Shown here one piece after another: positions 1 to 64,000 of a stretch of DNA of 64,000 nucleotides. The stretch is from Asanoa ishikariensis (lineage in GTDB: Bacteria; Actinomycetota; Actinomycetes; Mycobacteriales; Micromonosporaceae). The notes under the pieces were generated by a model. That model ran no database searches, was not told the origin of the DNA, and worked only from the letters and a program-made list of their open reading frames with translations. The stretch's first letter is position 1, and every line of letters starts with the position of its first letter. Location of the stretch: the NCBI RefSeq assembly GCF_900107455.1, contig NZ_FNQB01000004.1, positions 692,193-756,192 of the forward strand, given 5' to 3'. A program made the translations under genes and the position numbers.

Positions 1-952
1 CCAGCGCCTCCGCGATCGCGAAATAGAGCGCGGCCTCGACCGGTGCCGCCGCACGCACCCCTGGGTCGGCGAAGACCGTGGTCGGCACCGGCAGCACCAC
101 CGCGAGCGCGCGGACCGCCTCGACCAGCCCGCGTTCGGCCAGCACCGGCGGGTGGATGCCGCGGACCAGGCGGCGCAGGTCGGCCAGCGCCTGGCCGCTG
201 GTGTCGCGGGCCTCGGCGAGCAGTGCCTCCGCCTTGGCCGGGTCGGTGCGGATGAGCTGCTCGGCGAGGCCGATCGTCATGCCGAGCGCCGCGATCCGCG
301 CCTGCGCGCCGTCGTGGAGGTCCTTCTCGATGCGGCGTAGCTCGGCGGCGCCGGAGTCGAGCGCGTCCGCGCGGGTCACCTCGAGCCGGTCGACCCGGGC
401 CTCCAGGGCGTACCGGGGCGGGCTGAGCAGCGCGGCGCTGAACCTGGCGTGCAGGTCGAGGAAGGCGGGCGCGCCGGCGATCAGGACGGCCACCGCGAGC
501 ACGCCGATGCCCACCGCCACCGGCCAGAACTGGTGCTCGGTGCCGACCGTGAGCACCACCGGGGCGATCACCAGGCCGAGGCCCGCCCACGCCGTCAGCG
601 CGACCGGTACGAGGCCCATCGCGGTGCCGACCGGCACGTTGAGGACGAGCCAGAGCAGGTCGCGCCAGGTCGCCGGGTCGGCGAGCTGGCGGAGCCCGTG
701 CGCCGGCCCGCGGTAGGGGCGGTCGATCCGCACCCCTGACCAGGCTCGGCCGCGTTCCCGCTGCTCGTCGGCGTAGCGCCGGACGGCCGCCAGCGCGCGG
801 GGTGCGAGCACCAGGCCGATGCCGAGGGGCAGCAGCGCGATGGAGATGGCGGCGGCGATGAACAGGAGGAGGCCGCCGAGCGAGCGTGCCGCGAGCTCGA
901 TGCCTCGCAGACCCGCCTCGCGCGCAGCCGCGATCCGGTCTTCCCACTCCAT
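1..952 (-). CDS. Sensor histidine kinase, 3' part outside the window
   Basis: Partial gene; about 317 residues are visible and the ATP-binding domain lies beyond the window edge. The N-terminal half has four to five hydrophobic segments (a sensor-type membrane domain). It is followed by a dimerisation/phosphoacceptor region with the H-box EKDLHDGAQARIAALGM, in which the His is the expected phosphorylation site; this is the HisKA_3 type found in NarL/LiaS-like two-component systems. The ATG start at 952 gives MEWEDRIAAAREAG. It is divergent from the ABC operon, so it probably pairs with a response regulator outside the window. The signal it senses cannot be read from the sequence. Confidence 0.85.
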   Translation of the reverse strand, partial: MEWEDRIAAAREAGLRGIELAARSLGGLLLFIAAAISIALLPLGIGLVLAPRALAAVRRYADEQRERGRAWSGVRIDRPYRGPAHGLRQLADPATWRDLLWLVLNVPVGTAMGLVPVALTAWAGLGLVIAPVVLTVGTEHQFWPVAVGIGVLAVAVLIAGAPAFLDLHARFSAALLSPPRYALEARVDRLEVTRADALDSGAAELRRIEKDLHDGAQARIAALGMTIGLAEQLIRTDPAKAEALLAEARDTSGQALADLRRLVRGIHPPVLAERGLVEAVRALAVVLPVPTTVFADPGVRAAAPVEAALYFAIAEAL

Positions 953-1034
953 CGTTCGCCCATTCTCCCGCGCCGCGGCGCCGCTGTCGGTAGGGGAAAC
1001 CCCACCTTCGTGCCCATCGATCCAAGTCGTTTTA

Positions 1035-1061
1035 TGTGGGCCGTCGACATATCGACCCACA
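1035..1061. promoter_or_regulatory. Nested inverted repeat between kinase and liv operon
   Basis: GTCGA-CATA-TCGAC (1043-1056) is nested inside TGTGGG (1035-1040) and CCCACA (1056-1061). It lies in the divergent intergenic region about 65 bases before the livG start. The symmetry suggests an operator; which regulator binds it is unknown. Confidence 0.35.
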
Positions 1062-1124
1062 CCCATCCGCTCGTAGGTTTTGCACCTCGCCGCGGTGTGG
1101 CGCGCGACACAGACAGGAGGCGCG

Positions 1125-1883
1125 ATGGTCGAGACAGTGCTCGCCACCCACGCCCTGACCCGCGACTTTCGCGGATTCCGGGCGGTCGACGGTGTCGACC
1201 TGGCCGTCGCGGCCGGCACCGTGCACGCGCTGGTCGGCCCGAACGGTGCGGGCAAGACTACCTTGTTCAACCTCTTGACCGGATTTCTGCGGCCCACCTC
1301 AGGACGCATCGAAGTGGGTGGCCGCGACATCACCGGGCTGCCGCCGGAGCGGATCGCCGGGCTGGGGGTGGCCCGCTCGTTCCAAATCACCAGCCTGTTC
1401 CCGATGCTGTCCGCCCGCGAGCACGTGGAGCTCGCGCTCCAGAGCCGGGGCCGGCTCGGCTGGCAGTTCTGGCGCTCGGCGAAGCTGCTCGGCCGGTTCC
1501 GGGAGCGGGCCGACGAGCTGCTCGCCATGGTCGGGCTCGAGGGCCTGGCCGACGTGCCGTCCGACGCCCTCCCGTACGGCCGCAAGCGCGCCCTCGAACT
1601 GGCTCTCGCGCTCGCCCTCGACCCGGTGGTGCTGCTGCTCGACGAGCCGACCGCGGGGATGGGCCTGGAGGACGTCGACCGCACCGTCGACCTGGTCGAC
1701 CGGGTCCGGGCCGGGCGCACGGTCGTGCTGGTCGAGCACAACATGAGCGTCGTCGGGCGGCTCGCCGACCAGGTCACCGTGCTCCAGGCCGGCCGGGTGC
1801 TGGCCGAGGGCGGCTACGCCGAGGTGCGGGCCGACGAACGGGTGATCACCGCCTACCTAGGAGCGCCTGATGCTGCGGGTTGA
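1125..1883 (+). CDS. livG: Branched-chain amino acid type ABC transporter, ATP-binding protein LivG
   Basis: Cytoplasmic ATPase of a HAAT-family importer (branched-chain amino acids, amides or urea). Walker A is GPNGAGKTT and Walker B is VVLLLDEPTAGM. The signature region reads LPYGRKRALELA, the loose form usual in LivG, and the H-loop is VLVEHNM. I chose the ATG at 1125 because CAGGAGG sits at 1114-1120; this gives 252 residues. The upstream in-frame start at 1080 has no such site. First gene of a five-gene operon; its stop overlaps the livF start by 14 bases. The substrate is not evident. Confidence 0.9.
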   Translation: MVETVLATHALTRDFRGFRAVDGVDLAVAAGTVHALVGPNGAGKTTLFNLLTGFLRPTSGRIEVGGRDITGLPPERIAGLGVARSFQITSLFPMLSAREHVELALQSRGRLGWQFWRSAKLLGRFRERADELLAMVGLEGLADVPSDALPYGRKRALELALALALDPVVLLLDEPTAGMGLEDVDRTVDLVDRVRAGRTVVLVEHNMSVVGRLADQVTVLQAGRVLAEGGYAEVRADERVITAYLGAPDAAG

Positions 1884-2562
1884 GGGACTGCGCGCCTGGT
1901 ACGGCGAGGCCACCGTGCTGCGCGACGTCGCGTTGACGGTCGCTCCCGGCGAGGTGGTCACGCTGGTCGGGCGCAACGGCGCCGGCAAGTCCACGCTGCT
2001 GCGCTGCCTGATGGGCCTGCACGCGGGCCAGCGCGGCACGGTCACCCTCGACGGGCGCGACCTCGGGTCACTGCCGGCGCATCGGAGGGCCCGCCTCGGG
2101 CTCGGTTGGGTGCCCGACGACCGCGGCGCGTACGCCTCGCTGACCGTCACCGAGAACCTCACCCTGCCGCCGGCGGTCGGGCCGAACCCGTGGCCGCTGG
2201 CGCGGGTCTACGAGAGCTTTCCCGTGCTGCACGAGCGCCGGGACTCCGCGGCCACCCAGCTCTCCGGCGGCGAGCAGCAGATGCTGGCGCTGGCCCGGGT
2301 GCTCCGGATGGGCGCCCGCCTGCTGCTCTGCGACGAGCCGACCGAGGGGCTCGCCCCGCTGCTGGTCGCGCGCGTCGGCGACATCATCCGGCAGGTCCGC
2401 GACCAAGGCACCGCGGTGCTGCTGGTCGAGCAGAACCTGCGCTTCGCGACCGGGGTCGCCGACCGCCATCACCTGCTGGCCGAGGGCCGGGTGGTCGAGA
2501 CGCTCCGCAACGAGGAGGTACGCGAGCGCGAGAGCGAGCTGCTCACGTACCTCGGCATCTGA
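1870..2562 (+). CDS. livF: Branched-chain amino acid type ABC transporter, ATP-binding protein LivF
   Basis: Second ATPase of the importer, 230 residues. Walker A is GRNGAGKST, the signature is LSGGEQQMLALAR, Walker B is LLLCDEPTEGL (the Glu-Gly-Leu ending is typical of LivF) and the H-loop is VLLVEQN. It starts inside the end of livG, indicating translational coupling, and is followed after 22 bases by the binding-protein gene. Confidence 0.9.
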   Translation: MLRVEGLRAWYGEATVLRDVALTVAPGEVVTLVGRNGAGKSTLLRCLMGLHAGQRGTVTLDGRDLGSLPAHRRARLGLGWVPDDRGAYASLTVTENLTLPPAVGPNPWPLARVYESFPVLHERRDSAATQLSGGEQQMLALARVLRMGARLLLCDEPTEGLAPLLVARVGDIIRQVRDQGTAVLLVEQNLRFATGVADRHHLLAEGRVVETLRNEEVRERESELLTYLGI

Positions 2563-2584
2563 TTCGAGATTTTGGAGGCGGCTC

Positions 2585-3829
2585 ATGGATAGACGTGTTG
2601 GCGTAGCGGTGGTCGGTGCCCTCGGGCTCCTGCTCTCCGGTTGCGGAGGTGGGGGACCGCAGAGCTCGGGGGACAGCAAGCTCTCCGGCGACCGGATCGT
2701 GCTGGGGGTGCTCAACGACCAGTCGGGCGTCTACCTGGCGCTCTCCGGCACCAACTCGGTCAAGGCCGTGGAGATGGCGATCGCCGACTTCAAGGCCAAG
2801 CACGGCGGCGACGCCATCACCGACGACATCACGGTGGAGACCGCCGACCACCAGAACAAGCCGGACGTGGCCAACACCAAGGCCGCTGAGATGTACGACC
2901 GGCTCGGCGTCGACACGATCCTCGACGTGCCCACCTCGTCGGCGGCGCTGAAGGTGGCCGACGTGGCGAAGGAGAAGAAGAAGCTCTACTTCAACATCAG
3001 CGGCGCGACGACGGACCTGACGGGCAAGTCCTGCAACAAGTACACGTTCCATTACGCGTACGACACGTACATGCTGGCCAACGGCACCGGTCGGGCCGTC
3101 ACCGAGCAGGGTTCGAAGAACTGGTACATCGTCTACCCGAACTACGCGTTCGGTCAGGACATGGAGAAGAGCTTCTCGACCGCGGTGACCGGTGCGGGCG
3201 GCACCATCGTCGGCAAGGACGCGACGCCGTTCCCGAACGACAACTTCTCCACCTTCCTGCTCAAGGCGCCGACGCTGAAGCCGAAGCCGGACGTGCTCGG
3301 CACCATGCAGGCCGGCGGCGACCTGGTCAACCTGGTCAAGCAGTACAACGAGTTCAAGCTGCGGGAGAAGGGCGTCGGGCTGTCGGTCGGCCTGATGTTC
3401 CTCACGGACATCCACTCGCTGACCCCGGCGGCGCTGGCCGGCACCACGTACACCGACGCCTGGTACTGGAACTTCGACGCGGAGAACCGGGCGTTCGCCG
3501 ACCGGTTCCTCAAGGAGACAGGGTCGCGGCCGACGTTCGCGCACGCGGCCAACTACTCGGCGGCGCTGCAATACCTGGAGGCGGTGCAGGCGGCCGGCAC
3601 CGACGACGCGGACGCGGTGGTCAAGCAGCTCGAGGGCAAGAGCATCAACGACGTGTTCCTGCGCAACGGCAAGATCCGGGCGGAGGACCACCGGGTCATC
3701 CACGACGCGTACCTGGCCCAGGTGAAGCCGGCGGCAGAGGTCACGGAGGACTGGGACTACGTGAAGATCCTCAAGACGATCCCCGCCGCGGAGGCCTTCC
3801 GGACCCCGTCGGCTGACTGCAAGCTATGA
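2585..3829 (+). CDS. ABC transporter substrate-binding lipoprotein (LivK-like)
   Basis: Extracellular solute receptor of the importer, 414 residues, periplasmic binding protein type I fold. It has a lipoprotein signal (MDRRVGVAVVGALGLLLSGC) with the lipobox LLSGC, so Cys20 is the lipidation site. The mature part begins RIVLGVLNDQSGVYLALSG, typical of Leu/Ile/Val- or amide/urea-binding receptors. An AGGCGG site precedes the ATG. The ATGA overlap with the next gene shows coupling to the permeases. The ligand is unknown. Confidence 0.88.
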   Translation: MDRRVGVAVVGALGLLLSGCGGGGPQSSGDSKLSGDRIVLGVLNDQSGVYLALSGTNSVKAVEMAIADFKAKHGGDAITDDITVETADHQNKPDVANTKAAEMYDRLGVDTILDVPTSSAALKVADVAKEKKKLYFNISGATTDLTGKSCNKYTFHYAYDTYMLANGTGRAVTEQGSKNWYIVYPNYAFGQDMEKSFSTAVTGAGGTIVGKDATPFPNDNFSTFLLKAPTLKPKPDVLGTMQAGGDLVNLVKQYNEFKLREKGVGLSVGLMFLTDIHSLTPAALAGTTYTDAWYWNFDAENRAFADRFLKETGSRPTFAHAANYSAALQYLEAVQAAGTDDADAVVKQLEGKSINDVFLRNGKIRAEDHRVIHDAYLAQVKPAAEVTEDWDYVKILKTIPAAEAFRTPSADCKL

Positions 3830-4707
3830 GCTCTTTTCTTCAGCACACGTTCGACGGGTTGGTGAGCGGGGCGTTTCTCGCCCTGCTCGCCCTCGGCCTG
3901 GCGGTCATCTTCGGGATGCTGCGGGTGGTGAACTTCGCGCACGGAGCGTTCTACATGCTCGGCGCGGTCGGCACCTACCTGTTGCTGACCGAGTTCGGCG
4001 TGCCGTTCTGGTGGGCGTTGCTGATCGTGCCGGTGGCGCTGGGAGTGCTCGGCATGGGCGTCGAGCGGGCGTTCGTGCACCGGCTGGCCCGGCTCGACCC
4101 GCTCTACAACTTCCTGCTCACCTTCGGCCTCACGCTGGTGCTCCAGGATCTGGTCAAGCTGCGGTACGGGACGCAGTCCAGCCCGTACGCCACACCGTCC
4201 GCATTGGCCGGGACCGTCGACTTCGGACTGTTCGACTTCCCGGCGTACCGCGTGTTCGTCCTGGCCTTCGCCGTCGTGGCCTGTGTCGCGGTCTGGTGGC
4301 TGCTCGGGCACACCCGGGTCGGCATGGTGGTGCGGGCCGCGACCGAGCGTCCGGAACTGAGCCGGGCGCTGGGCATCGACGTCGGGCGGTGGGTGATGCC
4401 GGTGTTCGGCTTCGGGATCGCGCTGGCCGGCGTCGCCGGGGTGCTGGCCGCGCCGATGCGGGCGGTCAACCCACTGATGGGCGCCGACCTGGTCATCGTG
4501 GTCTTCGCGGTCGTGGTGATTGGCGGCCTCGGCTCGATCTTCGGCTCGGTGGCGGCGGGCTTCGGCATCGGCCTCGTCCAGGCCTGGGGAGAGTCCTATC
4601 TGGACCAATGGCCGATCGTGGCGCAGACGTCGGTCTTCGTCATCATGGCGGCCGTTCTGCTGTGGCGACCGGCCGGGCTCTTCGGCCGCGAGGAGGCGCC
4701 GGCATGA
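3826..4707 (+). CDS. livH: Branched-chain amino acid type ABC transporter permease LivH
   Basis: Integral membrane permease of 293 residues with seven to eight hydrophobic segments. The N-terminal GLALAVIFGMLRVVNFAHG is the family hallmark, and VVIGGLGSIFGSVAAG is the EAA-like coupling region. It overlaps the receptor gene by four bases and livM by four bases, so the operon is a single translated unit. Confidence 0.9.
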   Translation: MSSFLQHTFDGLVSGAFLALLALGLAVIFGMLRVVNFAHGAFYMLGAVGTYLLLTEFGVPFWWALLIVPVALGVLGMGVERAFVHRLARLDPLYNFLLTFGLTLVLQDLVKLRYGTQSSPYATPSALAGTVDFGLFDFPAYRVFVLAFAVVACVAVWWLLGHTRVGMVVRAATERPELSRALGIDVGRWVMPVFGFGIALAGVAGVLAAPMRAVNPLMGADLVIVVFAVVVIGGLGSIFGSVAAGFGIGLVQAWGESYLDQWPIVAQTSVFVIMAAVLLWRPAGLFGREEAPA

Positions 4708-5678
4708 GCGTGGCACCTTCGGTGGTGCGGGCGGCGGCCGCTGCGCCGCGTCGCCTGCGCTGGGCGCTGCTGGTCGCCGGGCTGGCGATCGCGGTGTGGT
4801 TGCCCAACGGGCTCTATCCGGCGGTCGCCGTCGACATGCTCTGCTGGGCGTTGTTCGCCGTGGCGGTCGACCTGCTGCTGGGCTACACGGGTCTGCTCTC
4901 GTTCGGCCATGCCGCGTTCTGGGGCACGTCCGCGTACGCGACAGGGTTGGTAGCCATTCATCTCGGCGCGCCGTTCCCGGTCGCCGTGCTGTCGGGCGCG
5001 CTGGTCGCGGCCGCGCTGGCCGTGCCGATCGGGTACCTGGCGGTCCGGCGCACCGGCATCTACTTCGCGATGGTGACGCTGGCCTTCGCCCAGATGATCT
5101 ACTACATCGCCAACAACCGACGTGGTCTGACCGGTGGCGAGAACGGCCTGCAGAGCGTGCCGCGGGAGCTGTTCGGCCTGGACCTGACGGACGCGTACTA
5201 CTTCTACTACGCGGCCCTGCCGGTGGTGCTGCTCGGTTTGTGGGCGGCGTGGCGGATCGTCAACTCACCGTTCGGCCGGGTCCTCGTCGGCATCCGCGAC
5301 AACCCGGCGCGGGCGCGGGCACTCGGCTACCCGGTGCACCACTACAAGCTGCTGGCGTTCGTCCTGTCGGCCTTCATCGCGGGGCTGGGCGGTGGCCTGT
5401 TCGCGATGGCGCACCGCTTCGTCACCCTCGACACCCTCCACTGGACCACCTCGGGCAAGGCGGTGGTCATGGTCGTCCTGGGCGGCATCGGCACGCTCTG
5501 GGGCGGAGTGCTGGGCGCGGGCCTGCTGGTGAGACTGGAGGACTGGCTGTCCTTCTCGGGCTTCGAGGCGGTCGGCCTGGTCACCGGCGGCCTGTTCGTG
5601 GTGGTGGTCCTGGTCTTCCGGCGCGGCCTCTGGGGCACGGCGGCCGACCTGCTCCGTCGCCGGTTCGGCCGCCCCTAG
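4704..5678 (+). CDS. livM: Branched-chain amino acid type ABC transporter permease LivM
   Basis: Second permease of the importer, 324 residues, starting at the ATG in the ATGA overlap (GAGGAGG lies upstream at 4690-4695). The LivM hallmarks are LLGYTGLLSFGHAAFWG near residues 55-70, TGGENGL in the middle and MVVLGGIGTLWGGVLGAG in the C-terminal third. Last gene of the operon, directly followed by a terminator. Confidence 0.9.
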   Translation: MSVAPSVVRAAAAAPRRLRWALLVAGLAIAVWLPNGLYPAVAVDMLCWALFAVAVDLLLGYTGLLSFGHAAFWGTSAYATGLVAIHLGAPFPVAVLSGALVAAALAVPIGYLAVRRTGIYFAMVTLAFAQMIYYIANNRRGLTGGENGLQSVPRELFGLDLTDAYYFYYAALPVVLLGLWAAWRIVNSPFGRVLVGIRDNPARARALGYPVHHYKLLAFVLSAFIAGLGGGLFAMAHRFVTLDTLHWTTSGKAVVMVVLGGIGTLWGGVLGAGLLVRLEDWLSFSGFEAVGLVTGGLFVVVVLVFRRGLWGTAADLLRRRFGRP

Positions 5679-5730
5679 CCGCACCGGCGGGTCGCGCCCG
5701 CCCCGTCCCGGGCGCGACCCACCGGTGCGG
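5679..5730. terminator. Strong bidirectional terminator hairpin after livM
   Basis: 22-base arms (5679-5700 and 5709-5730) pair with one mismatch around the loop CCCCGTCC. It starts one base after the livM stop and ends five bases before the stop of the opposing lectin remnant, so it serves both directions. Confidence 0.85.
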
Positions 5731-5735
5731 GGGCC

Positions 5736-5965
5736 TCAGCAGCTCGCGATCTTCTTGCTGCCCACAAAGAAGCCGGTGCTGTTGACTCGCGCGTTTCCGC
5801 TCTGGCCCACGGTGTTGCTGGTCCAGGACACGTTGCCGGCGCTGTTGATCGTCACGAAGTTGCCGTCGCGCTGGTAGACGGCGTGGCTGGCATTGATCTG
5901 CAACCAGCACAGCTTCTGGACGCCCGCGGTGGACTTGCGCAGATAGAGCACCCCGGCGCCCGAGA
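5736..5965 (-). pseudogene. Remnant of a secreted bulb-type lectin domain protein (5' end lost)
   Basis: About 75 codons of recognisable C-terminus remain. They include QRDGNFVTINSAGN and a following W-x-SNT stretch, which fit the QxDxNxVxY sugar-binding motif of D-mannose-binding (bulb-type) lectins, and end in KKIASC. Upstream of about 5965 the reading frame becomes Arg/Pro-rich noise antisense to the neighbouring regulator. No signal peptide, start or ribosome site remains. It stands head to head with another 5'-truncated gene. Confidence 0.6.
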
Positions 5966-7982
5966 CCCCGCGACGTCGAACAGCTCGCCGACGGTCTGGA
6001 ACTGGTGGGTGCCGCGCGCGCGGCCTTCGTCCGGGCGGGCGCCGACCACGCCTGGTCGGCGCGGACCGGTGCGGCACAGCGAGGGCCACGGCAACTGCCG
6101 GCGGCGGTGCCCGGGTTCGTCGGCCGGACGAGACAGCTGGCCTTTCTGGACTCGACGGACGCCGCCGTCGTCGTGATCGCGGGCATGGCCGGTGTGGGCA
6201 AGACCGCACTGGCCACGACATGGGCACGCCGCCGGCCAGACCGGTTTCCGGACGGCGAGCTCTACGTCAACCTGCGTGGTCACGACAGGTTGGGGCCGCT
6301 GGAGCCGATCGACGCGGTGACCCGGTTCGGCGTGCCGGCGCCCGACGTCCCTCTTGACCTCGACGAGGCGACGGCGCTCTATCGCAGCACAGTGGACCGC
6401 AAACGCTGCCTGATGCTGCTCGACAACGCCGCGCACGCCGAGCAGGTGCGCCCGCTGCTGCCCGGTGGCGCCGGCTGCCGGGTGCTGGTGACGAGCCGGG
6501 ACACGCTCGCCGGGCTCGTGGCGATCGAGCACGCCCGCCGCCTCGCCCTCGTTGTGCTCGACGACGACGAGAGCGTAGACCTGTTGACCCGGATGGTCGG
6601 CCGCCGTGCGCAGCCGCCGCCGTGCGCGGTCAGCCGGTTGGCGACGGCGTGCGGCAACCTTCCGCTGGCGCTGCGGATCGTCGGTGCCGCGATCGCCGAC
6701 CTGGCGGCCACGGACATCACGGACTACGCCGAGACGGTGGCGCTCGGCGCTCTCGACGTCGACGGTGACCCGGCCGCATCGGTCCCGGATGGCGTTCGAA
6801 CGCTCCTACCGCACGTTGTCGTCGCCCGCCCAGCGCGCGTTCCGTCTCCTGGGCGAGCACCCCGGTCCCGTCATCGACCTGGCCGCCGCCGGCGCGCTCC
6901 TCGACGGCCCGGCGGCCGGTCGGCTCGACGAGCTCGCGGCGGCACACCTCGTCGTCCGCGAGGCGCCGGAGCAGTTCGGCATGCACGATCTGCTGCTCCA
7001 GTTCGCGCGCGAACGACCTGACGCGGACGGCGAGGCGGCGCGGGAGCGGTTGTTCTATCACTACCTCACGACCGTGCGGGCGTCCGGCGCGCTGGTGGCG
7101 CCGCGGATGGTCACCATTCCGCACGCGCCGGGGCCGGCCGGGCCGTTCACCGACGGCGAGGCCGCCGCGCGATGGATCGACCGCGCGTTGCCGAACCTGG
7201 TCGCCGTGGCCGGTTCGGCCTGCGGCGCCGACGCGTGGCTGATCCCGGACTCGTTGCGGGGCTACTTCTGGCTGCGCCGGTCGTACGGCGAGTGGTTCAG
7301 CGTCGCCCGCGCCGGTCTCGCGGCGGCGGAGGCCGCCGGCGACGGACACGGCCGCGCGGCCATGCACCTCAGCCTCGGCCTTGCTCATCGGGTACGGGCG
7401 GAGTTGCGCGCGGCGGCCGCACACTTCGACGAGGCCGCGCGCATCGCCCGCGACATCGGCTGGCCCGAGGCACAGGCGTCGGCCGCGAGCAGCATGGGTG
7501 TGATCCACACGGAGCTGGGCGAGCCGCGCATCGGCGTGACGCGGATCGCGGAAGCGGTCGCCATCTACCGGGCGGTCGGCCGCCAGGCCAGCGAGGCGGT
7601 CGCACTGGCCAACCTGGGCACGCTGCACTCCGCGATGGGTGACCTCGAGCTCGCCAACGAGGCGTCCACGCAAGCGCTCGCCCTCTACCGGGAGACGGGC
7701 AACGTCGCGACCGCCCTGACGGCTCAGCTCGGCTCGGCGCCGGAGGACGGCTCGTGGACCGGCCCGAGCGCGGCGCGGCAGGCGCTGGAGCGGGCGCGAA
7801 GCGCGGCCGCGCGGGAGCCGGAGATCGCCGCGTTGACGGCCCTGGCCCACGCGCTGCGGGTCGACGGCCGAGCGGACGAGGCGGTGAGCCACGCGACGTC
7901 GGCCGTGGCCCTGGCCCGTGAAGGCGGGTTCGCCCTGTTGGAGAAGAAGGCCCGAGAAGCGCTGCGAGCTATTCGACGATGA
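5966..7982 (+). pseudogene. NB-ARC/TPR transcriptional regulator, N-terminus missing and one frameshift
   Basis: The recognisable sequence starts at about 5966 with RDVEQLADGLELVGAARAAF, which normally follows the DNA-binding helix-turn-helix of these regulators; that domain is absent. Next comes an NB-ARC ATPase with Walker A GMAGVGKTALA, the typical FPDGELYVNLRG and Walker B-like CLMLLDNA. The frame breaks near 6784-6786: deleting one C there joins AASV to RMAFERSYRTLSSPAQRAF. The continuing frame runs to 7982 and encodes the winged-helix and TPR part. The family acts as STAND-type signal-responsive regulators; this copy is very likely inactive. The break could be a sequencing error, but the missing 5' end could not. 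Confidence 0.7.
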
Positions 7983-8745
7983 TGCCGTCGGGCCGCGCGG
8001 CCCTGGGGCGGAGGGTCGCCGGGTCGGTGGCGGCCAGCACGGCCAGCTCTCGCGCGAGCTCGTCCTCGGTGGTGACCCGGGAGGCGAACGGCAGACGTAC
8101 GTCGCGGTGCTCCTGCCGCGTCTCGGCCCGCACCGTCAGCCCGTCGGAGTCGATCGCGACCGGAACGAGCCGGGCGCTCGGGGACGGCAGCCGCCAGCCG
8201 GCCGGCAGGGTCAGCCGCTCGATGTCGAGCTGGTGGAGGAACGCCGCCTCGACGGCGGCGACGGGATCAGGCGAAGCGGCGCGGTAGTCGGAGACGGACA
8301 CGTCACCGGAGGTCGAGTGGCGCTCGATGTGCACGCCGACCGGCTCGACCGCCCACAGCGCGACCGGCGGTAGGTCTAGGAGCGACGCGACGGTGTTGGC
8401 GTCGCAGCCGTCGAGAGCCGCCGGGTCCAGCGCCCGCACGGTGCCCGTGACGGTTACCCGGGCGCGTACCCGGCACCGCACCCGCACCGGCACCACCGAG
8501 GTCACCTGGAGTCGCACGCCGCCCGGTCGTCCTCGGGCGGCGACGAGCTGGCCACCGATCGGCGTCATGGCGTCGACCGCGAGCGCCACCGAGCCGTCGG
8601 GGAGAACGGCGTGGGCGGCCACGAGCTCGGAGGCCGTGCCGTCGGTGCAGAGCAGCAGCGAGCTGGACAGCGCGAGGACGGACCGCGCGGCGACCGCGTC
8701 GGTGGCGGGAACGCCGTCCGACATCCGGCTGGCGTCCGGCGGCAT
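7969..8745 (-). CDS. DUF2470 domain protein, iron-regulated
   Basis: 258 residues. The N-terminal half reads as a flavin-reductase/PNPOx-like split barrel with a conserved pattern of short beta strands. The C-terminal third (PDPVAAVEAAFLHQLD to SRVTTEDELARELAVL) is DUF2470-like; DUF2470 is found in haem/iron-linked proteins such as HugZ relatives. The ATG at 8745 has GGAGG five bases upstream. An iron box lies about 35 bases before the start, so expression is probably repressed by an IdeR/DmdR protein when iron is plentiful. Haem or siderophore handling is inferred. Its end overlaps the regulator remnant by 14 bases. Confidence 0.7.
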   Translation of the reverse strand: MPPDASRMSDGVPATDAVAARSVLALSSSLLLCTDGTASELVAAHAVLPDGSVALAVDAMTPIGGQLVAARGRPGGVRLQVTSVVPVRVRCRVRARVTVTGTVRALDPAALDGCDANTVASLLDLPPVALWAVEPVGVHIERHSTSGDVSVSDYRAASPDPVAAVEAAFLHQLDIERLTLPAGWRLPSPSARLVPVAIDSDGLTVRAETRQEHRDVRLPFASRVTTEDELARELAVLAATDPATLRPRAARPDGIIVE

Positions 8746-8776
8746 GCGGCCTCCTTCGTCGGGATCAGGGAGGCTT

Positions 8777-8795
8777 CGAGCTTAGCCTTACCTAA
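8777..8795 (-). promoter_or_regulatory. Iron box (IdeR/DmdR/DtxR-type operator) of the DUF2470 gene
   Basis: On the minus strand the site reads TTAGGTAAGGCTAAGCTCG. It matches the actinobacterial iron box TTAGGTTAGGCTAACCTAA at 15 of 19 positions. It is 32 bases upstream of the ATG at 8745, a normal operator position. Confidence 0.7.
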
Positions 8796-8823
8796 CTCCC
8801 GATGGGAAGGAGGCCGTGCCTGG

Positions 8824-9120
8824 TCAGGCTGGCTGGTAGGTCAGGCAGTCGCTCACCGTGGCGCCGGGACCGATCTCCACGGACTTCGCCGTGCACGCCA
8901 GGTTGGTGTTGTGCACACACTGCGTGCGCGCGCAGGCGCCGACTGTGCCTGTGACGTCCGCGATGCCGCCGCGTACGGACGACTCGACGAAGGTCGCACA
9001 GGAAGCGGTGTCGCCGGCGGACGCGACGGTCACGGCCGGGGCGTGGCAGCCTCCGTCGTTGAAGCTGCACGCGGTGGCCGCACATTCACGGATGGCCGGC
9101 ATCTGCAAGAGAGTTCTCAT
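8824..9120 (-). CDS. DUF1540 domain protein, cysteine-rich (two repeats)
   Basis: 98 residues with two copies of the DUF1540 metal-binding motif. The first is ECAATACSFNDGGCHAPAV followed by a later Cys (C-x4-C-x6-C-x18-C). The second runs from QCVHNTNLACTAKSV to DCLTY. The cysteine spacing suggests a small metal-binding, probably zinc or iron, protein. The ATG at 9120 is preceded by GGAGGACGTC. An iron-box-like site lies about 200 bases upstream, and the gene shares its region with another iron-box gene, so a link to iron limitation is likely. Function unknown. Confidence 0.75.
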   Translation of the reverse strand: MRTLLQMPAIRECAATACSFNDGGCHAPAVTVASAGDTASCATFVESSVRGGIADVTGTVGACARTQCVHNTNLACTAKSVEIGPGATVSDCLTYQPA

Positions 9121-9520
9121 GTGACGTCCTCCGTTTAATGAATTGTTCAGACCTATGAATCAGGCCGCGACCAACGGTATCAACAAACGGCTGTACGCAC
9201 ACTCGCAACGATCCGCACCGCGCCGGATGTCGGACTATCACCGCAGGTCAGAGGCTGTTTCCGAAAACGCGAAAGAATGGACCAGAAAGGCGGCTGAGGC
9301 AGTTGGTGCGCCCATTCCGAGGTAAGCCTAGGCTAATTCAGGAAAGGCAACGCTAACCCGTCAGCACGCGCTTTCTGTTTCGCGCGTCGGTCAAAGTGGT
9401 GCGCGACCAAGGTCACGCGGCGGACGTTGTGGGTCAAATCACCTATCCATGAATTTATGCCACCGATACGACCGCGAAACGTCCCGGGGTGACGCTGGGT
9501 GGACGAGGGAAGGAGACGCC
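9121..9520. other. Non-coding interval between DUF1540 gene and mgsA
   Basis: About 400 bases with clearly lower GC than the surroundings. Apart from the iron-box-like site at 9318-9336 I see no supported gene. A 25-codon minus-strand ORF from 9315 and a plus-strand ORF at 9143-9325 have no ribosome site or recognisable features. The low GC and the operator suggest promoters for both flanking genes, and a long leader for the DUF1540 gene. Confidence 0.5.
9318..9336 (-). promoter_or_regulatory. Iron-box-like site upstream of the DUF1540 gene
   Basis: The minus-strand sequence TTAGCCTAGGCTTACCTCG matches the iron box consensus at 14 of 19 positions and keeps the central TAGGCT. It lies 198 bases from the DUF1540 start, far for a simple operator, so the transcript would have a long leader or the site could serve mgsA. 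Confidence 0.5.
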
Positions 9521-9937
9521 ATGCAGCCGCGCAGCGGTATCGCGCTCGTCGCGCACGACAGTTGTAAGCAGGACATGGTCGACTGGGCTCGGTTCAACCG
9601 CAGGACGCTGTCCGCGCACCGCCTCTACGCCACGGGGACGACCGGCGGCCGGCTCATCGACGAGGTCGGGCTCTCGGTCACCCGGCTGCGCAGCGGCCCG
9701 CACGGCGGCGACCAACAGATCGGCTCACGGATCGCCGAGGGCGACGTGGACCTGCTGATCTTCTTCTGGGACCCGCTCACCGCTCAACCCCACGAACCCG
9801 ACGTGCGCGCCCTCCTGCGGCTCGCGGTCCTGTCCAACATCCCGGTCGCCTGCAACCGCGCGACGGCCGACTTCGTCATCTCGTCGCCGCTGCTGACGGG
9901 TCGCGACCCGTGGACGCCGGAGCTCGTGCCCGCCTGA
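9521..9937 (+). CDS. mgsA: Methylglyoxal synthase
   Basis: Converts dihydroxyacetone phosphate to methylglyoxal and phosphate, the bypass of lower glycolysis. 138 residues, matching the family. Signature segments are [10 protein letters not shown] with the phosphate-binding Lys, [10 protein letters not shown] with the catalytic Asp, and [22 protein letters not shown] with the catalytic His and Asp. It ends in [14 protein letters not shown]. The ATG at 9521 follows AAGGAGA; the in-frame ORF extends upstream without a site. Its 3' end overlaps the opposing regulator by about 60 bases. The enzyme is well known in enterics and Firmicutes; in my experience it is uncommon in actinomycetes. Confidence 0.88.
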
Positions 9938-12618
9938 CTCTCGCGTGCACCTCCGCGGCCTTCGGGGACCCCAGGTCCTCGAGCAGGGTGGCGGCCCGCA
10001 GCCAGGTGGCCCGCGCCCGGTCCGGGGCGCCGGCGGCTTCGAACGTGTCGCCGAGCTGGACCAGGGTCGTCGCCTCGTATGTGCGGTCTCCAATCTCCCG
10101 GAACAGGCCGATCGCGCGCTCGTAGGCGGCGACCGCGTCGGCGTGGTCCGCCCGGCGATGGTGGATGTAGCCCAGGCTGTCCCAGGTCACCGCCTCACCG
10201 AACCGGTCTCCGGCGGCGGCCAGCAGCGTCAGCGCCTCGCCGGCAGTGCCCGGCGGCCCGGTCGTACTCGCCCACCAGCGCGTACTGCCAGCCGACCGTG
10301 TTCAGCGCGTTCGCCTCCATCGTCGTGTCGCCGAGCAGGCGATAGAGCGCCAGTGCCCGCTGCGAGTGGACGAGGGCTGCGGCGTACCGCTGCTGCCTCT
10401 CCTGGAGGAACGACAGGTTCCCGTGCACCTGCGCCTCGCCGGCGTGGTCGCCCAGTTCCTGGAAGAGCGTGAGGGCCTGCTCCAGACGCGGCTCCGCGTC
10501 GGCGAAACGCCTCAGCCGGGTGTACGCCCGGCCCAGGTTGCGCAGAGTGTGCGCCTGGCCCACGCCGTGCCGCAGGCGATTGGCGGCACCGAGGGCGGTG
10601 AGGTGGGACGCGACGTACTCGTCCCAATGCCCCTGGCGGTCGAAGAACGTCACGAGCGACCACGCGAGCTGCCACGTGTGGGTGGGGAAGTCGGCCGCGC
10701 TCCGCTCGACAAGGGCCACCAGGGTCGCGTACTCGGCGGTGAGCCAGGCCAACGCGCACCGATGGTCGGCCAGCTCTTCCCGCGCCACGCCGGGAGCGGC
10801 CGCGGCCACCGTGATGGGGTCGCGCTGCGGGTTCAGCAGACGTTCGGCGTGCAGCGCCGTGTGCAGGTAGTGGTCGAGCAGCCGATGCCACGCCGCCGGC
10901 AGTTCCGCCGCATGCGAGCCGCCGTCGGCGAGGTCGGCGGCGTACCCGCGCAGCAGGTCGTGGAACGTGTAACGGCCGAGGACCCGCTCACTCAACAGGT
11001 TGGCCCGGGTCAGCTCGACGACGGCCCGGCGAGCCTGGCGCAGCGGGACGCCGACCAGGCTGGCCACGGCCGGCACCGCGAAGTCCGGCCCCGGGTGCAG
11101 GCTGAGCAACTGGAAGACCCGGGCCGCGTCAGGACCCAGCGTCTGGTACGACGTGGACAGCACCGCGCGGACGTCGTCCAACACGTCCGCCTGGCTCGTC
11201 AGCTCGCCCGCGATGGCGGCGAGCGGGAAGTCCGGATGGTTGGCGGCGCGGGCGGCGACGATGGCGAGGGCCAGCGGCAGCCGGGCCGAGGCGGCGATGA
11301 TGTCCCGCACCGCCTCCGCCGAAGAGGTGACCCGGGCGATGCCGAGGCGCCGCACCAGCATCTCGCGCGCCTCGTCGGTGGAGGGCAGGTCAAGACGCAG
11401 CTGGTACGCGCCGTCGTGCGCGACCAGGCCGGTGAGGTCGGTGCGGCTGGTCACCAGCACGAAGCAGCCGGACGCGCCGGGCAGCAACGGCTGGACCTGC
11501 GCGGCGTCGCGGGCGTTGTCCAGCACGATCAGGATGCGCTTGTCGGCGATGACGCTGCGATACAACGCGGCCTGCGCGTCGGCGCCGGCGTGGAGCCGGT
11601 CGGGTGGCACCGCGAGCGCCGCCAGGAAAGCGTGGACAGCCTCGGCCGGGTCGACCGCGCCACCGCCGGGGTCGAAGCCGCGCAGGTTCACGTACAGCTG
11701 CCCGTCGGGGAACCGTTGCCGCACACGATGGGACCAGTGCACCGCCAGGGTTGTCTTCCCGACCCCGGCGGTGCCCACGATGGCGGCGACGCGCACGCCC
11801 GGGGCGATGTCGTCGAGCGTGGTCAACGCCTCCGTCCGGCCGGCGAAGCTGGGCAGGTCGGCGGGGAGCTGGCGGGGGATCGGGGAGCTTTCGTCCGTGC
11901 TCCGCAGGACCCGCGACCGGACCTCCCGCAGTTGGGCACCGGGCTCGACGCCGAGCTCGTCGGCCAGATCGTCGCGCAGCGCCGCGAAGACCTCCAGCGC
12001 CTCCGCTGTGCGACCGGAGCGATGCAGGGCGGTCATGAGCAGCCCGTGCAGGCGTTCCTGGAAAGGGTTGTCGCGGGTCGCCTGCACCAGCTCACCGATC
12101 ACCTCGGCGTGGCGGCCCGCGGCGAGCTCCGCGCCGTACAGTTCCTCCAGCACGCCCAGCCGGCGTTCCAGCAGGGCCGGAGCGGCGGTCGTGCGCAACG
12201 ACTCCGGGGTGCCGCCCAGGACCGGGCCGGGCCACATCGCCAACGCCGCGCGCAGCCCGTCGGCCGTTCGTCCGGCGTTGCCGGCCGCGGTCCGGCGGGT
12301 CCGTTCGAGCGCCTCGGAGAAGACGTCGAGATCCAGTTCGCCCGGGTGTACGGAGATGAGGTAGCCGGGCGGACGCCGCAGGATCCGATCGGCACCGAGC
12401 AGCTTGCGTAGTCCGGAGATGTGCGCCTGGAGCTGGCCCCGCACCGTCGCCGGCGGGTCGTCGCCCCAGGCGAGCGCGATGAGCCGCTCCTCGGAGACGA
12501 CGCGGTTGGCGTCCAGCAACAGCGTCGCCAGCACGGCACGCGGTTTCGGTCCTCCCAACTGCTGGGACACCCCGTCCAAGTCCACCGCGGTCACCGGCCC
12601 GAGCACCTGGAAACGCAC
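9876..12618 (-). pseudogene. AfsR/SARP-type regulator (OmpR-like HTH, BTAD, NB-ARC, TPR) with a frameshift near its end
   Basis: Starts at GTG 12618 (MRFQVLGPVTAVDLDG). The order is an OmpR-like winged helix (about residues 1-95), a bacterial transcriptional activation domain (95-245), NB-ARC with Walker A GTAGVGKTTLA (about 280) and ILIVLDNARD, then TPR repeats. The open frame stops at 10195 after 807 codons. Reading on after removal of one base near 10239 restores CREALTLLAAAGDRFGEAV and about 100 more TPR residues to a stop at 9876. SARP proteins activate antibiotic clusters or differentiation genes; no biosynthetic cluster is next to it here. A one-base sequencing error is possible, in which case the gene is intact. 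Confidence 0.8.
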
Positions 12619-12696
12619 CGGCTGATCATGCCAGTGCGTTCCCAGGCCGCGGGCCTATGTGGACTCAGTCGACCGGTGTTCCCGCGGTGTTCAGGT

Positions 12697-13818
12697 TCAG
12701 TACACCTGTAGCCCGCGTGCGTTGAGCACTTCCTGGACCGGCTGGTGATAACCGCGCTTGTCGCTCACGCTCGAGTTGCACGGTGAGTCGCCGGTGTTGC
12801 TGCCCGAGTGGATGCCGATCGCGATCGTTCCGTTGTAGACCGGGCCGCCGCTGTCGCCGCCCTTGCCGCACAGACTCGTCTTGATCATGCCGTACAGCGT
12901 CTCGCCGCTGCTGTAGGTGACCGTCGTGCTGGTCAGCAGCACCTGGCCGACGAGGTCGTTGCTGGTCGCTCCGGCGCGGGAGACCGACTCGCCGTCGATC
13001 GGCCAGCTCGACGCGGTGATCTGCCGGGTGTTGTCGTTGACCGTGCCGTAGGCCGTGACGTCGCTCTCGGTGTAGTCGATGTCCGCGTAGTCGTTGCCCG
13101 GCCAGCTCACCGCCACCCGGTGGCCGAGGTACTCGCCGCTGGCGGTGTCGTACCACTGCTGGGTGCCGGTGGCGCAGTGGCCGGCGGTGAGGAAGTGCTT
13201 GTTGCCGCCGGGCGTCTGCACGTTGAAGCCGATCGAGCAGTACAGGCTCGAGTGCACGTTGCGGATCGAGTCCCCGCCCGCGGTGTAGATCTCGTCCTTC
13301 TTGATCACACCGGACACCCGGTCGATGCGGACCGCGCTGCCGTACCTGCTCGCCGCCGCCTTGAGCTTCATGGTGTTGGCCGCGCTGACGGTGCTGTCGA
13401 GCTCGATGGACACCCGGTTCGTGGACGGGTCCACGCCCCACGAGGTCCCAGGGATCCCGGCGAGCTTGTCGAGGGCGGTGTGGATCGACGCGAGCTCGGC
13501 GGTGCTGTGTGTGACCAGTCGGGCCACGCCGCCCGCGGCCTCGACCTGCTGGACGCCGGCCGAGTCGGTGACGGCGACCACCATCTTGCCGCTGTCGTCG
13601 ATGTAGACGCCGCCGGTGCGCTCGGCGCCCAGGATGGTGGCCAACGCCTGTGCGCGGGCGACGCTGAGGCTGCCCGCCACCCGTGGGTCGGCCATGATGG
13701 ACGGTGCCGCCGGGGCCGCCTGGGGTACGACCAGGAGGCCACCGAGCAGGCCGAGCGCGGCCGCGGCACGGAGGCGGCGCTTCGGGACGGTGGTGGGATC
13801 GGGTGCGCTCACGTTCAC
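12697..13818 (-). CDS. Secreted S1 serine protease with alpha-lytic-type propeptide
   Basis: Extracellular chymotrypsin-fold protease, about 373 residues from the GTG at 13818; a GTG at 13866 is also in frame. It has a signal peptide (PKRRLRAAAALGLLGGLLVV to AAPA), a propeptide of about 150 residues resembling the alpha-lytic pro-domain (SWGVDPSTNRVSIELDS), and then the mature enzyme. The triad is His214 (LTAGHC), Asp243 (GNDYAD) and Ser322 (GKGGDSGGP); cysteine pairs are in place. Streptogrisin-like; probably a scavenging protease. Divergent from the small anchored protein gene at 13941. Confidence 0.88.
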   Translation of the reverse strand: MNVSAPDPTTVPKRRLRAAAALGLLGGLLVVPQAAPAAPSIMADPRVAGSLSVARAQALATILGAERTGGVYIDDSGKMVVAVTDSAGVQQVEAAGGVARLVTHSTAELASIHTALDKLAGIPGTSWGVDPSTNRVSIELDSTVSAANTMKLKAAASRYGSAVRIDRVSGVIKKDEIYTAGGDSIRNVHSSLYCSIGFNVQTPGGNKHFLTAGHCATGTQQWYDTASGEYLGHRVAVSWPGNDYADIDYTESDVTAYGTVNDNTRQITASSWPIDGESVSRAGATSNDLVGQVLLTSTTVTYSSGETLYGMIKTSLCGKGGDSGGPVYNGTIAIGIHSGSNTGDSPCNSSVSDKRGYHQPVQEVLNARGLQVY

Positions 13819-13940
13819 TCCAGGGGTCGAGGAGACATCGATCGGCCGGAGGCTATTGAGCGGCACTTCGAAAACGCTTCGGAAGCTCCTCGGGATGGTG
13901 CAACCGGTACGGTGCGGTGGACGTCGAAACCAGGGTGGCG

Positions 13941-14435
13941 ATGAAGAGGCGTGGTTTCTGGGTGTGGGGCGCTGCGGCGGTCGCCGTGGTGCTGCTCGTC
14001 GGTGTGGTCTGGTGGGTGCGGGCCGGCTCGGGTCCGGGCGAGCGGCTCACCGACGCCGGGCGTGAGCTCAGCAAGGACGGTGTCAGCGTCGTGGTGCCGG
14101 CGGCCTGGCCGAAGAACCGGCTGGAGTGCGGCACTCCGGTGGCCGACACCTACGTGCTCGATCCCGGCAAGGTGCCGACCTGCGCGCTGAGTCCCGAGCC
14201 GAAAGTCAGCTACGTGGCACTGCGTGAGTCGGACCTGTCCGCGGACCCCGCGAACGCGGCGGCCACGACGGCGGCCGAGATCGGTGGCGTGCCCGTGCGC
14301 ACCGGTGAGGGCACTCTGCCGGACGGCCGCGCCCGATGGCTGGCGGTGGTTCCGGATCGCGACATCGTGGTCGAGGTCGTCTCGGCCGACCCGGCCCTGG
14401 TCGCGTCGATCTCCGAGTCGGTGCGGATCGACTAG
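13941..14435 (+). CDS. Membrane-anchored protein of unknown function
   Basis: About 164 residues from the ATG at 13941. A short basic N-terminus (MKRRGFWVWG) is followed by one hydrophobic segment to about residue 27. The remaining 135 residues are predicted extracellular; they contain two cysteines (LECGTPVADTYVLDPGKVPTC) and many short strands. No family is recognised. It lies between two secreted protease genes and is convergent with the second across a shared terminator. A GTG at 13917 is an alternative start. Confidence 0.7.
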   Translation: MKRRGFWVWGAAAVAVVLLVGVVWWVRAGSGPGERLTDAGRELSKDGVSVVVPAAWPKNRLECGTPVADTYVLDPGKVPTCALSPEPKVSYVALRESDLSADPANAAATTAAEIGGVPVRTGEGTLPDGRARWLAVVPDRDIVVEVVSADPALVASISESVRID

Positions 14436-14463
14436 CCCGGCGGAGCGCGGGGCTCCGCCGGGC
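14435..14463. terminator. Bidirectional terminator between the anchored protein and second protease
   Basis: Arms 14435-14446 and 14452-14463 (GCCCGGCGGAGC and its complement) pair perfectly around a five-base loop, starting in the stop codon of the plus-strand gene and 23 bases before the stop of the opposing gene. Confidence 0.8.
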
Positions 14464-14485
14464 CGGTCCTGTGTGGAGGGAAACG

Positions 14486-15727
14486 TCAGCCGACGGTGAT
14501 GGTGAACCCGGTGTGGCCGACGATCTGGGTCATGTCGGCGAAGTAGAGCCGCCAGAAACACGTGGTCGCGATGCCGGTGCAGGTGGTCGTCTTGCTGGGG
14601 TCCGCGGCGGACTGCACGCCGAGGGCGATGACCCGGTTCGGGTCGCTGTGCAGGCGGAAGACGGGCCCGCCGCTGTCGCCCTTGCCGACCGCGTTGGCCT
14701 GGTCGTCGCGCTGTGCCTCGACGCCGTTGGTGACGATGGTGCCGGCATCGAGGGCGTACGTGACCCACTTGAGCGTGATCCGGATGCTGCAGCGGACTCC
14801 GGAGTAGCTCCCGGACTGGCAGATGTACTGACCGACCTCGGGCGGCGCCCAGCCGGCGACCCCCTTGGAGAACTCGCCGATTCCCTGGCCGGTCGGGTCG
14901 ACCCCACCGTCGTAGATCCGGCCGCGGTGGTCGGACACGGGGATGAACAGCGCCTCTAGGTCGGCCTTCTTGTAGTTGGCGGTGCCGACGGAGATCTTCG
15001 GGAAGTAGGTGCCGCTCGGTGTGGTGAACGCGTTGCCGGTCGAGCCACAGTGCCCGGCGGTGAGCAGCACGTTCTGGTTGTTGCGCCGGCCCGCGAACGC
15101 GGTTGTGCAGCGCGAGACGGTGTTGGCGTTGACGGGTCGTTCGATGGTCGAGCCACCCCAGAACGGGACGGTGTCGGCCCATCGGCCGGTCGGCGTCGGC
15201 GCGTCGCCGACCTCCACGGACGTCGGAACCGCGGTCATCGTGCGCGCCGCCGTCATCGTGGCCGTCGACGTGACCCGGACCCGCAGGCCGCTGCCGTCGG
15301 CGAGCGGTGCGGCCAGGACGACTCCGGACGCGTTGCCCGTGGTGACGAGTCGCGTGGCCTCGGCCTTGAGCTCGCGCAGCGCGTACGCCGCGGGAATGAC
15401 CTTGACCGGGACGCTCTGTCGCAGCCGCTTGACGACGGTGCCCACCGCGGCGGGCGGCGTGCCCTTCCAGTAGAGGCGAAGCTCGGTCGAGCCGACGAGC
15501 TCGATCCCGGCGAAGTTGGACCGGTCTTCGTCGACCACCGCACGGAGCGCCGTGGCGGCATCGACCAACGGCCGTTGACGGACCTGAAGCTCGTCGACGG
15601 CGCCACTGCCGGGCCCGGGCTTGGGCGCGGCCGAAGCCGGCCCGGTGACGCTGACCAGCGTCACGATCGCCACGGTCGTAGTGACCAGCGCGCTGCGTAC
15701 GGCGCGCGACACGGACGTGGAACTCAC
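14486..15727 (-). CDS. Secreted S1 family serine protease
   Basis: 413 residues from the GTG at 15727. The signal peptide is RAVRSALVTTTVAIVTLVSV ending ASA. A propeptide-like region of about 170 residues precedes a trypsin-like domain with His226 (LLTAGHCGSTG), probable Asp256 (KKADLEAL) and Ser352 (GKGDSGGPVF). Cysteine pairs CQSGSYSGVRC and CTGIATTC fit disulphides. The long upstream in-frame extension is an artefact of GC-rich DNA. A second secreted protease 600 bases from the first suggests a small exoprotease locus. Confidence 0.85.
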   Translation of the reverse strand: MSSTSVSRAVRSALVTTTVAIVTLVSVTGPASAAPKPGPGSGAVDELQVRQRPLVDAATALRAVVDEDRSNFAGIELVGSTELRLYWKGTPPAAVGTVVKRLRQSVPVKVIPAAYALRELKAEATRLVTTGNASGVVLAAPLADGSGLRVRVTSTATMTAARTMTAVPTSVEVGDAPTPTGRWADTVPFWGGSTIERPVNANTVSRCTTAFAGRRNNQNVLLTAGHCGSTGNAFTTPSGTYFPKISVGTANYKKADLEALFIPVSDHRGRIYDGGVDPTGQGIGEFSKGVAGWAPPEVGQYICQSGSYSGVRCSIRITLKWVTYALDAGTIVTNGVEAQRDDQANAVGKGDSGGPVFRLHSDPNRVIALGVQSAADPSKTTTCTGIATTCFWRLYFADMTQIVGHTGFTITVG

Positions 15728-15857
15728 TGCCAAGACGGCCCCCAACCACTCATTGAGCGTGAATTCATGAGTGGAAGAGTATCGATGTCGGAGAGCGCTC
15801 CACGTACCCGAGACCTGATTAGTTCGTATTGACCGATCTTCGGGCCGAGCGTGCTTC

Positions 15858-16676
15858 TTAGTACGCGACGGAACGGGTGCCGAGGCGTTCCTCGAGGTCG
15901 CCCGGTTGTTGCAGGCCGGCGGCGAAGGCGTGCTCCGCCCAGGTCTGGTATCGCGGACCACCGATGCGGCCGGCGAAGGCGGCGGACTGGGGTGGGAACT
16001 CGGCGTCGTCGGGCAGGGTGATGGCGTCGACCCAGCCCTTGAGCTCGGCCAGCACCTCACGGTCGAACGTCGCCACGCGGCTGGCGAAAGCGGTGACGAA
16101 GCCGTCGAGGTCCGCGTCGGGGACGGCGCGGTTGACGTAGCCGTAGCGTTCGGCCAAATCGCCGTCGAAGTCCTCGGCGCCGGCGAGGATCTCCAGGGCG
16201 CGGCCGCGACCGACGAGCCGCGGCAGGCGCGCCGGCGCTCCGCCGCCCGGTGGGACGCTGCCCGCGCCCATTTCGAACTGGCCGATCAGGGTGCGTTCCC
16301 GGCTGGCGAAACGGATGTCGGTCGCCAGCAGGAACTCGCTGCCGGCCCCGCGCGCCCGGCCCCGGATCTTGCTGATCGTCAGTACGGGCAGCCTGCTCAC
16401 GCGCACGCAGATGTCGACGAAGGGCTGCTGTCCGGTCGGTGCCGGCGGCTGGTTCGCCAGGGCGGACAGGTCATCGGCCAGGTCCCAGTGCGCGATGAAG
16501 TAGTCCGGAATCGCGCTCTCGAACACGATCACGGCCAGGTCCGGGTCGTTCTCGGCGGCATCGAGCAGCGCGCGCATCTCGATGATCATTTGTGCGCCGA
16601 AGACGTTGACCGGTGGGTTGTCGAACGAGGCGCGCCAGAACGATTGCGACTCCTTCGTGATGTCGATCTGTGCCAT
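15858..16676 (-). CDS. Enoyl-CoA hydratase/isomerase family protein
   Basis: Crotonase-fold protein of 272 residues. Oxyanion-hole segments are recognisable: FESAIPDYFIAHWDL early and KIRGRARGAGSEFLLATDIRFAS in the middle. The usual catalytic-glutamate region reads FEMGAGSVPPGGGAPARLPRL, so the substrate class is uncertain. The ATG at 16676 follows GAGGGGTGAT. It starts five bases after the carbonic anhydrase stop, so the two are probably one transcript. The physiological substrate is unknown. Confidence 0.8.
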   Translation of the reverse strand: MAQIDITKESQSFWRASFDNPPVNVFGAQMIIEMRALLDAAENDPDLAVIVFESAIPDYFIAHWDLADDLSALANQPPAPTGQQPFVDICVRVSRLPVLTISKIRGRARGAGSEFLLATDIRFASRERTLIGQFEMGAGSVPPGGGAPARLPRLVGRGRALEILAGAEDFDGDLAERYGYVNRAVPDADLDGFVTAFASRVATFDREVLAELKGWVDAITLPDDAEFPPQSAAFAGRIGGPRYQTWAEHAFAAGLQQPGDLEERLGTRSVAY

Positions 16677-16681
16677 ACGGA

Positions 16682-17212
16682 TCACCCCTCGGGCTGGACG
16701 GGCGGGACGACCACCTCGATCAGTCCTGTGTGGACGTCGTAGACGAGGCCGGACACTGCGATCCCGGGCGGAAGGGCCTGCTTCATGAGGTCGACGTCGA
16801 GCCTGACCGAGGTGTACGGGTCGAGGACCGCCTTCGCGGGCAGCTCGGCGGCCGGGATCTCGAAGTACTCGGCCAGCAGATCCGGGAAGGCGGCCAGATC
16901 CGTTATCCCGCAGTCGGTGTGGTGGAGCACCACCAGGTGCCCGCCGGCCCGGGGGAGCCCGGCGCCGCGTGCCTGGGCCACCTTCGCCAGCATCGCCCAC
17001 GAACGCAGTGCCTCGGGTGTGACGCGGCCGCCGACGTTGCGCATGACCACGGCCTCGGTGTTGTGGAGACCGAGGACGTGGGCGGGGTCGACCCGCGGGT
17101 CGACGCAACCGATGAGGCGCAGCGCGCCGGCGGACCGGAGTGGGACGTCGGCGAACGCTTCGCCTGCGGCGAACGCGGCGTTCCGCCGGACCAGTTCGTC
17201 AGTGTCGATCAC
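16682..17212 (-). CDS. Beta-class carbonic anhydrase
   Basis: Interconverts CO2 and bicarbonate. 176 residues from the GTG at 17212, chosen because AGGAG lies six bases upstream; a longer frame reaches 17302. Zinc ligands are the Cys of LIGCVDPRVDP (with the Asp-Arg dyad) and the His and Cys of HHTDCG. MRNVGGRVT is the other family signature. Its terminal part is short compared with plant-type enzymes, like Mycobacterium homologues. Cotranscribed with the crotonase-family gene. Confidence 0.88.
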   Translation of the reverse strand: MIDTDELVRRNAAFAAGEAFADVPLRSAGALRLIGCVDPRVDPAHVLGLHNTEAVVMRNVGGRVTPEALRSWAMLAKVAQARGAGLPRAGGHLVVLHHTDCGITDLAAFPDLLAEYFEIPAAELPAKAVLDPYTSVRLDVDLMKQALPPGIAVSGLVYDVHTGLIEVVVPPVQPEG

Positions 17213-17364
17213 AACAGACTCCTGATCGTCCAGGGTGTCGTTCTCGATCGTAACGAGGTCGGCACAAACAGAATGAGTGCTCTTTTTAGTGGCCGTAATC
17301 ACACCTGGTCAGCACGCGTGCGCGAGGGATACTGGTGCGGGCGTTAGGCATGACGAAGGGGCCA

Positions 17365-18033
17365 ATGATGCGGGTGCTGATGGTCGCACCACCGGGTGCC
17401 GGCAAAGGAACGCAGGGCGCGGTCATCGCCACGCATTTCGGCATACCGCACATCGCCACCGGCGATCTGCTGCGGGACCACGTGGCGCGCCGGACACCGC
17501 TGGGCCAGGCGGTCCAGGCACACCTCGACCAGGGCGAGCTCGTGCCGGACGAGATCGTGCTGGACATGGTCCGTGAGGCACTGGCCGACGCGGCCGCGAC
17601 CGGTGGCGGGTACGTGCTCGACGGCGTGCCCCGCACCATGGCGCAGGCGCGGGCCACGTACCAGATCGGCCTGGAGCTCGGCATGACCGCGGACGTGGCC
17701 CTGCACCTCAAGGCCGACGACCGGGAGCTCGAACGGCGGCTGTTGGCGCGCGCCGCCCTCGAAGGCCGGTCCGACGACACCGAGGAGACCATCCGCCGCC
17801 GGCTGCGGGTCTACCACGAGCTGACCCACCCCATCGTGGCCTGGTACGGCGACCGCGGCATCTTCGTCACCGTCGACGCCATGCGCCCGGCGGACCAGGT
17901 CGGCCGCGAGATCCTCGCCGCGCTGGAGGTCATGCGGTCCTTCGTGCACCGTTCGCCCGACCAGCCCAGGCGCGCCGTCGACCTCAGCGGCCTCGGCGCG
18001 GCCTTCGGCGAGCTTCCCGCCCCGACTCCCTAG
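17365..18033 (+). CDS. Adenylate kinase family protein (short-LID paralogue)
   Basis: Phosphotransferase balancing AMP, ADP and ATP or a related nucleotide. The P-loop is APPGAGKGTQG, the AMP-binding part reads IATGDLLRDHV, DGVPRT is the DG(F/Y)PR motif and RSDDTEETIRRRLRVY is the conserved helix. There is no zinc-type LID insertion. An extra tail of about 30 residues after the kinase core is unusual. The start could be 17365 or 17368, since GAAGGG lies at 17355-17360. The housekeeping adk normally sits in the ribosomal operon, so this is likely a second copy. Confidence 0.8.
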   Translation: MMRVLMVAPPGAGKGTQGAVIATHFGIPHIATGDLLRDHVARRTPLGQAVQAHLDQGELVPDEIVLDMVREALADAAATGGGYVLDGVPRTMAQARATYQIGLELGMTADVALHLKADDRELERRLLARAALEGRSDDTEETIRRRLRVYHELTHPIVAWYGDRGIFVTVDAMRPADQVGREILAALEVMRSFVHRSPDQPRRAVDLSGLGAAFGELPAPTP

Positions 18034-18659
18034 GAGGCGCAGCGCTCGCGCAGGATCGGTGCCCCGGGGCCGGTCAGCTCATCGGCGTAGACCGCGCGGC
18101 CGGCCATGGCCATCGTCAGTGCGAGCGTCGTCCCGCTCACCACCTGGCCGGTGCCGGTCGCGAACGGCCCGTCCGTCGCTTCCAGGCGCAGGCCCTTGGC
18201 CATCGTCTTGCCGGAGACCGTGAAGTCGCGACTGGCGAAGAACCGCGCGACCTCGGTGACGGTCGCCACCGGCGGCGTGTACGACAGCCCGAGCGGCCGG
18301 CGGATGTCCTCGCCGTGGACGACGACCTCACCCAGCCAGGCGGCGGTGTCCCGGGTCGGCGCCGTGGTGCTGGTGCTCACCTGGCGGAACAGCTCCAGGG
18401 TCTCCGCGGGCGTCGCGCCGCGATGCTCGGCCATCCGGCGCTGGTTGTGCAGGTCGGCGTTGAACCGGGCACCCACGATGCTGACCAGCCAGCGCGCCAT
18501 GTTGATGCGCGCGCCCGCGGTCAGGTGGGCGACGACCTCTTCGACCACCCAGTCGCCGCAGAGGGTCGGGTGGGCCCACTGCTTGTCGTCGAGGCCGGCG
18601 AGGTCCGCAGCGAGAGCGGCGCGCTCCGCGTGGACGGCGGGCCAGAGCGTGCCAGCCAT
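18030..18659 (-). CDS. MDMPI/DinB-like mycothiol-dependent enzyme family protein
   Basis: 209 residues; the maleylpyruvate isomerase N-terminal type four-helix bundle, shown by LCGDWVVEEVVAHLTAGARI and GEVVVHGEDIRRPLG. The His residues in these helices are the metal-ligand positions of DinB-fold enzymes. The ATG at 18659 follows GGAGGACTCC. Many actinobacterial members lack an assigned reaction; mycothiol-dependent isomerase or transferase activity is inferred from family only. Convergent with the adenylate kinase gene, overlapping by four bases. Confidence 0.78.
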   Translation of the reverse strand: MAGTLWPAVHAERAALAADLAGLDDKQWAHPTLCGDWVVEEVVAHLTAGARINMARWLVSIVGARFNADLHNQRRMAEHRGATPAETLELFRQVSTSTTAPTRDTAAWLGEVVVHGEDIRRPLGLSYTPPVATVTEVARFFASRDFTVSGKTMAKGLRLEATDGPFATGTGQVVSGTTLALTMAMAGRAVYADELTGPGAPILRERCAS

Positions 18660-18755
18660 GGAGTCCTCCAGCCGGTGGTCACGAGGGCCACGCCGAGGCT
18701 TCGGCCGCGCCGTGCCCGATCGTGTCACACCCGGGCGGCGGCCCAGGTCCCGAAA

Positions 18756-18914
18756 TCAGCGCTTGCGGTCGTCGGGTGCGTCCTTCTTGCGGGTCCGGCG
18801 TGGCTGCTCTAGGTCCTCGTCGTCCTTGAGGTGGTTGAGGTCCTTGAGGATGGGCTTGAGCAGGATGTCGTCCGTTTTCGAGGTCTTCTCGTAGCTTTCC
18901 TCGGGTTCACTCAT
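18756..18914 (-). CDS. Small charged protein, unknown function
   Basis: 52 residues from the ATG at 18914, with nearly half the residues charged (EESYEKTSKTDD, KDLNHLKDDEDLEQ, RTRKKDAPDDRKR). No signal, membrane segment or cysteine. It follows the membrane protein gene by 31 bases on the same strand, so it may be the last gene of that unit. A weak GTAGGTG precedes the start. Confidence 0.5.
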   Translation of the reverse strand: MSEPEESYEKTSKTDDILLKPILKDLNHLKDDEDLEQPRRTRKKDAPDDRKR

Positions 18915-18945
18915 GGTGTTGCACCTACCCGCGAAATGTCCCTCC

Positions 18946-20016
18946 TCACGCGGGCAGGCTCTCGCCGATCTCCCGGCGATGGTGACGGCCGACGGGGGCG
19001 GGCTCGTCGGCGTCGTCCAGGTGGAGGTCGAACGGCGTGCGCCTCTTGTGCCGGCGGCCGGCGAGGTAATAGGCAACCAGACCCAGGACCGCCCATGCCA
19101 CGAGTACGACGATGGGTCGCGCGATGGCGGCGCCGTCGAAGAACGAGACGTTGCGGAGCAGGGTGCCGGTCGCGCCGGGCGGCAGGAACTGGCCGAGTGT
19201 GCCCCAGGGGTGGGGCAGCATCTCCGGCGCGCTGGCCTGGCCGGACAGCGGGTTGCCCAGCAGGATCAGGGTCAGTGCGGCGATGGCGATGCCGCCACCG
19301 CGCAGCAGCCGCTCGAAGCCCAGGACGAAGTAGCACGTGGCGGCCAGACCCAGCGCGGCCGCGGCGGAGGTCGCCCAGTAGTTGGTGTCGAAGGTGCCGA
19401 TGGCGAAGAGCGTTCCGCTGAGTACGAACCCGCCGGCGACGCCGAACGCGGCGGCCGCGATGAGGCGTTGCCAGGCACCGACGACCAGGGCGATGATCCC
19501 CATCGCGGCCAGCCAGCCACCGAGGGCGATCGGCAGCGCCCCGGCCGCCAGCCCGAGCCCCTTGGGGTCGTCGGTGGTCAGCGGTCGGAGGTCGTGCACG
19601 GTCACGGGGAGCTTCATCGCCGCGCCGAGTTGTTGGGCCACCTGGGTGAGGGAGGTGGCGACGGCGGAACTGGCGGCCGAGGCGGTGTCCAGGGTCAGGC
19701 CGTCGTCGTCGACGATGAACGCGCCGTACACGTCGCGGTCGAGGATCTTGCGCTCGGACGCTTCCGCGGAGCCGACCAGGCTGACGTCGAACGCGCCGGG
19801 AGCGGCCCGGTCGAGCGTCGCCTTGAGCCGCACCGCGGCCGGGCCGGTGCCGGTGGCGGCGACCGGCACGTCTTTGACCGCCGTGTTGACGCCCGGTAAG
19901 GCGAAGGCCGTCAACAGGATGACCATGACTATCAGCAGGCCACCGACGGTCACCGCCATCTTCCGGGCCGTGCTGTGCTCGGTCGGTCCCGGGCCTCCTG
20001 GAGCGAACAACGCCAT
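18946..20016 (-). CDS. ABC-2/YhgE-type membrane protein
   Basis: 356 residues. One N-terminal membrane segment (VGGLLIVMVILLTAFALPG) is followed by an extracytoplasmic domain of about 120 residues, then five to six C-terminal membrane segments, as in DUF3533 and ABC-2 export permease relatives. The extracellular loop GNPLSGQASAPEMLPHPWG and the cytoplasmic basic tail fit this topology. A palindromic operator lies 19 bases before the ATG, and the TetR gene is immediately upstream, so it is very likely the TetR target and may export a drug or lipid; the substrate is unknown. Confidence 0.72.
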   Translation of the reverse strand: MALFAPGGPGPTEHSTARKMAVTVGGLLIVMVILLTAFALPGVNTAVKDVPVAATGTGPAAVRLKATLDRAAPGAFDVSLVGSAEASERKILDRDVYGAFIVDDDGLTLDTASAASSAVATSLTQVAQQLGAAMKLPVTVHDLRPLTTDDPKGLGLAAGALPIALGGWLAAMGIIALVVGAWQRLIAAAAFGVAGGFVLSGTLFAIGTFDTNYWATSAAAALGLAATCYFVLGFERLLRGGGIAIAALTLILLGNPLSGQASAPEMLPHPWGTLGQFLPPGATGTLLRNVSFFDGAAIARPIVVLVAWAVLGLVAYYLAGRRHKRRTPFDLHLDDADEPAPVGRHHRREIGESLPA

Positions 20017-20034
20017 GCTTCGACTACCTCCACG

Positions 20035-20057
20035 CTTAGATACGGATCGTATCTAAG
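20035..20057. promoter_or_regulatory. TetR operator between tetR-like gene and its membrane protein target
   Basis: Perfect 10-base arms CTTAGATACG and CGTATCTAAG separated by GAT. The site straddles the tetR stop and lies 19 bases upstream of the membrane protein ATG. A half-site (CGTATCTTG) is seen upstream of tetR at about 20668-20676, suggesting weaker autoregulation. Confidence 0.7.
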
Positions 20058-20646
20058 CCGACCCGGGAGTGCCTCGCAAGCTGCGGGAAGTGAGTAACGG
20101 CACGGCGATCTCGTCGACGATGATGTCGAGCGTTTCCTCCGTCAATGCGCCGACGATGACGACCTCGTGGCGGACGAGATTCAGGGCGAGCGTGATCACC
20201 CGCGGTGGCAAGGGGGAGTCGCCGAGCTCGCCGCGCGCCCGCGCGCGGTCCAGCAGCGGTTCGATGATGTCGGCGCCCCGGGCGAACAGCAGGTCGCGCA
20301 GCGACTCGCCGGCGGAGCGGTCGAGCTCGGCCAGGAGACTCAGCAGCGTCTGCCGTCCGGCGCGCTCCATCATGGACTGTGCGGTGCGCAGGAACGCCTT
20401 GAGGTCCCCGGAAAGGCTGCCGGTGTCCGGCGGCAGCGTCAGGCCGGGGCTGGCCTCGAGCGACGCGTCCAGGACCATGGCCGCCTTGGTGGGCCAGCGC
20501 CGGTAGAGGACGGGTTTGCTGGTGCCCGCCCGGGCCGCCACGCCGTCATAGGTGGTGCCGGCGTAGCCGTGCTCGGCTACCTCGGCGAGGACCGCCTTGT
20601 GAATGGCGCTCACAAGCTCTTCGCCGCGTCTGCGTCTCGGGGTCAT
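20053..20646 (-). CDS. TetR family transcriptional regulator
   Basis: 197 residues from the ATG at 20646. The helix-turn-helix is at residues 25-60 (GYAGTTYDGVAARAGTSKPVLYRRWPTK). The C-terminal all-helical ligand domain resembles the TetR_C subfamily next to exporters (MMERAGRQTLLSLLAELD). It sits directly upstream of the YhgE-like gene with a perfect palindrome between them, so repression of that gene is likely. The inducer is unknown. Confidence 0.85.
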   Translation of the reverse strand: MTPRRRRGEELVSAIHKAVLAEVAEHGYAGTTYDGVAARAGTSKPVLYRRWPTKAAMVLDASLEASPGLTLPPDTGSLSGDLKAFLRTAQSMMERAGRQTLLSLLAELDRSAGESLRDLLFARGADIIEPLLDRARARGELGDSPLPPRVITLALNLVRHEVVIVGALTEETLDIIVDEIAVPLLTSRSLRGTPGSA

Positions 20647-20698
20647 TCCGGCCTCTAGGGAACGTTTCGTATCTTGCCTGGCCGAGCGTATCAGCGGC

Positions 20699-20733
20699 AC
20701 TACGCTTGTAGTCGATCGCACTACGGACGTAGT
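20699..20733. promoter_or_regulatory. Tandem operators before the second TetR gene
   Basis: Two 14-base inverted repeats, ACTACGCTTGTAGT (20699-20712) and ACTACGGACGTAGT (20720-20733), have centres 21 bases apart, two helical turns. They end eight bases before the GTG at 20742. Same-face spacing suggests cooperative autorepression. Confidence 0.7.
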
Positions 20734-20741
20734 CTGACGGG

Positions 20742-21308
20742 GTGAGCCGTCGCACCGAGGTCCTCGACGCCGCAATCGCCCTGCTCGGCACCGGCGGGGT
20801 CCGCGCCGTCACCCACCGCGCGGTCGACGCCGGGGCCGGCCTGCCCGCCGGCGCCACGTCCAACCTGTTCCGCACCCGCGACGCCCTGCTCGGCGCGGTG
20901 GTCGAGCGGTTCGCCGAGCGGGAGAAGGCCGCCTGGGACGACCTCGCGGCGCGGGACACACCGGGGTCACCGGCCGAGCTCGCCGCGGTGATGGCCACCG
21001 TGGCCCTTGCCGCCGTCGGTCCACACCGGACGCTCACGCTTGCCCGCTACGTCATCCTGGTCGAGGCCGCGCACCACCCGGCGTTGCGCGCGCCGCTGCT
21101 GGCGGCCGGCAGGCGGGTCGACGCCTGGTTCACCACGTGGCTGCGGGTGGCCGGGTCGACCGACGCCGAGCGGGACGCGCCGATCCTGATGAACGCGTAC
21201 AGCGGCCTGATCCTGCACGAACTGGCCAACCCCGACCCGTACTTCGACCCTGCCGGACGGCTGACACCGCTCGTGGAGGCGTTGCTGGGAGGCACCGATG
21301 GACCGTGA
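20742..21308 (+). CDS. TetR family transcriptional regulator, autoregulated
   Basis: 188 residues from the GTG at 20742. The helix-turn-helix is GVRAVTHRAVDAGAGLPAGATSNLFRTR, the variant with SNLF in place of YxYF, typical of the TetR_C_18-like group. No ribosome site fits before the GTG and the operators end eight bases upstream, so translation may be leaderless. The end overlaps the MDMPI gene by 11 bases, making it probably a regulator of that gene and the cupin. Confidence 0.83.
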   Translation: MSRRTEVLDAAIALLGTGGVRAVTHRAVDAGAGLPAGATSNLFRTRDALLGAVVERFAEREKAAWDDLAARDTPGSPAELAAVMATVALAAVGPHRTLTLARYVILVEAAHHPALRAPLLAAGRRVDAWFTTWLRVAGSTDAERDAPILMNAYSGLILHELANPDPYFDPAGRLTPLVEALLGGTDGP

Positions 21309-21933
21309 CGAACTGTGGCGCGTCGTGGACGACCAGCGTCGCGCGCTGACGGACCAACTCGAAGAGCTGTCCGACGCGGAATGGCGGGAGCCGTCGCTGT
21401 GTACTGAGTGGACGGTGCGGGACGTCGCCGCGCACCTCACGCAGCAGCACATGACGCTCGGTGCCGCGCTTGTCGGGGTGGTCCGTGCCCGGGGCAACGT
21501 CGCCCGGGCGAACCGGCTGGCCATCGACGCCAAGGCGGCCGAGCCGACCGCCGCGCTGATCGCGGAGATACGTGGCCACATCGGCTCGCGCCGGCACGTG
21601 CCGGTCATGACCGACAACGAGGCCCTCATCGATGTCGTGGTGCACAGTCAGGACATCATGACTCCGCTGGGTCGCCGGCACGACGTGCCGGCGCACGCGG
21701 CCGCCGCGGCAGCCGCCCGGATCTGGTCACGCCCGTGGTTGTTCCGGGCCATGAAAGGCCTGCGGGGGCTCGAGTTCGCCGCCACCGACACCGCGTTCCG
21801 CGCCGGTTCCGGGCCGGTGGTCGAGGGTCCCGCCATCGACATCCTGCTGCTGATGACCGGGCGACGGGCGGGGCTGCGGGGGCTCACCGGTGCGGGTGCG
21901 GATGCCCTGCGCGCCCGCATCCCCGCCGAGTAG
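21298..21933 (+). CDS. MDMPI/DinB-like mycothiol-dependent enzyme family protein
   Basis: 211 residues with the family motifs LCTEWTVRDVAAHLTQQH near residues 37-54 and VVHSQDIMTPLG near 113-124. The spaced His residues fit a DinB metal site. Cotranscribed with the upstream TetR gene. It resembles the MDMPI gene at 18030-18659 but is too diverged to be a recent duplicate. Reaction unknown. Confidence 0.8.
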   Translation: MDRDELWRVVDDQRRALTDQLEELSDAEWREPSLCTEWTVRDVAAHLTQQHMTLGAALVGVVRARGNVARANRLAIDAKAAEPTAALIAEIRGHIGSRRHVPVMTDNEALIDVVVHSQDIMTPLGRRHDVPAHAAAAAAARIWSRPWLFRAMKGLRGLEFAATDTAFRAGSGPVVEGPAIDILLLMTGRRAGLRGLTGAGADALRARIPAE

Positions 21934-21959
21934 CGTCGAAAACGACGGAGGAGGTTGCC

Positions 21960-22313
21960 ATGGAGCGCAGAACCTTCGACAAGCCCGACGAGAAGCGGAT
22001 GTTCGAGGGCAACGGTTTCGCCGAGCTCGTCTCGATTGCCGGGCGGCCGGTCAGCCGGGGCACGTTCGAGCCCGGTTGGCGCTGGACGACCAACCTGGGG
22101 CCGATCGCCGGCACACCAACGTGCCAGACCTCGCACCTCGGCTACGTCCTGTCCGGCCGGATGCGGATCATGACGGACGCCGGTCAGACGCTGGAGTTCG
22201 GCCCGGGCGACCTGCTGGCCGTCGAGCCGGGCCACGACGCCGAGGTGATCGGCGACGAGGCCTGTGTGATGGTCGACTTCGGCGAGATCGGCGACTACGC
22301 CAAACGCGGCTAG
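21960..22313 (+). CDS. Cupin domain protein
   Basis: 117 residues, a single cupin barrel. Motif 1 is TSHLGYVLSGRMRI and motif 2 is LEFGPGDLLAVEPGHDAEV. The usual metal His pair of motif 1 is reduced to one His (SH-x-GYV), so metal binding is uncertain. The ATG at 21960 follows GGAGGAGGT. It is the third gene of the TetR-MDMPI-cupin run and overlaps the opposing SDR gene by four bases. Confidence 0.8.
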   Translation: MERRTFDKPDEKRMFEGNGFAELVSIAGRPVSRGTFEPGWRWTTNLGPIAGTPTCQTSHLGYVLSGRMRIMTDAGQTLEFGPGDLLAVEPGHDAEVIGDEACVMVDFGEIGDYAKRG

Positions 22314-23053
22314 GAGTGTGTGGCGCGCCAGTCGGCCAGGCGCGTGTCGGCGATCCGGGCACCAGGGCCGGGCACGAGCGAGTTCTGAGCCAGCACGGCA
22401 CCGAAGTAGTCGGCGGTCGGGTCGGCCAGCACCTCGCGCGGGTCGTCGGCGGGAAGGTTCGACCGGATCACCTCGTCGAACCGGGCCTGTTCGGGGCCGG
22501 CCACCTCGACGACGCCGTTGACCGGCTTGCCCAATGCCACCTCGGCCACCGTGCGGGCCGTGTCGTCGCCGGCGATCGGCCGGAACGCGACCGGTGCCAG
22601 GTGCACGGTGGCGCCGTCGGTCGCGGCGTCGGTCATGGCGTTCAGGAACTCGAAGAACTGGGTGGACCGCACCACCGTGTACGGCACGTCCGACTCGCTG
22701 ATCATCCGCTCCTGCGCGACCTTGGCCCGCATGTATCCACTGTCGAGCATCCGGTCGGCGCCGACGACCGACAGCGCCACGTGGTGACGTACCCCCGCTG
22801 CTGTCTCGGCACTGCGCAGGTTGCCCATGGAGGTCTCGAAGAACTCCAGCGCCGCGTCTGCGTCGAACGACCGCGAGTTCGACACGTCGACCACCACCGT
22901 CGCGCCGTCCAGCGCCTCGGCCAGGCCCTCGCCGGTCAGTGTGTTCACCCCGGTGTTCGGTGCCGCGGCGACCACCTCGTGGCCCTGCTCCCGCAGCAGT
23001 GTCACCACTTTGGAACCGATCATCCCGGTCCCGCCGATGACGTCGATCTTCAT
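22310..23053 (-). CDS. NmrA/NAD(P)H-binding SDR-like protein
   Basis: 247 residues, atypical short-chain dehydrogenase fold. The nucleotide motif GGTGMIGSKVV is at residues 7-17. SVVGADRMLDSGYMRAKVAQE carries the Tyr-x3-Lys pair (YMRAK). The later half resembles NmrA/azoreductase-type proteins that bind NAD(P)H and act as oxidoreductases or redox sensors. The ATG at 23053 follows GGGGGTGG. Much longer upstream frames are composition artefacts. Confidence 0.8.
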   Translation of the reverse strand: MKIDVIGGTGMIGSKVVTLLREQGHEVVAAAPNTGVNTLTGEGLAEALDGATVVVDVSNSRSFDADAALEFFETSMGNLRSAETAAGVRHHVALSVVGADRMLDSGYMRAKVAQERMISESDVPYTVVRSTQFFEFLNAMTDAATDGATVHLAPVAFRPIAGDDTARTVAEVALGKPVNGVVEVAGPEQARFDEVIRSNLPADDPREVLADPTADYFGAVLAQNSLVPGPGARIADTRLADWRATHS

Positions 23054-23125
23054 CCGGACCACCCCCGTTCGGAATCTCCATCGTAGCGAGGAGTTACCCG
23101 GACGGTGGATGTGCTGTGACCGCGC

Positions 23126-23449
23126 GTGATCGCGGTGGATACTGCTGTTGTGGTTGGTACCCGAGGTGAGCAGGGTGGAGAGCTCGACAGGCAGTTCTCC
23201 GCGATGTTGGTGAAGAGCCCGGCCAAGGGCGGACACACCTATGTGGTCTGGCCGGAGTCGGTGGGCTTCTTCGGCACACGGGGTCTGGTGAAGGTGCGCG
23301 GCACCATCGACGGGCACCCGTTCCAGAGCTCGTTCATGGCGATGGGCGACGGCCGGCACAAACTCCCGGTCAAGGCCGAGGTCCGCAAAGCGATCGGCAA
23401 GGAGGCCGGCGCCACGGTCACGGTCGTCCTCGCGGAGCGCCTTACCTGA
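23126..23449 (+). CDS. DUF1905 domain protein
   Basis: Up to 107 residues. The core, from [20 protein letters not shown] to [20 protein letters not shown], matches the DUF1905 beta-barrel family (YdeI-associated). Residues before about 22 are not typical, so the start is unsure; GTG 23126 and GTG 23150 are both possible. No function is known for the family. Confidence 0.65.
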
Positions 23450-23476
23450 CGCGCGCCGCACGTATGAAGATCGGAA

Positions 23477-24523
23477 ATGGTTTACCGTTTCGTCATGCGG
23501 GTGGGCTGGCGGGACGTGGTGGCTGTCGGATGTGCGGTCGGTGCGGCGGTTTTCTGGGGAATTGACCTGGCGTTCTGGCAGCCGTTGACCGAACGGTCCG
23601 GCGAGCTGGTGCTGTTCTCGTACGCGGAGAACAACACGTACTGGGCTCGCGATCTGCGGTTCTGCGCGGTCGTCGCGATCGTGCTGGCGGTGCTGCTCGC
23701 CGGGCGCGGAGGCCGGCTGGCGCGCTGGGCCGCCTTGGCGGTCGGCGCGGCCTGGATCGGCGCCGATCTGCTCCTCAACCGGTCCGATGTCCGGGGTGAC
23801 GTGGCCGCGGTGGTGCTGTCCGTGGCCGCGGCGGCCGCGGCGCTGGCGGCGATTCTCGTCGTGCGCCGCCGGACCCGTGGCGACGAGCCGGACCACCGGC
23901 CCCTCGTGCTGGGTGCGGCGGTCAGCGCCGCGCTGGCCCCGCTGGTCGCCGGCATCGAGTCGCCGACCGACACAGAGGCGGCGCTGACGCCGGCCGCTGT
24001 GACGCTCGGTGCGCTGCTCACGGTGCTGACGCTGGGCCTCGCGCTGGCCGCGGCCCCGGACCTGGAGACCATGCACCGGGTCACGACAGGTGTGGTCGCG
24101 GTCGCGGCTGCCGGCGGGCTGACCCTGGCCCGGGTGCTGGAGCCCGGCAGCCAGCTCGGATCGATGATGCTGCTCGGCACCGTGCAACTGACCGGAGTGG
24201 CCCTGCTGACCGGTGCGGTGCCGCGCGGTGCGCTGGCGTGGCTGAAGCAGTTGCCCAAGCTGCTGGTCCCGCTGGTGCTCTATCCCGCCCTGGTGCTGTT
24301 CATCGTGTTGATCACCGCCTACCTGGTGCCGGTGCCGTCGTGGTTCACCGCCCTCGGCGGCAACGTCCCCGTCAATGCCGCCGACTCCGACACGCTGTAC
24401 GCCTTGACGGGCGTCGTGACCGGGCTCCTGATCGGCTGGCTGTTTCTGATCATGGAGCGCGCGCTGGTCGTACGCCAGGCGGTCGACGCTCCTCGAACGG
24501 TCGCGGCCGTCGCCCATTCGTGA
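23477..24523 (+). CDS. Polytopic membrane protein, unknown function
   Basis: 348 residues with about nine hydrophobic segments. An extracytoplasmic loop (LTERSGELVLFSYAENNTYWARD) follows the first segment, and the last segment is GVVTGLLIGWLFLIMERAL. No transport or enzyme motif is recognised. The ATG at 23477 or 23495 could start it. Its end is 43 bases before the katG promoter. Confidence 0.65.
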   Translation: MVYRFVMRVGWRDVVAVGCAVGAAVFWGIDLAFWQPLTERSGELVLFSYAENNTYWARDLRFCAVVAIVLAVLLAGRGGRLARWAALAVGAAWIGADLLLNRSDVRGDVAAVVLSVAAAAAALAAILVVRRRTRGDEPDHRPLVLGAAVSAALAPLVAGIESPTDTEAALTPAAVTLGALLTVLTLGLALAAAPDLETMHRVTTGVVAVAAAGGLTLARVLEPGSQLGSMMLLGTVQLTGVALLTGAVPRGALAWLKQLPKLLVPLVLYPALVLFIVLITAYLVPVPSWFTALGGNVPVNAADSDTLYALTGVVTGLLIGWLFLIMERALVVRQAVDAPRTVAAVAHS

Positions 24524-24565
24524 CCAGTGCCACTACGCGCAGTCAGAACCACACCGCGCCTTTCT

Positions 24566-26785
<2,220 letters not shown>

Positions 26786-26799
26786 CGTTCTTCGCGAAA

Positions 26800-26829
26800 G
26801 AGGCGCCGTGCGAGCTCGCACGGCGCCTC
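26800..26829. terminator. katG terminator
   Basis: Perfect 30-base palindrome (arms 26800-26814 and 26815-26829) starting 14 bases after the katG stop, between convergent genes; likely works in both directions. Confidence 0.85.
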
Positions 26830-26878
26830 TCTCATAGGTGTGGGCTCGGTCGGTGCCGAGCGCCGCGAAGGTTGGGCG

Positions 26879-27901
26879 TCAGCCCTCGCGGTCCGCGGCC
26901 CGGCCCAGGGCTATCAACCGGACCGACTGGTCGCGCCACTGTGCCAGGGCGATGCCGAGGGCGAGTGTGGCCAGCGGCACGACGACGAGCAGGGTCCATT
27001 GGATCGGAACCAGGTAGATCGGGTGCCCGATCCAACTGTTGGAATAGGCCCAACCGCTCAGGGTCAGTTTGACCGTCGCCACGAGGGTGACGACCGGGGC
27101 CGCGAGCACGACCAGTCGCCAGCGAACCGTCGCCGGCAGCGTCAGTGCCGCGAGGCCCGCCGTCAGGACCGCCAGGGCGAGGATGGCCAACAATGTCGTC
27201 AGCACCGCGTCGGACGAGTGTTCCATGCCCCAGGCGACATAGACTTGTGTGGACTGGAGGTCGTACCACGTGTTCCTCTGCTGCCAGTGGTTGTAGACCG
27301 GGATGGCCTGCAGCACGGTCAGGGCCCCTGCGAAGGCCGCGAGCCGGGGCAACCGCAACACCGTCAGTGCGTGCCGGTGGGGAGCCGGCAGGACGAGCGC
27401 GCCGGCGGCGACCGCGCCGAGCGCTACCGGCCAGAACAGGTTGACCGCACCGACAGGGTCCGTCTCGTAGGAACGGGCTACCAGCACCGCCTCGTAGACG
27501 ACGGCGGCCCAGGCCAGCGCGGCGGCCGGAAGTCGCCGGCCGACGACGATCGCCAGCACGACCGCTGCCCAGCCCGCGGCGCGAATCCAGAGATGAGCGT
27601 TGTCGAAGCCGAACGGGTCGAGCAGCCGGGCGATCCGTTGGGACAGCAGCACCAGCGCGGCGAGCAGGCCGAACACCGCCGCGGCGTCCTGCCAGGCCGG
27701 TGCGGTCAGGGCGGACGAGGCCGCTCCGGCGCGGTAGCGCAACCCCGACGCGACGAGGTTGGCGGTCTCGCCGAGGGTCGGCCGGCGCTGGCCGGGCCGG
27801 GCGCCGGCGACCAGCACCGCGAGCATCTCCTCCTCGTAGACGCGGCGGTGGGACCACGGGTACCACACCAGCAGCCGCCGGTAGCGCTGCTCCAGGCTCA
27901 T
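26879..27901 (-). CDS. Membrane protein partner of a PadR regulator
   Basis: 340 residues from the ATG at 27901. The cytoplasmic N-terminus (LEQRYRRLLVWYPWSHRRVYEEEMLAVL region) is the head seen in actinobacterial proteins encoded after PadR genes. Seven to eight membrane segments follow. It overlaps the PadR gene by four bases, so the two are coupled; the membrane protein probably acts with or is regulated by it. Function unknown. Confidence 0.75.
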   Translation of the reverse strand: MSLEQRYRRLLVWYPWSHRRVYEEEMLAVLVAGARPGQRRPTLGETANLVASGLRYRAGAASSALTAPAWQDAAAVFGLLAALVLLSQRIARLLDPFGFDNAHLWIRAAGWAAVVLAIVVGRRLPAAALAWAAVVYEAVLVARSYETDPVGAVNLFWPVALGAVAAGALVLPAPHRHALTVLRLPRLAAFAGALTVLQAIPVYNHWQQRNTWYDLQSTQVYVAWGMEHSSDAVLTTLLAILALAVLTAGLAALTLPATVRWRLVVLAAPVVTLVATVKLTLSGWAYSNSWIGHPIYLVPIQWTLLVVVPLATLALGIALAQWRDQSVRLIALGRAADREG

Positions 27902-28233
27902 GCCAGCCCTTCCTTCGGCAGCAGGCCGCTGCGGCGCAGCCGGGTGGCGGCCGCGGTGGCGTTGCGCCGCATCCGGGTGGTCTCCTCGGCCAGCGCCTGG
28001 GCGCCCACACCGGTCAGCCGGTAGTAGCGGCGCAGCCGGGACTGGACGACCTCTTCGTGGTCGACCTCGATGAGTCCGTCGACGCGCAACCGGTCGAGCA
28101 CGCCGTAGAGCGTGCCGGCGCGCAGCCGCACGCGGCCGTCGGAGATGCGCAGCACGTCCTCGACCACGCCGTAGCCGTGCTGTGGTGTCGCGGCCAGCGC
28201 GGTGAGGACGAGGAACGTCGGTTCCGTCATCAT
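27898..28233 (-). CDS. PadR family transcriptional regulator
   Basis: About 111 residues. The winged helix has LTALAATPQHGYGVVEDV and the wing LRAGTLYGVLDRLRVDGLIEVD, classic PadR. The C-terminal helix is short (PadR-s2 type). Start at 28233, with 28245 and 28230 as alternatives. It is upstream of and overlapping the membrane protein gene. An ATATAT repeat just before it may be its own operator. Confidence 0.85.
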   Translation of the reverse strand: MMTEPTFLVLTALAATPQHGYGVVEDVLRISDGRVRLRAGTLYGVLDRLRVDGLIEVDHEEVVQSRLRRYYRLTGVGAQALAEETTRMRRNATAAATRLRRSGLLPKEGLA

Positions 28234-28242
28234 GCCCGAGAG

Positions 28243-28267
28243 CATATATCGGCTCGCGGTATATATC
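28243..28267. promoter_or_regulatory. Possible PadR operator
   Basis: Two ATATATCG units at 28244-28251 and 28261-28268 are separated by GC-rich bases immediately upstream of padR, an AT-rich patch in otherwise GC-rich DNA. PadR proteins often bind ATAT-containing repeats; the link is inferred. Confidence 0.4.
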
Positions 28268-28272
28268 GAGGG

Positions 28273-29643
28273 TTAGCTCGCGGGGTCGTGCCAGCCGCCG
28301 TGGCTGGCGGTCAGGGCGCTCGCCTGGTCCGGGCCCCAGGTGCCGGGCGCGTAGGGGAGTGGTGCCGACGACTCGTCGATGATCGGCTCGACGACCGCCC
28401 ACGCCGCTTCCACGCCCTGCTCGGTGGTGAACAGCGACGCGTCGCCCATCAGGGCGTCGCCCAGCAGCCGCTCGTACGGCGGCAGGTCCGCCGACGCCGG
28501 CCGGTCCATCGCGGCGAGCTCGACGGCGGTGCCGCGCATGGCCTCGCCCTGGGCCTTGACCATGACGCCGAGGCAGATCGCGCCGTCCGGGCCGAGCTTG
28601 AACCGCACGTAGTTCGGCGGCTGGTCACGGTCGGTCGAGGCCAACGCCGCCGGTGGCCGGCGCAGCCGGACCACGACCTCAGTCGCCGTGACCGGCAGCT
28701 CCTTGCCCGCCCGGATGAAGAACGGCACTCCGGCCCACCGCCACGTGTCGACGTGGGCGCGCAGCGCGACGAAGGTCTCCACAGTGGAGTCGGGTGCCAC
28801 GCCGTCTACGGACAGGTAACCGGAGAACTGGCCGCGGACCACGTCGTTGTGGCGCAGCGGCGGCATCGCCCGGAGCACCTTGGTCTTCTCGACCCGGATG
28901 TCCTGGTGGCCGTACCCGCCGGGTGGCTCCATCGCCACCAGGCTCAGCACCTGGAGGAGGTGGTTCTGCACGACGTCGCGGACCACACCGGTCTTGTCGT
29001 AGAAGGCGCCCCGGTCGCTGACGCCGAACGTCTCCGCCATCGTGATCTGCACGGAGTCCACGTAGAAGCGGTTCCAGAACGGCTCGAGCAGGGCGTTGGC
29101 GAAGCGGAAGTAGAGCAGTCCCAGGACGGCGTCCTTGCCGAGGAAGTGGTCGATCCGGTAGATCGCGTCCTCGGGGAAGATCCCGCTCAGGAGCGTGTTC
29201 AGCTCGCGCGCCTCGGCCAGGTCGCGACCGAACGGCTTCTCCACGACCACCCGGCCGCCGGTCGCGCAGCCGGACTCGTGGAGCGCCGTCGCGACCGTGC
29301 CGAACATCGCCGGTGGGATGGCCAGGTAGAACAGGGGCGCCTTGGCGGATCCCAACTCCGTCTTCAGCGCCTGGAACGTGGCAGGGTCGCGATAGTCGCC
29401 GTCGACGTACCGGAGCCGGTCGACGAGGCGCCCCAAGGTCGCCTCGTCGGTGACACCCGCGTCCGCGAGGCTGGCGCGGGCACGCTGGGCCAACTGGTCC
29501 CGGTTCCAGCCGGCCTTCGCGACCCCGATCACCGGCATGTCCAGCCGGCCCTGGGACGTCAGGCCCGCGAGGGCAGGGAAGATCTGCTTGTACGCGAGGT
29601 CGCCGGTGGCGCCGAAGAAGACCAGAGCGTCCGCTGTGCCCAC
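28273..29643 (-). CDS. zwf: Glucose-6-phosphate dehydrogenase
   Basis: Oxidises glucose 6-phosphate with NADP+ (or NAD+) at the entry of the pentose phosphate pathway. 456 residues. The coenzyme motif is [11 protein letters not shown] (residues 11-21) and the substrate site is [11 protein letters not shown], with the conserved Lys and catalytic His region. GTG start with GGAGGAG upstream. It follows pgi by 82 bases on the same strand, so both use glucose 6-phosphate from one transcript. At 456 residues it belongs to the shorter variants of the family. Confidence 0.93.
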
Positions 29644-29725
29644 CCGCGCTCCTCCTCGCCCCCCGCCGACCGAGTCACGCTCATTCTCGCCCGCACGGGG
29701 GGCGCCGCGGCGCCGTTTGGGCCGA

Positions 29726-31345
29726 TCAGCCCTTCAGCGCGAGGTAGCGGCGGATCAGCTCCCGGGTCGACGAGTCGTGCTCGGGGTTCGGAGCCGCGGC
29801 GCCGGTCAGCTCCGGAATGATCTTGGCTGCGAGCACCTTGCCGAGCTCGACGCCCCACTGGTCGAAGGAGTCGATGCCCCAGATCGTGCCCTGGGTGAAG
29901 ACGCTGTGCTCGTAGAGCGCCACCAGGGCGCCGAGCACCCGCGGCGTGAGCCGCTCCGCCAGCAGCACGTTGCTCGGCCGGTTGCCCTCCATGACCCGGT
30001 GCGGCACGACGTCGGCCGCGGTGCCCTCGGCCCGTACCTCCTCCTCGGTCTTGCCGAAGGCCAACGCCTGCGCCTGTGCGAACACGTTGGACGAGAGCAG
30101 GTCGTGGTGGTCGCGGAGCGGGTTGAGGGTCTGGCCGAACCCGATCAGGTCGACCGGGATGAGCCGGGTGCCCTGGTGGAGAAGCTGGTAGAAGCTGTGC
30201 TGGCCGTTGGTGCCCGGCTCGCCCCAGTAGACGGGGCCGGTGTCGTAGTCGATCGGGCGGCCGTCGCGGGTGACGTGCTTGCCGTTGGACTCCATGGTGA
30301 GCTGCTGCAGGTAGGCCGGGAAGCGCTTGAGATATTGCTCGTACGGCATCACGCCGACGCTCTGCACGTTGAAGAAGTTCACGTACCAGACGGTCAGCAG
30401 GCCCATCAGCGCCGGCAGGTTCTCGCCCAGCGGTGCGGTGCGGAAGTGCTCGTCCATCTCGTGGAACCCGGCCAGCAGCTCGGCGAAGCCCTCCGGCCCG
30501 ACGGCGAGCATCGTGGACAGACCGATCGCGGAGTCCATCGAGTAGCGACCGCCGACCCAGTCCCAGAAGCCGAACATGTTGGCGGTGTCGATGCCGAACT
30601 CGGCGACCCGGTCGGCGTTGGTGGACACCGCGACGAAGTGCTTGGCGACCGCGGCCTCGTCGCCGAGCTGGCCGACCACCCAGTCGCGGGCGGAGTGGGC
30701 GTTGGTCAGGGTCTCCAGCGTGCCGAAGGTCTTGGAGGAGATGATGAACAGCGTCTCCTCGGCGTTCAGGTCGCGGGTCGCCTCCACGAAGTCGGTGGAG
30801 TCCACGTTGGACACGAACCGGAACGTCAGGTCGCGCTGGGTGTAGTGGCGCAACGCCTCGTACGCCATCACCGGTCCGAGGTCCGAGCCGCCGATGCCCA
30901 CGTTGACGATGGCGCGGATGGGCTTGCCGGTGTGCCCGCGCCACTGCCCGGAGCGGATCCGGTCGGCGAACGCGGCCATCCGGTCGAGCTCCCCGTGCAC
31001 CTGCGCGACCACGTCGACCCCGTCGACCACGAGGGGGGCGGTCTTCGGCATCCGCAGCGCCACGTGCAGCACGGAGCGGTGCTCGGAGGTGTTGATCGGC
31101 GCGCCGGAGAACATCAGGTCGCGCTGCTCTTCGAGCTCGCACTCGCGGGCGAGCTGGACCAGCAGCCGCAGCGTCTCGTCGGTCACGCGGTTCTTGGAGT
31201 AGTCGAGGTAGAGCCCGGCGGCCTCGGCGCTCAGTCGTTCCCCGCGCGACGGGTCCTCCGCGAAAAGCTCTCGCAGATGCTTCCCGCCGATCTCGGCGTG
31301 GTGTGCGGCGAGGGCCTTCCAGGCGGCGCGCTCACGCAGCGACAT
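29726..31345 (-). CDS. pgi: Glucose-6-phosphate isomerase
   Basis: Interconverts glucose 6-phosphate and fructose 6-phosphate. 539 residues. Signatures include [33 protein letters not shown], the second PGI signature GYxQ-type region and [13 protein letters not shown] near the C-terminus. The start [12 protein letters not shown] follows a GGAGG-type site. It pairs with zwf, so carbon can be directed to glycolysis or the pentose phosphate route. Confidence 0.95.
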
Positions 31346-31411
31346 GCTTCCTCCAACAGGGTCCGATTCACCCCAGATGTTACCGGCCGTCAGCCGATAG
31401 GATCACGGATC

Positions 31412-32068
31412 ATGGTCGTGCTCACGTTGCCGTTCCGCGGCACCTGGCTGGCCCGCAACAGCCCGGCGCGCCGGGTGCCGAGCCACGGCACCGACCTGTT
31501 CGCCACGACGTACGCTATGGACTTCATCGCTGTCCGTAACCGCCGCACGGCCCACGTCCGCGACTGGCGCGCGCTGGTCGGCACCGAGCCGGTGGAGCGG
31601 TTCTTCGCCTTCGACGAGCCCGTCCTCGCGCCGGCGGCCGGCCGGGTGGTGGCGGTCTTCGACGGCCGGTCCGACGAGGAGGCCCGCCGGTCGCTGGTGG
31701 CCAAGGTGCCCTACCTGCTGACCCAGGCGCGGCGGGCGCGGGCCGGCGCCGGCGCGATCGCCGGCAACCACGTGGTGCTCGAGGTCGACGGCGGCCACGT
31801 GCTGCTGGCCCACCTGCGTAAGGGCTCGCTGCGGGTGAGGGTCGACGACGTGGTCGCGGCCGGCGATGAGCTCGGGTCCTGCGGCAACTCCGGCAACTCC
31901 ACCCAGCCGCACGTACACATCCAGGTGATGGACGGACCCGACGCGTACATCGCCCGCGGGCTGCCCATCGCCTTCCGGTCCTACCGTGCCTGGCGGCGCC
32001 GCGGCGCGCGACCGGTCGACGTGGCGGAAGGCATCCCCAACGAGCGCGAGGTCGTCGAGGCGCTATGA
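31412..32068 (+). CDS. M23 family (LytM-like) metallopeptidase domain protein
   Basis: 218 residues, no signal peptide, so the protein may be cytoplasmic. Motifs are SHGTDLFATTYAMDF (the first His and the Asp), GNHVVLEVDGGHVLLAHL and QPHVHIQVMDG with the HxH pair. These are the zinc ligands and substrate residues of M23 enzymes that cut peptidoglycan cross-links, but the lack of export makes another peptide or regulatory role possible. Divergent from pgi; followed by a repeat hairpin. Confidence 0.75.
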   Translation: MVVLTLPFRGTWLARNSPARRVPSHGTDLFATTYAMDFIAVRNRRTAHVRDWRALVGTEPVERFFAFDEPVLAPAAGRVVAVFDGRSDEEARRSLVAKVPYLLTQARRARAGAGAIAGNHVVLEVDGGHVLLAHLRKGSLRVRVDDVVAAGDELGSCGNSGNSTQPHVHIQVMDGPDAYIARGLPIAFRSYRAWRRRGARPVDVAEGIPNEREVVEAL

Positions 32069-32079
32069 CGCCCGCTGTT

Positions 32080-32128
32080 AAGAAGGGTCCCTTGCGCTGC
32101 GGAAAGCGTTAACAAGGGACCCTTTCTT
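32080..32128. repeat. AAGnAGGGTCCCTT-type hairpin, copy 1
   Basis: Arm AAGAAGGGTCCCTTG (32080-32094) pairs with CAAGGGACCCTTTCTT (32113-32128) with one bulged base, 11 bases after the M23 stop. It shares its core with the hairpin at 53703-53746. It is probably both a terminator and a dispersed genomic repeat. Confidence 0.75.
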
Positions 32129-32145
32129 GGCCAAGAATCGGGTGT

Positions 32146-32868
32146 ATGGCAGAGCTGGCTGGTCAGACCGTCGTCGTGATCGGCGGGAGTGCGGGCATCG
32201 GCCTGGAGACCGCCCGCCGGGCCGCCGCCGAGGGCGCCGACGTGGTGATCGCCGGCCGTGATCCGGGCCGGCTGGAGCGGGCCGCCCGTGAGGTCGGGTC
32301 GCAGCGCACCGCGGCCTTCGACGCCACCGACCCGGCTGCGCTGGCCGCGTTCTTCCACGACCTGCCGGATCCGTTCGACCACGTGCTGGTCACCGCCGGC
32401 GGTCCGCGCTACGGCCCCATGCTGGAGATGGCGCCCGCCGACGTGAGCCGGGCGCTCAGCGACCACGTGCTGGTGGCCATCGAGGTCGCGCGCAACGCAG
32501 TCCCTAGGATGCGGCCGGGCGGCTCGCTGCTGTTCATGGGCGGCACCGGCGGCCGGAAGATCAGCCGTGAGCTCGGCATCGCGTCGGCGGCCACGGCGGT
32601 GCTGCCGCCGTTCGTCGCCGCTCTCGCGCTGGAGATCGCGCCCGTGCGGGCCAACCTCATCGCGGCCGGGTTCGTCGACACCCCGCTGTCGGCCACGCTG
32701 CTCGGTGACCAGCTCGACGCGCGCCGGGCCGAGCTGCGGGCGACCCTGCCGATCGGCCGCGTGGTCGGCCCGGCCGACGTCGCCGCGCTCGCCGTGCACC
32801 TCATGGCCAACACCGCCCTGACGGGAGCGACCTACGACATCGACGGCGGCCAGCAGTTCGTCAGCTGA
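32146..32868 (+). CDS. Short-chain dehydrogenase-like protein without the usual Tyr-Lys pair
   Basis: 240 residues, classical SDR Rossmann fold: GGSAGIGLETARR nucleotide loop, TAGG in place of NNAG, and C-terminal DIDGGQQFVS. Where the catalytic YxxxK should be, the sequence is ELGIASAATAV, so both Tyr and Lys are absent. It may bind NAD(P)H without the normal reaction or use another residue. Start ATG at 32146. Confidence 0.78.
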   Translation: MAELAGQTVVVIGGSAGIGLETARRAAAEGADVVIAGRDPGRLERAAREVGSQRTAAFDATDPAALAAFFHDLPDPFDHVLVTAGGPRYGPMLEMAPADVSRALSDHVLVAIEVARNAVPRMRPGGSLLFMGGTGGRKISRELGIASAATAVLPPFVAALALEIAPVRANLIAAGFVDTPLSATLLGDQLDARRAELRATLPIGRVVGPADVAALAVHLMANTALTGATYDIDGGQQFVS

Positions 32869-32944
32869 AAAGTTGGACATTGCCTCGGCGGCTCACGCCC
32901 GGGATCGTGGTCGGCGACCTGTCGGTTCGTCGAGGGGTGCAGCC

Positions 32945-33598
32945 GTGAGTGCACACGTACCACCGATCGAGGTTGCCGGTTGGAAGGTCCTGGAGCCGTT
33001 GGCGGTGGTGTCGGCGTACTGCCGCGACCACGCCACCACACTGCGGCGCTACGACGGGCTAGCCGGTGAGCAGGAGACACTGACGCCCGACGTCGTGCGG
33101 GCGAGCTGGCTGCTGAACAGCCGGATCAGCTACGCACAGCAGCGGTGGCTGCTCGACCGGTCGCCCGACGCACCGTGGCACCACGTGGCCGCCGGGGCGC
33201 TGCTGCGTGACGCCGACCCGGAGGTGGCGGGCGGCGACTACGACAACGCGGAGCGGCTGTACGCGCACTTCTACCGCGACCGGCCACGGGGCGTCGACCA
33301 CGCGAAGATCAGCAAGTGCCTGCATCTGACCCGGCCCGGGCTCTTTCCGATCCTCGACCGCCGGATGCTGCGGCTCTATCACCTGCCGGCCCGGCTGGCG
33401 GCGCGGGACCTCGAAGACGCGCGGCGCGACAAGCGGGCCGTGCGGCGCGCCTACTGGGCCGCGATCCGGCTCGACCTGCTCCAGGCCGAGGAGGCCCTGG
33501 CGGCCCTGCGGACAGCGCTGCGGGAGACCGGGGACGGCGGGCAGCTCAGCGACGTCCGGCTGCTCGACATCCTGGCCTGGTCGGTGGTTCGTCACTGA
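32945..33598 (+). CDS. DUF6308 family protein
   Basis: 217 residues from the GTG at 32945, preceded by GAGGGGTG. It is rich in Arg and Trp/Tyr. KISKCLHLTRPGLFPILDRRM matches the DUF6308 core, helical and nucleotidyltransferase-like or nucleic-acid-binding in appearance. No function is known. Convergent with the LysR gene, overlapping by seven bases. Confidence 0.65.
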   Translation: MSAHVPPIEVAGWKVLEPLAVVSAYCRDHATTLRRYDGLAGEQETLTPDVVRASWLLNSRISYAQQRWLLDRSPDAPWHHVAAGALLRDADPEVAGGDYDNAERLYAHFYRDRPRGVDHAKISKCLHLTRPGLFPILDRRMLRLYHLPARLAARDLEDARRDKRAVRRAYWAAIRLDLLQAEEALAALRTALRETGDGGQLSDVRLLDILAWSVVRH

Positions 33599-34497
33599 AG
33601 GTCTCGCACCACGTCGTGCAGGAGGTGCAGGAACGCGTCGACCAGCGGCGTGGGGGTGGTGTCGGTGAGGGTCGCCGCGTAGATCCGCCGATGCAGGCCA
33701 CCCCGCGCCAGTTCGCGGTGGACGGTGCCCGGCGCGAGGCCGAGCGTCAGCCGCGACACCAGGGCGACGCCGATGCCGGTGCCGACCAGGGCCTGGGCCA
33801 CGTCGTACGACGCCGTCTGGAACCGCACCCGCGGGGTGAACCCGGCGGCGGCCGTGGCGCGGTCGAACTGGGCCCGGGCCGCGTGCCCGGCGATGATCGT
33901 GACCCAGGCCTCGTCGCGGAGCCGTTCGAGTCGCAGCGGCCCGGTGCCGGCGGCCAGCGGGTGGTCCTCGGGCAGCACCACGACCATCGGGTCGGTCAGC
34001 AGCGGGTGCAGCCGGACGTGCTCGGGCGCCGTCAGCACCTCGTCCCAGGCGGCGATCACCGCGAGGTCGAGGTCGCCGGCCGCGACCAGGGGGATGCCCT
34101 CCTCGGAGCCGATGTCGACGACGGAGAGGTCGGCGTCGGGGTGCCGGTGCCGCAGGGCGGTCAGCGCCGGCGGCAGCAGCCGCAGCGCGGCGGCCTGGAA
34201 CCCGCCGATCCGCAGCCGCAGCGACAGCTCGCCGAGCAGCGCCGCCAGCCCCGCGCCGGCCTCCCGGGTCTGCTCGTCGATCACCTGGCCGTGCGCCGCG
34301 AGCAGGGCGCCGGCCGACGTCAGTGACGCACCCCGGGGGCCGCGCCGCACCAGCGAGGCGCCGCAGGCCCGCTCCGTCCGGGCGACCTGCTGAGTCACGG
34401 CGGCCGCGGTGATCCCGAGGGCGCCCGCCGCGGCCGACAGCGAGCCGTGCCGGTCGATCAGGGCGAGCAGCCGGAGCTGCCCCGGATCCAGGCGCAT
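33592..34497 (-). CDS. LysR family regulator (LysG/ArgP-like)
   Basis: 301 residues. The helix-turn-helix is LALIDRHGSLSAAAGALGITAAAVTQQVARTE, with the LysG/ArgP-like GITAAAVTQQ sequence. The substrate-binding domain follows. It is divergent from a LysE-family exporter gene with a 71-base gap; LysG activates LysE in other actinobacteria, so this is probably the regulator of that exporter. In the gap, GCAATCTTACTGC (about 34502-34514) is an imperfect inverted repeat that could be its binding site. Confidence 0.85.
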   Translation of the reverse strand: MRLDPGQLRLLALIDRHGSLSAAAGALGITAAAVTQQVARTERACGASLVRRGPRGASLTSAGALLAAHGQVIDEQTREAGAGLAALLGELSLRLRIGGFQAAALRLLPPALTALRHRHPDADLSVVDIGSEEGIPLVAAGDLDLAVIAAWDEVLTAPEHVRLHPLLTDPMVVVLPEDHPLAAGTGPLRLERLRDEAWVTIIAGHAARAQFDRATAAAGFTPRVRFQTASYDVAQALVGTGIGVALVSRLTLGLAPGTVHRELARGGLHRRIYAATLTDTTPTPLVDAFLHLLHDVVRDLQ

Positions 34498-34568
34498 TAA
34501 GCAATCTTACTGCTGAGCCATGGAACCTTTACTTCTGTTGAGGCGTGCGCTGGCGGCAACCTGAAGGC

Positions 34569-35186
34569 ATGCCGACCCGCGTGCCCGTCTTCGTCGTCAC
34601 CACCTGGCTGCTCGCGATGCTGCCCGGCGCGGGCCAGGCGCTGATGCTCCGGCAGACCATCGAGGGCGGTCGCCGCCGCGCCTGGGCCAGCGTGGCCGGC
34701 ACCTGCACCGGGCTGGTGGTCTGGACCACGGCCGCGGCGGCCGGGCTCTCCGCGGTGCTGCTGGCCAACCCGCACGCGTACGCCGGCGTCCGGATCGCGG
34801 GCGGCGTGCTGCTCGCGGGCCTCGGCGTGAGCACCCTGTGGAGCCTGCGCCGACCGGTCGCGGCCAGTCTCGTCGCCGCGCCCACGACCGGTTACGGCCG
34901 CGCGTTCGCGGCCGGTCTCGCGACGAACCTGGGCAACCCGAAGGCCGGCGTCTTCGCGATCTCGCTGCTGCCACAGTTCCTCACCGACGAGGGTCCTGTC
35001 TTCCTCTCCAGCGTCGGCCTCGGTGTGCTCTGGGCGCTCGTCACCGGTGCCTGGTACCTGCTGTTCACCTGGGCCGTCGACCGAGGCCGCGCGCTCGTCG
35101 CCCGCCCGGCGATGCATTGGCGCCTCCAGGTGGTCACCGGCTGCACCCTGATCTGCATCGGCGCCGCAGTGGCAACGGGTCTCTAG
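34569..35186 (+). CDS. LysE family amino acid exporter
   Basis: 205 residues with about six membrane segments. PGAGQALMLRQTIEGGRRRA at the N-terminus and TNLGNPKAGVFAISLLPQF are the LysE/RhtB hallmarks. The ATG at 34569 is close to GAAGG. It exports amino acids or related small molecules; the specific substrate is not evident. Confidence 0.85.
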   Translation: MPTRVPVFVVTTWLLAMLPGAGQALMLRQTIEGGRRRAWASVAGTCTGLVVWTTAAAAGLSAVLLANPHAYAGVRIAGGVLLAGLGVSTLWSLRRPVAASLVAAPTTGYGRAFAAGLATNLGNPKAGVFAISLLPQFLTDEGPVFLSSVGLGVLWALVTGAWYLLFTWAVDRGRALVARPAMHWRLQVVTGCTLICIGAAVATGL

Positions 35187-35243
35187 AAATCGACGGCGAT
35201 CACTAATAGTATTCGTGCGGATACCGTCCGAAGGGAGATCGCT

Positions 35244-35636
35244 GTGTCGCTCACCGTCTCGCCCCACCTGCTCGCCGAAGCCGAACGAGGTGAGGTGGCG
35301 GCCGCCGACTTCGTCGCGTGCGTCCGCTCGTCCTTGCCGTACGCCTGGGAGCTGATCAGTCGGGTGGTCGACGACCTGGCACACGGCGACGCGGACTTCG
35401 CCGACAACGTCATTCCGCCACCGTCCGAACAGGAGCGTGGGCAACTGTTGCGCGCGCTGGCCAGCGACGCCATCCGCAGCGGCCTGGAGCAGCACTTCGG
35501 CGTGAAGCTGGCGTTCCAGAACTGCCACCGCGTCGCCGCGTTCCGCCCGTCGGCGGTCGGCGGTGAGAGATACCGGCGGTTCACCTCGGCGCGCGGCCAG
35601 CTCCTCAACCAGTCGCCCGAGCTGCGTGACTGCTGA
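35244..35636 (+). CDS. SCO5389 family protein
   Basis: 130 residues. The sequence (SLPYAWELISRVVDDL, LRALASDAIRSGLEQHFGVKLAFQNCHR, RGQLLNQSPELRDC) matches the actinobacterial SCO5389 family in length and ends. It is Cys-containing and soluble; no function is established. GTG start with AAGGGAG upstream. Its last codons overlap the luciferase-like gene. Confidence 0.82.
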   Translation: MSLTVSPHLLAEAERGEVAAADFVACVRSSLPYAWELISRVVDDLAHGDADFADNVIPPPSEQERGQLLRALASDAIRSGLEQHFGVKLAFQNCHRVAAFRPSAVGGERYRRFTSARGQLLNQSPELRDC

Positions 35637-36618
35637 GCCGCAGACCCACCTCTTCCTGCTCGCGGGGCGTGTCCCCGGCACCAGCCACGCGGAGACCCTG
35701 GCCTCGGCGGTCAGCTACGCGCTGGCCGCCGAGCGGCTGGGGTTCGCCGGTGTCGCTCTGGCCGAACACCATTTCATCTCGTACGGGACGTGCCCGTCCG
35801 CGATCGCCCTCGCCGCGAACCTGTTGGGTGCGACCAGCCGGATCCGGGTCGGCACGGCCGCCTGCGTGCTGTCGACCCGGCACCCGGTGGCGCTCGCGGA
35901 GGAGGCGGTGCTGCTCGACGAGGTCTCCGGCGGGCGGTTCGCACTCGGCGTCGCCCGCGGCGGCCCGTGGGTCGACCTGGAGGTGTTCGGCACGGGCCTG
36001 GACCGCTTCACCACCGGCTTCCCGGAGTCGCTCGACCTGCTGCTGGCCTGGCTCTCCGGCGCACCGAGGGTCGGCGCCGACGGCCCGCTGTTCCGGTTCC
36101 GCCCGGTCGCCGTCGTGCCCCGGCCACGCCGTCCCCTGCCGGTGTGGGTCGCGGCGACCTCACCCTCCACGGTGGAGGCGGCGGCCGCCCGCGGGCTGCC
36201 GGTGCTGCTCGGGATGCACGCCTCCGACGCGGAGCACGCGGACCTGCTGGGTCGCTACCGCCGGGTCGCGGCCGCGCACGGGCACGACCCGGCCCTCGCG
36301 CCGCACGCCAGCGCACATCTCGCCCAGGTCGGCGCGGACGCCGCCGCGCTCGTGCGCACCCGGCTGCCGGCGCTGCTGGCCGGCACCCGGGAGTACGTGC
36401 GGGTCGACGGTTCACCGCCCGCGCACCGGGACCTCGCCGCGTACACCGAGCACCTGATCCAGATCGGTGCCGTGGGTGACGCGGCGGAGGTCCGGCGCCG
36501 GCTCGCCGCCTCGGCCGCCGCCACCGGCGTACACCATCAGCTCCTCATGGTGGAGGCGGCGGGGACGCGGCCGGAGGTGACCGCGAACATCGAGGCCCTC
36601 GCGGCGGCCCTGGGCTAG
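35626..36618 (+). CDS. LLM class flavin-dependent oxidoreductase
   Basis: 330 residues, a luciferase-like (beta/alpha)8 barrel. LAEHHFISYGTCPSAIALAANLLGATSRIRVGTAACVL is the flavin/coenzyme F420 part and LLDEVSGGRFALGVARGG the next strand. It starts at a GTG inside the SCO5389-type gene, so they are coupled. Cofactor (FMN or F420) and substrate cannot be decided. Confidence 0.82.
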   Translation: MTAEPQTHLFLLAGRVPGTSHAETLASAVSYALAAERLGFAGVALAEHHFISYGTCPSAIALAANLLGATSRIRVGTAACVLSTRHPVALAEEAVLLDEVSGGRFALGVARGGPWVDLEVFGTGLDRFTTGFPESLDLLLAWLSGAPRVGADGPLFRFRPVAVVPRPRRPLPVWVAATSPSTVEAAAARGLPVLLGMHASDAEHADLLGRYRRVAAAHGHDPALAPHASAHLAQVGADAAALVRTRLPALLAGTREYVRVDGSPPAHRDLAAYTEHLIQIGAVGDAAEVRRRLAASAAATGVHHQLLMVEAAGTRPEVTANIEALAAALG

Positions 36619-37697
36619 TAGCGAACGGTGCTCTGCAGGAGCGGCGGGTAGACCTCGGACGAGCGGCCGTCCACCGTGGTGCCGGCGAACTGGAGCATCG
36701 CCTGCTGTGCGCCGTGCATCGGTGCCGGGTAGTCCAGGTCCGGTGTGGACACCTCGTCCAGCGTGCGCAGGTGCTCGTCGGTGAGGCGCACCGTCAGGCC
36801 CGCGAGGTTGTCCTCCAGGTGGCCCGCCTTGCGGGCGCCGATGATCGGGACGACGGTGCCTTCGCGGGCGCGCAGCCAGGCCAGCGACACCGCGGCCGCG
36901 GTGGTGCCCAGCTCGTCGGCGATCGCGGTGACCGCCTCGATCACGTCGTAGTCGGCGTCGCTCGGGCCGCCGACGTAGGCCGACCGGGCCGAGTCGGTGA
37001 CCTGACCGCCGCGCCGGTACTTGCCGGACAGGAAGCCGTTGCGCAGCGGGCTCCACGGCACCAGGGCCATGCCCTGGTCCAGGGCCAGCGGGCCGATCTC
37101 GCCCTCGACGGTGCGGGCCAGCAGCGAGTACTCGACCTGGAGCGCGACCAGCGGCGTCCAGCCCTTCAACTGCGCCATCGTCTGCGCCTGCGCGGTGACC
37201 CAGGCCGGCGTGTTCGAGAAGCCGACATAGCGGATCGTGCCTGCGCGGACCAGGTCGTCGAGCGTGCGCATGGTCTCGTCGATCGGGGTGTGCCGGTCCC
37301 AGTTGTGCATCCAGTACACGTCGAGGTGGTCGGTGCGCAGCCGGCGCAACGACTCGTGGAGCTGGGCGATGATCGAGCCGCGTCCGGCGCCGCCGCCGTT
37401 CGGGTCGCCGGGGAACATGTTGAAGAAGAACTTCGAGGCGAGTACGACGTGGTCGCGCAGCCCGGGCCGGGCGGCGAGGTAGTCGCCGAGGATCTTCTCC
37501 GAGTGGCCGTTGGTGTAGAAGTTGGCGGTGTCGACGAAGTTGCCGCCGCGCTCCAGGTAGGTCGCGAGGATCTTCTCCGACTCCGCGACGTCGCAGCCGG
37601 CCCCACCGGGGTCGCTGCCGAAGGTCATCGCGCCCAGCGCGAACGGGCTGACGCGGAGGCCGGATCGGCCGAGGGTCACGTAGTTGTCGAGTGCCAT
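36615..37697 (-). CDS. Aldo/keto reductase
   Basis: 360 residues, NADPH-dependent reductase of the Tas/YajO group. Catalytic tetrad: Asp (FVDTANFYTNG), Tyr (same segment), Lys (VLASKFFFNM) and His (YWMHNWD). The cofactor part is VPIIGARKAGHLEDNL. Convergent with the LLM gene, overlapping by four bases. Substrate unknown. Confidence 0.88.
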   Translation of the reverse strand: MALDNYVTLGRSGLRVSPFALGAMTFGSDPGGAGCDVAESEKILATYLERGGNFVDTANFYTNGHSEKILGDYLAARPGLRDHVVLASKFFFNMFPGDPNGGGAGRGSIIAQLHESLRRLRTDHLDVYWMHNWDRHTPIDETMRTLDDLVRAGTIRYVGFSNTPAWVTAQAQTMAQLKGWTPLVALQVEYSLLARTVEGEIGPLALDQGMALVPWSPLRNGFLSGKYRRGGQVTDSARSAYVGGPSDADYDVIEAVTAIADELGTTAAAVSLAWLRAREGTVVPIIGARKAGHLEDNLAGLTVRLTDEHLRTLDEVSTPDLDYPAPMHGAQQAMLQFAGTTVDGRSSEVYPPLLQSTVRY

Positions 37698-37769
37698 GCC
37701 TTCAGTTCACCGCCGTCACGGCGCCGGGCGTAGACCGTTAGGCGCGAGGTCTTGCCTGATCCTGCTTTT

Positions 37770-38651
37770 CTACGGCAGGGCGGCTTCGAGGCGGCCGGCG
37801 TGCTGGCTCGGCGGGGCACCGAACGCGCGCCGGTACTCGCGGCTGAACTGGGACGGGCTGTCGTAGCCGACCCGCGCGCCGACGCCGGCGATGTCACCCG
37901 GATCGGTGGCCAGCAGCAGCCGGGCCTGGTGCAGCCGGATCCGCTTCTGGAACTGGATCGGGCTCATCGCCGTGACGGTCTGGAAGTTGCGGTGGAACGC
38001 GGACACGCTCATCCCGGCCAGCCGCGCGACGTCCTCGACCTTGAACGGTTCCGCGTAGTTGTCGCGGATCCAGCGCACGGCCCGGTCCACGTGCCGCAGC
38101 CCGCTGTCCGGCAGGCCGAGCTGACGGACCAGGCCGCCCTGCTCGCCCGTGACCAGCCGCCAGAGGATCTCGCGGATCACCAGCGGGGCGAGCACGGCCC
38201 GGTCGCGGGGCGTCTCCAGCAACCGGACCAGGCGCAGCACCGCGTCGAGCAGTTCGTCGGGCGCGTCGCTGACCGCGATGCCGGGCGGTGCCGCCGCCGG
38301 CACCTCGCCCGGTCCGGCGCCGAGCAGCAGTTCGGCGATGTCGTCCGGGCGCAGGACCAGCCCGAATCCGAGCGCCGGCCGCTCCGCGCTGGCGTCGACG
38401 AAGTGGCCGGTCACGGGCAGGTCGACCGAGGCGACCAGGTACTGGCCGGCGTGGTACTCGTACACCCGGTCGCCCAGCGACAGCCGTTTCGCACCCTGCG
38501 CGATGACCGCGAGGACCGTGCCCGACATCGACGGCGACGGCGGGAGTGACCGTTCGACCTTCGAGATCAGCACACCGTCGATCGCGGTCGTCCAGTCGGG
38601 CCGCGCGTGCCGGGCCAGCAGGGTCCGGAGCTCGTCGAGCTGTCGCATCAT
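37770..38651 (-). CDS. AraC family transcriptional regulator
   Basis: 293 residues. The AraC_N (cupin-like) domain is at 20-150 and two helix-turn-helix motifs are in the last 100 residues (VEDVARLAGMSVSAFHRNFQTV and DIAGVGARVGYDSPSQFSREYRRAFG). The N-terminal domain type is shared with regulators of aldehyde/alcohol metabolism. Translationally coupled to the upstream VOC gene, whose stop it overlaps, and next to the aldo/keto reductase gene on the same strand, its possible target. Confidence 0.88.
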   Translation of the reverse strand: MMRQLDELRTLLARHARPDWTTAIDGVLISKVERSLPPSPSMSGTVLAVIAQGAKRLSLGDRVYEYHAGQYLVASVDLPVTGHFVDASAERPALGFGLVLRPDDIAELLLGAGPGEVPAAAPPGIAVSDAPDELLDAVLRLVRLLETPRDRAVLAPLVIREILWRLVTGEQGGLVRQLGLPDSGLRHVDRAVRWIRDNYAEPFKVEDVARLAGMSVSAFHRNFQTVTAMSPIQFQKRIRLHQARLLLATDPGDIAGVGARVGYDSPSQFSREYRRAFGAPPSQHAGRLEAALP

Positions 38652-39028
38652 TCGATTTCAGCACACACCGGGTCGGCCCAGCCCGGCAGTGGGATCAGAC
38701 AGAACGGGTGGCCGGCGGGATCGGCGTAGACGCCGTCGCCGGCGAGCTTGCGGGCGCCCAGGGCGAGCACCGCCGCTCCGGCGGCGGCCGGGTCGTCGAC
38801 CATCACGTCGAAGTGGATCTGCTGCGGCACCGCGGGGTCCGGCCAGGTCGACGGCGGATTGTCCGGCGCCCGTTGGAAGGCGAGGCCCGAGGTCCGGTCC
38901 GAGACGGCGACAACCGCGAAATCATCGTCCTGGTACGTGATCGGCAGGCCGAGCAGCGCGCTGTAGAACCGCGCGACGGCGTGCGGATCGGGGCAGTCGA
39001 GGATCGTGTGGTGCAGGCGTCCGATCAT
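38648..39028 (-). CDS. VOC family (glyoxalase/dioxygenase-like) protein
   Basis: 126 residues, two beta-alpha-beta-beta-beta modules. HHTILDCPDPHAVARFYSALLG and QIHFDVMVDDP with conserved His residues, and DPAGHPFCLIPLPG near the end, mark a glyoxalase I/bleomycin-resistance fold. The family is widespread with variable function. Overlaps the AraC gene by four bases. Confidence 0.85.
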   Translation of the reverse strand: MIGRLHHTILDCPDPHAVARFYSALLGLPITYQDDDFAVVAVSDRTSGLAFQRAPDNPPSTWPDPAVPQQIHFDVMVDDPAAAGAAVLALGARKLAGDGVYADPAGHPFCLIPLPGWADPVCAEIE

Positions 39029-39037
39029 GCCCAGACG

Positions 39038-39934
39038 CTAGACCGTGATGACGACCTTGCCTCGCCCGTGGCCGGTCTCGACCTCCCGGTGGGCGTCGGC
39101 GGCGGACGCCAACGGGTAGGTCCGGCGGACGTGGATGCGCAGCTCGGCCCGCACGAGCTCGGCCAGGCGGGCGGCCGAGCGCAGCGGGGGAGTGACCCGG
39201 ATGCCGAGGTCGGCGGCGCGACCGTGGTCGACCAGGGTCAGGATTCGTCGGCGGTCCGCCACCAGGTCGAGCGAGACGTCGAGGGCGGCGCCGCCGGCAC
39301 CGTCCAAGGCGGCGTCGACGCCGTCCGGCGCGGCCGCGCGCACCCGGTCGGCCAGACCATCGCCGTACGCGACCGGGATCGCGCCCAGCTCCCGCAGGTA
39401 GTCGTGGTTCTCCGGGCGGGCGGTGCCGACCACCGTGGCGCCCGCCGCCGCCGCGAGTTGCACGGCGACCGTGCCGACCGCGCCCGCCGCGCCGTGCACG
39501 AGCAGCGTCTCGCCGGGTTTGGGCGCCAGTTCCGCGAGCGCGATGTGCGCCGTCTGCGCACCGGCCGAGAAGCCACCCGCGACCTCCCACGGCATCGCGG
39601 CCGGCTTCGCGACGAGCTGGTCGGCCGGCACCGCCAGCAGTTCCGCGTACGCGCCGAGCTGACCGAAGCCGAGCACCTCGGCGCCGACGTCGACACCGGA
39701 CACACCCGGGCCGAGCGCGGCGACCACGCCGGCGAACTCGTTGCCGGGGATGCGCGGGAACGTGGGCGGCACGCCGGCCGGGAGCCAGCCCGCCCGGACC
39801 GCGCAGTCGTACGGCTGGACGCCGGCCGCGCGGATCCGGACGAGCACCTGACCCGGTGCCGGCACCGGGTCAGGCAGCTCGAACACGCGGAGCACGTCGG
39901 GACCACCGGGCGAGTCGAAAGCAGCGGCACGCAT
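39038..39934 (-). CDS. NADPH:quinone oxidoreductase-like MDR protein, probable SoxR target
   Basis: 298 residues, zinc-free medium-chain dehydrogenase of the quinone oxidoreductase (Qor/zeta-crystallin) type. The N-terminal GroES-like part has PGNEFAGVVAALG, the Rossmann part HGAAGAVGTVAVQLA. It reduces quinones or enones with NADPH. The promoter carries a SoxR-type box in a 19-base spacer, and the ATG is about seven bases after the -10 region, which suggests a leaderless transcript. Induction by redox-active compounds is therefore likely. Confidence 0.85.
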   Translation of the reverse strand: MRAAAFDSPGGPDVLRVFELPDPVPAPGQVLVRIRAAGVQPYDCAVRAGWLPAGVPPTFPRIPGNEFAGVVAALGPGVSGVDVGAEVLGFGQLGAYAELLAVPADQLVAKPAAMPWEVAGGFSAGAQTAHIALAELAPKPGETLLVHGAAGAVGTVAVQLAAAAGATVVGTARPENHDYLRELGAIPVAYGDGLADRVRAAAPDGVDAALDGAGGAALDVSLDLVADRRRILTLVDHGRAADLGIRVTPPLRSAARLAELVRAELRIHVRRTYPLASAADAHREVETGHGRGKVVITV

Positions 39935-39941
39935 GCGAAGC

Positions 39942-39972
39942 AGTCTGTGACCTCAAGCCGCCTTGAGGTCAA
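39942..39972 (-). promoter_or_regulatory. SoxR-type (MerR family) box within a 19-base-spacer promoter
   Basis: CCTCAAG-CCGC-CTTGAGG on the plus strand (39951-39968) has the arms and 4-base spacing of the known SoxR box. On the minus strand -35 TTGACC and -10 CAGACT are separated by 19 bases, the overlong spacer that MerR-family activators need. Confidence 0.72.
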
Positions 39973-39975
39973 GCG

Positions 39976-40434
39976 TCACTGCGTGGGCAGGTCCGGCTCG
40001 TTCGAGTCCTTCGGCCGCGGGCCGAAGATGCGCCGCTCCGACTCGTCGATCCGCAGGTCGTTGATGCTCGCCTCGCGGCGGCGCATCAGCCCGTGCTCGT
40101 CGAACTCCCACAGCTCGTTGCCGTAGCTGCGCCACCACTGCCCGGTGCCGTCGTGCGACTCGTACTGGAAGCGTACGGCGATCCGGTCGTCGGTGAACGC
40201 CCACAGGTTCTTGCGCAGCGCGTAGTCGAGCTCGCGGGACCACTTGTCGCTCAGGAAGTCGACGATCGCCGGACGCCCGACGAGGAAGGTGTCACGGTTC
40301 CGCCAGACCGAGTCCGTGGTGTACGCCATCGAGACCTTCTCCGGGTCCCGGGTGTTCCAGGCGTCTTCAGCGGCCTGCACCTTGGCCATCGCCGAGGGCC
40401 GGTCGAACGGCGGCAGCGGGGGTCGATCGGTCAT
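39976..40434 (-). CDS. DUF1348/NTF2-like protein
   Basis: 152 residues with the NTF2-like signature [26 protein letters not shown] and [21 protein letters not shown], matching the DUF1348 family. It probably binds a small ligand or acts as an isomerase-like fold; no reaction is known. The ATG at 40434 follows CGGGGG. Its stop lies four bases upstream of the SoxR-type promoter. Confidence 0.8.
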
Positions 40435-40453
40435 CCCCCGACCGTAACCCCGG

Positions 40454-41077
40454 CTAGGACTCCTCGGGAGCGAACTGGGCCAGCGCCATCTGCCGGCCCG
40501 CCGCGGTCTCGTCGGCGGTCGCGGTGCCGGACGCCGCGACCACGGCCTCCCAGGCGTCGACCGAGCCACGGGAGAACTCGCGGACTTCGGGCGAGTTGGC
40601 GTACGCGATCGGGTCGCCGTTGATCTCTCCGGCGAAGAAGAGCGCGAGGCCGAGCAGCGCGCCGTCCCAGCCGGGGCCGACGAACAGGGCGCCGGCGCCG
40701 CTGCCGGCCATCTCGATCGGCACGGTGTGCGTCAGCTCGAGCTCGGTGTCGTCGGCAGTGCCGGGGGACAGGCGCAGGTGGACCACGCTGGTCGGGCCGC
40801 CGAAGGTGACGGTGAGCCGGTGCGGTGCTTCGCAGTGCCGGATCTCGCCGCCGGCGTTGCCCTCGAGCTGGAAGGTGCCGCCTTCGCGCAGGTCTCCGGT
40901 GAGCGGGTAGAACCAGCGCTTGATCCGGTCGGGGTCGGTCAGCGCGTCCCAGACGTCCTCGACCGGCGCCGCGTACGTCCGGCGCAGGACCACGGAGACC
41001 TCCTCGCCGCCGCCCTCGGCCGGGCCGACCCCGACCTCGCGGTGGATCGCCTTGAGATGGTTGGCGATGTCGATCAT
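40454..41077 (-). CDS. SRPBCC (START/AHSA1-like) domain protein
   Basis: 207 residues from the ATG at 41077 (GAGGAC upstream). The family pattern is [29 protein letters not shown], then strands and the C-terminal helix, a helix-grip fold that binds hydrophobic ligands. ArsR-type regulators are often neighbours but none is present. A TATA-like palindrome (CTTATATAAG, 41137-41146) lies upstream and may be part of its promoter. Confidence 0.82.
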
Positions 41078-41153
41078 GCGGCTGTCCTCTCGCTGTGGCG
41101 GCGGGCCGGGTGCCCGCCACATTCTGACAGTCGCGGCTTATATAAGTCCAGAG

Positions 41154-41765
41154 TTAATCCAGGGCGGCGAGCAGCGCGTCGAGGCGGTCGGTGTCCAACC
41201 AACCGTTGACCGCGACGGTGCCGGACCGGTCGACGTCGACCTGGAGCCGGTCGACCGCGCCCTCCCGCCAGTGGACGAGGTCGGGGAAGCGGTCGCCGAG
41301 CACCACGAACTCCTGGTTGGTCGAGCCGGCCCATGGCCGCTCGTGGTCGATCCGGTCCCGCTGGAACGGACCCGCGATCAACAGGTCGGTGGCCGCGAGC
41401 AGACCCGCGACACCGGGCCGGCCGGCCGCAGCGGCCCGGCGCAGCGACGCGTGCGTGTAGCCGGAGAAGGTCAGCACCGAGCGGCCGCCGGCGCGCACCT
41501 GACTGGCCACCGCGGCCAGCCCCTCGGCCTGGTCGAACGGCTCGCCGCCGAGCAGAGTCAGGCCGCCGGACGGCTCGGAGAGGACCCGGGCCGCCAGCTC
41601 CGCGGGCGACCAGGGGACCCCGCCCTCGACCGCGAACAGGTGCGGGTTGAAGCAGCCGGCGCAGCGGATCGTGCAGCCCTGCACCCAGACGGCGGTACGC
41701 ACGCCCGGCCCCTCGGCGGTGGTGGTGCCGAGGTAGCGGGCGACGGTGACCGCCGGCTCAGACAT
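41154..41765 (-). CDS. Radical-SAM, 4Fe-4S activase-like protein (short)
   Basis: 203 residues. WVQGCTIRCAGCFNP holds the C-x3-C-x2-C cluster motif; GGLTLLGGEPFDQAEGL is the SAM-binding GGE region; SGYTHASLRR matches the activating-enzyme family. It belongs with the NrdG/PflA-like short activases, but no anaerobic reductase gene is near. It starts eight bases inside the previous gene and is the last of the five-gene unit with the Ycf46-like ATPase. It may donate electrons or radicals to, or modify, a component of that system; this is inference. Confidence 0.82.
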   Translation of the reverse strand: MSEPAVTVARYLGTTTAEGPGVRTAVWVQGCTIRCAGCFNPHLFAVEGGVPWSPAELAARVLSEPSGGLTLLGGEPFDQAEGLAAVASQVRAGGRSVLTFSGYTHASLRRAAAAGRPGVAGLLAATDLLIAGPFQRDRIDHERPWAGSTNQEFVVLGDRFPDLVHWREGAVDRLQVDVDRSGTVAVNGWLDTDRLDALLAALD

Positions 41766-42579
41766 CGAGGATGCGACCCTGGTGGCCGCCCGGCCCGGGC
41801 GGCTGGGGTGGCGGCGGCTGCGGCGCGGAGACAGGAGCGGCGTACACCAGCGGCAGGATCCGGACGTACTCGTGCGGTTGCAGGCCTAGCGCGTCGCTGA
41901 ACGCGTGCACGTCGGGGAAGCCGCCGCGGCTCTCCCGCTCGGCGACCGCCCGCAGCGCCCGCCACTGGTCGAAGTGGGGAAGGGTCGCCAGTTGCGCGGC
42001 GCTGGCCGAGTTGACGTCGAGCGGCGTCGCCGGAACGGGGGGAGAGGTCGGCACGGGCATCGCGGCAGGCATGTGCGGCGGGGCCGGAACGGGCGCGTAT
42101 CCGAACGGCGCGGCCGGATGGCCGGGCGGGGCCGGGTGGCCGGCGGCGGCCGGGTAGCCGGGGCCGGATGGGTAGCCGGGCGTCGCGGGATAGCCGGGCG
42201 CGGCCGGGTAGCCGGGCGGCGGCGCCAGCGGTGTGGCGTGCCACGGCACGTAGGTGGCCTTGAACCGCAACCACGAAGGGTTGACGGAGAAGGCGTGCAG
42301 GATGACGACCAGCCAGGTCGCCAGCCACAGGCCGACCGCCCAGTTGCTGAGGGCCGTGTCCTGCTCAGACTCGCCGATCACGATGAACAATGCCGTCGAG
42401 ACCACGAAGTAGCCGATCCCCGCGATCCACAGGGACCGGCGTTTCATCCGGATCCCGAGAAAGATCAGGGCGCTGGAACCGAGGCAGCCAAAGCCCGCCA
42501 CCGGCAGTAGCAGCCAGAGACTGTGCAGCACCCGCCAGGACAGTTTGCGGGCCGGGCCAGGATCAAAGGCGGTCGACAT
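41758..42579 (-). CDS. Membrane protein with Pro/Gly/Tyr-rich linker and ComEA-type helix-hairpin-helix
   Basis: 273 residues from the ATG at 42579. Three N-terminal membrane segments (to about residue 90) are followed by a low-complexity linker of repeated PGYPA-like units (about 105-185) and a C-terminal helix-hairpin-helix (LDVNSASAAQLATLPHFDQW, then GGFPDVHAFSDALGL). It overlaps the DUF2997-like gene by 17 bases and the radical-SAM gene by eight. The cytoplasmic HhH could bind DNA or a partner at the membrane. No known function. Confidence 0.72.
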   Translation of the reverse strand: MSTAFDPGPARKLSWRVLHSLWLLLPVAGFGCLGSSALIFLGIRMKRRSLWIAGIGYFVVSTALFIVIGESEQDTALSNWAVGLWLATWLVVILHAFSVNPSWLRFKATYVPWHATPLAPPPGYPAAPGYPATPGYPSGPGYPAAAGHPAPPGHPAAPFGYAPVPAPPHMPAAMPVPTSPPVPATPLDVNSASAAQLATLPHFDQWRALRAVAERESRGGFPDVHAFSDALGLQPHEYVRILPLVYAAPVSAPQPPPPQPPGPGGHQGRILDV

Positions 42580-42781
42580 CGTGCACCGTTTCAGTGGTCT
42601 CGACCGTGGCGCGTGCCCGCGTGTAGTCGGCGGTGTGGGCGCTCGACACCGTGGTCGCGTCGAGCAGGTCTTCGAGCACGGCGATGTAGTCGAGGCAGTC
42701 GGTGCCGTGGATGCCATGCGTCTCGGCGGTGACCGTCCCGTCGGGAGCCACCACCACCGTGACCGTCTCGCGCGTGCTCAT
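42563..42781 (-). CDS. DUF2997-like small protein
   Basis: 72 residues. VTVVVAPDGTVTAETHG, then HGTDCLDYIAVLEDLLD, and a Thr/Ala-rich tail with ADYTRA match the DUF2997 family (beta strands, then a Cys-Leu-containing helix). No membrane segment or signal. Its start codon overlaps the stop of the DUF1257-like gene (ATGA), and its end overlaps the next gene by 17 bases. Small proteins of this family are encoded next to DUF1257 genes elsewhere; role unknown. Confidence 0.7.
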   Translation of the reverse strand: MSTRETVTVVVAPDGTVTAETHGIHGTDCLDYIAVLEDLLDATTVSSAHTADYTRARATVETTETVHDVDRL

Positions 42782-43239
42782 GCCCGCTCCCGCTGTTCGA
42801 CCGCGAAGACCAGCCGAACGGACGCGTCGTCCGTGACGGTCTCGGACGCCAGGCGCAGCCCGGCCGCGGGTGCCTGGGTGCGCAGCCGGTCGAGCACCGC
42901 CGCCTGCACCTGCCGGCCGTACGCGGCGTCGAGCCGTCGGACGATCTCGACCGCGCGGGTCTCGTCGACGTCACCGGCGAAATGCGCGGCCCAGATGCCC
43001 TCGGTGTCGCGGGTGAACCGGGCGGTAACGCCCTGCCACACCGCGTCGACCAGGTCGGTGCCGGTGGTGACGACGGCGCCGGTCTCGCGCAGCGCGGTGG
43101 ACAGCAGCGCGCTGTCGCGCATCCGGGTCGACACCGTGCAGACCAGGCCGCCGGACCCGCCCGACTGACCGGCGCTGCGGGCCTGGATGGCCGCCGCGGC
43201 GGCCAGTGCCGCCGGAATGAGGAGCAGGGAAACGCTCAT
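42778..43239 (-). CDS. DUF1257/Ycf35-like protein
   Basis: 153 residues from the ATG at 43239. A hydrophobic, possibly membrane-anchoring, N-terminus (SLLLIPAALAAAAAIQA) precedes a domain with STRMRDSALLSTALRETGAVV, GVTARFTRDTEGIWAAHFAG and DAAYGRQVQAAVLDRL. This order and the spaced motifs fit the DUF1257 family known as Ycf35 in plastids and cyanobacteria. It lies 28 bases downstream of the ATPase gene. The N-terminal segment is not part of the usual Ycf35. Confidence 0.68.
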   Translation of the reverse strand: MSVSLLLIPAALAAAAAIQARSAGQSGGSGGLVCTVSTRMRDSALLSTALRETGAVVTTGTDLVDAVWQGVTARFTRDTEGIWAAHFAGDVDETRAVEIVRRLDAAYGRQVQAAVLDRLRTQAPAAGLRLASETVTDDASVRLVFAVEQRERA

Positions 43240-43267
43240 CGCATCATCCAACCATCGGGGTCGTACA

Positions 43268-44899
43268 TCAGAACTCGACGGGCCGGCCGCCGTGCGAGCG
43301 GTGCGGACCGTCCGCCTCGGGCCGCGGCTGCGGCACGTCCAGATCCCAGTCCTCGGCGGCGGTCGCGGCGACCGCGCGGGCATCGGCCCACGCCCGGACG
43401 GCGGCGATCCGCTCGGCCTGGGTGCGGCTCAGCGGCACCATGTTGACCAGCGCCCGCACCACGTCGTCCTGGCGCAGGGGGCGCCGCTCGGCGAACGCGT
43501 CGTACACCGCGGCGACCAGTGCGTGCTCGATCTCGGCGCCGGAGTAGCCCTCGCTGAGCGAGGTCAACTCGGCCAGCACCGCGGCGTCGACGGTGAGGGC
43601 GCCACCGACTCGCGGGTTGCGCATCCACCGGGCGAGGTGGACCTGCCAGATCGAGCCGCGTTCCGCACGGGTCGGCAGGTCGACGAAGAACACCTCGTCG
43701 AAGCGGCCCTTGCGGAGCAACTCGGGCGGGAGGCTCTCGATCTCGTTTGCGGTCGCGATCACGAACACCGGCCGGCTCTTCTCCTGCAGCCAGGTCAGGA
43801 ACGACCCGAACACCCGCGACGAGGTGCCGGAGTCGCCGGCGCCGGTGGCGGCGAAGCCCTTCTCGATCTCGTCGATCCAGAGGACACACGGCGCGACCGC
43901 CTCGGCGGTGCGGATGGCGCTGCGCATGTTGTGCTCGCTCGACCCGACCAGGCCGGCGAAGACCCGGCCGATGTCGAGGCGGAGCAGCGGGATGCCCCAC
44001 GCGGCGGCGACCGCTTTGGCGGTCAGCGACTTGCCGCAGCCAGGGACACCGGTGATCAGCACGCCGCGCGGTGCCGGCAGGCCGTAGTCGGCGGCGTCCG
44101 CCAGCCACGCGCCCTCCCGACGGCCGAGCCAGCGTTTCAAGTTCTCGAGCCCGCCGATGTCGGACAGCCGCGGGCCGGTCTCGATGAACTCGAGCAGCCC
44201 CGCCTTGCGTACCGTCTGCCGCTTCTCCTCCAGGATCACCGGCAGGTCGGCGACGCTGATGACTCCGTCGTTGACCATCGCGCGGGCGAACGCGTTCTCC
44301 GCCTCGTGCAGTGTCAGCCCGAGCGCGGCCTTGGCGAACCGTTCGCGTCCGCTGTCGTCGAGGTCGATCCGAAGTCGCGGCGAGGCGGCGTTGGCCCGCA
44401 GCATCCCGTCGAGCACGCCGCGGATGTCGGTTTCGGACGGCAACGGAAAGTCGACGACGGTGACGTCCTTCTCGAGCTCGACCGGCACCCGGTTGACCGG
44501 TGAGACGAGCACGAGGCTACGCGGGACCGCACCGGCGCGGAACGCGGTCGCCAGATCGCGCATGCGGCGGATCACCGCCGGATCACCAGGCTGGCCGGTC
44601 GCGCCGAGCACAGGGTGCAGGTCGCGGAAGACCGCGACGATCGGCTCTTGCATCCGGAGCAGCGCGTCGAGCGCGTCGGCCGGGTCCTTTGTGCGGGCCT
44701 GCTCCTCGCCGTCGTCGCGCCGCAGCCCGTCGGTCAGCGACCAGGTCCACACCCTGCGCGGGGTGCGCACGAGTCCGGCGTCGCCGGCGACCGCGCGCAC
44801 CTCGAACAGCACCCGGAGCTCCTCGTGCGACTCGACCGCCATGATCGGGAATCGGGCCTTGAGGAGTTGGGCGAGGGTGGTGCGGAAGGACTCTGCCAC
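43268..44899 (-). CDS. AAA+ ATPase, Ycf46-like
   Basis: 543 residues. A degenerate N-terminal domain (1-190, with DPADALDALLRMQEPIVAVFRDLHPVLG and SPVNRVPVELEKDVTVVDFPLP) precedes an active AAA+ module: Walker A GVPGCGKS (284-291), Walker B VLWIDEIEKGF (about 339-349), sensor region ATANEIESLPPELLRKGRF with the arginine finger. This layout is that of the Ycf46 family of cyanobacteria and plastids, single-ring ATPases of the FtsH-like remodelling group. The GTG start lacks a clear ribosome site. First gene of the five-gene unit; the PQQ dehydrogenase gene is 45 bases upstream. Confidence 0.85.
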   Translation of the reverse strand: MAESFRTTLAQLLKARFPIMAVESHEELRVLFEVRAVAGDAGLVRTPRRVWTWSLTDGLRRDDGEEQARTKDPADALDALLRMQEPIVAVFRDLHPVLGATGQPGDPAVIRRMRDLATAFRAGAVPRSLVLVSPVNRVPVELEKDVTVVDFPLPSETDIRGVLDGMLRANAASPRLRIDLDDSGRERFAKAALGLTLHEAENAFARAMVNDGVISVADLPVILEEKRQTVRKAGLLEFIETGPRLSDIGGLENLKRWLGRREGAWLADAADYGLPAPRGVLITGVPGCGKSLTAKAVAAAWGIPLLRLDIGRVFAGLVGSSEHNMRSAIRTAEAVAPCVLWIDEIEKGFAATGAGDSGTSSRVFGSFLTWLQEKSRPVFVIATANEIESLPPELLRKGRFDEVFFVDLPTRAERGSIWQVHLARWMRNPRVGGALTVDAAVLAELTSLSEGYSGAEIEHALVAAVYDAFAERRPLRQDDVVRALVNMVPLSRTQAERIAAVRAWADARAVAATAAEDWDLDVPQPRPEADGPHRSHGGRPVEF

Positions 44900-44943
44900 G
44901 CGAGGCAGTCTGCCCTATCCCCACCACCCTCGACGATGCTCCC

Positions 44944-47019
44944 TTACGGTGTCGTGCTCGGGAAAAGGACTACCTGGTCGGTGCCGACCTGGCCGTCGGC
45001 GTCGGTGTAGGTCGCCACGAAGACGCCGGAGAGGTCGTCGCCGGGTCCGTGACCGGGTGCCGAGGTGGAGATGCTGCCGGAGCAACCCGTCGCCGAGGTG
45101 ATCGGGTGGCCGTGCTCGTCGTGGCCGAGGATGTAGTTCACGGTGACCCGCGAGCAGTCCGTCGGCTCGTTGTCGACCACGGTCACCTGGAAGGGCACCG
45201 TGTCACCGAACTCGAACGGCTGGCCCTCCTCCGGTGCGACGATGGTGACCGTCGGCGGTCGGGCGCCGACGACGAACGGCAGTTCGGCCGAGGCCGAGCG
45301 ACCGGTGCTGTCGGTGACCTTCAGCGTGACCCGGTAGGAGCCGTTCGCGGCGAACGTGTACGTCGGGTTCGCCGCCCTCGAGTCCACCGTGCCGTTGGCG
45401 TCGAAGTCCCACGCGTAGCGCAGCGCGTCGCCGTCCGCGTCGGTGGTGCCGGCGCTGGAGAACTGGACGGTCAGCGGTGCGTCACCGGCGAGTGGGTCGG
45501 CGCTGATCACCGGAACCGGCGTGCGGTTGCCGCGCACGAAGTCGAACCTGGACAGTTGCGCGTCCGGGTTCTCGGCGAAGAAGCCGTCACCGTATTCCAG
45601 GACGTAGAGCGCGCCGTCGGGGCCGAACTCCATGTCCATCGGGTTGTCGACCACGAAGGAGCCCAGCACCGGCCGGATGTCGGCCACGTTGCCGTGCCGG
45701 TCGAGGCGGAACTCCTTGATGTAGTCACGCGTCCACTCGTAGAACAGCGGCACACCGTCGTAGTAGGCCGGCCACTTGGTCCGCGAGTCGTTGCGCTTGT
45801 CGTACTCGTACGCCGGGCCGCCCATCGGGCCGATGCCACCCTCGCCGAGGCCAGGGAACTGCGCCGACGGACCGTACCCGTAGAAGACTTCCGGCTTCTC
45901 GACCGCGGGCAGTCGGGTCAGGCCGGTGTTGCGCGGCGACTCGTTGACCGGGCGCCGGCAGTTGAACGGCGCCCCCGACGTGCCGGTGGCGAAGTCGTAG
46001 TCCACATAGGGCAGTGTGTCGGTCGCACAGTACGGCCAGCCGTAGTTGGCGGGCTTGTCGATCCGCAGCCACCGGCCCTGGCCGGCCGGGCCGCGTGCCG
46101 GGTCGGCCTCGCCGGCGTCCGGCGAGTAGTCGCCCACGTACACGTCGTCGGTCCGCTGGTCGACCGCGAACCGGAACGGGTTGCGCAGGCCCATCGCGTA
46201 GATCTCGGGACGGGTCTTCGCCGTGCCCGCCTTGAACAGGTTGCCGGACGGCACGGTGTAACCGCCGCCGTTCTTGACCCGGATCCGCAGCACCTTGCCG
46301 CGCAGGTCGTTGGTGTTGGCCGACGTGCGCTGCGCGTCGAAGGCCGGGTTGCGGTTGGCGCGCTCGTCGATCGGCACGTACCCGTCGGAGAAGAACGGGT
46401 TGGAGTCGTCGCCGGTGGACAGGTAGAGGTTGCCCTTGCTGTCGAAGTCGATCTGACCGCCGACGTGGCAGCAGATGCCGCGGTCGGTGGCCACCTGGAT
46501 GATCTTCTGCTCGCTGCGCAGGTTGAGGGTGTTGCCCTCCAGCTTGAACCGGGAAAGCTGGAGGTGGCCCTTGAACGGCGCGAAATCGGCCGCGGTGCCC
46601 TCGAACGGCGCGTCGCCCTCGTTGAGGTCCGGCGTCGCCGGGTCGTCGGTCGGCGTGTTCAGCACGGGCGAGTAGTAGAGGTAGACCCACTTGTTGCGGG
46701 CGAAGTCGGGGTCGATCGCGACGCCCTGCAGGCCTTCCTCGTCGTGTTCGTAGACGGGCACGTCGGCGGCGAGGATGTTGCGCCCCGAGCGTGGGTCGTG
46801 GATCCGCACCTCACCGGTGCGGGCGGTGTGCAGCACCCGGTTGTCGGGCAGCACGGCGAGGCTGACGGGCTCGCCGGGGAAGTCGTTGAGGGTCACCTTC
46901 TGGAAGTTGCTGTCGGCGGGTGGCCCGCCGGGTGGTGCGGCCGCGGCCGGTGACAGCGATATGCCGCCGCCGGCTACCGCGAGGAGCGGCGCGACGACCA
47001 GGGCAAGCTTCTTGCGCAA
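44944..47019 (-). CDS. Secreted PQQ-dependent sugar dehydrogenase with PKD domain
   Basis: 691 residues with a signal peptide (MRKKLALVVAPLLAVAGGG to AAA). Residues 40-475 form the six-bladed glucose/sorbosone dehydrogenase propeller, with EEGLQGVAIDPDFARNKWVY and YAMGLRNPFRFAVD as hallmarks. A PKD domain (about 485-575) follows, then a C-terminal Cys-containing module. It oxidises extracellular aldoses with PQQ, which the cell must import or make; no pqq genes are here. The upstream gap contains the promoter region. It stands just upstream of the ATPase operon on the same strand. Confidence 0.85.
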   Translation of the reverse strand: MRKKLALVVAPLLAVAGGGISLSPAAAAPPGGPPADSNFQKVTLNDFPGEPVSLAVLPDNRVLHTARTGEVRIHDPRSGRNILAADVPVYEHDEEGLQGVAIDPDFARNKWVYLYYSPVLNTPTDDPATPDLNEGDAPFEGTAADFAPFKGHLQLSRFKLEGNTLNLRSEQKIIQVATDRGICCHVGGQIDFDSKGNLYLSTGDDSNPFFSDGYVPIDERANRNPAFDAQRTSANTNDLRGKVLRIRVKNGGGYTVPSGNLFKAGTAKTRPEIYAMGLRNPFRFAVDQRTDDVYVGDYSPDAGEADPARGPAGQGRWLRIDKPANYGWPYCATDTLPYVDYDFATGTSGAPFNCRRPVNESPRNTGLTRLPAVEKPEVFYGYGPSAQFPGLGEGGIGPMGGPAYEYDKRNDSRTKWPAYYDGVPLFYEWTRDYIKEFRLDRHGNVADIRPVLGSFVVDNPMDMEFGPDGALYVLEYGDGFFAENPDAQLSRFDFVRGNRTPVPVISADPLAGDAPLTVQFSSAGTTDADGDALRYAWDFDANGTVDSRAANPTYTFAANGSYRVTLKVTDSTGRSASAELPFVVGARPPTVTIVAPEEGQPFEFGDTVPFQVTVVDNEPTDCSRVTVNYILGHDEHGHPITSATGCSGSISTSAPGHGPGDDLSGVFVATYTDADGQVGTDQVVLFPSTTP

Positions 47020-47378
47020 CTGACGCCTCCTGTGTCTGGGTGAACAGAGCGCACCCGGACCGGGTCAGCGTCGCGTGTCGTTCGTTGCCGACACGAGGGC
47101 ACGCCAGACGCACGGTCGGTCACGGGTGACCAGGCGTTCGTCGGCTGGTGCCACGGGGCCGACGAGGGATGAGCACGGCGAGACCGGACTCGCGTGGCGG
47201 CGCGCACAACGTCGCGGCCCGTGCCAGGGGCCGACGCGCCGACGAACGGCGAGGATCTCGCACAGCGTTGTGAGGTTCCGGACCCCCCATCGATTGATCG
47301 GAACATCTCGATCCTTCTCGGGCCACCCTACGCGATTTAATCGATGGCCGCCCGCGGGGAGGCTTGCTAATTTGCGGC
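47020..47378. other. Divergent non-coding interval with an inverted repeat
   Basis: About 360 bases between the sugar dehydrogenase and the methyltransferase genes; no supported ORF. CCATCGATT (47287-47295) and AATCGATGG (47339-47347) form an inverted repeat with a 43-base spacing just before the methyltransferase start, and could be a pair of operator half-sites. Confidence 0.4.
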
Positions 47379-48119
47379 ATGACCTCACCCCCGCCGGCGG
47401 GCAACGGCGCGCGACTCACCTACATGGCGCCGCTGTCCGCGACGCGGGCCGAGCGCCTCGTGGCCGACCTCGCCGTGCGATCGCCGTCCACTGTGGTCGA
47501 TCTCGGCTGCGGTTGGGCAGAGCTGCTGCTGCGGGTCCTCGCGGCCTGCCCCGGTGCCAAGGGCGTCGGTCTGGACACCCACGAGCCCGACCTGGCCCGC
47601 GGTCGCGCCAACGCGGGCGCCCGCGGCCTCGACGGGCGCGTCACGTTCGTCGACGGCCCGGCCGCCGACCACCGCGATCCGGCCGACCTGCTCGTCAGCG
47701 TCGGCGCCTACCAGGCGTTCGGCACGATCGCCGAAGCCCTGAATGCCATGCGGGCGATGGTCAACCCGGGTGGGCGGGTGCTCTTCGCGGCCGAGTTCTG
47801 GGAGAGTCCGCCGCCGCCCGACAGGCTCGCCCGGATGTGGCCGGGCATGTCCGCCGACGACTGCACCGACCTGGCCGGGCTCGTCGACCAGGCCATCGCC
47901 GCCGGCTTCCGACCGTTGCGCGTCGAGACCGCCACCCGTGACGAGTGGGACGAGTTCGAGTCACTGCTGGCCGCCGACCGCGAAGAATGGCTGATCACCC
48001 ATCCGGACCACCCCGAGGCGGCGGCGGTACGCGCGCAGGCCGACACCCAACGCGACATCTGGCTGCGTGGCCACCGCGGCCTGATGGGCTTCGCCTACCT
48101 GACCCTCGGCCCGATCTAA
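47379..48119 (+). CDS. SAM-dependent class I methyltransferase
   Basis: 246 residues from the ATG at 47379. Motif I is VVDLGCGWAELLLRVL, followed by VGLDTHEPDLARGRANA and the acidic motif FVDGPAADH. No typical ribosome site precedes the ATG and TAATTT lies ten bases upstream, so it may be leaderless. The substrate is unknown; small-molecule methyltransferase is the most likely class. Convergent with the next gene, overlapping by four bases. Confidence 0.8.
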   Translation: MTSPPPAGNGARLTYMAPLSATRAERLVADLAVRSPSTVVDLGCGWAELLLRVLAACPGAKGVGLDTHEPDLARGRANAGARGLDGRVTFVDGPAADHRDPADLLVSVGAYQAFGTIAEALNAMRAMVNPGGRVLFAAEFWESPPPPDRLARMWPGMSADDCTDLAGLVDQAIAAGFRPLRVETATRDEWDEFESLLAADREEWLITHPDHPEAAAVRAQADTQRDIWLRGHRGLMGFAYLTLGPI

Positions 48120-48595
48120 CGACGGCCCTCCAGCGCGACCAGTGTGGCGTAGGTGACCGCGCCGTACACCAGGTGGGGAATCAGGTCGCTGAGCCAGTCG
48201 GTGGCCGACCAGGTGCGCGGGTCCGACACCTTCAGCCCAGCCAGGGTCCCGTCGCTGACGACCATCGCGCCGAGCCCGACCGCGGCCGCACCGACCGGCA
48301 GCGGCGGCCGCCAGCCATATCCGTGCAGCAGGCCGAACGCGACACCGACCGACACACCCGACAGCACACCGGAGAGGCCGCCGAGTCCGTTGAAGCGGTT
48401 CTGCCGGCGTGAGTTCTGGCCCGGTACGTCCACCGGGAGGTGCTTGACGATCGCTTCGGCGGTTTCGGCCGGCACGTCACTGGCCGGGCGGCCCCGCACG
48501 GCCATGTCGATGTAGGTGGTCGCGTCGAGCGCCGCACAGCCGGCCGCACCAGCCGCGGCGCCGGCGGTCGCACCGGACAGCAAGGTCAGGTCCAT
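48116..48595 (-). CDS. Membrane protein, unknown function
   Basis: 159 residues from the ATG at 48595 (GTG 48604 also possible). Gly/Ala-rich segments at the N-terminus and the middle (LSGVLSGVSVGVAFGLLHG) suggest three to four membrane helices. TYIDMAVRGRPASDVP and VPGQNSRRQNRFNGLG lie in the first loop. I recognise no family. Confidence 0.6.
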   Translation of the reverse strand: MDLTLLSGATAGAAAGAAGCAALDATTYIDMAVRGRPASDVPAETAEAIVKHLPVDVPGQNSRRQNRFNGLGGLSGVLSGVSVGVAFGLLHGYGWRPPLPVGAAAVGLGAMVVSDGTLAGLKVSDPRTWSATDWLSDLIPHLVYGAVTYATLVALEGRR

Positions 48596-48657
48596 GCCCC
48601 GCACATGCCCCGCGAGCCCAGGGCCAAACGGATTAGCGTGCCGGCGAGTAGCAGGAT

Positions 48658-49842
48658 GTGACCGTGGACATCCCCAGCCCGGCCCTCGCCCGCACCCTTG
48701 ACCTGTCGGCCGTCCAGCGGTGGCTGCGGGGCCGCCGCGGCGACCTGCTCGCCGAGCTCGGCGACTACGTGTCCCGCGAGACGCCCAGCGACAGCAAGCC
48801 GCACCTGGACGCCGGCCTGGACTGGCTCACCGTCCGGCTCACCGAGGTGCTCGGGTCGCCCGAAGCGGTCCGACGGGTGCCGTCCGCGACCCACGGCGAC
48901 ACCCTGGTCGCCGACTTCGCGGGGGTCGGGCCGCGCCGGCTGCTGGTGCTCTGCCACTACGACACCGTCTGGGACGCCGGCACGCTCGCCGAGCGGCCGT
49001 TCGTGGTGGAGGGCCGGCTCGCCCGTGGGCCTGGCGTCTTCGACATGAAGGCCGGCCTGGTGCAGGCGCTGTGGGCGGTGCGCGCGCTGGACGCCGCCGG
49101 GCTGCCCCGGCCGCCGCTGCGGTTCGTCCTCAACGGCGACGAGGAGTTGGGCAGCCCCGCCTCCCGGTCGGTGATCGAGGCAGCGGCCGACGGTGTCACC
49201 GCCGCCCTGGTCCTGGAGCCCGGGCTGGGCGGCGCGCTCAAGACCGCCCGCAAGGGCATCGGCATGTTCCGGATCGACGTCACCGGCGTCGAGGCGCACG
49301 CCGGGCTCGACCCGGAGAAGGGGATCAGCGCGATCGACGAGCTCGCCCGGATCGTGCTCACGCTGCGGGCGGTGCAGGACCTCGGGCGCGGCACGAGCGT
49401 CAACGTCGGCACCATCTCTGGCGGTACGCGCGGCAACGTGATCGCCGGTCACGCCTGGGCGGCGGTCGACGTGCGGGTCGCCGCACCGGCCGAGGCACAG
49501 CGGGTCGATGCCGCGCTGAGCGCGCTGCGGCCCGCCGACCCGCGCCTGACCGTCACGGTCGGCGGCGGCTGGAACCGGCCGCCGATGACGCGTACACCCG
49601 GGATCGCGGCGATGGTCGACCTGGCCCGTGCCCTGGCCGTCGGGCTCGGCGAGGACTTGTCGGAATGCGCTGTTGGCGGCGGCAGCGACGCCAACTTCCT
49701 GGCCGCGCGAGGCGTGCCGTTGCTCGACGGCCTCGGCGCGGTCGGGGCCGGCGCGCACGCCCGCGACGAGCACATCGACGTCGACGCGACGCTTGCGCGC
49801 GCCGCGCTGATCGCCGCGATCGTCCACGCGTTCGCCCGGTAG
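48658..49842 (+). CDS. M20 family metallopeptidase
   Basis: 394 residues. Zinc ligands: His (LLVLCHYDTVWD), Asp (ARGPGVFDMKAG), Glu-Glu (LNGDEELGSPAS), Glu (LEPGLGGALKTARKG region) and His near the end (GAHARDEHIDVD). The insert dimerisation domain is in the middle. Closest to carboxypeptidase G2/Gly-Xaa dipeptidase types; no signal peptide, so it cleaves cytoplasmic peptides or acyl amino acids. GTG start; the site is weak. Confidence 0.85.
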   Translation: MTVDIPSPALARTLDLSAVQRWLRGRRGDLLAELGDYVSRETPSDSKPHLDAGLDWLTVRLTEVLGSPEAVRRVPSATHGDTLVADFAGVGPRRLLVLCHYDTVWDAGTLAERPFVVEGRLARGPGVFDMKAGLVQALWAVRALDAAGLPRPPLRFVLNGDEELGSPASRSVIEAAADGVTAALVLEPGLGGALKTARKGIGMFRIDVTGVEAHAGLDPEKGISAIDELARIVLTLRAVQDLGRGTSVNVGTISGGTRGNVIAGHAWAAVDVRVAAPAEAQRVDAALSALRPADPRLTVTVGGGWNRPPMTRTPGIAAMVDLARALAVGLGEDLSECAVGGGSDANFLAARGVPLLDGLGAVGAGAHARDEHIDVDATLARAALIAAIVHAFAR

Positions 49843-49953
49843 GGACACCGTCGGATCGCCGACCGCCCGATTCGAGGGATGTAAACATTCCGTAGTCTCG
49901 ATGTCACTGCGGGTATTTCCCTGCCCGCACGGGGGCTATGCAGGAGGTCGGAT

Positions 49954-50517
49954 ATGAAGGGACTTTTCCGCGTGGGTGCCGTGCTCGTGATGGCGGCGGT
50001 GGTGTTGACAGGTGTCCCGGCCGTGGCCGCGGAACCCAGTGGTGCGCCGGGATCGGCGACGTTCGACGGTCGCGTCATCGACCTGGGCAAGAGCTGGCAG
50101 GGCGCGCAGTCCTGCCTGGTGTTCGCGGCGGCGGACACACGTTGTTTCGCCTCGCACGCCGAGGCCGACAAGGCGTCGGGCTACCGGCGTGACGCGGACC
50201 CGCTGGTCGCCCAGACAGCGCGGGCGCAGGGAGCGGTCGTCGCGGCGGCGGTGCCGGCGTGCGGGTCCGGCTGGCTGTGCCTCTACGAGAACGTCAACGG
50301 CGGCGGGCGGCGGCTGCAGTTCAGCGACGAGTACTGGCACTATCTGGCGGACTGGGGCTTCAACCGGTCGACGTCGTCGTGGCGCAACAACCAGGGCGCC
50401 AGCGACGGAGGCCACCTGAGCCTCTACAACCTCACGTCCGTCTACAACTGCGGTGCCCGCTCGTACGCGCTTTCGATGGGCTCCTACAACGACCAGGCGT
50501 ACGCCGTCTGGGGTTAA
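49954..50517 (+). CDS. Secreted peptidase inhibitor family I36-like protein
   Basis: 187 residues with a signal peptide (FRVGAVLVMAAVVLTGVPAVAA). The C-terminal 90 residues (CGSGWLCLYENVNGGGRRLQF, WGFNRSTSSWRNNQG, CGARSYALSMGSYND) carry the beta/gamma-crystallin-like, Cys-stabilised fold of the I36 metallopeptidase inhibitor family. It probably protects against secreted proteases. GCAGGAGGTC precedes the ATG. Confidence 0.8.
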   Translation: MKGLFRVGAVLVMAAVVLTGVPAVAAEPSGAPGSATFDGRVIDLGKSWQGAQSCLVFAAADTRCFASHAEADKASGYRRDADPLVAQTARAQGAVVAAAVPACGSGWLCLYENVNGGGRRLQFSDEYWHYLADWGFNRSTSSWRNNQGASDGGHLSLYNLTSVYNCGARSYALSMGSYNDQAYAVWG

Positions 50518-51515
50518 AGGTAGGTGTCGTAACCGATCACGGCCGGAGCGGTGACCTCGAGCCGCCCGACCTCGGTGGCCAGGACGCGTTCCTGCGCCAG
50601 GACGCGTCCGCTGCCGGGGTCGACGACGAACGTGTGGGTGACCGGCAGGCCGGTCCCATCGACGATGGCGGTGTACGCCTCGCCGGTGCGGCCGGCCCGG
50701 TCGGTGAGCGCGCCGATGTAGCGCAGCCCGGGCAGGCCGGCCAGGAGGGTCAGCGTCGCGGCCCGCTCCGCGGCGGTCAGCGCGCGTTCGTGGAGCAGGT
50801 CGGTGATGCCGCCGACGATCGTGGTGGCCGGGTCGGTGCCCGGCCGGGTGGCCGCCAGCCACTCGCGGAGCCGGTCGGGGTCGGTCGGCGGCCGATCCGG
50901 CCAGACGGCGACGAACTGGCCCGCCGTGTATTCCTCGGTGCTGCGGGTCTGGTCGGCGCCGGGCGATCCTTCGTCGCGCCATTCGTCGAGTTGGGCCCGC
51001 GTGGGTGACTCGGGTGGGAGGTAGGCGACCGTGCGCGTACCGGCGTTGTCCGGATCGCGCCAGATCTCGGTCTCGGTGGGGATGACGACGCAGGTGACCG
51101 TCGTGCCGGCGATGGCGCTGTTCAACGCCCAACTGCGGATCAGCACGTGGTCGCGGGTCGGTGTCGCGGCCGAGGGCTGGGCCGCGACCGTGGCGGCCAG
51201 CGCGAGCAGGCGGGGAGAGCCCGGCTCGGATGCGGCCGGACGCGGGCTGGTCAAGGGCGCCGGCGTCGCCCACGCGGTCGACGCTGCCTGGGGGAGGGCG
51301 ACGACCACGACAAGCCCCGTGATCGCGACGAGCACCACGGCCGCCGCGGCGGCCACCCAGCCGGTGAACGCCCGGCGGGCCCGCGTGGGGGTCGGCGACG
51401 AGGCGAGGATGGTCCGCAGCGTGCGTTCACGCCGGTCGAGGTCGGCCACGTAGCCGTCGTCGGCGATGGGGTCGGTGGGACCGAAGAGCTCCCGCAGCCG
51501 GTCGGCGTCGTTCAT
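50514..51515 (-). CDS. CU044_5270-type membrane protein, likely anti-sigma partner
   Basis: 333 residues from the ATG at 51515 (GGAGGACC upstream). The N-terminus LRELFGPTDPIADDGYVADLDRRERTLRTIL and one membrane segment (WVAAAAAVVLVAITGLVVVVA) precede a long exported domain. It matches the CU044_5270 family encoded after sigma factor genes. The start overlaps the sigma factor stop by four bases, so a regulatory role on that sigma factor is inferred. Confidence 0.7.
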   Translation of the reverse strand: MNDADRLRELFGPTDPIADDGYVADLDRRERTLRTILASSPTPTRARRAFTGWVAAAAAVVLVAITGLVVVVALPQAASTAWATPAPLTSPRPAASEPGSPRLLALAATVAAQPSAATPTRDHVLIRSWALNSAIAGTTVTCVVIPTETEIWRDPDNAGTRTVAYLPPESPTRAQLDEWRDEGSPGADQTRSTEEYTAGQFVAVWPDRPPTDPDRLREWLAATRPGTDPATTIVGGITDLLHERALTAAERAATLTLLAGLPGLRYIGALTDRAGRTGEAYTAIVDGTGLPVTHTFVVDPGSGRVLAQERVLATEVGRLEVTAPAVIGYDTYL

Positions 51516-52090
51516 CGACGGGTCCTCCGGCCGAGGAGCGTGACAAGCTGGTGCGCCCGGTTGGGCTGGGGATCCCACAGCTTGCGCAACCGGGCGACCC
51601 GGTTGCTGACGGCGGTGCGGCCGAGGCCGAGCACCTGGGCGACCTCGGGGACGGTGAGCCCTTCCCAGGCGATCAGCTCCAGGATCTCCCGGTCGCGGTC
51701 GCCGAGCTCGGCGAGGGCCTGCCGCAGCGCCATCCGGTCGACGATGCCGCTGGGCCGGTCGTCGCGGTCGGCCATCGTGGCGAGCGGGTCGCTGCCCGGG
51801 TCGTACGGGTCGTTGCGCTCGCGCTTACGGCGCCGGAACTCGTTGGCGAGCACGTTGCGGGCGGTGCGGTAGAGCCACGGCAGCGGGTGGTCGGCCGGAA
51901 CGTTCTCCCGGCTCTGCCACGCGATCGTCATCACCTGGCCGACGATGTTGTCACAGTCCAGATCGGCCGCACGGCGGCGGACGAAGCGCCCGACGGCGTC
52001 GTAGTGCAGCCGATACATCGCTTCGAACCTCTCGTCATCGCTCGTCGAGCCCGTCACCGCCGTTGTGTCCACCTCCCTACGAGTCGTCAC
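51512..52090 (-). CDS. ECF-type RNA polymerase sigma factor
   Basis: About 192 residues. Region 2 contains EAMYRLHYDAVGRFVRRRAADLDCDNIVGQ and AWQSRENVPADHPLPWLYRTARNVLAN; region 4 has LGDRDREILELIAWEGLTVPEVAQVLGLGRTAVSNRVARLR. Several GTG codons (52090, 52072) could start it; none has a good ribosome site. The only partner gene is the CU044_5270-type protein immediately downstream. It is one of the group that senses cell-surface stress, by inference. Confidence 0.82.
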   Translation of the reverse strand: MTTRREVDTTAVTGSTSDDERFEAMYRLHYDAVGRFVRRRAADLDCDNIVGQVMTIAWQSRENVPADHPLPWLYRTARNVLANEFRRRKRERNDPYDPGSDPLATMADRDDRPSGIVDRMALRQALAELGDRDREILELIAWEGLTVPEVAQVLGLGRTAVSNRVARLRKLWDPQPNRAHQLVTLLGRRTRR

Positions 52091-52275
52091 ACCCGGCAGA
52101 GAAATTAGCGCCAACTGAGGAGACGGCCATAGAGCCGCGCCGCTGCGTCCACAGTGACCGTCCCTTCGCGATCGAACTGTTACCTAATTGCCCTGCCAGG
52201 AATGTGACGTCCAGGCCCCCGCCGGACACAAGCGGATCAGGATTCAGTCGACGAGGATGCATCCGAGGAGCGGCG

Positions 52276-52569
52276 ATGACCGCACGGCAGCAGGCATCGA
52301 ACCAGGTGACACATCGCCCGCGTCCGGGGCTGTTCGTCGTGCCCGCCGAGTGGCCGGCCGGGTTCGACCCGACCCGTCAGGTGTCCGGCCTGTTGATGAC
52401 GCTTGACTGGTGCGACGGAAGAGTGGTCAGCGAGGAGCGCATCGAGCACGTCGGGCCGTGCTGGTCCGCGGTGCGACGCCCGCTCGTCGTGTCCGGCGTC
52501 CACTTCCTCGCCGAGCATCGACATGAGCAGCGACCGTGGCCGGTCACTCCGGGTCAGCCGGCGGCGTAG
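52276..52569 (+). CDS. Small hypothetical protein
   Basis: 97 residues from the ATG at 52276 with CGAGGAG 7 bases upstream. Arg/Pro/Trp-rich with short recognisable strands (LFVVPAEWPAGFD, GLLMTLDWCDGRVVSEERI); no family recognised. The good ribosome site argues for a real gene, the overlap of 16 bases with the opposing gene is neutral. Moderate to low certainty. Confidence 0.4.
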   Translation: MTARQQASNQVTHRPRPGLFVVPAEWPAGFDPTRQVSGLLMTLDWCDGRVVSEERIEHVGPCWSAVRRPLVVSGVHFLAEHRHEQRPWPVTPGQPAA

Positions 52570-53015
52570 TCGTCCGGGTCGATCTCGATCATGAGGCCGT
52601 CCGGGTGCTCGAAACGGACCTCGGCCACGTCCATCCGGTGCAGCGTGTGGCCGTGCCCGACGTCGAGCAGGTCGGGCAGCGGATTGTGCGCGGCGAAGTC
52701 GAGCACCGCCCCGCGCAGGAGCGGCTCGCGCAGCCTGGTGGACCAGCCGGAGATCCAGAGCTGGCCGCCGTCGGGTGCCGTGATGGCCAGGACCGTGGCC
52801 ACGTCGTAGTCGTCGCACGAGGTCAGGGCCTTGTCGACGGGGTCGCCGGCGGCGGCGAGGAGCAACGGTGAGCCGGCCCGGTCGAGCGCGTGCCGGACCG
52901 GGAACGGCCCGGGGCCACCGCGGGCCGTCGCGCGCCTGGCGACCTGGACCATGCCCGGCAGGTGCCCGGACGCGAGCGTGCGCACGAGCGCGACGAGAAC
53001 GGTGGACTGCGCCAT
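52554..53015 (-). CDS. DUF2470-like split-barrel protein, iron-regulated
   Basis: 153 residues. VATVLAITAPDGGQLWISGWSTRL and the C-terminal EVRFEHPDGLMIEID match the short split-barrel/DUF2470-like proteins of iron-responsive loci, related in fold to the longer gene at 7969-8745. The ATG at 53015 is preceded by GGAGGTCC. It is divergent from the rpsD-type gene, and one iron box between them serves both. A role in haem or iron handling is inferred. Confidence 0.65.
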   Translation of the reverse strand: MAQSTVLVALVRTLASGHLPGMVQVARRATARGGPGPFPVRHALDRAGSPLLLAAAGDPVDKALTSCDDYDVATVLAITAPDGGQLWISGWSTRLREPLLRGAVLDFAAHNPLPDLLDVGHGHTLHRMDVAEVRFEHPDGLMIEIDPDDYAAG

Positions 53016-53044
53016 GACGGACCTCCCGGGGTGTGCCTGTTTAG

Positions 53045-53063
53045 TTAGGTTAGGCTAACCTCT
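53045..53063. promoter_or_regulatory. Near-perfect iron box between divergent DUF2470-like and rpsD-type genes
   Basis: TTAGGTTAGGCTAACCT (53045-53061) plus CT gives 17 of 19 matches to the actinobacterial iron box. It is 30 bases from the minus-strand start and 27 bases from the plus-strand GTG, so repression of both genes in iron-rich cells is expected. Confidence 0.82.
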
Positions 53064-53089
53064 CGGCAGATCCAACTCGTGGAGGCAAC

Positions 53090-53698
53090 GTGAACCAATC
53101 GCGGCCGAAGGCGAAGCTCTCGCGGTCCCTCGGCATCCCGCTGACGCCCAAGTGCGTGAAGTACTTCGAGCGCCGGCCGTATCCGCCGGGCGTGCACGGT
53201 CGCGCGCGTCGCAAGGAGACCGACTACAAGGTCCGACTGCTGGAGAAGCAGCGGCTGCGCCATCAGTACAACGTCAGCGAGGTGCAGATGCGCCGGACGT
53301 TCGCCGAGGCGCACCGCAGCACCGGGAAGACCGGTGAGCGGATGGTGGTCGCGCTCGAGTGCCGGCTCGACTCGCTGGTGCTGCGGGCCGGCTTCGCGCG
53401 CACCATCTACCAGGCGCGCCAGGCCGTCGCGCACGGGCACATCGCCGTCGACGGGCGCAAGGTGGACCGGCCCTCGTACAAGGTGGCGCCGTTCCAGACC
53501 ATCGAGGTGCGCGAGAAGAGCCGCGACAAGACCCCGTTCCAGGTCGCCGCGGCCGGCGCGCACGTCGGTGCCCGCACGGCGCCCTACCTGTCGACCGCGA
53601 TCACGGACCTGCGTACGACGCTGATCCGGCTGCCCGAGCGGCCCGAGATCCCGGTCCTCTGCGACGAGCAGCTCGTCGTCGAGTTCTACAGCCGCTGA
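53090..53698 (+). CDS. rpsD: 30S ribosomal protein S4, second-type (few-cysteine) paralogue
   Basis: 202 residues. It has [18 protein letters not shown] at the N-terminus, then [23 protein letters not shown], the S4 RNA-binding domain ([27 protein letters not shown]), and [14 protein letters not shown] at the end. It lacks the Cys-rich zinc ribbon seen in the other S4 type, which suggests a paralogue rather than the alpha-operon copy. The GTG at 53090 has GGAGG four bases upstream. The promoter carries the iron box, unusual for a ribosomal protein. Confidence 0.9.
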
Positions 53699-53702
53699 CA
53701 CG

Positions 53703-53746
53703 AAGCAGGGTCCCTTCCCCGAAACCGGCCGGAAGGGACCCTTCTT
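53703..53746. repeat. AAGnAGGGTCCCTT-type hairpin, copy 2
   Basis: Arm AAGCAGGGTCCCTTCC (53703-53718) pairs with GGAAGGGACCCTTCTT (53731-53746) with one mismatch, five bases after the rpsD stop. Same core as the hairpin at 32080-32128; likely the rpsD terminator and a dispersed repeat. Confidence 0.78.
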
Positions 53747-53805
53747 TGCGATCTTCAACATCCATTCATTTACATTCCTGAGGGTACGACCGCACCATAA
53801 GCGGT

Positions 53806-54348
53806 ATGCCTCGTCGGTTGCTCACCCTCATCTCCGCGGCCACCCTTGCCGCCGTGATGCTGCTCGGCATCGCATCCCCCGCCGCCGCCGTCACCAACGC
53901 CGAGAAGCTCGCCGTCCTGTCGAGCTTCACCCAGACCAGTGCCAGCAGCTACAACGCGTGGAACGCGGCCCGCCTCAATCGCGGTCCGTGGCAGGCCTAC
54001 AACTTCGACTGGTCCACCGACTACTGCTCGACCAGCCCCGACAACCCGTTCGGGTTCGCGTTCGAGCTCTCCTGCTACCGGCACGACTTCGGCTACCGCA
54101 ACTACAAGGCGGTGGGCCAGTTCAGCGCCAGCAAGTCGCGGCTGGACAGTGCCTTCTACGAGGACCTCAAACGTTCCTGCGCGCGTTACAACGTCGCGCT
54201 GAAGCCGATCTGCGACGGCCTGGCCTGGACGTACTACCAGGCTGTGCGCGCGTTCGGCAAGGTCGTGGTCAGCCAGGCCGACCTGGACCGGGCCGCCGCC
54301 CAGATCGCCGAGGTCCGGCGCCAGGAGGCGCGGGCCCGCCGCTCCTGA
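53806..54348 (+). CDS. Secreted phospholipase A2 (prokaryotic type)
   Basis: 180 residues with a signal peptide (LLTLISAATLAAVMLLGIASPAAA). The mature enzyme has WSTDYCSTSPDNPFGFAF, then SCYRHDFGYRN with the catalytic His-Asp pair of prokaryotic PLA2, and a paired cysteine (SCARY, PICDG). It hydrolyses the sn-2 bond of phospholipids. A long perfect hairpin follows. Confidence 0.88.
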   Translation: MPRRLLTLISAATLAAVMLLGIASPAAAVTNAEKLAVLSSFTQTSASSYNAWNAARLNRGPWQAYNFDWSTDYCSTSPDNPFGFAFELSCYRHDFGYRNYKAVGQFSASKSRLDSAFYEDLKRSCARYNVALKPICDGLAWTYYQAVRAFGKVVVSQADLDRAAAQIAEVRRQEARARRS

Positions 54349-54355
54349 CCCACCG

Positions 54356-54395
54356 GTGATCGACCCGCCGCGCCCTGCCGCGGCGGGTCGATCAC
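54356..54395. terminator. Bidirectional terminator after the PLA2 gene
   Basis: Perfect 17-base arms (54356-54372 and 54379-54395) around CCCTGC, between convergent genes; its right arm includes the stop codon of the LysR gene at 54392. Confidence 0.85.
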
Positions 54396-55312
54396 GGCGG
54401 CTGGGTTCCGGGCACCTGGTCGGTCACGGCCAAAAGGAGCGCGGTCAGCGCGGGGGCCGGCGGCGTGTCCCGGGTGACGGCGACCAGCCGGCGCCGCAGC
54501 GTCACCTCGGCGACGTCCCGGACGGCGACCGACGGGTCGTCGGCCGGCAGGGCCAGCACCGGCATCAGGGCCACCGCCGCACCGGCGCGGACGATCTCGA
54601 GCTGGACGCCGGCGTCGCTGGAGCGGTGGCGCAGGTCGGGCTCGTAGCCGCCGAGGGACCGGCAGGTGCCGACCACCATGGCGTGGTGGCCGGTTCCTTC
54701 GGCGGACGCGGTCCACACGGCCGACCGCAGATCGGCGACCGCGACGGGTCCGCCGGTGCCGGCCAGCGGATGCGCGGCCGGCAGCACGATCTTCATCGGC
54801 TCCTCGATCAGCACGGTGAAGCGCAGCCCGGCCGGGCGGGGGCGGGGCTGGCCGTCGTACTCGTCGCCGATGACCAGGTCGACCGCGCCCAGTCGCAGGC
54901 TCGGCAGGGACTGTTCGAGCTCGTACTCGAAGATTTCGACGCGTACGCCGGGATGGTCGGCGTTCATCCGGGCCAGCGCCGGGACCAGCAGCTTGCGGGC
55001 GGCGGACTGGAGGCCGCCGGCCCGGACGGTGCCCCGGATGTCGCCGCTGAGCGCGGCCAGGTCCGCCTCCGCCGACTCCGCCGCGGCCAGCAGGACGCGG
55101 GCGTGCTGCGCCAGCAGGCGTCCGGCGTCGGTGAGTCGCACGCCCCGCCCGGCCTTGGCGAAGAGCGGAGTGCCGACCTCCCTCTCCAGAATGGACAGTT
55201 GCTGGGAGACGGTCGACGGGCTGTAGCCCAGGGCCGTGGCGACCGCGGCGAGGGTGCCGCGCTCCTCGACCTCCCGGAGGAACCGCAGCCGGCGCAGGTC
55301 CAGCACAACCAT
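54392..55312 (-). CDS. LysR family transcriptional regulator
   Basis: 306 residues. The helix-turn-helix is RLRFLREVEERGTLAAVATALGYSPSTVSQQLSILE. The effector-binding domain follows in two parts (RAGGLQSAARKLLVPALARM; VDLVIGDEYDGQP). It is divergent from an EamA transporter gene with a 64-base gap that contains the palindrome TGGATCCA (55332-55339). Regulation of the transporter is likely. Confidence 0.86.
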   Translation of the reverse strand: MVVLDLRRLRFLREVEERGTLAAVATALGYSPSTVSQQLSILEREVGTPLFAKAGRGVRLTDAGRLLAQHARVLLAAAESAEADLAALSGDIRGTVRAGGLQSAARKLLVPALARMNADHPGVRVEIFEYELEQSLPSLRLGAVDLVIGDEYDGQPRPRPAGLRFTVLIEEPMKIVLPAAHPLAGTGGPVAVADLRSAVWTASAEGTGHHAMVVGTCRSLGGYEPDLRHRSSDAGVQLEIVRAGAAVALMPVLALPADDPSVAVRDVAEVTLRRRLVAVTRDTPPAPALTALLLAVTDQVPGTQPP

Positions 55313-55376
55313 GCGGGAATCCTAACGAGTTGGATCCATGAATCATCGCTGGACCTGATGACTTCCGCCACTGATC

Positions 55377-56363
55377 ATGGTTCTCGTGGGTCCCGCACTG
55401 TGCCTCCTGTCCGCCGCGTGCTTCGGCGCCATGGCGATCTTCGGCAAGCTCGCGTACGACGCCGGGGTCTCGCCCGGTGCGCTGCTGCTCGTCCGCTTCA
55501 CCCTGGCGGCGGCGCTGCTCGCCCTGCTCCTGCTCCTGCGGCCGGGCCTGCGCCGCACCCGAACGGATCGGCCGGCGACCGCGCGCGTGCTGCTCGTCGC
55601 GGTCGGGCTCGGCGCCATCGGGTACGCCGCGCAGGCGAGCCTGTTCTTCGCGGCCCTGGAGCGGATGGACGCCACGCTGCTGTCGCTGATCCTCTACACG
55701 TTCCCGGTCCTGGTCACCGTGTCGGCGGTGCTGCTCGGTCGGGACCGGCTCACCCCGGCCCGGGGCGCCGCGCTGGTGGCCGCGTCGAGCGGCACGCTGC
55801 TGGTCCTGCTCGGCGCCGGCGCGGTCAGCTTCCAGCCGACCGGGGCGGTGCTGGCCTTCGGCGCCGCGCTCACGTACACGGTCTACATCCTGGTGGCCGA
55901 CACCATCGTGCACCGCCTGGCGCCGGTGGTGCTGTGCGCGCTGGTGATGGGCGGCGCCGCCGTCACTCTCGGCGGACGGGCCGTGCTGGCCGGCGGCGTG
56001 GACCTGACCTTCGGGCGGGCGGGCTGGCTCTGGCTGTCCTGCATCGCCGTGCTCTCCACGGTCGTGGCCATGCTGACCTTCTTCGCGGGCCTGAAGCGGA
56101 CCGGCCCGTCGACCGCCGCCATCCTGTCCACCTTCGAACCCGTCGTCACGACCGCGTTGGCGGCCCTCACCCTCGGCGAGTCCCTGACCCCGCTCCAGCT
56201 CGCGGGCGCGGCCCTGGTGCTGTCCTCGGTCGCCGTGCTGCAGGTGCGCGTCGGCCGGCCCGGGACGTCCCGGGCCGGCCGCACGTCGGTCAGCCGTTGG
56301 TGGGGTGGCAGCTTGTCGTCGGGTTGGCCGGGGAGCCGTTCGGGCACTTCACCCAGACCTTGA
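55377..56363 (+). CDS. EamA/DMT family transporter with extended C-terminus
   Basis: 328 residues, ten membrane segments in two repeats (LCLLSAACFGAMAIFGKLAYDAGVSPGALLLVRF and the second copy from LAFGAALTYTVYILVADT). Drug/metabolite exporter type; substrate unknown. The family usually ends near residue 295, but the frame runs on through a perfect hairpin and 74 bases into the opposing GH16 gene, adding an Arg/Ser/Trp-rich tail. The missing expected stop is notable. Confidence 0.82.
   Translation: MVLVGPALCLLSAACFGAMAIFGKLAYDAGVSPGALLLVRFTLAAALLALLLLLRPGLRRTRTDRPATARVLLVAVGLGAIGYAAQASLFFAALERMDATLLSLILYTFPVLVTVSAVLLGRDRLTPARGAALVAASSGTLLVLLGAGAVSFQPTGAVLAFGAALTYTVYILVADTIVHRLAPVVLCALVMGGAAVTLGGRAVLAGGVDLTFGRAGWLWLSCIAVLSTVVAMLTFFAGLKRTGPSTAAILSTFEPVVTTALAALTLGESLTPLQLAGAALVLSSVAVLQVRVGRPGTSRAGRTSVSRWWGGSLSSGWPGSRSGTSPRP
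56253..56280. terminator. Palindrome inside the end of the EamA gene
   Basis: Perfect 28-base inverted repeat (arms 56253-56266 and 56267-56280), ten bases before the GH16 stop. It is positioned as a terminator for the GH16 gene and for a normally ending EamA gene. Confidence 0.7.
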
Positions 56364-57570
56364 CCGAGTCGACGCTGAACACCGACGGGAAGGTCGCCGC
56401 GTTCGGGTTGTTGTTGTTCGAGCCGCCGGTCGCCAGGTTGACCAGTAGCTGCGGGTCCGAGCCCTGCCAGGTGAAGTTGGTGCCCTTCACCCAGGTGTTG
56501 TCGACCCACTTCTCGATCTGGCCGTTGCGCCAGACCAGCGTGTAGGTGTGGTAGTCGGACGCGAAGTCGAAGCCCGGGTGCCACACCCACTGGTTGGTCA
56601 TGATGCTGTGGTAGTTGGAGCCGACACCGGCGCCGTGGTCGTAGCCCGTCCAGTCGAAGGTGTTCTGGGTGGGCGTGTCGAAGAACTCGACCACGTCGAT
56701 CTCGGACGAGGTGTTCGGTGCCTGCTTGGCGTAGAGCCAGAACGCCGGCCACGCCCCGCTGCCACGTGGGATCTTCGCCCGGACCGAGAAGACGTACGTG
56801 CGTCCGTCCCGCGGATAGAACGTCTCCTTGGTGGTGATCTGGCCGCTGCTGATGCCGCCGTTGTAGACGCCGCCGAGGTTCGGCAGGGCGGTCAGTTCGA
56901 GCCGGTCCGAGGTGATCTTGTGGTTGGTGCCGTTGAACGGCTGATAGCGCTGCCACTCGTTGTTGATGACCGCCGTGCCGGCGATGCCGTACGGGTTGAA
57001 GTTCGTCGCCAGGTTGCTGACGTTGCGACCGGAGCCGGTGCCGAAGCGGTAGTCGCGCAGCAGCCCGAAGCCGCTGAGGTCAGGGCCGCTGCCGGTGGGC
57101 GGGGGAGTGGTGCCGCCGCCGACGAGCTCCCAGCGCTGGTGGCTGCCCGCGGAGCAGTCGTAGAGCTGCACGACGGTGCCGGCCGCGGTCGCCTGGCCCT
57201 TGACGTCGAGGCAGCGCCCGGACGCCGCGCCGCGGATGGTGCCGTCGCTGTTGACGGTCCAGCGCTGGTTGGCGCCGCCGTGGCACGCGTACGTGATGAC
57301 CGGGGTGCCGTTGGCGGTCAACTCGCCCTTGGCATCGAGGCACTGGCCGTTGATGGTGATCTGGCCGGCGTCCGTGGTGGACCAGCGCTGGGACGCGCAG
57401 TTCTGGATCGTCGCGCTCGCGGTGCTGCTGGCGGGCGGGGTCAGGCAGCGACCGGAGCCGACCCCGCGGATCAGCACGTTGCTGACGGCGGCGGACGCGC
57501 TGCCGCCCGGCACGACGAGCAACGCGCTCGCGAGGACGGCGACGATGACGCCGGCAAGGCGTCTGGGCAT
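56290..57570 (-). CDS. Secreted GH16 family beta-glucanase with ricin-type lectin domain
   Basis: 426 residues from the ATG at 57570 (GGAGGTCCCC upstream). The signal peptide is RRLAGVIVAVLASALLVV to ASA. The ricin-type domain (about residues 30-150) has three QRW-type repeats (ASQRWSTTDAG, ANQRWTVNSDG, SHQRWELVGGG). The GH16 catalytic domain has the signature EIDVVEFF with both catalytic Glu. It hydrolyses internal beta-1,3 or mixed-linked glucans. It is divergent from the beta-mannosidase, sharing two operators. Confidence 0.9.
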   Translation of the reverse strand: MPRRLAGVIVAVLASALLVVPGGSASAAVSNVLIRGVGSGRCLTPPASSTASATIQNCASQRWSTTDAGQITINGQCLDAKGELTANGTPVITYACHGGANQRWTVNSDGTIRGAASGRCLDVKGQATAAGTVVQLYDCSAGSHQRWELVGGGTTPPPTGSGPDLSGFGLLRDYRFGTGSGRNVSNLATNFNPYGIAGTAVINNEWQRYQPFNGTNHKITSDRLELTALPNLGGVYNGGISSGQITTKETFYPRDGRTYVFSVRAKIPRGSGAWPAFWLYAKQAPNTSSEIDVVEFFDTPTQNTFDWTGYDHGAGVGSNYHSIMTNQWVWHPGFDFASDYHTYTLVWRNGQIEKWVDNTWVKGTNFTWQGSDPQLLVNLATGGSNNNNPNAATFPSVFSVDSVKVWVKCPNGSPANPTTSCHPTNG

Positions 57571-57607
57571 GGGGACCTCCCGGATTGGACGGATCGATGG
57601 AGGTGCA

Positions 57608-57653
57608 TGAACCGGTTCACGTCGCACTGTAGGGCATCTACTGAACCGGTTCA
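57608..57653. promoter_or_regulatory. Two identical LacI-type operators
   Basis: TGAACCGGTTCA, a perfect 12-base palindrome, occurs at 57608-57619 and again at 57642-57653 with centres 34 bases apart. It lies between the divergent GH16 and beta-mannosidase genes. LacI-family sugar regulators bind sites of this form, and no such regulator gene is in the window. Confidence 0.78.
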
Positions 57654-57675
57654 AGTCGCTGTATCGTCCGTACCC

Positions 57676-60108
57676 ATGACGATCCGCGCCGACCTTTCCG
57701 ACGGCTGGGTGCTGCGGCTCGCGGCGCCGGACGCGCCCGCGGTGCCGCCCGCCGTGCGTGCCGCCCTCCCGATCCCCGCGACCGTGCCCGGCACCGTGCA
57801 CACCGACCTGCTCGCCGCCGGCCTCATCCCCGATCCCTACCTCGACCGCAACGAGCTCACCCTGGACTGGATCGGTCGGGTCGCCTGGGTCTATGAGCGC
57901 GACCTGCCCGCGGTGGGAGACGGACCCGTTGACGCCGTGCTGGCCTTCGCCGGCCTCGACACGGTGGCCACCGTCAGCGTCGACGGCGTGGTCGTCGCCC
58001 GCACGGCCAACATGCACCGCCGCTACGAGGTCCCGGTCCGCCTGCCGGCCAAGCTGTCGGTGCGCTTCGACTCCGCCTGGGACTACGGCGAGGCGGAACG
58101 CGACCGGATCGGCGCGCTGCCCAACCAGTACCCGGCACCGTTCAACTTCCTGCGCAAGATGGCCTGCAACTTCGGCTGGGACTGGGGACCGACGCTGGTC
58201 ACCGCCGGCATCTGGCGCCCGGTCACGCTCATCCGCTCCGGGGAGGGGCCGCGGATCCGCGAGGTGCGCCCGAGCGTCACGGTCGAGGGCGCGCACGGCC
58301 GCGCGTCCTTCGACGTCCGGCTCGCCGCCCCAGCGGACGAAGCCACAGAGGTGACGGTCTCGGTGGAAGACATCTTGGCGACGGCGACCCTCGCGGCCGG
58401 GCAGGAGCGGGTCACGGTCGAGGTGACCGTCGCGGACCCGGACCTGTGGTGGCCGCGCGGCCTCGGCCCGCAGCCGCTCTACGACGCCGTCGTGCGGGTG
58501 CCCGGCGACGAGTGGAGCGCCCGGATCGGCTTTCGCAGCCTGCGCCTGGACACCACCGAGGACCCGGAGGGCACGCCGTTCACGCTGGTCGTCAACGGCC
58601 TGCCGGTGCCGGTGCGCGGCGCCAACTGGATCCCCGACGACTGCTTCCCGAGCCGGGTCACCGCTGACCGCCTGCACACCCGGATCGACCAGGCGGTCGA
58701 CGCCGGCATCAACCTGCTGCGGGTCTGGGGCGGCGGCACCTACGAGAGCGACGAGTTCTACGCCGCCTGCGACGCCCGGGGCGTGCTTGTCTGGCAGGAC
58801 TTCCTGTTCGCCTGCGCGGCCTACCCCGAGGACGAGCGGCTCGCGGCCGAGGTCGACGCCGAGGCCCGCGACAACGTCGCCCGGCTCATGCCACACCCGA
58901 GCCTGGTGCTCTGGAACGGCAACAACGAGAACATCTGGGGCTTCTTCGACTGGGACTGGCAGCAGGCGATCGCCGACCGCACCTGGGGTCTCGGCTACTA
59001 CCTCGACGTGTTGCCGAAGGCGGTGCGGGACACGGACCCGACCCGGCCCTACTGGCCCGGAAGCCCGTACTCCGGGTCGATGGAACGCCATCCCAACGAC
59101 CCGGACCACGGCCCGATGCACGTCTGGGACGTGTGGAACACCGCCGACTACACCGTCTATCGCGAGTACCGGCCCCGGTTCGTCGCCGAGTTCGGCTGGC
59201 AGGCGCCGCCCACCTGGTCGACGATGACCGGGTCGCTGCACGACGATCCGCTCACCCCGACCTCGCCGGGCATGCTGCACCACCAGAAGGCGTCCGATGG
59301 CAACGGCAAGCTCGAGCGGGGGCTGGCGCCGCACTTCCCCGTGCCGACCGACCTCACCGACTGGCACTTCGCCACCCAGCTCAACCAGGCCCGCGCGCTC
59401 GGGCTCGGCATCCGGCACTACCGCTCGCTGCGCCCGCGCTGCTCCGGCACCGTCGTCTGGCAACTCAACGACTGCTGGCCGGTCACCTCGTGGGCCGCGG
59501 TCGACGGTCAAGGACGCAAGAAGCCGCTGTGGTACGCGCTGCGCGCGGCGCACGCCGAGCGGCTGCTGACCGTCGAGCCGCGCGAGGCCGGCCTGGCCCT
59601 GGTCGCCGTCAACGACACCACGGCGTCCTGGCGGGTGCCGGTGACGGTGCGCCGGCTCTCGTTCGACGGGACGGTGCTGGCCGAGCACCGCACCCGCTTC
59701 GCGGCGGACCGGGTCGGCGCGGTGACGGTCCCGCTGCCTTCGGAACTCACCACGGCCGGCGACGCCGCACGAGAACTGCTGGTCGCCGAGGCCGACAGCG
59801 GCGAGCGGGCCCTGTGGTTCTTCGCGGAGGACAAGGACCTGGCCTACCGGCCGGCCGACCTGGACGCGCGGGCCGATCGCGACGGCGACGACATTGTGCT
59901 GACCCTGACCGCCCGCAACCTCGTGCGCGACCTGTGCGTCTTCGCCGACCGGGTCGACCCGGCCGCCGAGGCCGACGACTGCCTGGTCACCCTCCTGCCC
60001 GGCGAGCGGCGGGAGCTACGCGTCCGCGGCGTGCCGGCGGGCCGGGAGAAGGACCTGCTGGCCGCCCCGGTGCTGCGGACGGCCAACGACCTGATCGCGG
60101 GAGTGTGA
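57676..60108 (+). CDS. GH2 family beta-mannosidase
   Basis: 810 residues, no signal peptide. The jelly-roll domain has ELTLDWIGRVAWVYERDLP and LDTVATVSVDGVVVART. The catalytic (beta/alpha)8 domain has the acid/base Glu in LWNGNNENIWGFFDWD and the nucleophile Glu in FVAEFGWQAPP. WPGSPYSGSMERHPNDPDHGPMHVWDVW is a typical beta-mannosidase stretch. It cleaves terminal beta-mannosyl residues from imported oligosaccharides. The ATG at 57676 has no good ribosome site; leaderless translation is possible. Confidence 0.92.
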   Translation: MTIRADLSDGWVLRLAAPDAPAVPPAVRAALPIPATVPGTVHTDLLAAGLIPDPYLDRNELTLDWIGRVAWVYERDLPAVGDGPVDAVLAFAGLDTVATVSVDGVVVARTANMHRRYEVPVRLPAKLSVRFDSAWDYGEAERDRIGALPNQYPAPFNFLRKMACNFGWDWGPTLVTAGIWRPVTLIRSGEGPRIREVRPSVTVEGAHGRASFDVRLAAPADEATEVTVSVEDILATATLAAGQERVTVEVTVADPDLWWPRGLGPQPLYDAVVRVPGDEWSARIGFRSLRLDTTEDPEGTPFTLVVNGLPVPVRGANWIPDDCFPSRVTADRLHTRIDQAVDAGINLLRVWGGGTYESDEFYAACDARGVLVWQDFLFACAAYPEDERLAAEVDAEARDNVARLMPHPSLVLWNGNNENIWGFFDWDWQQAIADRTWGLGYYLDVLPKAVRDTDPTRPYWPGSPYSGSMERHPNDPDHGPMHVWDVWNTADYTVYREYRPRFVAEFGWQAPPTWSTMTGSLHDDPLTPTSPGMLHHQKASDGNGKLERGLAPHFPVPTDLTDWHFATQLNQARALGLGIRHYRSLRPRCSGTVVWQLNDCWPVTSWAAVDGQGRKKPLWYALRAAHAERLLTVEPREAGLALVAVNDTTASWRVPVTVRRLSFDGTVLAEHRTRFAADRVGAVTVPLPSELTTAGDAARELLVAEADSGERALWFFAEDKDLAYRPADLDARADRDGDDIVLTLTARNLVRDLCVFADRVDPAAEADDCLVTLLPGERRELRVRGVPAGREKDLLAAPVLRTANDLIAGV

Positions 60109-60109
60109 G

Positions 60110-60751
60110 ATGGGCGAGACGATCCTGTTCATCGGTGACAGCATCACCGACTGCTCGCGCGGCGCCGACAAGCTCGGCCTCGGTGGCGGCTACGTCGACG
60201 CCGTGGCGACCCGGCTGCGCGAGCGTGGAGACGACGCCGTCGTGCGCAACACGGGCATCGCCGGCAACCGGATCGCCCATCTCCAGGAGCGTTGGCAGGC
60301 CGACGTGCTCGACCACGCGCCGACCGCGCTGTCGGTCTACATCGGCGTCAACGACACGCTGGTGGCGTTCTGGGAGGGCCGGCCGACACCGCCGAAGCTG
60401 TTCGAGGAGCGTTACGCCGACGTGCTCGCACAGGCGGTCGCCGCCGGGGTCCCGCGCATCCTGCTGGTCGAGCCGTTCTATGTGGACACCGAGCAGGCGG
60501 CCGCGCCCTGGGCTCGGGGCAACGCCTTCGTGCGCGAGGATCTCGATCGCAAGCGGCCCATCGTCCGGGCGCTCGCCGAGCGCTTCGGCGCCGCGTTCGT
60601 CCCGCTCCAGGCGCCCGTCGACGCGGCCGTGGCCGAACGCGGGCCGGCGGTCCTGGCGCAGGACGGTGTGCACCCGTCCGCGCTCGGCCACCGACTGATC
60701 GCCGAGCGCTGGCTCGCCGCCTACGACGCGTTGACCGCGCCCGGCCGCTGA
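60110..60751 (+). CDS. SGNH/GDSL hydrolase
   Basis: 213 residues. Block I is FIGDSITDCSRG with the Ser nucleophile; the oxyanion residues are in RNTGIAGNRIAHL and YIGVNDTLVAFW; the catalytic Asp-His is in DGVHPSALGHRLIAE. No signal peptide. It begins one base after the beta-mannosidase stop, so it probably removes acetyl groups from mannan oligosaccharides, by inference from the context. Confidence 0.85.
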   Translation: MGETILFIGDSITDCSRGADKLGLGGGYVDAVATRLRERGDDAVVRNTGIAGNRIAHLQERWQADVLDHAPTALSVYIGVNDTLVAFWEGRPTPPKLFEERYADVLAQAVAAGVPRILLVEPFYVDTEQAAAPWARGNAFVREDLDRKRPIVRALAERFGAAFVPLQAPVDAAVAERGPAVLAQDGVHPSALGHRLIAERWLAAYDALTAPGR

Positions 60752-62121
60752 CGGTCCGGCGCGGACAGCGCGAACCACTCCGACGCGAACCCGGCGAGCC
60801 GCGCGGTGCGGCCGCCGGGCAGCGTGAACGCGACGGGGTCCGGTCCGGTGTTGGCCACCGCGACCGTGACCCCGCCCGCGTCCCGCACGGCCAACGCGGC
60901 CAGCGGTGGTGGCGCCGAGACGGCCAGCACGGCGGCACCCGCCAGCGCGGCCAGCCGGGCCACGGCCCGGGCGGCGGGCGCGTCCGCCGGCAGCCGGACG
61001 TCCAGATAGGCCAGCGCGTCCGCGCCGGCCGGCACCGCCCGCGCCACGCTGGCCAGCACCCAGGTGGCGGCCAACGGGCCGAGCAGGCGGGCGGGCAGTG
61101 GGCCGGGTGGCGGTTCCGGTGCGTACGCGCCGGTCTCGTCGCGCCAGTCGCCGGCCACGTCGAGGAAGCTGACCGGTGCCAGCCGCACGGGCAGCCCCGT
61201 CGCCCGTGCCTGGGCGACCAGGTCACCGTGGGTCGCGGTCGCCTCCAGCACCGAGTCGTCGTCGGCCGCGTGCACCGCCCCGTTGAGCGGCAGCTCCACC
61301 GAGTCGCAGCCGGCCAGCGCCGGCGGGGTGGCGTTGAGCTCGTGGAAGCCACCCGCGGGCCGGAACGAGCGCGGCGAGAGCCGACCGTCATAGAGGGTCA
61401 CCGGTGGGAGCACGCCGATGGGGGCTCCGAGTCGGACGGCGAGGCCCGGTGGCGCGGCGGCCCCGAGCAGCGGCGCGACCGCCCGGATCCGGATCCGCTG
61501 CGCGAAGCGGTCGCCGGGGTCCGCGTGCAGCCGTCCGGGCGGGGACGAGTACGCCTTGTACGAGGCGTCGGTCCAGTTGCGCTGGTCCTCGAACTCGAAC
61601 GCCTCGCCAAGGAACCCGAAGGCGACTCGGGTCCCCCCGGACAGGCTGGCGTCCAGCCGGTCGAACCGCCGGTGGAACCGCCGGGCCGGCGCGTCGGTGT
61701 GGTCCCGGGTGACCACGCGCTCCGGGAACACGAACGTCGTCGGTGCACCGCCCAGCCACGATGTGGCCGCCCGGCCCTGATAGCCGGCGGCCGGGAACAG
61801 CACACAGAAGCCGATGCGGGCGTAGTCGAAGCCGTCCCGGGCGGTCGCCTCGAACTCCGCGTCGAGCTCGTCACCCTCGGCGGTGTACCTCAGCCGCACG
61901 TCGAGCGGGTGCGACGGCCACAGCGTGCTGGCCGTCGCCTCGAACCGGAACCCGCCCGGCGTCTGCGTCCGCGATCCGGAATGGACGGTCAGCGGCACCG
62001 TGCGCCAGAACCGGTCGCGGACCGCGAAGTAGATCCGGGACACCACCTCCTGGTCGCCGTAACGGATCGTGCGCAGGTCGAGTCCGTCTCCCCGGTCGGC
62101 CCGCGTCGTGAACCGCGCCAC
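60721..62121 (-). CDS. Carbohydrate-acid lactonase-like protein (possible D-apionate lactonase relative)
   Basis: 466 residues. The N-terminus has LDLRTIRYGDQEVVSRIYFAVRDRFWRTV, a pattern I associate with the D-apionate lactonase (ApnL) family; a beta-sandwich-rich domain follows, then an alpha/beta part and a C-terminal sandwich (VAVANTGPDPVAFTLPGGR). No export signal. It starts two bases after the permease stop and overlaps the opposing SGNH gene by 31 bases. The operon context with a sugar importer suits a sugar-acid enzyme. The family assignment is tentative. Confidence 0.5.
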   Translation of the reverse strand: MARFTTRADRGDGLDLRTIRYGDQEVVSRIYFAVRDRFWRTVPLTVHSGSRTQTPGGFRFEATASTLWPSHPLDVRLRYTAEGDELDAEFEATARDGFDYARIGFCVLFPAAGYQGRAATSWLGGAPTTFVFPERVVTRDHTDAPARRFHRRFDRLDASLSGGTRVAFGFLGEAFEFEDQRNWTDASYKAYSSPPGRLHADPGDRFAQRIRIRAVAPLLGAAAPPGLAVRLGAPIGVLPPVTLYDGRLSPRSFRPAGGFHELNATPPALAGCDSVELPLNGAVHAADDDSVLEATATHGDLVAQARATGLPVRLAPVSFLDVAGDWRDETGAYAPEPPPGPLPARLLGPLAATWVLASVARAVPAGADALAYLDVRLPADAPAARAVARLAALAGAAVLAVSAPPPLAALAVRDAGGVTVAVANTGPDPVAFTLPGGRTARLAGFASEWFALSAPDRQRPGAVNAS

Positions 62122-62123
62122 CC

Positions 62124-63032
62124 TCAGCCTTTCAGCGCGCCCTGGACCAGCGCGCTCTCCATGCGGCGGTTGAGCACCGCGTAGACGACGAACACCGGCA
62201 GCACCGAGATCAGCGTGCCGGCGCAGACCAGGGCGTAGTCGGTGATGCCCTGGTTGCCCTGGAGCGTCGGCAGTGCGACCTGCACCGTGCGGACCTTGGC
62301 GTTCGCGCCGACGATGACCAGCGTGTAGAGGTAGTCGTTCCAGAACGAGATGAAGTTGAGGATCGAGATGGTGGCGATGCCGGGCATCGTCAGCGGCAGG
62401 TAGATGCTGCGCAGCACCCGGAACCGGCCGGCGCCGTCGATCGTCGCGCTCTCCTCGAGCTCCTGCGGCACCGTACGCATGAACTGGGTCAGCAGGATCA
62501 CCGCGAGCGGCTGGGCCGACGCCGGCAGGTAGAGGATCATGAATTCGCGGGTGTGGAACAGGTCGAGCTGGATGGCCAGCAGCAGGGTCGGGACCAGCGC
62601 GGCGAAACCGGGGATCAGGAAGCCCAGCGCGTAGATCCGCTCGAACACCGTGGCGATCCGGCCCTGTGAACGGGCCAGCGCGTACGCGGCGGGAATCGCG
62701 ATGACCAGGGTCACCGCCAGCGACGCGGCCGTGATGTAGAGCGAGTTGAGCATCGCGTCGCCCAGGTTGAGCAGGTCCCAGACCCGGGTCAGGTTGTCGA
62801 AGCCAGAGGAGAACGTCGGGGCGAACGGCGCGTCCACGGCGTCGAGCTGTGACTTGAAGGCCGAGATGAACAGCCAGTAGAGCGGCAGCACCAGCGTGGC
62901 CGCGTAGACGAGCACGAGCGCGTAGGAACCGACGAGCCCAGGCGTGAACCGGCTGGGACGCTTGCGCCGCGGTGCGCGTACCACCGGGCGCGCCGGCTGG
63001 TTGTCCACTGTGGTCGATGTCGCGACAGCCAT
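62124..63032 (-). CDS. Carbohydrate ABC transporter permease (MalG type)
   Basis: 302 residues, six membrane segments after a basic N-terminus (RAPRRKRPSRFTPG). EAA-type loop: ELEESATIDGAGRFRVLRSIYLPLTMPG. It belongs to CUT1 sugar importers. It starts in the overlap with the preceding permease gene. The substrate-binding protein should be upstream, outside the window. Confidence 0.9.
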   Translation of the reverse strand: MAVATSTTVDNQPARPVVRAPRRKRPSRFTPGLVGSYALVLVYAATLVLPLYWLFISAFKSQLDAVDAPFAPTFSSGFDNLTRVWDLLNLGDAMLNSLYITAASLAVTLVIAIPAAYALARSQGRIATVFERIYALGFLIPGFAALVPTLLLAIQLDLFHTREFMILYLPASAQPLAVILLTQFMRTVPQELEESATIDGAGRFRVLRSIYLPLTMPGIATISILNFISFWNDYLYTLVIVGANAKVRTVQVALPTLQGNQGITDYALVCAGTLISVLPVFVVYAVLNRRMESALVQGALKG

Positions 63033-63955
63033 CAGTACCTCGCCCGGAAGACTCGCCGGATGATGACGAGCCCGACGATGCCGAGCACGAAGAGCACGAG
63101 CCCGATGGTCTGGCTGTAGCCGACCTCGGGGGAGCGGAAGCCGAACCGGTAGACCAGCCAGGCCAGTGTCGAGGTCGCCTCGCCGGGTCCGCCGCGGGTC
63201 AGCAGCAGCACCATGCCGGCCGAGCCGAACAGCGTCCAGAGATACTGCAGCATGGTCAGCACGCCGAAGTAGTCCCGGGTGATCGGGTACGCGACCCGCC
63301 ACATCTTCTGCCAGTGGTTGGCGCCGTCGAGCTCGGCGGCCGCGTAGATCTCGTCGTCGATCGCCGACAGCCGCGCGGCGAACAGGATGCCGGTTAAGCC
63401 GAGGCCGGACCAGATGGTGACCAGGATCAGCGACGGCATCGCCCAGGTCGGGTCGGCCAGCCAGGCGGTGGCGTGCGCGCCCAGGCCGACCTGGTCGAGC
63501 GCCGAGTTGACCAGCCCCGTCGGGCCGAGCACGGCGACGAACAGCATGCCCATCGCGGAGAGCGAGATGAGCGCCGGCACGAACATGATGACCCGCAGGA
63601 TGCGGTGGCCGGGCAGCTTGAGGTTGAGGAAGTACCCGAGCATGAACGCGCCGACCATGATGACCGGCAGCGAGACGGCCAGGTGGACGGCCGTGTTCTT
63701 CAGCGCGGTGAGCACCCGCTCGTCGTCGAGCAGCCGGGTGACGTTGTCGGCGCCGTTGAACGAGGCCGGTGCGGCCAGCCCGGCCCAGTCCATGAAGGCG
63801 ACGACGAACATCGCCACCAGCGGGCCGATGGTGAACAGGACGTACCAGACCACGGAGGGCAGGGCGAAGACGATCAGCCCGCGGTCCCGCGTACGAGCGC
63901 GTTTCTTGCCGCCGCCGGGACGGGCGACGACGGGTGAGTCGAGGATGGCGGTCAT
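63032..63955 (-). CDS. Carbohydrate ABC transporter permease (MalF type)
   Basis: 307 residues with six membrane segments. The EAA loop is DEIYAAAELDGANHWQKMWRVAYP. The ATG at 63955 follows GGAAGG. It pairs with the MalG-type gene at its 3' end (one-base overlap). With the lactonase-like gene, it forms a sugar-uptake operon whose upstream binding-protein gene is likely beyond the window end. Confidence 0.9.
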   Translation of the reverse strand: MTAILDSPVVARPGGGKKRARTRDRGLIVFALPSVVWYVLFTIGPLVAMFVVAFMDWAGLAAPASFNGADNVTRLLDDERVLTALKNTAVHLAVSLPVIMVGAFMLGYFLNLKLPGHRILRVIMFVPALISLSAMGMLFVAVLGPTGLVNSALDQVGLGAHATAWLADPTWAMPSLILVTIWSGLGLTGILFAARLSAIDDEIYAAAELDGANHWQKMWRVAYPITRDYFGVLTMLQYLWTLFGSAGMVLLLTRGGPGEATSTLAWLVYRFGFRSPEVGYSQTIGLVLFVLGIVGLVIIRRVFRARY

Positions 63956-63980
63956 CTACGGCCTTCCGCGTCATGGCGGC

Positions 63981-64000
63981 CCGCCCGGAGCACCGGGCGG
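63981..64000. terminator. Hairpin upstream of the permease pair
   Basis: CCGCCCGG and CCGGGCGG pair around AGCA at the very end of the window. Such hairpins are common between a binding-protein gene and permease genes in sugar operons, where they limit read-through; the neighbouring gene is not visible. Confidence 0.5.

Follow-up and report, generated by a model that had tools for sequence, protein, structure and literature searches.

A five-gene operon of the actinobacterium Asanoa ishikariensis may encode a membrane-directed remodelling system of the Vps4/CDC48 type, in which an AAA+ ATPase and its membrane partner share a C-terminal docking tail, a DUF1257-DUF2997 unit serves as adaptor, and a radical-SAM enzyme as modifier. 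The probability of this reading is put at about 0.4. The shared tail is the most informative feature of the operon, and had escaped the original prediction. The operon fills positions 41154-44899 of the window (the whole stretch of 64,000 nucleotides analysed) and consists of five minus-strand genes, whose coordinates, strand and spacing, with overlaps of 4, 17 and 8 bases and one 28-base gap, had been predicted exactly. Genes and tails are the following:

44899-43268, minus strand: AAA+ ATPase, 543 aa, GTG start, followed by a 28-base gap to the DUF1257-like gene
43271..43285, minus strand: ATPase tail RPVEF (full end GGRPVEF), sole match to the E-form pattern in the genome
43239-42778, minus strand: DUF1257-like gene, 153 aa, overlapping the DUF2997 gene by 4 bases
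42781-42563, minus strand: DUF2997 gene, 72 aa, overlapping the TM/HhH gene by 17 bases
42579-41758, minus strand: TM/HhH membrane protein gene, 273 aa, overlapping the radical-SAM gene by 8 bases
41761..41775, minus strand: TM/HhH tail RILDV (full end QGRILDV), sole match to the D-form TGA pattern in the 9.09-Mb genome
41765-41154, minus strand: radical-SAM gene, 203 aa, PflA/NrdG-like, CxxxCxxC

All five genes have a coding composition (GC3 0.89-0.95), and all are constrained, codon positions 1 and 2 evolving on average more slowly than position 3 in comparisons with two same-genus relatives (ratio 0.17-0.69). The operon is more than a chance assembly: near ATPase relatives in many phyla, members of these families are found again. 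The 91 ATPase loci compared represent about 15 phyla; 69 have DUF1257 nearby, 68 have DUF2997, and 63 a member of the radical-SAM family. The linkage of these genes to the ATPase, on which the notion of a system had been staked, is kept across phyla; gene order is shuffled. The genes occur together in Bacillota, Melainabacteria, Bacteroidota, Fusobacteriota, Armatimonadota, Planctomycetota and others. The set is not the actinobacterial peculiarity it had been taken for, and a system confined to Actinobacteria is ruled out.

Both the ATPase and the TM/HhH protein end in a tail of the form R-x-[ILV]-[DE]-[hydrophobic], in which the Arg is invariant and the Asp nearly so. The tail lies at the extreme end of 61 of the 91 ATPases, many of which come from near relatives (Gastranaerophilales, the window genus), so that counts are not independent. 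It likewise closes 60 of 62 clustered HhH proteins from 50 loci, a set defined by BLAST linkage in which the tail was no criterion, but was inside the aligned sequences. Further HhH genes were missed by the ORF picker and are absent from the 62 (in L016, L017, L027, L028, L037, L040 and L045, and three in L065); all are tailed. None of the DUF1257 (0/70), DUF2997 (0/68) and radical-SAM (0/63) proteins carries the tail, found in 4/719 other picked neighbour genes and in 17/8021 other ORFs. Sixteen of these 17 look like partner genes of the same loci (missed HhH genes, TM proteins, a TM-Mrr nuclease), and the last is a 36-codon ORF. Three tail patterns searched in the window genome matched both operon genes and two further sites, where the frames have a non-coding composition, four matches in all.

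A tailed partner resides in 51 of the 55 loci holding DUF1257, DUF2997 and the radical-SAM gene. When up to four extra end residues are allowed, the ATPase tail is present in 65/72 loci with DUF1257 and/or DUF2997, versus 3/19 loci with neither. On the tree this association reflects few independent changes (median p 0.25), and tree-corrected tests of the tail against DUF1257/DUF2997 and against the radical-SAM gene run mostly in the same direction, and are not significant. Locus L028 lacks the ATPase tail though all other parts are present. Outside the 91 loci, the tail is absent from the ATPases of Rhizobium phage I4, Rhodobacter phage RcTiptonus, and Geminocystis and Exiguobacterium plasmids. 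In two distant loci the tail is altered. In a Streptococcus satellite phage locus ATPase and neighbour have a changed tail in common (RKVLV with RKIKI), and in a Paenibacillus plasmid locus a changed tail is shared more loosely (RRISH with RVIHF and RVIRL). A second motif, RFxx[LI][ED], was found in 16/199 genes neighbouring ATPases of the other clade, versus 1/520 elsewhere.

The claim that the operon encodes an AAA+ machine is borne out. The ATPase matches PF00004 (9.5e-31), and profiles of NVL, VCP-like ATPase and p97 (best 2.4e-58). Walker A (GVPGCGKS) and Walker B (LWIDEIEK) motifs can be read in the C-terminal module, and no Walker A motif is visible in the N-terminal module (about residues 1-230). 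The protein apparently combines one inactive N-terminal module and one active CDC48-type AAA module and, as judged by sequence, is a member of the CDC48/Vps4-like AAA+ group. A joined model including a relative of the window ATPase aligned to p97 over ~550 columns (E 1e-21, TM-score 0.40). For the Ycf46 type, a putative assignment, the comparison covered AAA proteins on cyanobacterial plasmids, with identities of ~33-43% over 86-90% of the query; one further contig match showed 43% identity.

The two small proteins had been assigned to DUF1257 and DUF2997. The latter assignment is clear (PF11211, 1.1e-15, 57.6 bits against a gathering cut-off of 24.1), and Cys29 and Gly15 are conserved in 68/68 sequences of the family. 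The former holds in part. The DUF1257-like protein, which has a conserved hydrophobic N-terminus (MSVSLLLIP), finds no Pfam match at E<0.1, and does not reach the gathering cut-off of PF06868. A profile built from 11 actinobacterial sequences aligns to one of 8 PF06868-matching proteins (hhalign E 9e-5, with a probability of only 59%), and an iterated HMM seeded with the window protein also gathers PF06868 members. By these comparisons it is a distant relative of DUF1257, not a Pfam member. The structure prediction that had been suggested gave a confident fold for the two proteins as a joined chain (pLDDT 83.7, pTM 0.73). The DUF1257 profile matched no PDB sequence, and the only PDB match of the joined model at E<=0.001 in Foldseek is RnlA (5.5e-4, poor TM-score), followed by TBP-like and other weak matches. 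By eye, the order of strands and helices is TBP-like, an observation to which no functional claim is attached.

Docking of the tail was not seen in a joined ATPase-DUF1257-DUF2997 chain modelled with AlphaFold2, in which the ATPase tail is disordered (pLDDT 41-44). In L019, L054 and L075 the locus includes a tailed partner, and neither DUF1257 nor DUF2997 nor the radical-SAM gene; their genomes contain no DUF2997 at E<=0.001, and therefore a DUF1257-DUF2997 adaptor role cannot be general. These loci also weaken the idea that DUF1257/DUF2997 are the necessary reader of the tail.

The radical-SAM protein belongs to the superfamily (Fer4_12, PF13353, 8.9e-28), with C31, C35 and C38 forming the CxxxCxxC motif, and carries a GPGxR motif. 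The three Cys ligands are kept in 63/63 family members. The NrdG model scores 82.2 bits (3.5e-23), under the equivalog cut-off of 126.1, and Pfam detected no glycyl-radical partner among the five proteins, which leaves the protein outside the NrdG/PflA activases. It is the sole match to its family in the window genome at E<=0.001. The tail might be what this enzyme modifies, much as in ribosomally synthesised modified peptides, the modified ends of ATPase and HhH protein being the active or anchoring form. Such a scenario is unlikely. In its favour, 54 of the 59 loci that possess a tailed partner also have the enzyme, its Cys ligands are invariant, and the tail has an invariant Arg and an Asp that is nearly so. 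Yet, in seven loci (among them L039, on a contig of 6.9 kb) a strict ATPase tail, DUF1257 and DUF2997 are kept with no radical-SAM gene alongside, L019 has both tails and no such gene near, and the enzyme has no auxiliary-cluster domain match in Pfam.

The protein had been proposed to hold the place of a ferredoxin, and this is in line with the duf2997-ycf35-fed7 cluster of cyanobacteria, which includes a ferredoxin (PMC4284462). Alternatively, the invariant Cys of DUF2997 and an Fe-S partner, the radical-SAM protein here and ferredoxin in cyanobacteria, could sense iron or oxidants, and the ATPase remodel a membrane complex in response. In Synechocystis, an operon including Ycf46 responds to iron/sulphur shortage and oxidative stress, and loss of Ycf46 lowers EcaB carbonic anhydrase activity (PMC7496141, citing other work); ycf35 and ycf46 are differently retained in marine and freshwater red-algal plastids (PMC5940233). 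All this fits a redox or Fe-S stress system, which is nonetheless very unlikely, as both cyanobacterial ATPases examined (L092, L120) lack the tail, and no sign of iron control was seen in the window.

The membrane protein contains three hydrophobic segments (residues 21-43, 49-71 and 76-94 by hydropathy), a Pro/Ala/Tyr-rich linker, an HhH domain (HHH_3, PF12836, residues 184-242, 8.1e-7, 29.5 bits against a cut-off of 27) and the C-terminal tail. The component had been correctly described as a membrane/HhH protein, but the claim that it is new is not supported, a tailed partner being the rule at these loci. The accompanying suggestion of a nucleic-acid link has lost ground. An HhH domain binding DNA or RNA, and tethering nucleic acid to the membrane like ComEA, would suit the TM segments and the HHH_3 match, found at E<=0.01 in 60/62 clustered proteins; but in relatives a conserved Pro-His (71% and 82%) mostly takes the place of the second glycine hairpin, 31/62 proteins also match T2SSK, the HhH of a secretion protein, and other partners carry an Mrr domain or, by eye, no HhH (L054, L077). 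Such tethering is highly improbable. The HhH as a constant part of the system is weakened as well, some tailed partners having, by eye, only TM segments, or other domains.

The spotty distribution of the ATPase, found in 3/5 other genomes of the genus and 4/31 genomes from other genera of the family, is compatible with a mobile defence or conflict module, in which the tailed membrane protein would be the effector, and ATPase, DUF1257, DUF2997 and radical-SAM protein would sense and control. All five genes also reside on Rhodococcus and Paenarthrobacter plasmids typed as conjugative, ATPase relatives occur in phages and a satellite phage, and the Mrr-type nuclease is among the tailed partners. 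On proteobacterial plasmids, the last gene of a Mokosh-like helicase/PIN cassette is a related radical-SAM gene, and another ATPase relative lies near an McrC gene, with two genes in between. Still, this view is rather unlikely. PADLOC found no match for four of the five proteins, and for the ATPase nothing beyond a resemblance to IetA in the AAA domain and some weaker AAA models; the operon does not make up a complete known anti-phage system. The adjoining genes encode ordinary functions by Pfam (AHSA1, sugar dehydrogenase, methyltransferase).

According to the remodelling hypothesis, the tail common to both would direct the ATPase to its membrane partner, in this operon the TM/HhH protein. 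A single docking site, belonging either to the ATPase or to the DUF1257-DUF2997 unit, then acting as adaptor, would read R-x-[ILV]-[DE]-[hydrophobic] on both proteins, and ATP hydrolysis would pull or rearrange the docked partner. The radical-SAM enzyme would modify a component, most plausibly near the invariant Cys of DUF2997, and thereby license the machine. We infer the docking role of the tail and its reader; equally conjectural are the succession of steps, what the radical-SAM enzyme acts on, and the purpose of the system. More tentatively, the loci may represent an undescribed, phylum-spanning class of radical-SAM-coupled AAA+ systems. A C-terminal zip code, R-x-h-[DE]-h or a lineage-specific version, would be common to ATPases and exchangeable membrane partners (HhH, GYF, TPR, Mrr nuclease) and read by one receptor, with a DUF1257-DUF2997 adaptor licensed by the enzyme, and with the Ycf46/Ycf35 of cyanobacteria and plastids as a derived branch. 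Algal plastids retain Ycf46 and Ycf35, for which no mechanism was found in the largely open-access literature covered. The family offers them a setting in bacteria, one that comprises a partner, an enzyme and a recognition signal amenable to testing. If the proposal is true, two DUF families would find a place in a defined machine, and for related ATPases of phages and plasmids the last residues would help predict the partners.

Vps4/CdvC act with ESCRT-III, membrane-bound partners with short C-terminal MIM motifs. The operon resembles this system in having a CDC48/Vps4-group AAA+ protein and a membrane-bound partner with a short C-terminal motif; the ATPase differs because it probably has two AAA-like modules, and itself bears the motif. 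No MIT domain or ESCRT-III match was found in the five proteins, which sets the operon outside the Vps4/ESCRT family. With p97/CDC48 the ATPase shares the AAA core and, in the model, the two-module layout, but its first module has no visible Walker A motif, and no ubiquitin-type cofactor was seen. The radical-SAM protein is akin to the pyruvate formate-lyase/NrdG activases in Fer4_12, CxxxCxxC and GPGxR, and differs in scoring under curated cut-offs, and in that the operon encodes no glycyl-radical enzyme. Mokosh-like helicase/PIN cassettes carry a related radical-SAM protein and, by eye, a DUF2997-like segment beside an AAA protein; in contrast to the operon, they include a helicase and a PIN protein, have no such tail, and the ATPase is AAA_2/ClpB-type in the one tested. 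IetA and SgiA, the latter of SpoVK/Ycf46/Vps4 type (PMC10954446), have a related AAA domain; unlike IetAS and SgiAT, the operon has no subtilisin-like protease. The Ycf46/Ycf35/DUF2997/ferredoxin 7 set of cyanobacteria and red-algal plastids has an AAA+ protein of broadly the same type, both small families and an adjoining Fe-S protein. The operon is distinguished by a radical-SAM protein in place of the ferredoxin, the tailed TM/HhH protein, the tail shared with the ATPase, and the presence of all five genes in one operon.

The gene spacing claimed in the original prediction proved exact, and the unit occupies

44899-41154, minus strand: five genes, in the order ATPase, DUF1257-like, DUF2997, TM/HhH and radical-SAM (rSAM; PflA/NrdG-like).

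All five have coding composition and are under constraint relative to two same-genus relatives, the HhH protein being the fastest-changing. Family scans of the window proteins backed the proposed AAA, DUF2997, HHH_3-type and Fer4_12 (radical-SAM) assignments. The DUF1257 assignment found no direct match in the family scan, but is sustained by comparison with a profile of eight proteins, all matching PF06868 (E 9e-5, probability 59%), and by an iterated HMM which extends to PF06868 members.

The ATPase (E<=1e-40) is present in 10 of 61 genomes scanned, the window's own among them; the remaining nine are 3 of the 5 further genomes of its genus, 4 of the 31 genomes from other genera of the family and 2 of the 24 from other families of the order. 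The five-gene order is kept in 5 of the 9 ATPase-bearing relatives (loci L014-L018). Another locus (L019) includes ATPase and HhH protein only, two (L020, L021) host no other part of the unit at the ATPase locus, and one (L022) is differently arranged. In L018 a frame change (7583-8046) breaks the DUF1257 gene, reflecting either sequencing error or decay. DUF2997 is rare in the phylum, being found in 3 of 396 genomes including the window's own, 2 of them above cut-off. Further loci were obtained by scanning genome contigs with the ATPase and taking the best 80 of 545 confirmed matches, and the set compared comprises the window and 90 loci. The matches listed, many from MAGs, reside in Actinomycetota, Bacillota, Melainabacteria, Bacteroidota, Fusobacteriota, Armatimonadota, Planctomycetota, Spirochaetota, Omnitrophota, Myxococcota, Chloroflexota and others; among them, the nearest named kin are Dactylosporangium and Micromonospora, making Micromonosporaceae the probable family of the window. 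Iterated HMMs located DUF2997 in 68, DUF1257 in 69 and rSAM in 63 loci of the set. The expected conservation of the neighbourhood holds for the families, which recur beside the ATPase in many phyla, but not for gene order and position, which vary; one rSAM, that of L099, lies on the opposite strand. Cys29 and Gly15 are invariant in 68/68 DUF2997 sequences, as are C31, C35 and C38 in 63/63 rSAM sequences. DUF1257 proteins of Gastranaerophilales-type loci (L044, L048, L053, L057, L060, L063) are about 420 aa long and, judged by eye in L044, look like repeats of the domain.

In the window, ATPase and HhH protein share a C-terminal tail, ending GGRPVEF and QGRILDV, respectively. BLAST linkage of neighbour proteins, in which the tail was no criterion, delineated a cluster of 62 HhH proteins from 50 loci; 60 match HHH_3 (E<=0.01), 3 match GYF_2, and most carry Pro-His in the second hairpin. 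The motif R-x-[ILVMCA]-[DE]-[FYLIVMW] terminates 60 of the 62 (the exceptions end RRVD and RMVDMQ) and 61 of the 91 ATPases, a count which is in part not an independent test, the tail having been noticed on the same loci and the genome scans having come later. The tail Arg is found in 62/62 HhH proteins, the Asp in 98%. None of the 70 DUF1257, 68 DUF2997 and 63 rSAM matches in these loci ends with the motif. Among the other ORFs, 17 of 8021 end with it, including 4 of the 719 remaining neighbour genes picked. Sixteen of the 17 resemble partner genes (encoding tailed membrane proteins) of the same loci, among which HhH genes overlooked by gene picking, TM proteins in L054, L075 and L077, and a TM-TPR protein and a TM-Mrr nuclease in L046; the remaining one is a 36-codon ORF. 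A tailed partner >100 aa occurs in 51 of the 55 loci holding DUF1257, DUF2997 and rSAM.

Partners are variegated. L046 encodes a tailed TM-TPR protein and, inside the unit (7809-8549), a TM protein with a Mrr-type restriction endonuclease domain, ending GRRLDV. Second partners combining HhH, tail and a GYF-type domain occur in L036 (9660-10658; domain by eye) and L042 (9653-10519; by Pfam). In a rumen bacterium (L065:1296-6338) rSAM and ATPase are preceded by seven HhH ORFs, each of them tailed and one just 87 aa long. In a Methanosphaera MAG, an archaeon (L045:6094-8680), the tail is found on the ATPase and on a TM protein, each of them divergent.

If up to 4 extra end residues are tolerated, 65 of 72 loci with DUF1257 and/or DUF2997 have a tailed ATPase versus 3 of 19 with neither, at least one of those 19 (L059) being cut by a contig end. 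Much of this contrast may reflect shared history, since the ATPase tree provides 8 independent pairs on well-supported branches, and the sign test gives a median p of 0.25. Whole genomes were scanned with three DNA patterns, G-R-x-[LIVM]-[DE]-[FLIV]-stop forms covering part of the motif's codons. In the window's genome they matched four times, once each in the HhH and ATPase genes and twice in frames of non-coding-like composition. The D-form matched 12 times in the 61 genomes, 5 times in HhH genes of the unit and 7 in frames not coding-like; the patterns miss some carriers, such as the HhH gene of one scanned genome (G005, end DRIVDV), and may have overlooked others.

The tail varies among mobile elements. 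It is canonical in the ATPases that a Treponema plasmid (VRKLEM) and mycobacteriophage Firecracker (VRVLDL) encode. Counter-examples, off motif, are the ATPases of the Geminocystis and Exiguobacterium plasmids, Rhizobium phage I4 (neighbour end TRRAVKL) and Rhodobacter phage RcTiptonus (neighbour end GRKITI). In Streptococcus satellite phage Javan368, ATPase and neighbour end TRKVLV and NRKIKI. A Paenibacillus polymyxa plasmid carries ATPase-DUF1257-DUF2997-rSAM plus two proteins that by eye have hydrophobic segments, and proteins of the locus end YRRISH, SRVIHF and KRVIRL. In Firecracker (L123:2902-6649) the protein following the ATPase has GRAIDF close to the end, and RFSQLEH terminates a small protein further on. 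A second clade of ATPases, devoid of HhH partners, has RFxx[LI][ED] in 16 of 199 neighbour genes versus 1 of 520 in other loci, a descriptive count rather than an independent test, the motif having been spotted in these loci beforehand. It lies within 35 residues of an end in 14 of the 16 carriers, which by eye are zinc-ribbon, TPR and small proteins.

The five genes also reside on conjugative-typed plasmids of Rhodococcus and Paenarthrobacter, with ATPase and HhH protein both tailed; there DUF1257, like the Paenarthrobacter HhH protein, bears a hypothetical annotation and was named by eye. Rhizobium phage I4 hosts ATPase, DUF1257 and DUF2997 together; in a Rhodobacter phage DUF2997 is the only part confirmed. 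In spirochaetes (L097, L100, L113) rSAM and ATPase, with DUF2997 in the first two, lie amid phage-tail/contractile-injection-like genes (one baseplate protein by Pfam, others from record annotation or by eye). Four proteobacterial plasmids (L115-L118) carry a cassette with a related rSAM as its last gene, the others encoding a helicase, a PIN protein, a protein that has a conserved Cys and, by eye, a DUF2997-like segment, and an AAA protein. The one helicase tested is MkoA-like (1.6e-68) and the one AAA protein tested ClpB-type; the cassette is possibly an undescribed Mokosh variant. These contexts point to an accessory, mobile life-style, a defence function being unproven.

DUF1257 and DUF2997 are scarcely mentioned in the literature searched, where neither the shared tail nor the five-gene unit was found described. 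Papers there describe a cyanobacterial duf2997-ycf35-fed7 cluster (PMC4284462), a stress-responsive operon and, in work cited there, lower EcaB activity upon loss of Ycf46 (PMC7496141), gene differences between marine and freshwater red algal plastids (PMC5940233), and a SgiA ATPase (PMC10954446).

AlphaFold2 models were built on proteins read as one chain. The DUF1257-DUF2997 chain, from locus L047, reached pLDDT 83.7 (both domains >90 over most of their length) and pTM 0.73; Foldseek matches are weak, and the strand-helix order looks TBP-like by eye. In the ATPase-DUF1257-DUF2997 chain (pTM 0.50) the stretch holding the ATPase tail has pLDDT 41-44, and the model therefore gives no support to docking in cis.

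Starting from the directly observed genes, linkage and tail statistics, we tentatively propose, at a probability of about two in five, that the unit is a CDC48/Vps4-like remodeller having a docking tail in common with its membrane partner. The tail on both proteins would be the docking signal, DUF1257-DUF2997 may work as an adaptor, and rSAM would act on a target within the system. The modelled three-protein chain aligns to p97 (TM-score 0.40, E 1e-21, ~550 columns), which fits a predicted ATPase layout of an AAA-like N-terminal module followed by an active module. For a remodeller with a docking tail, the comparison is Vps4-MIM.
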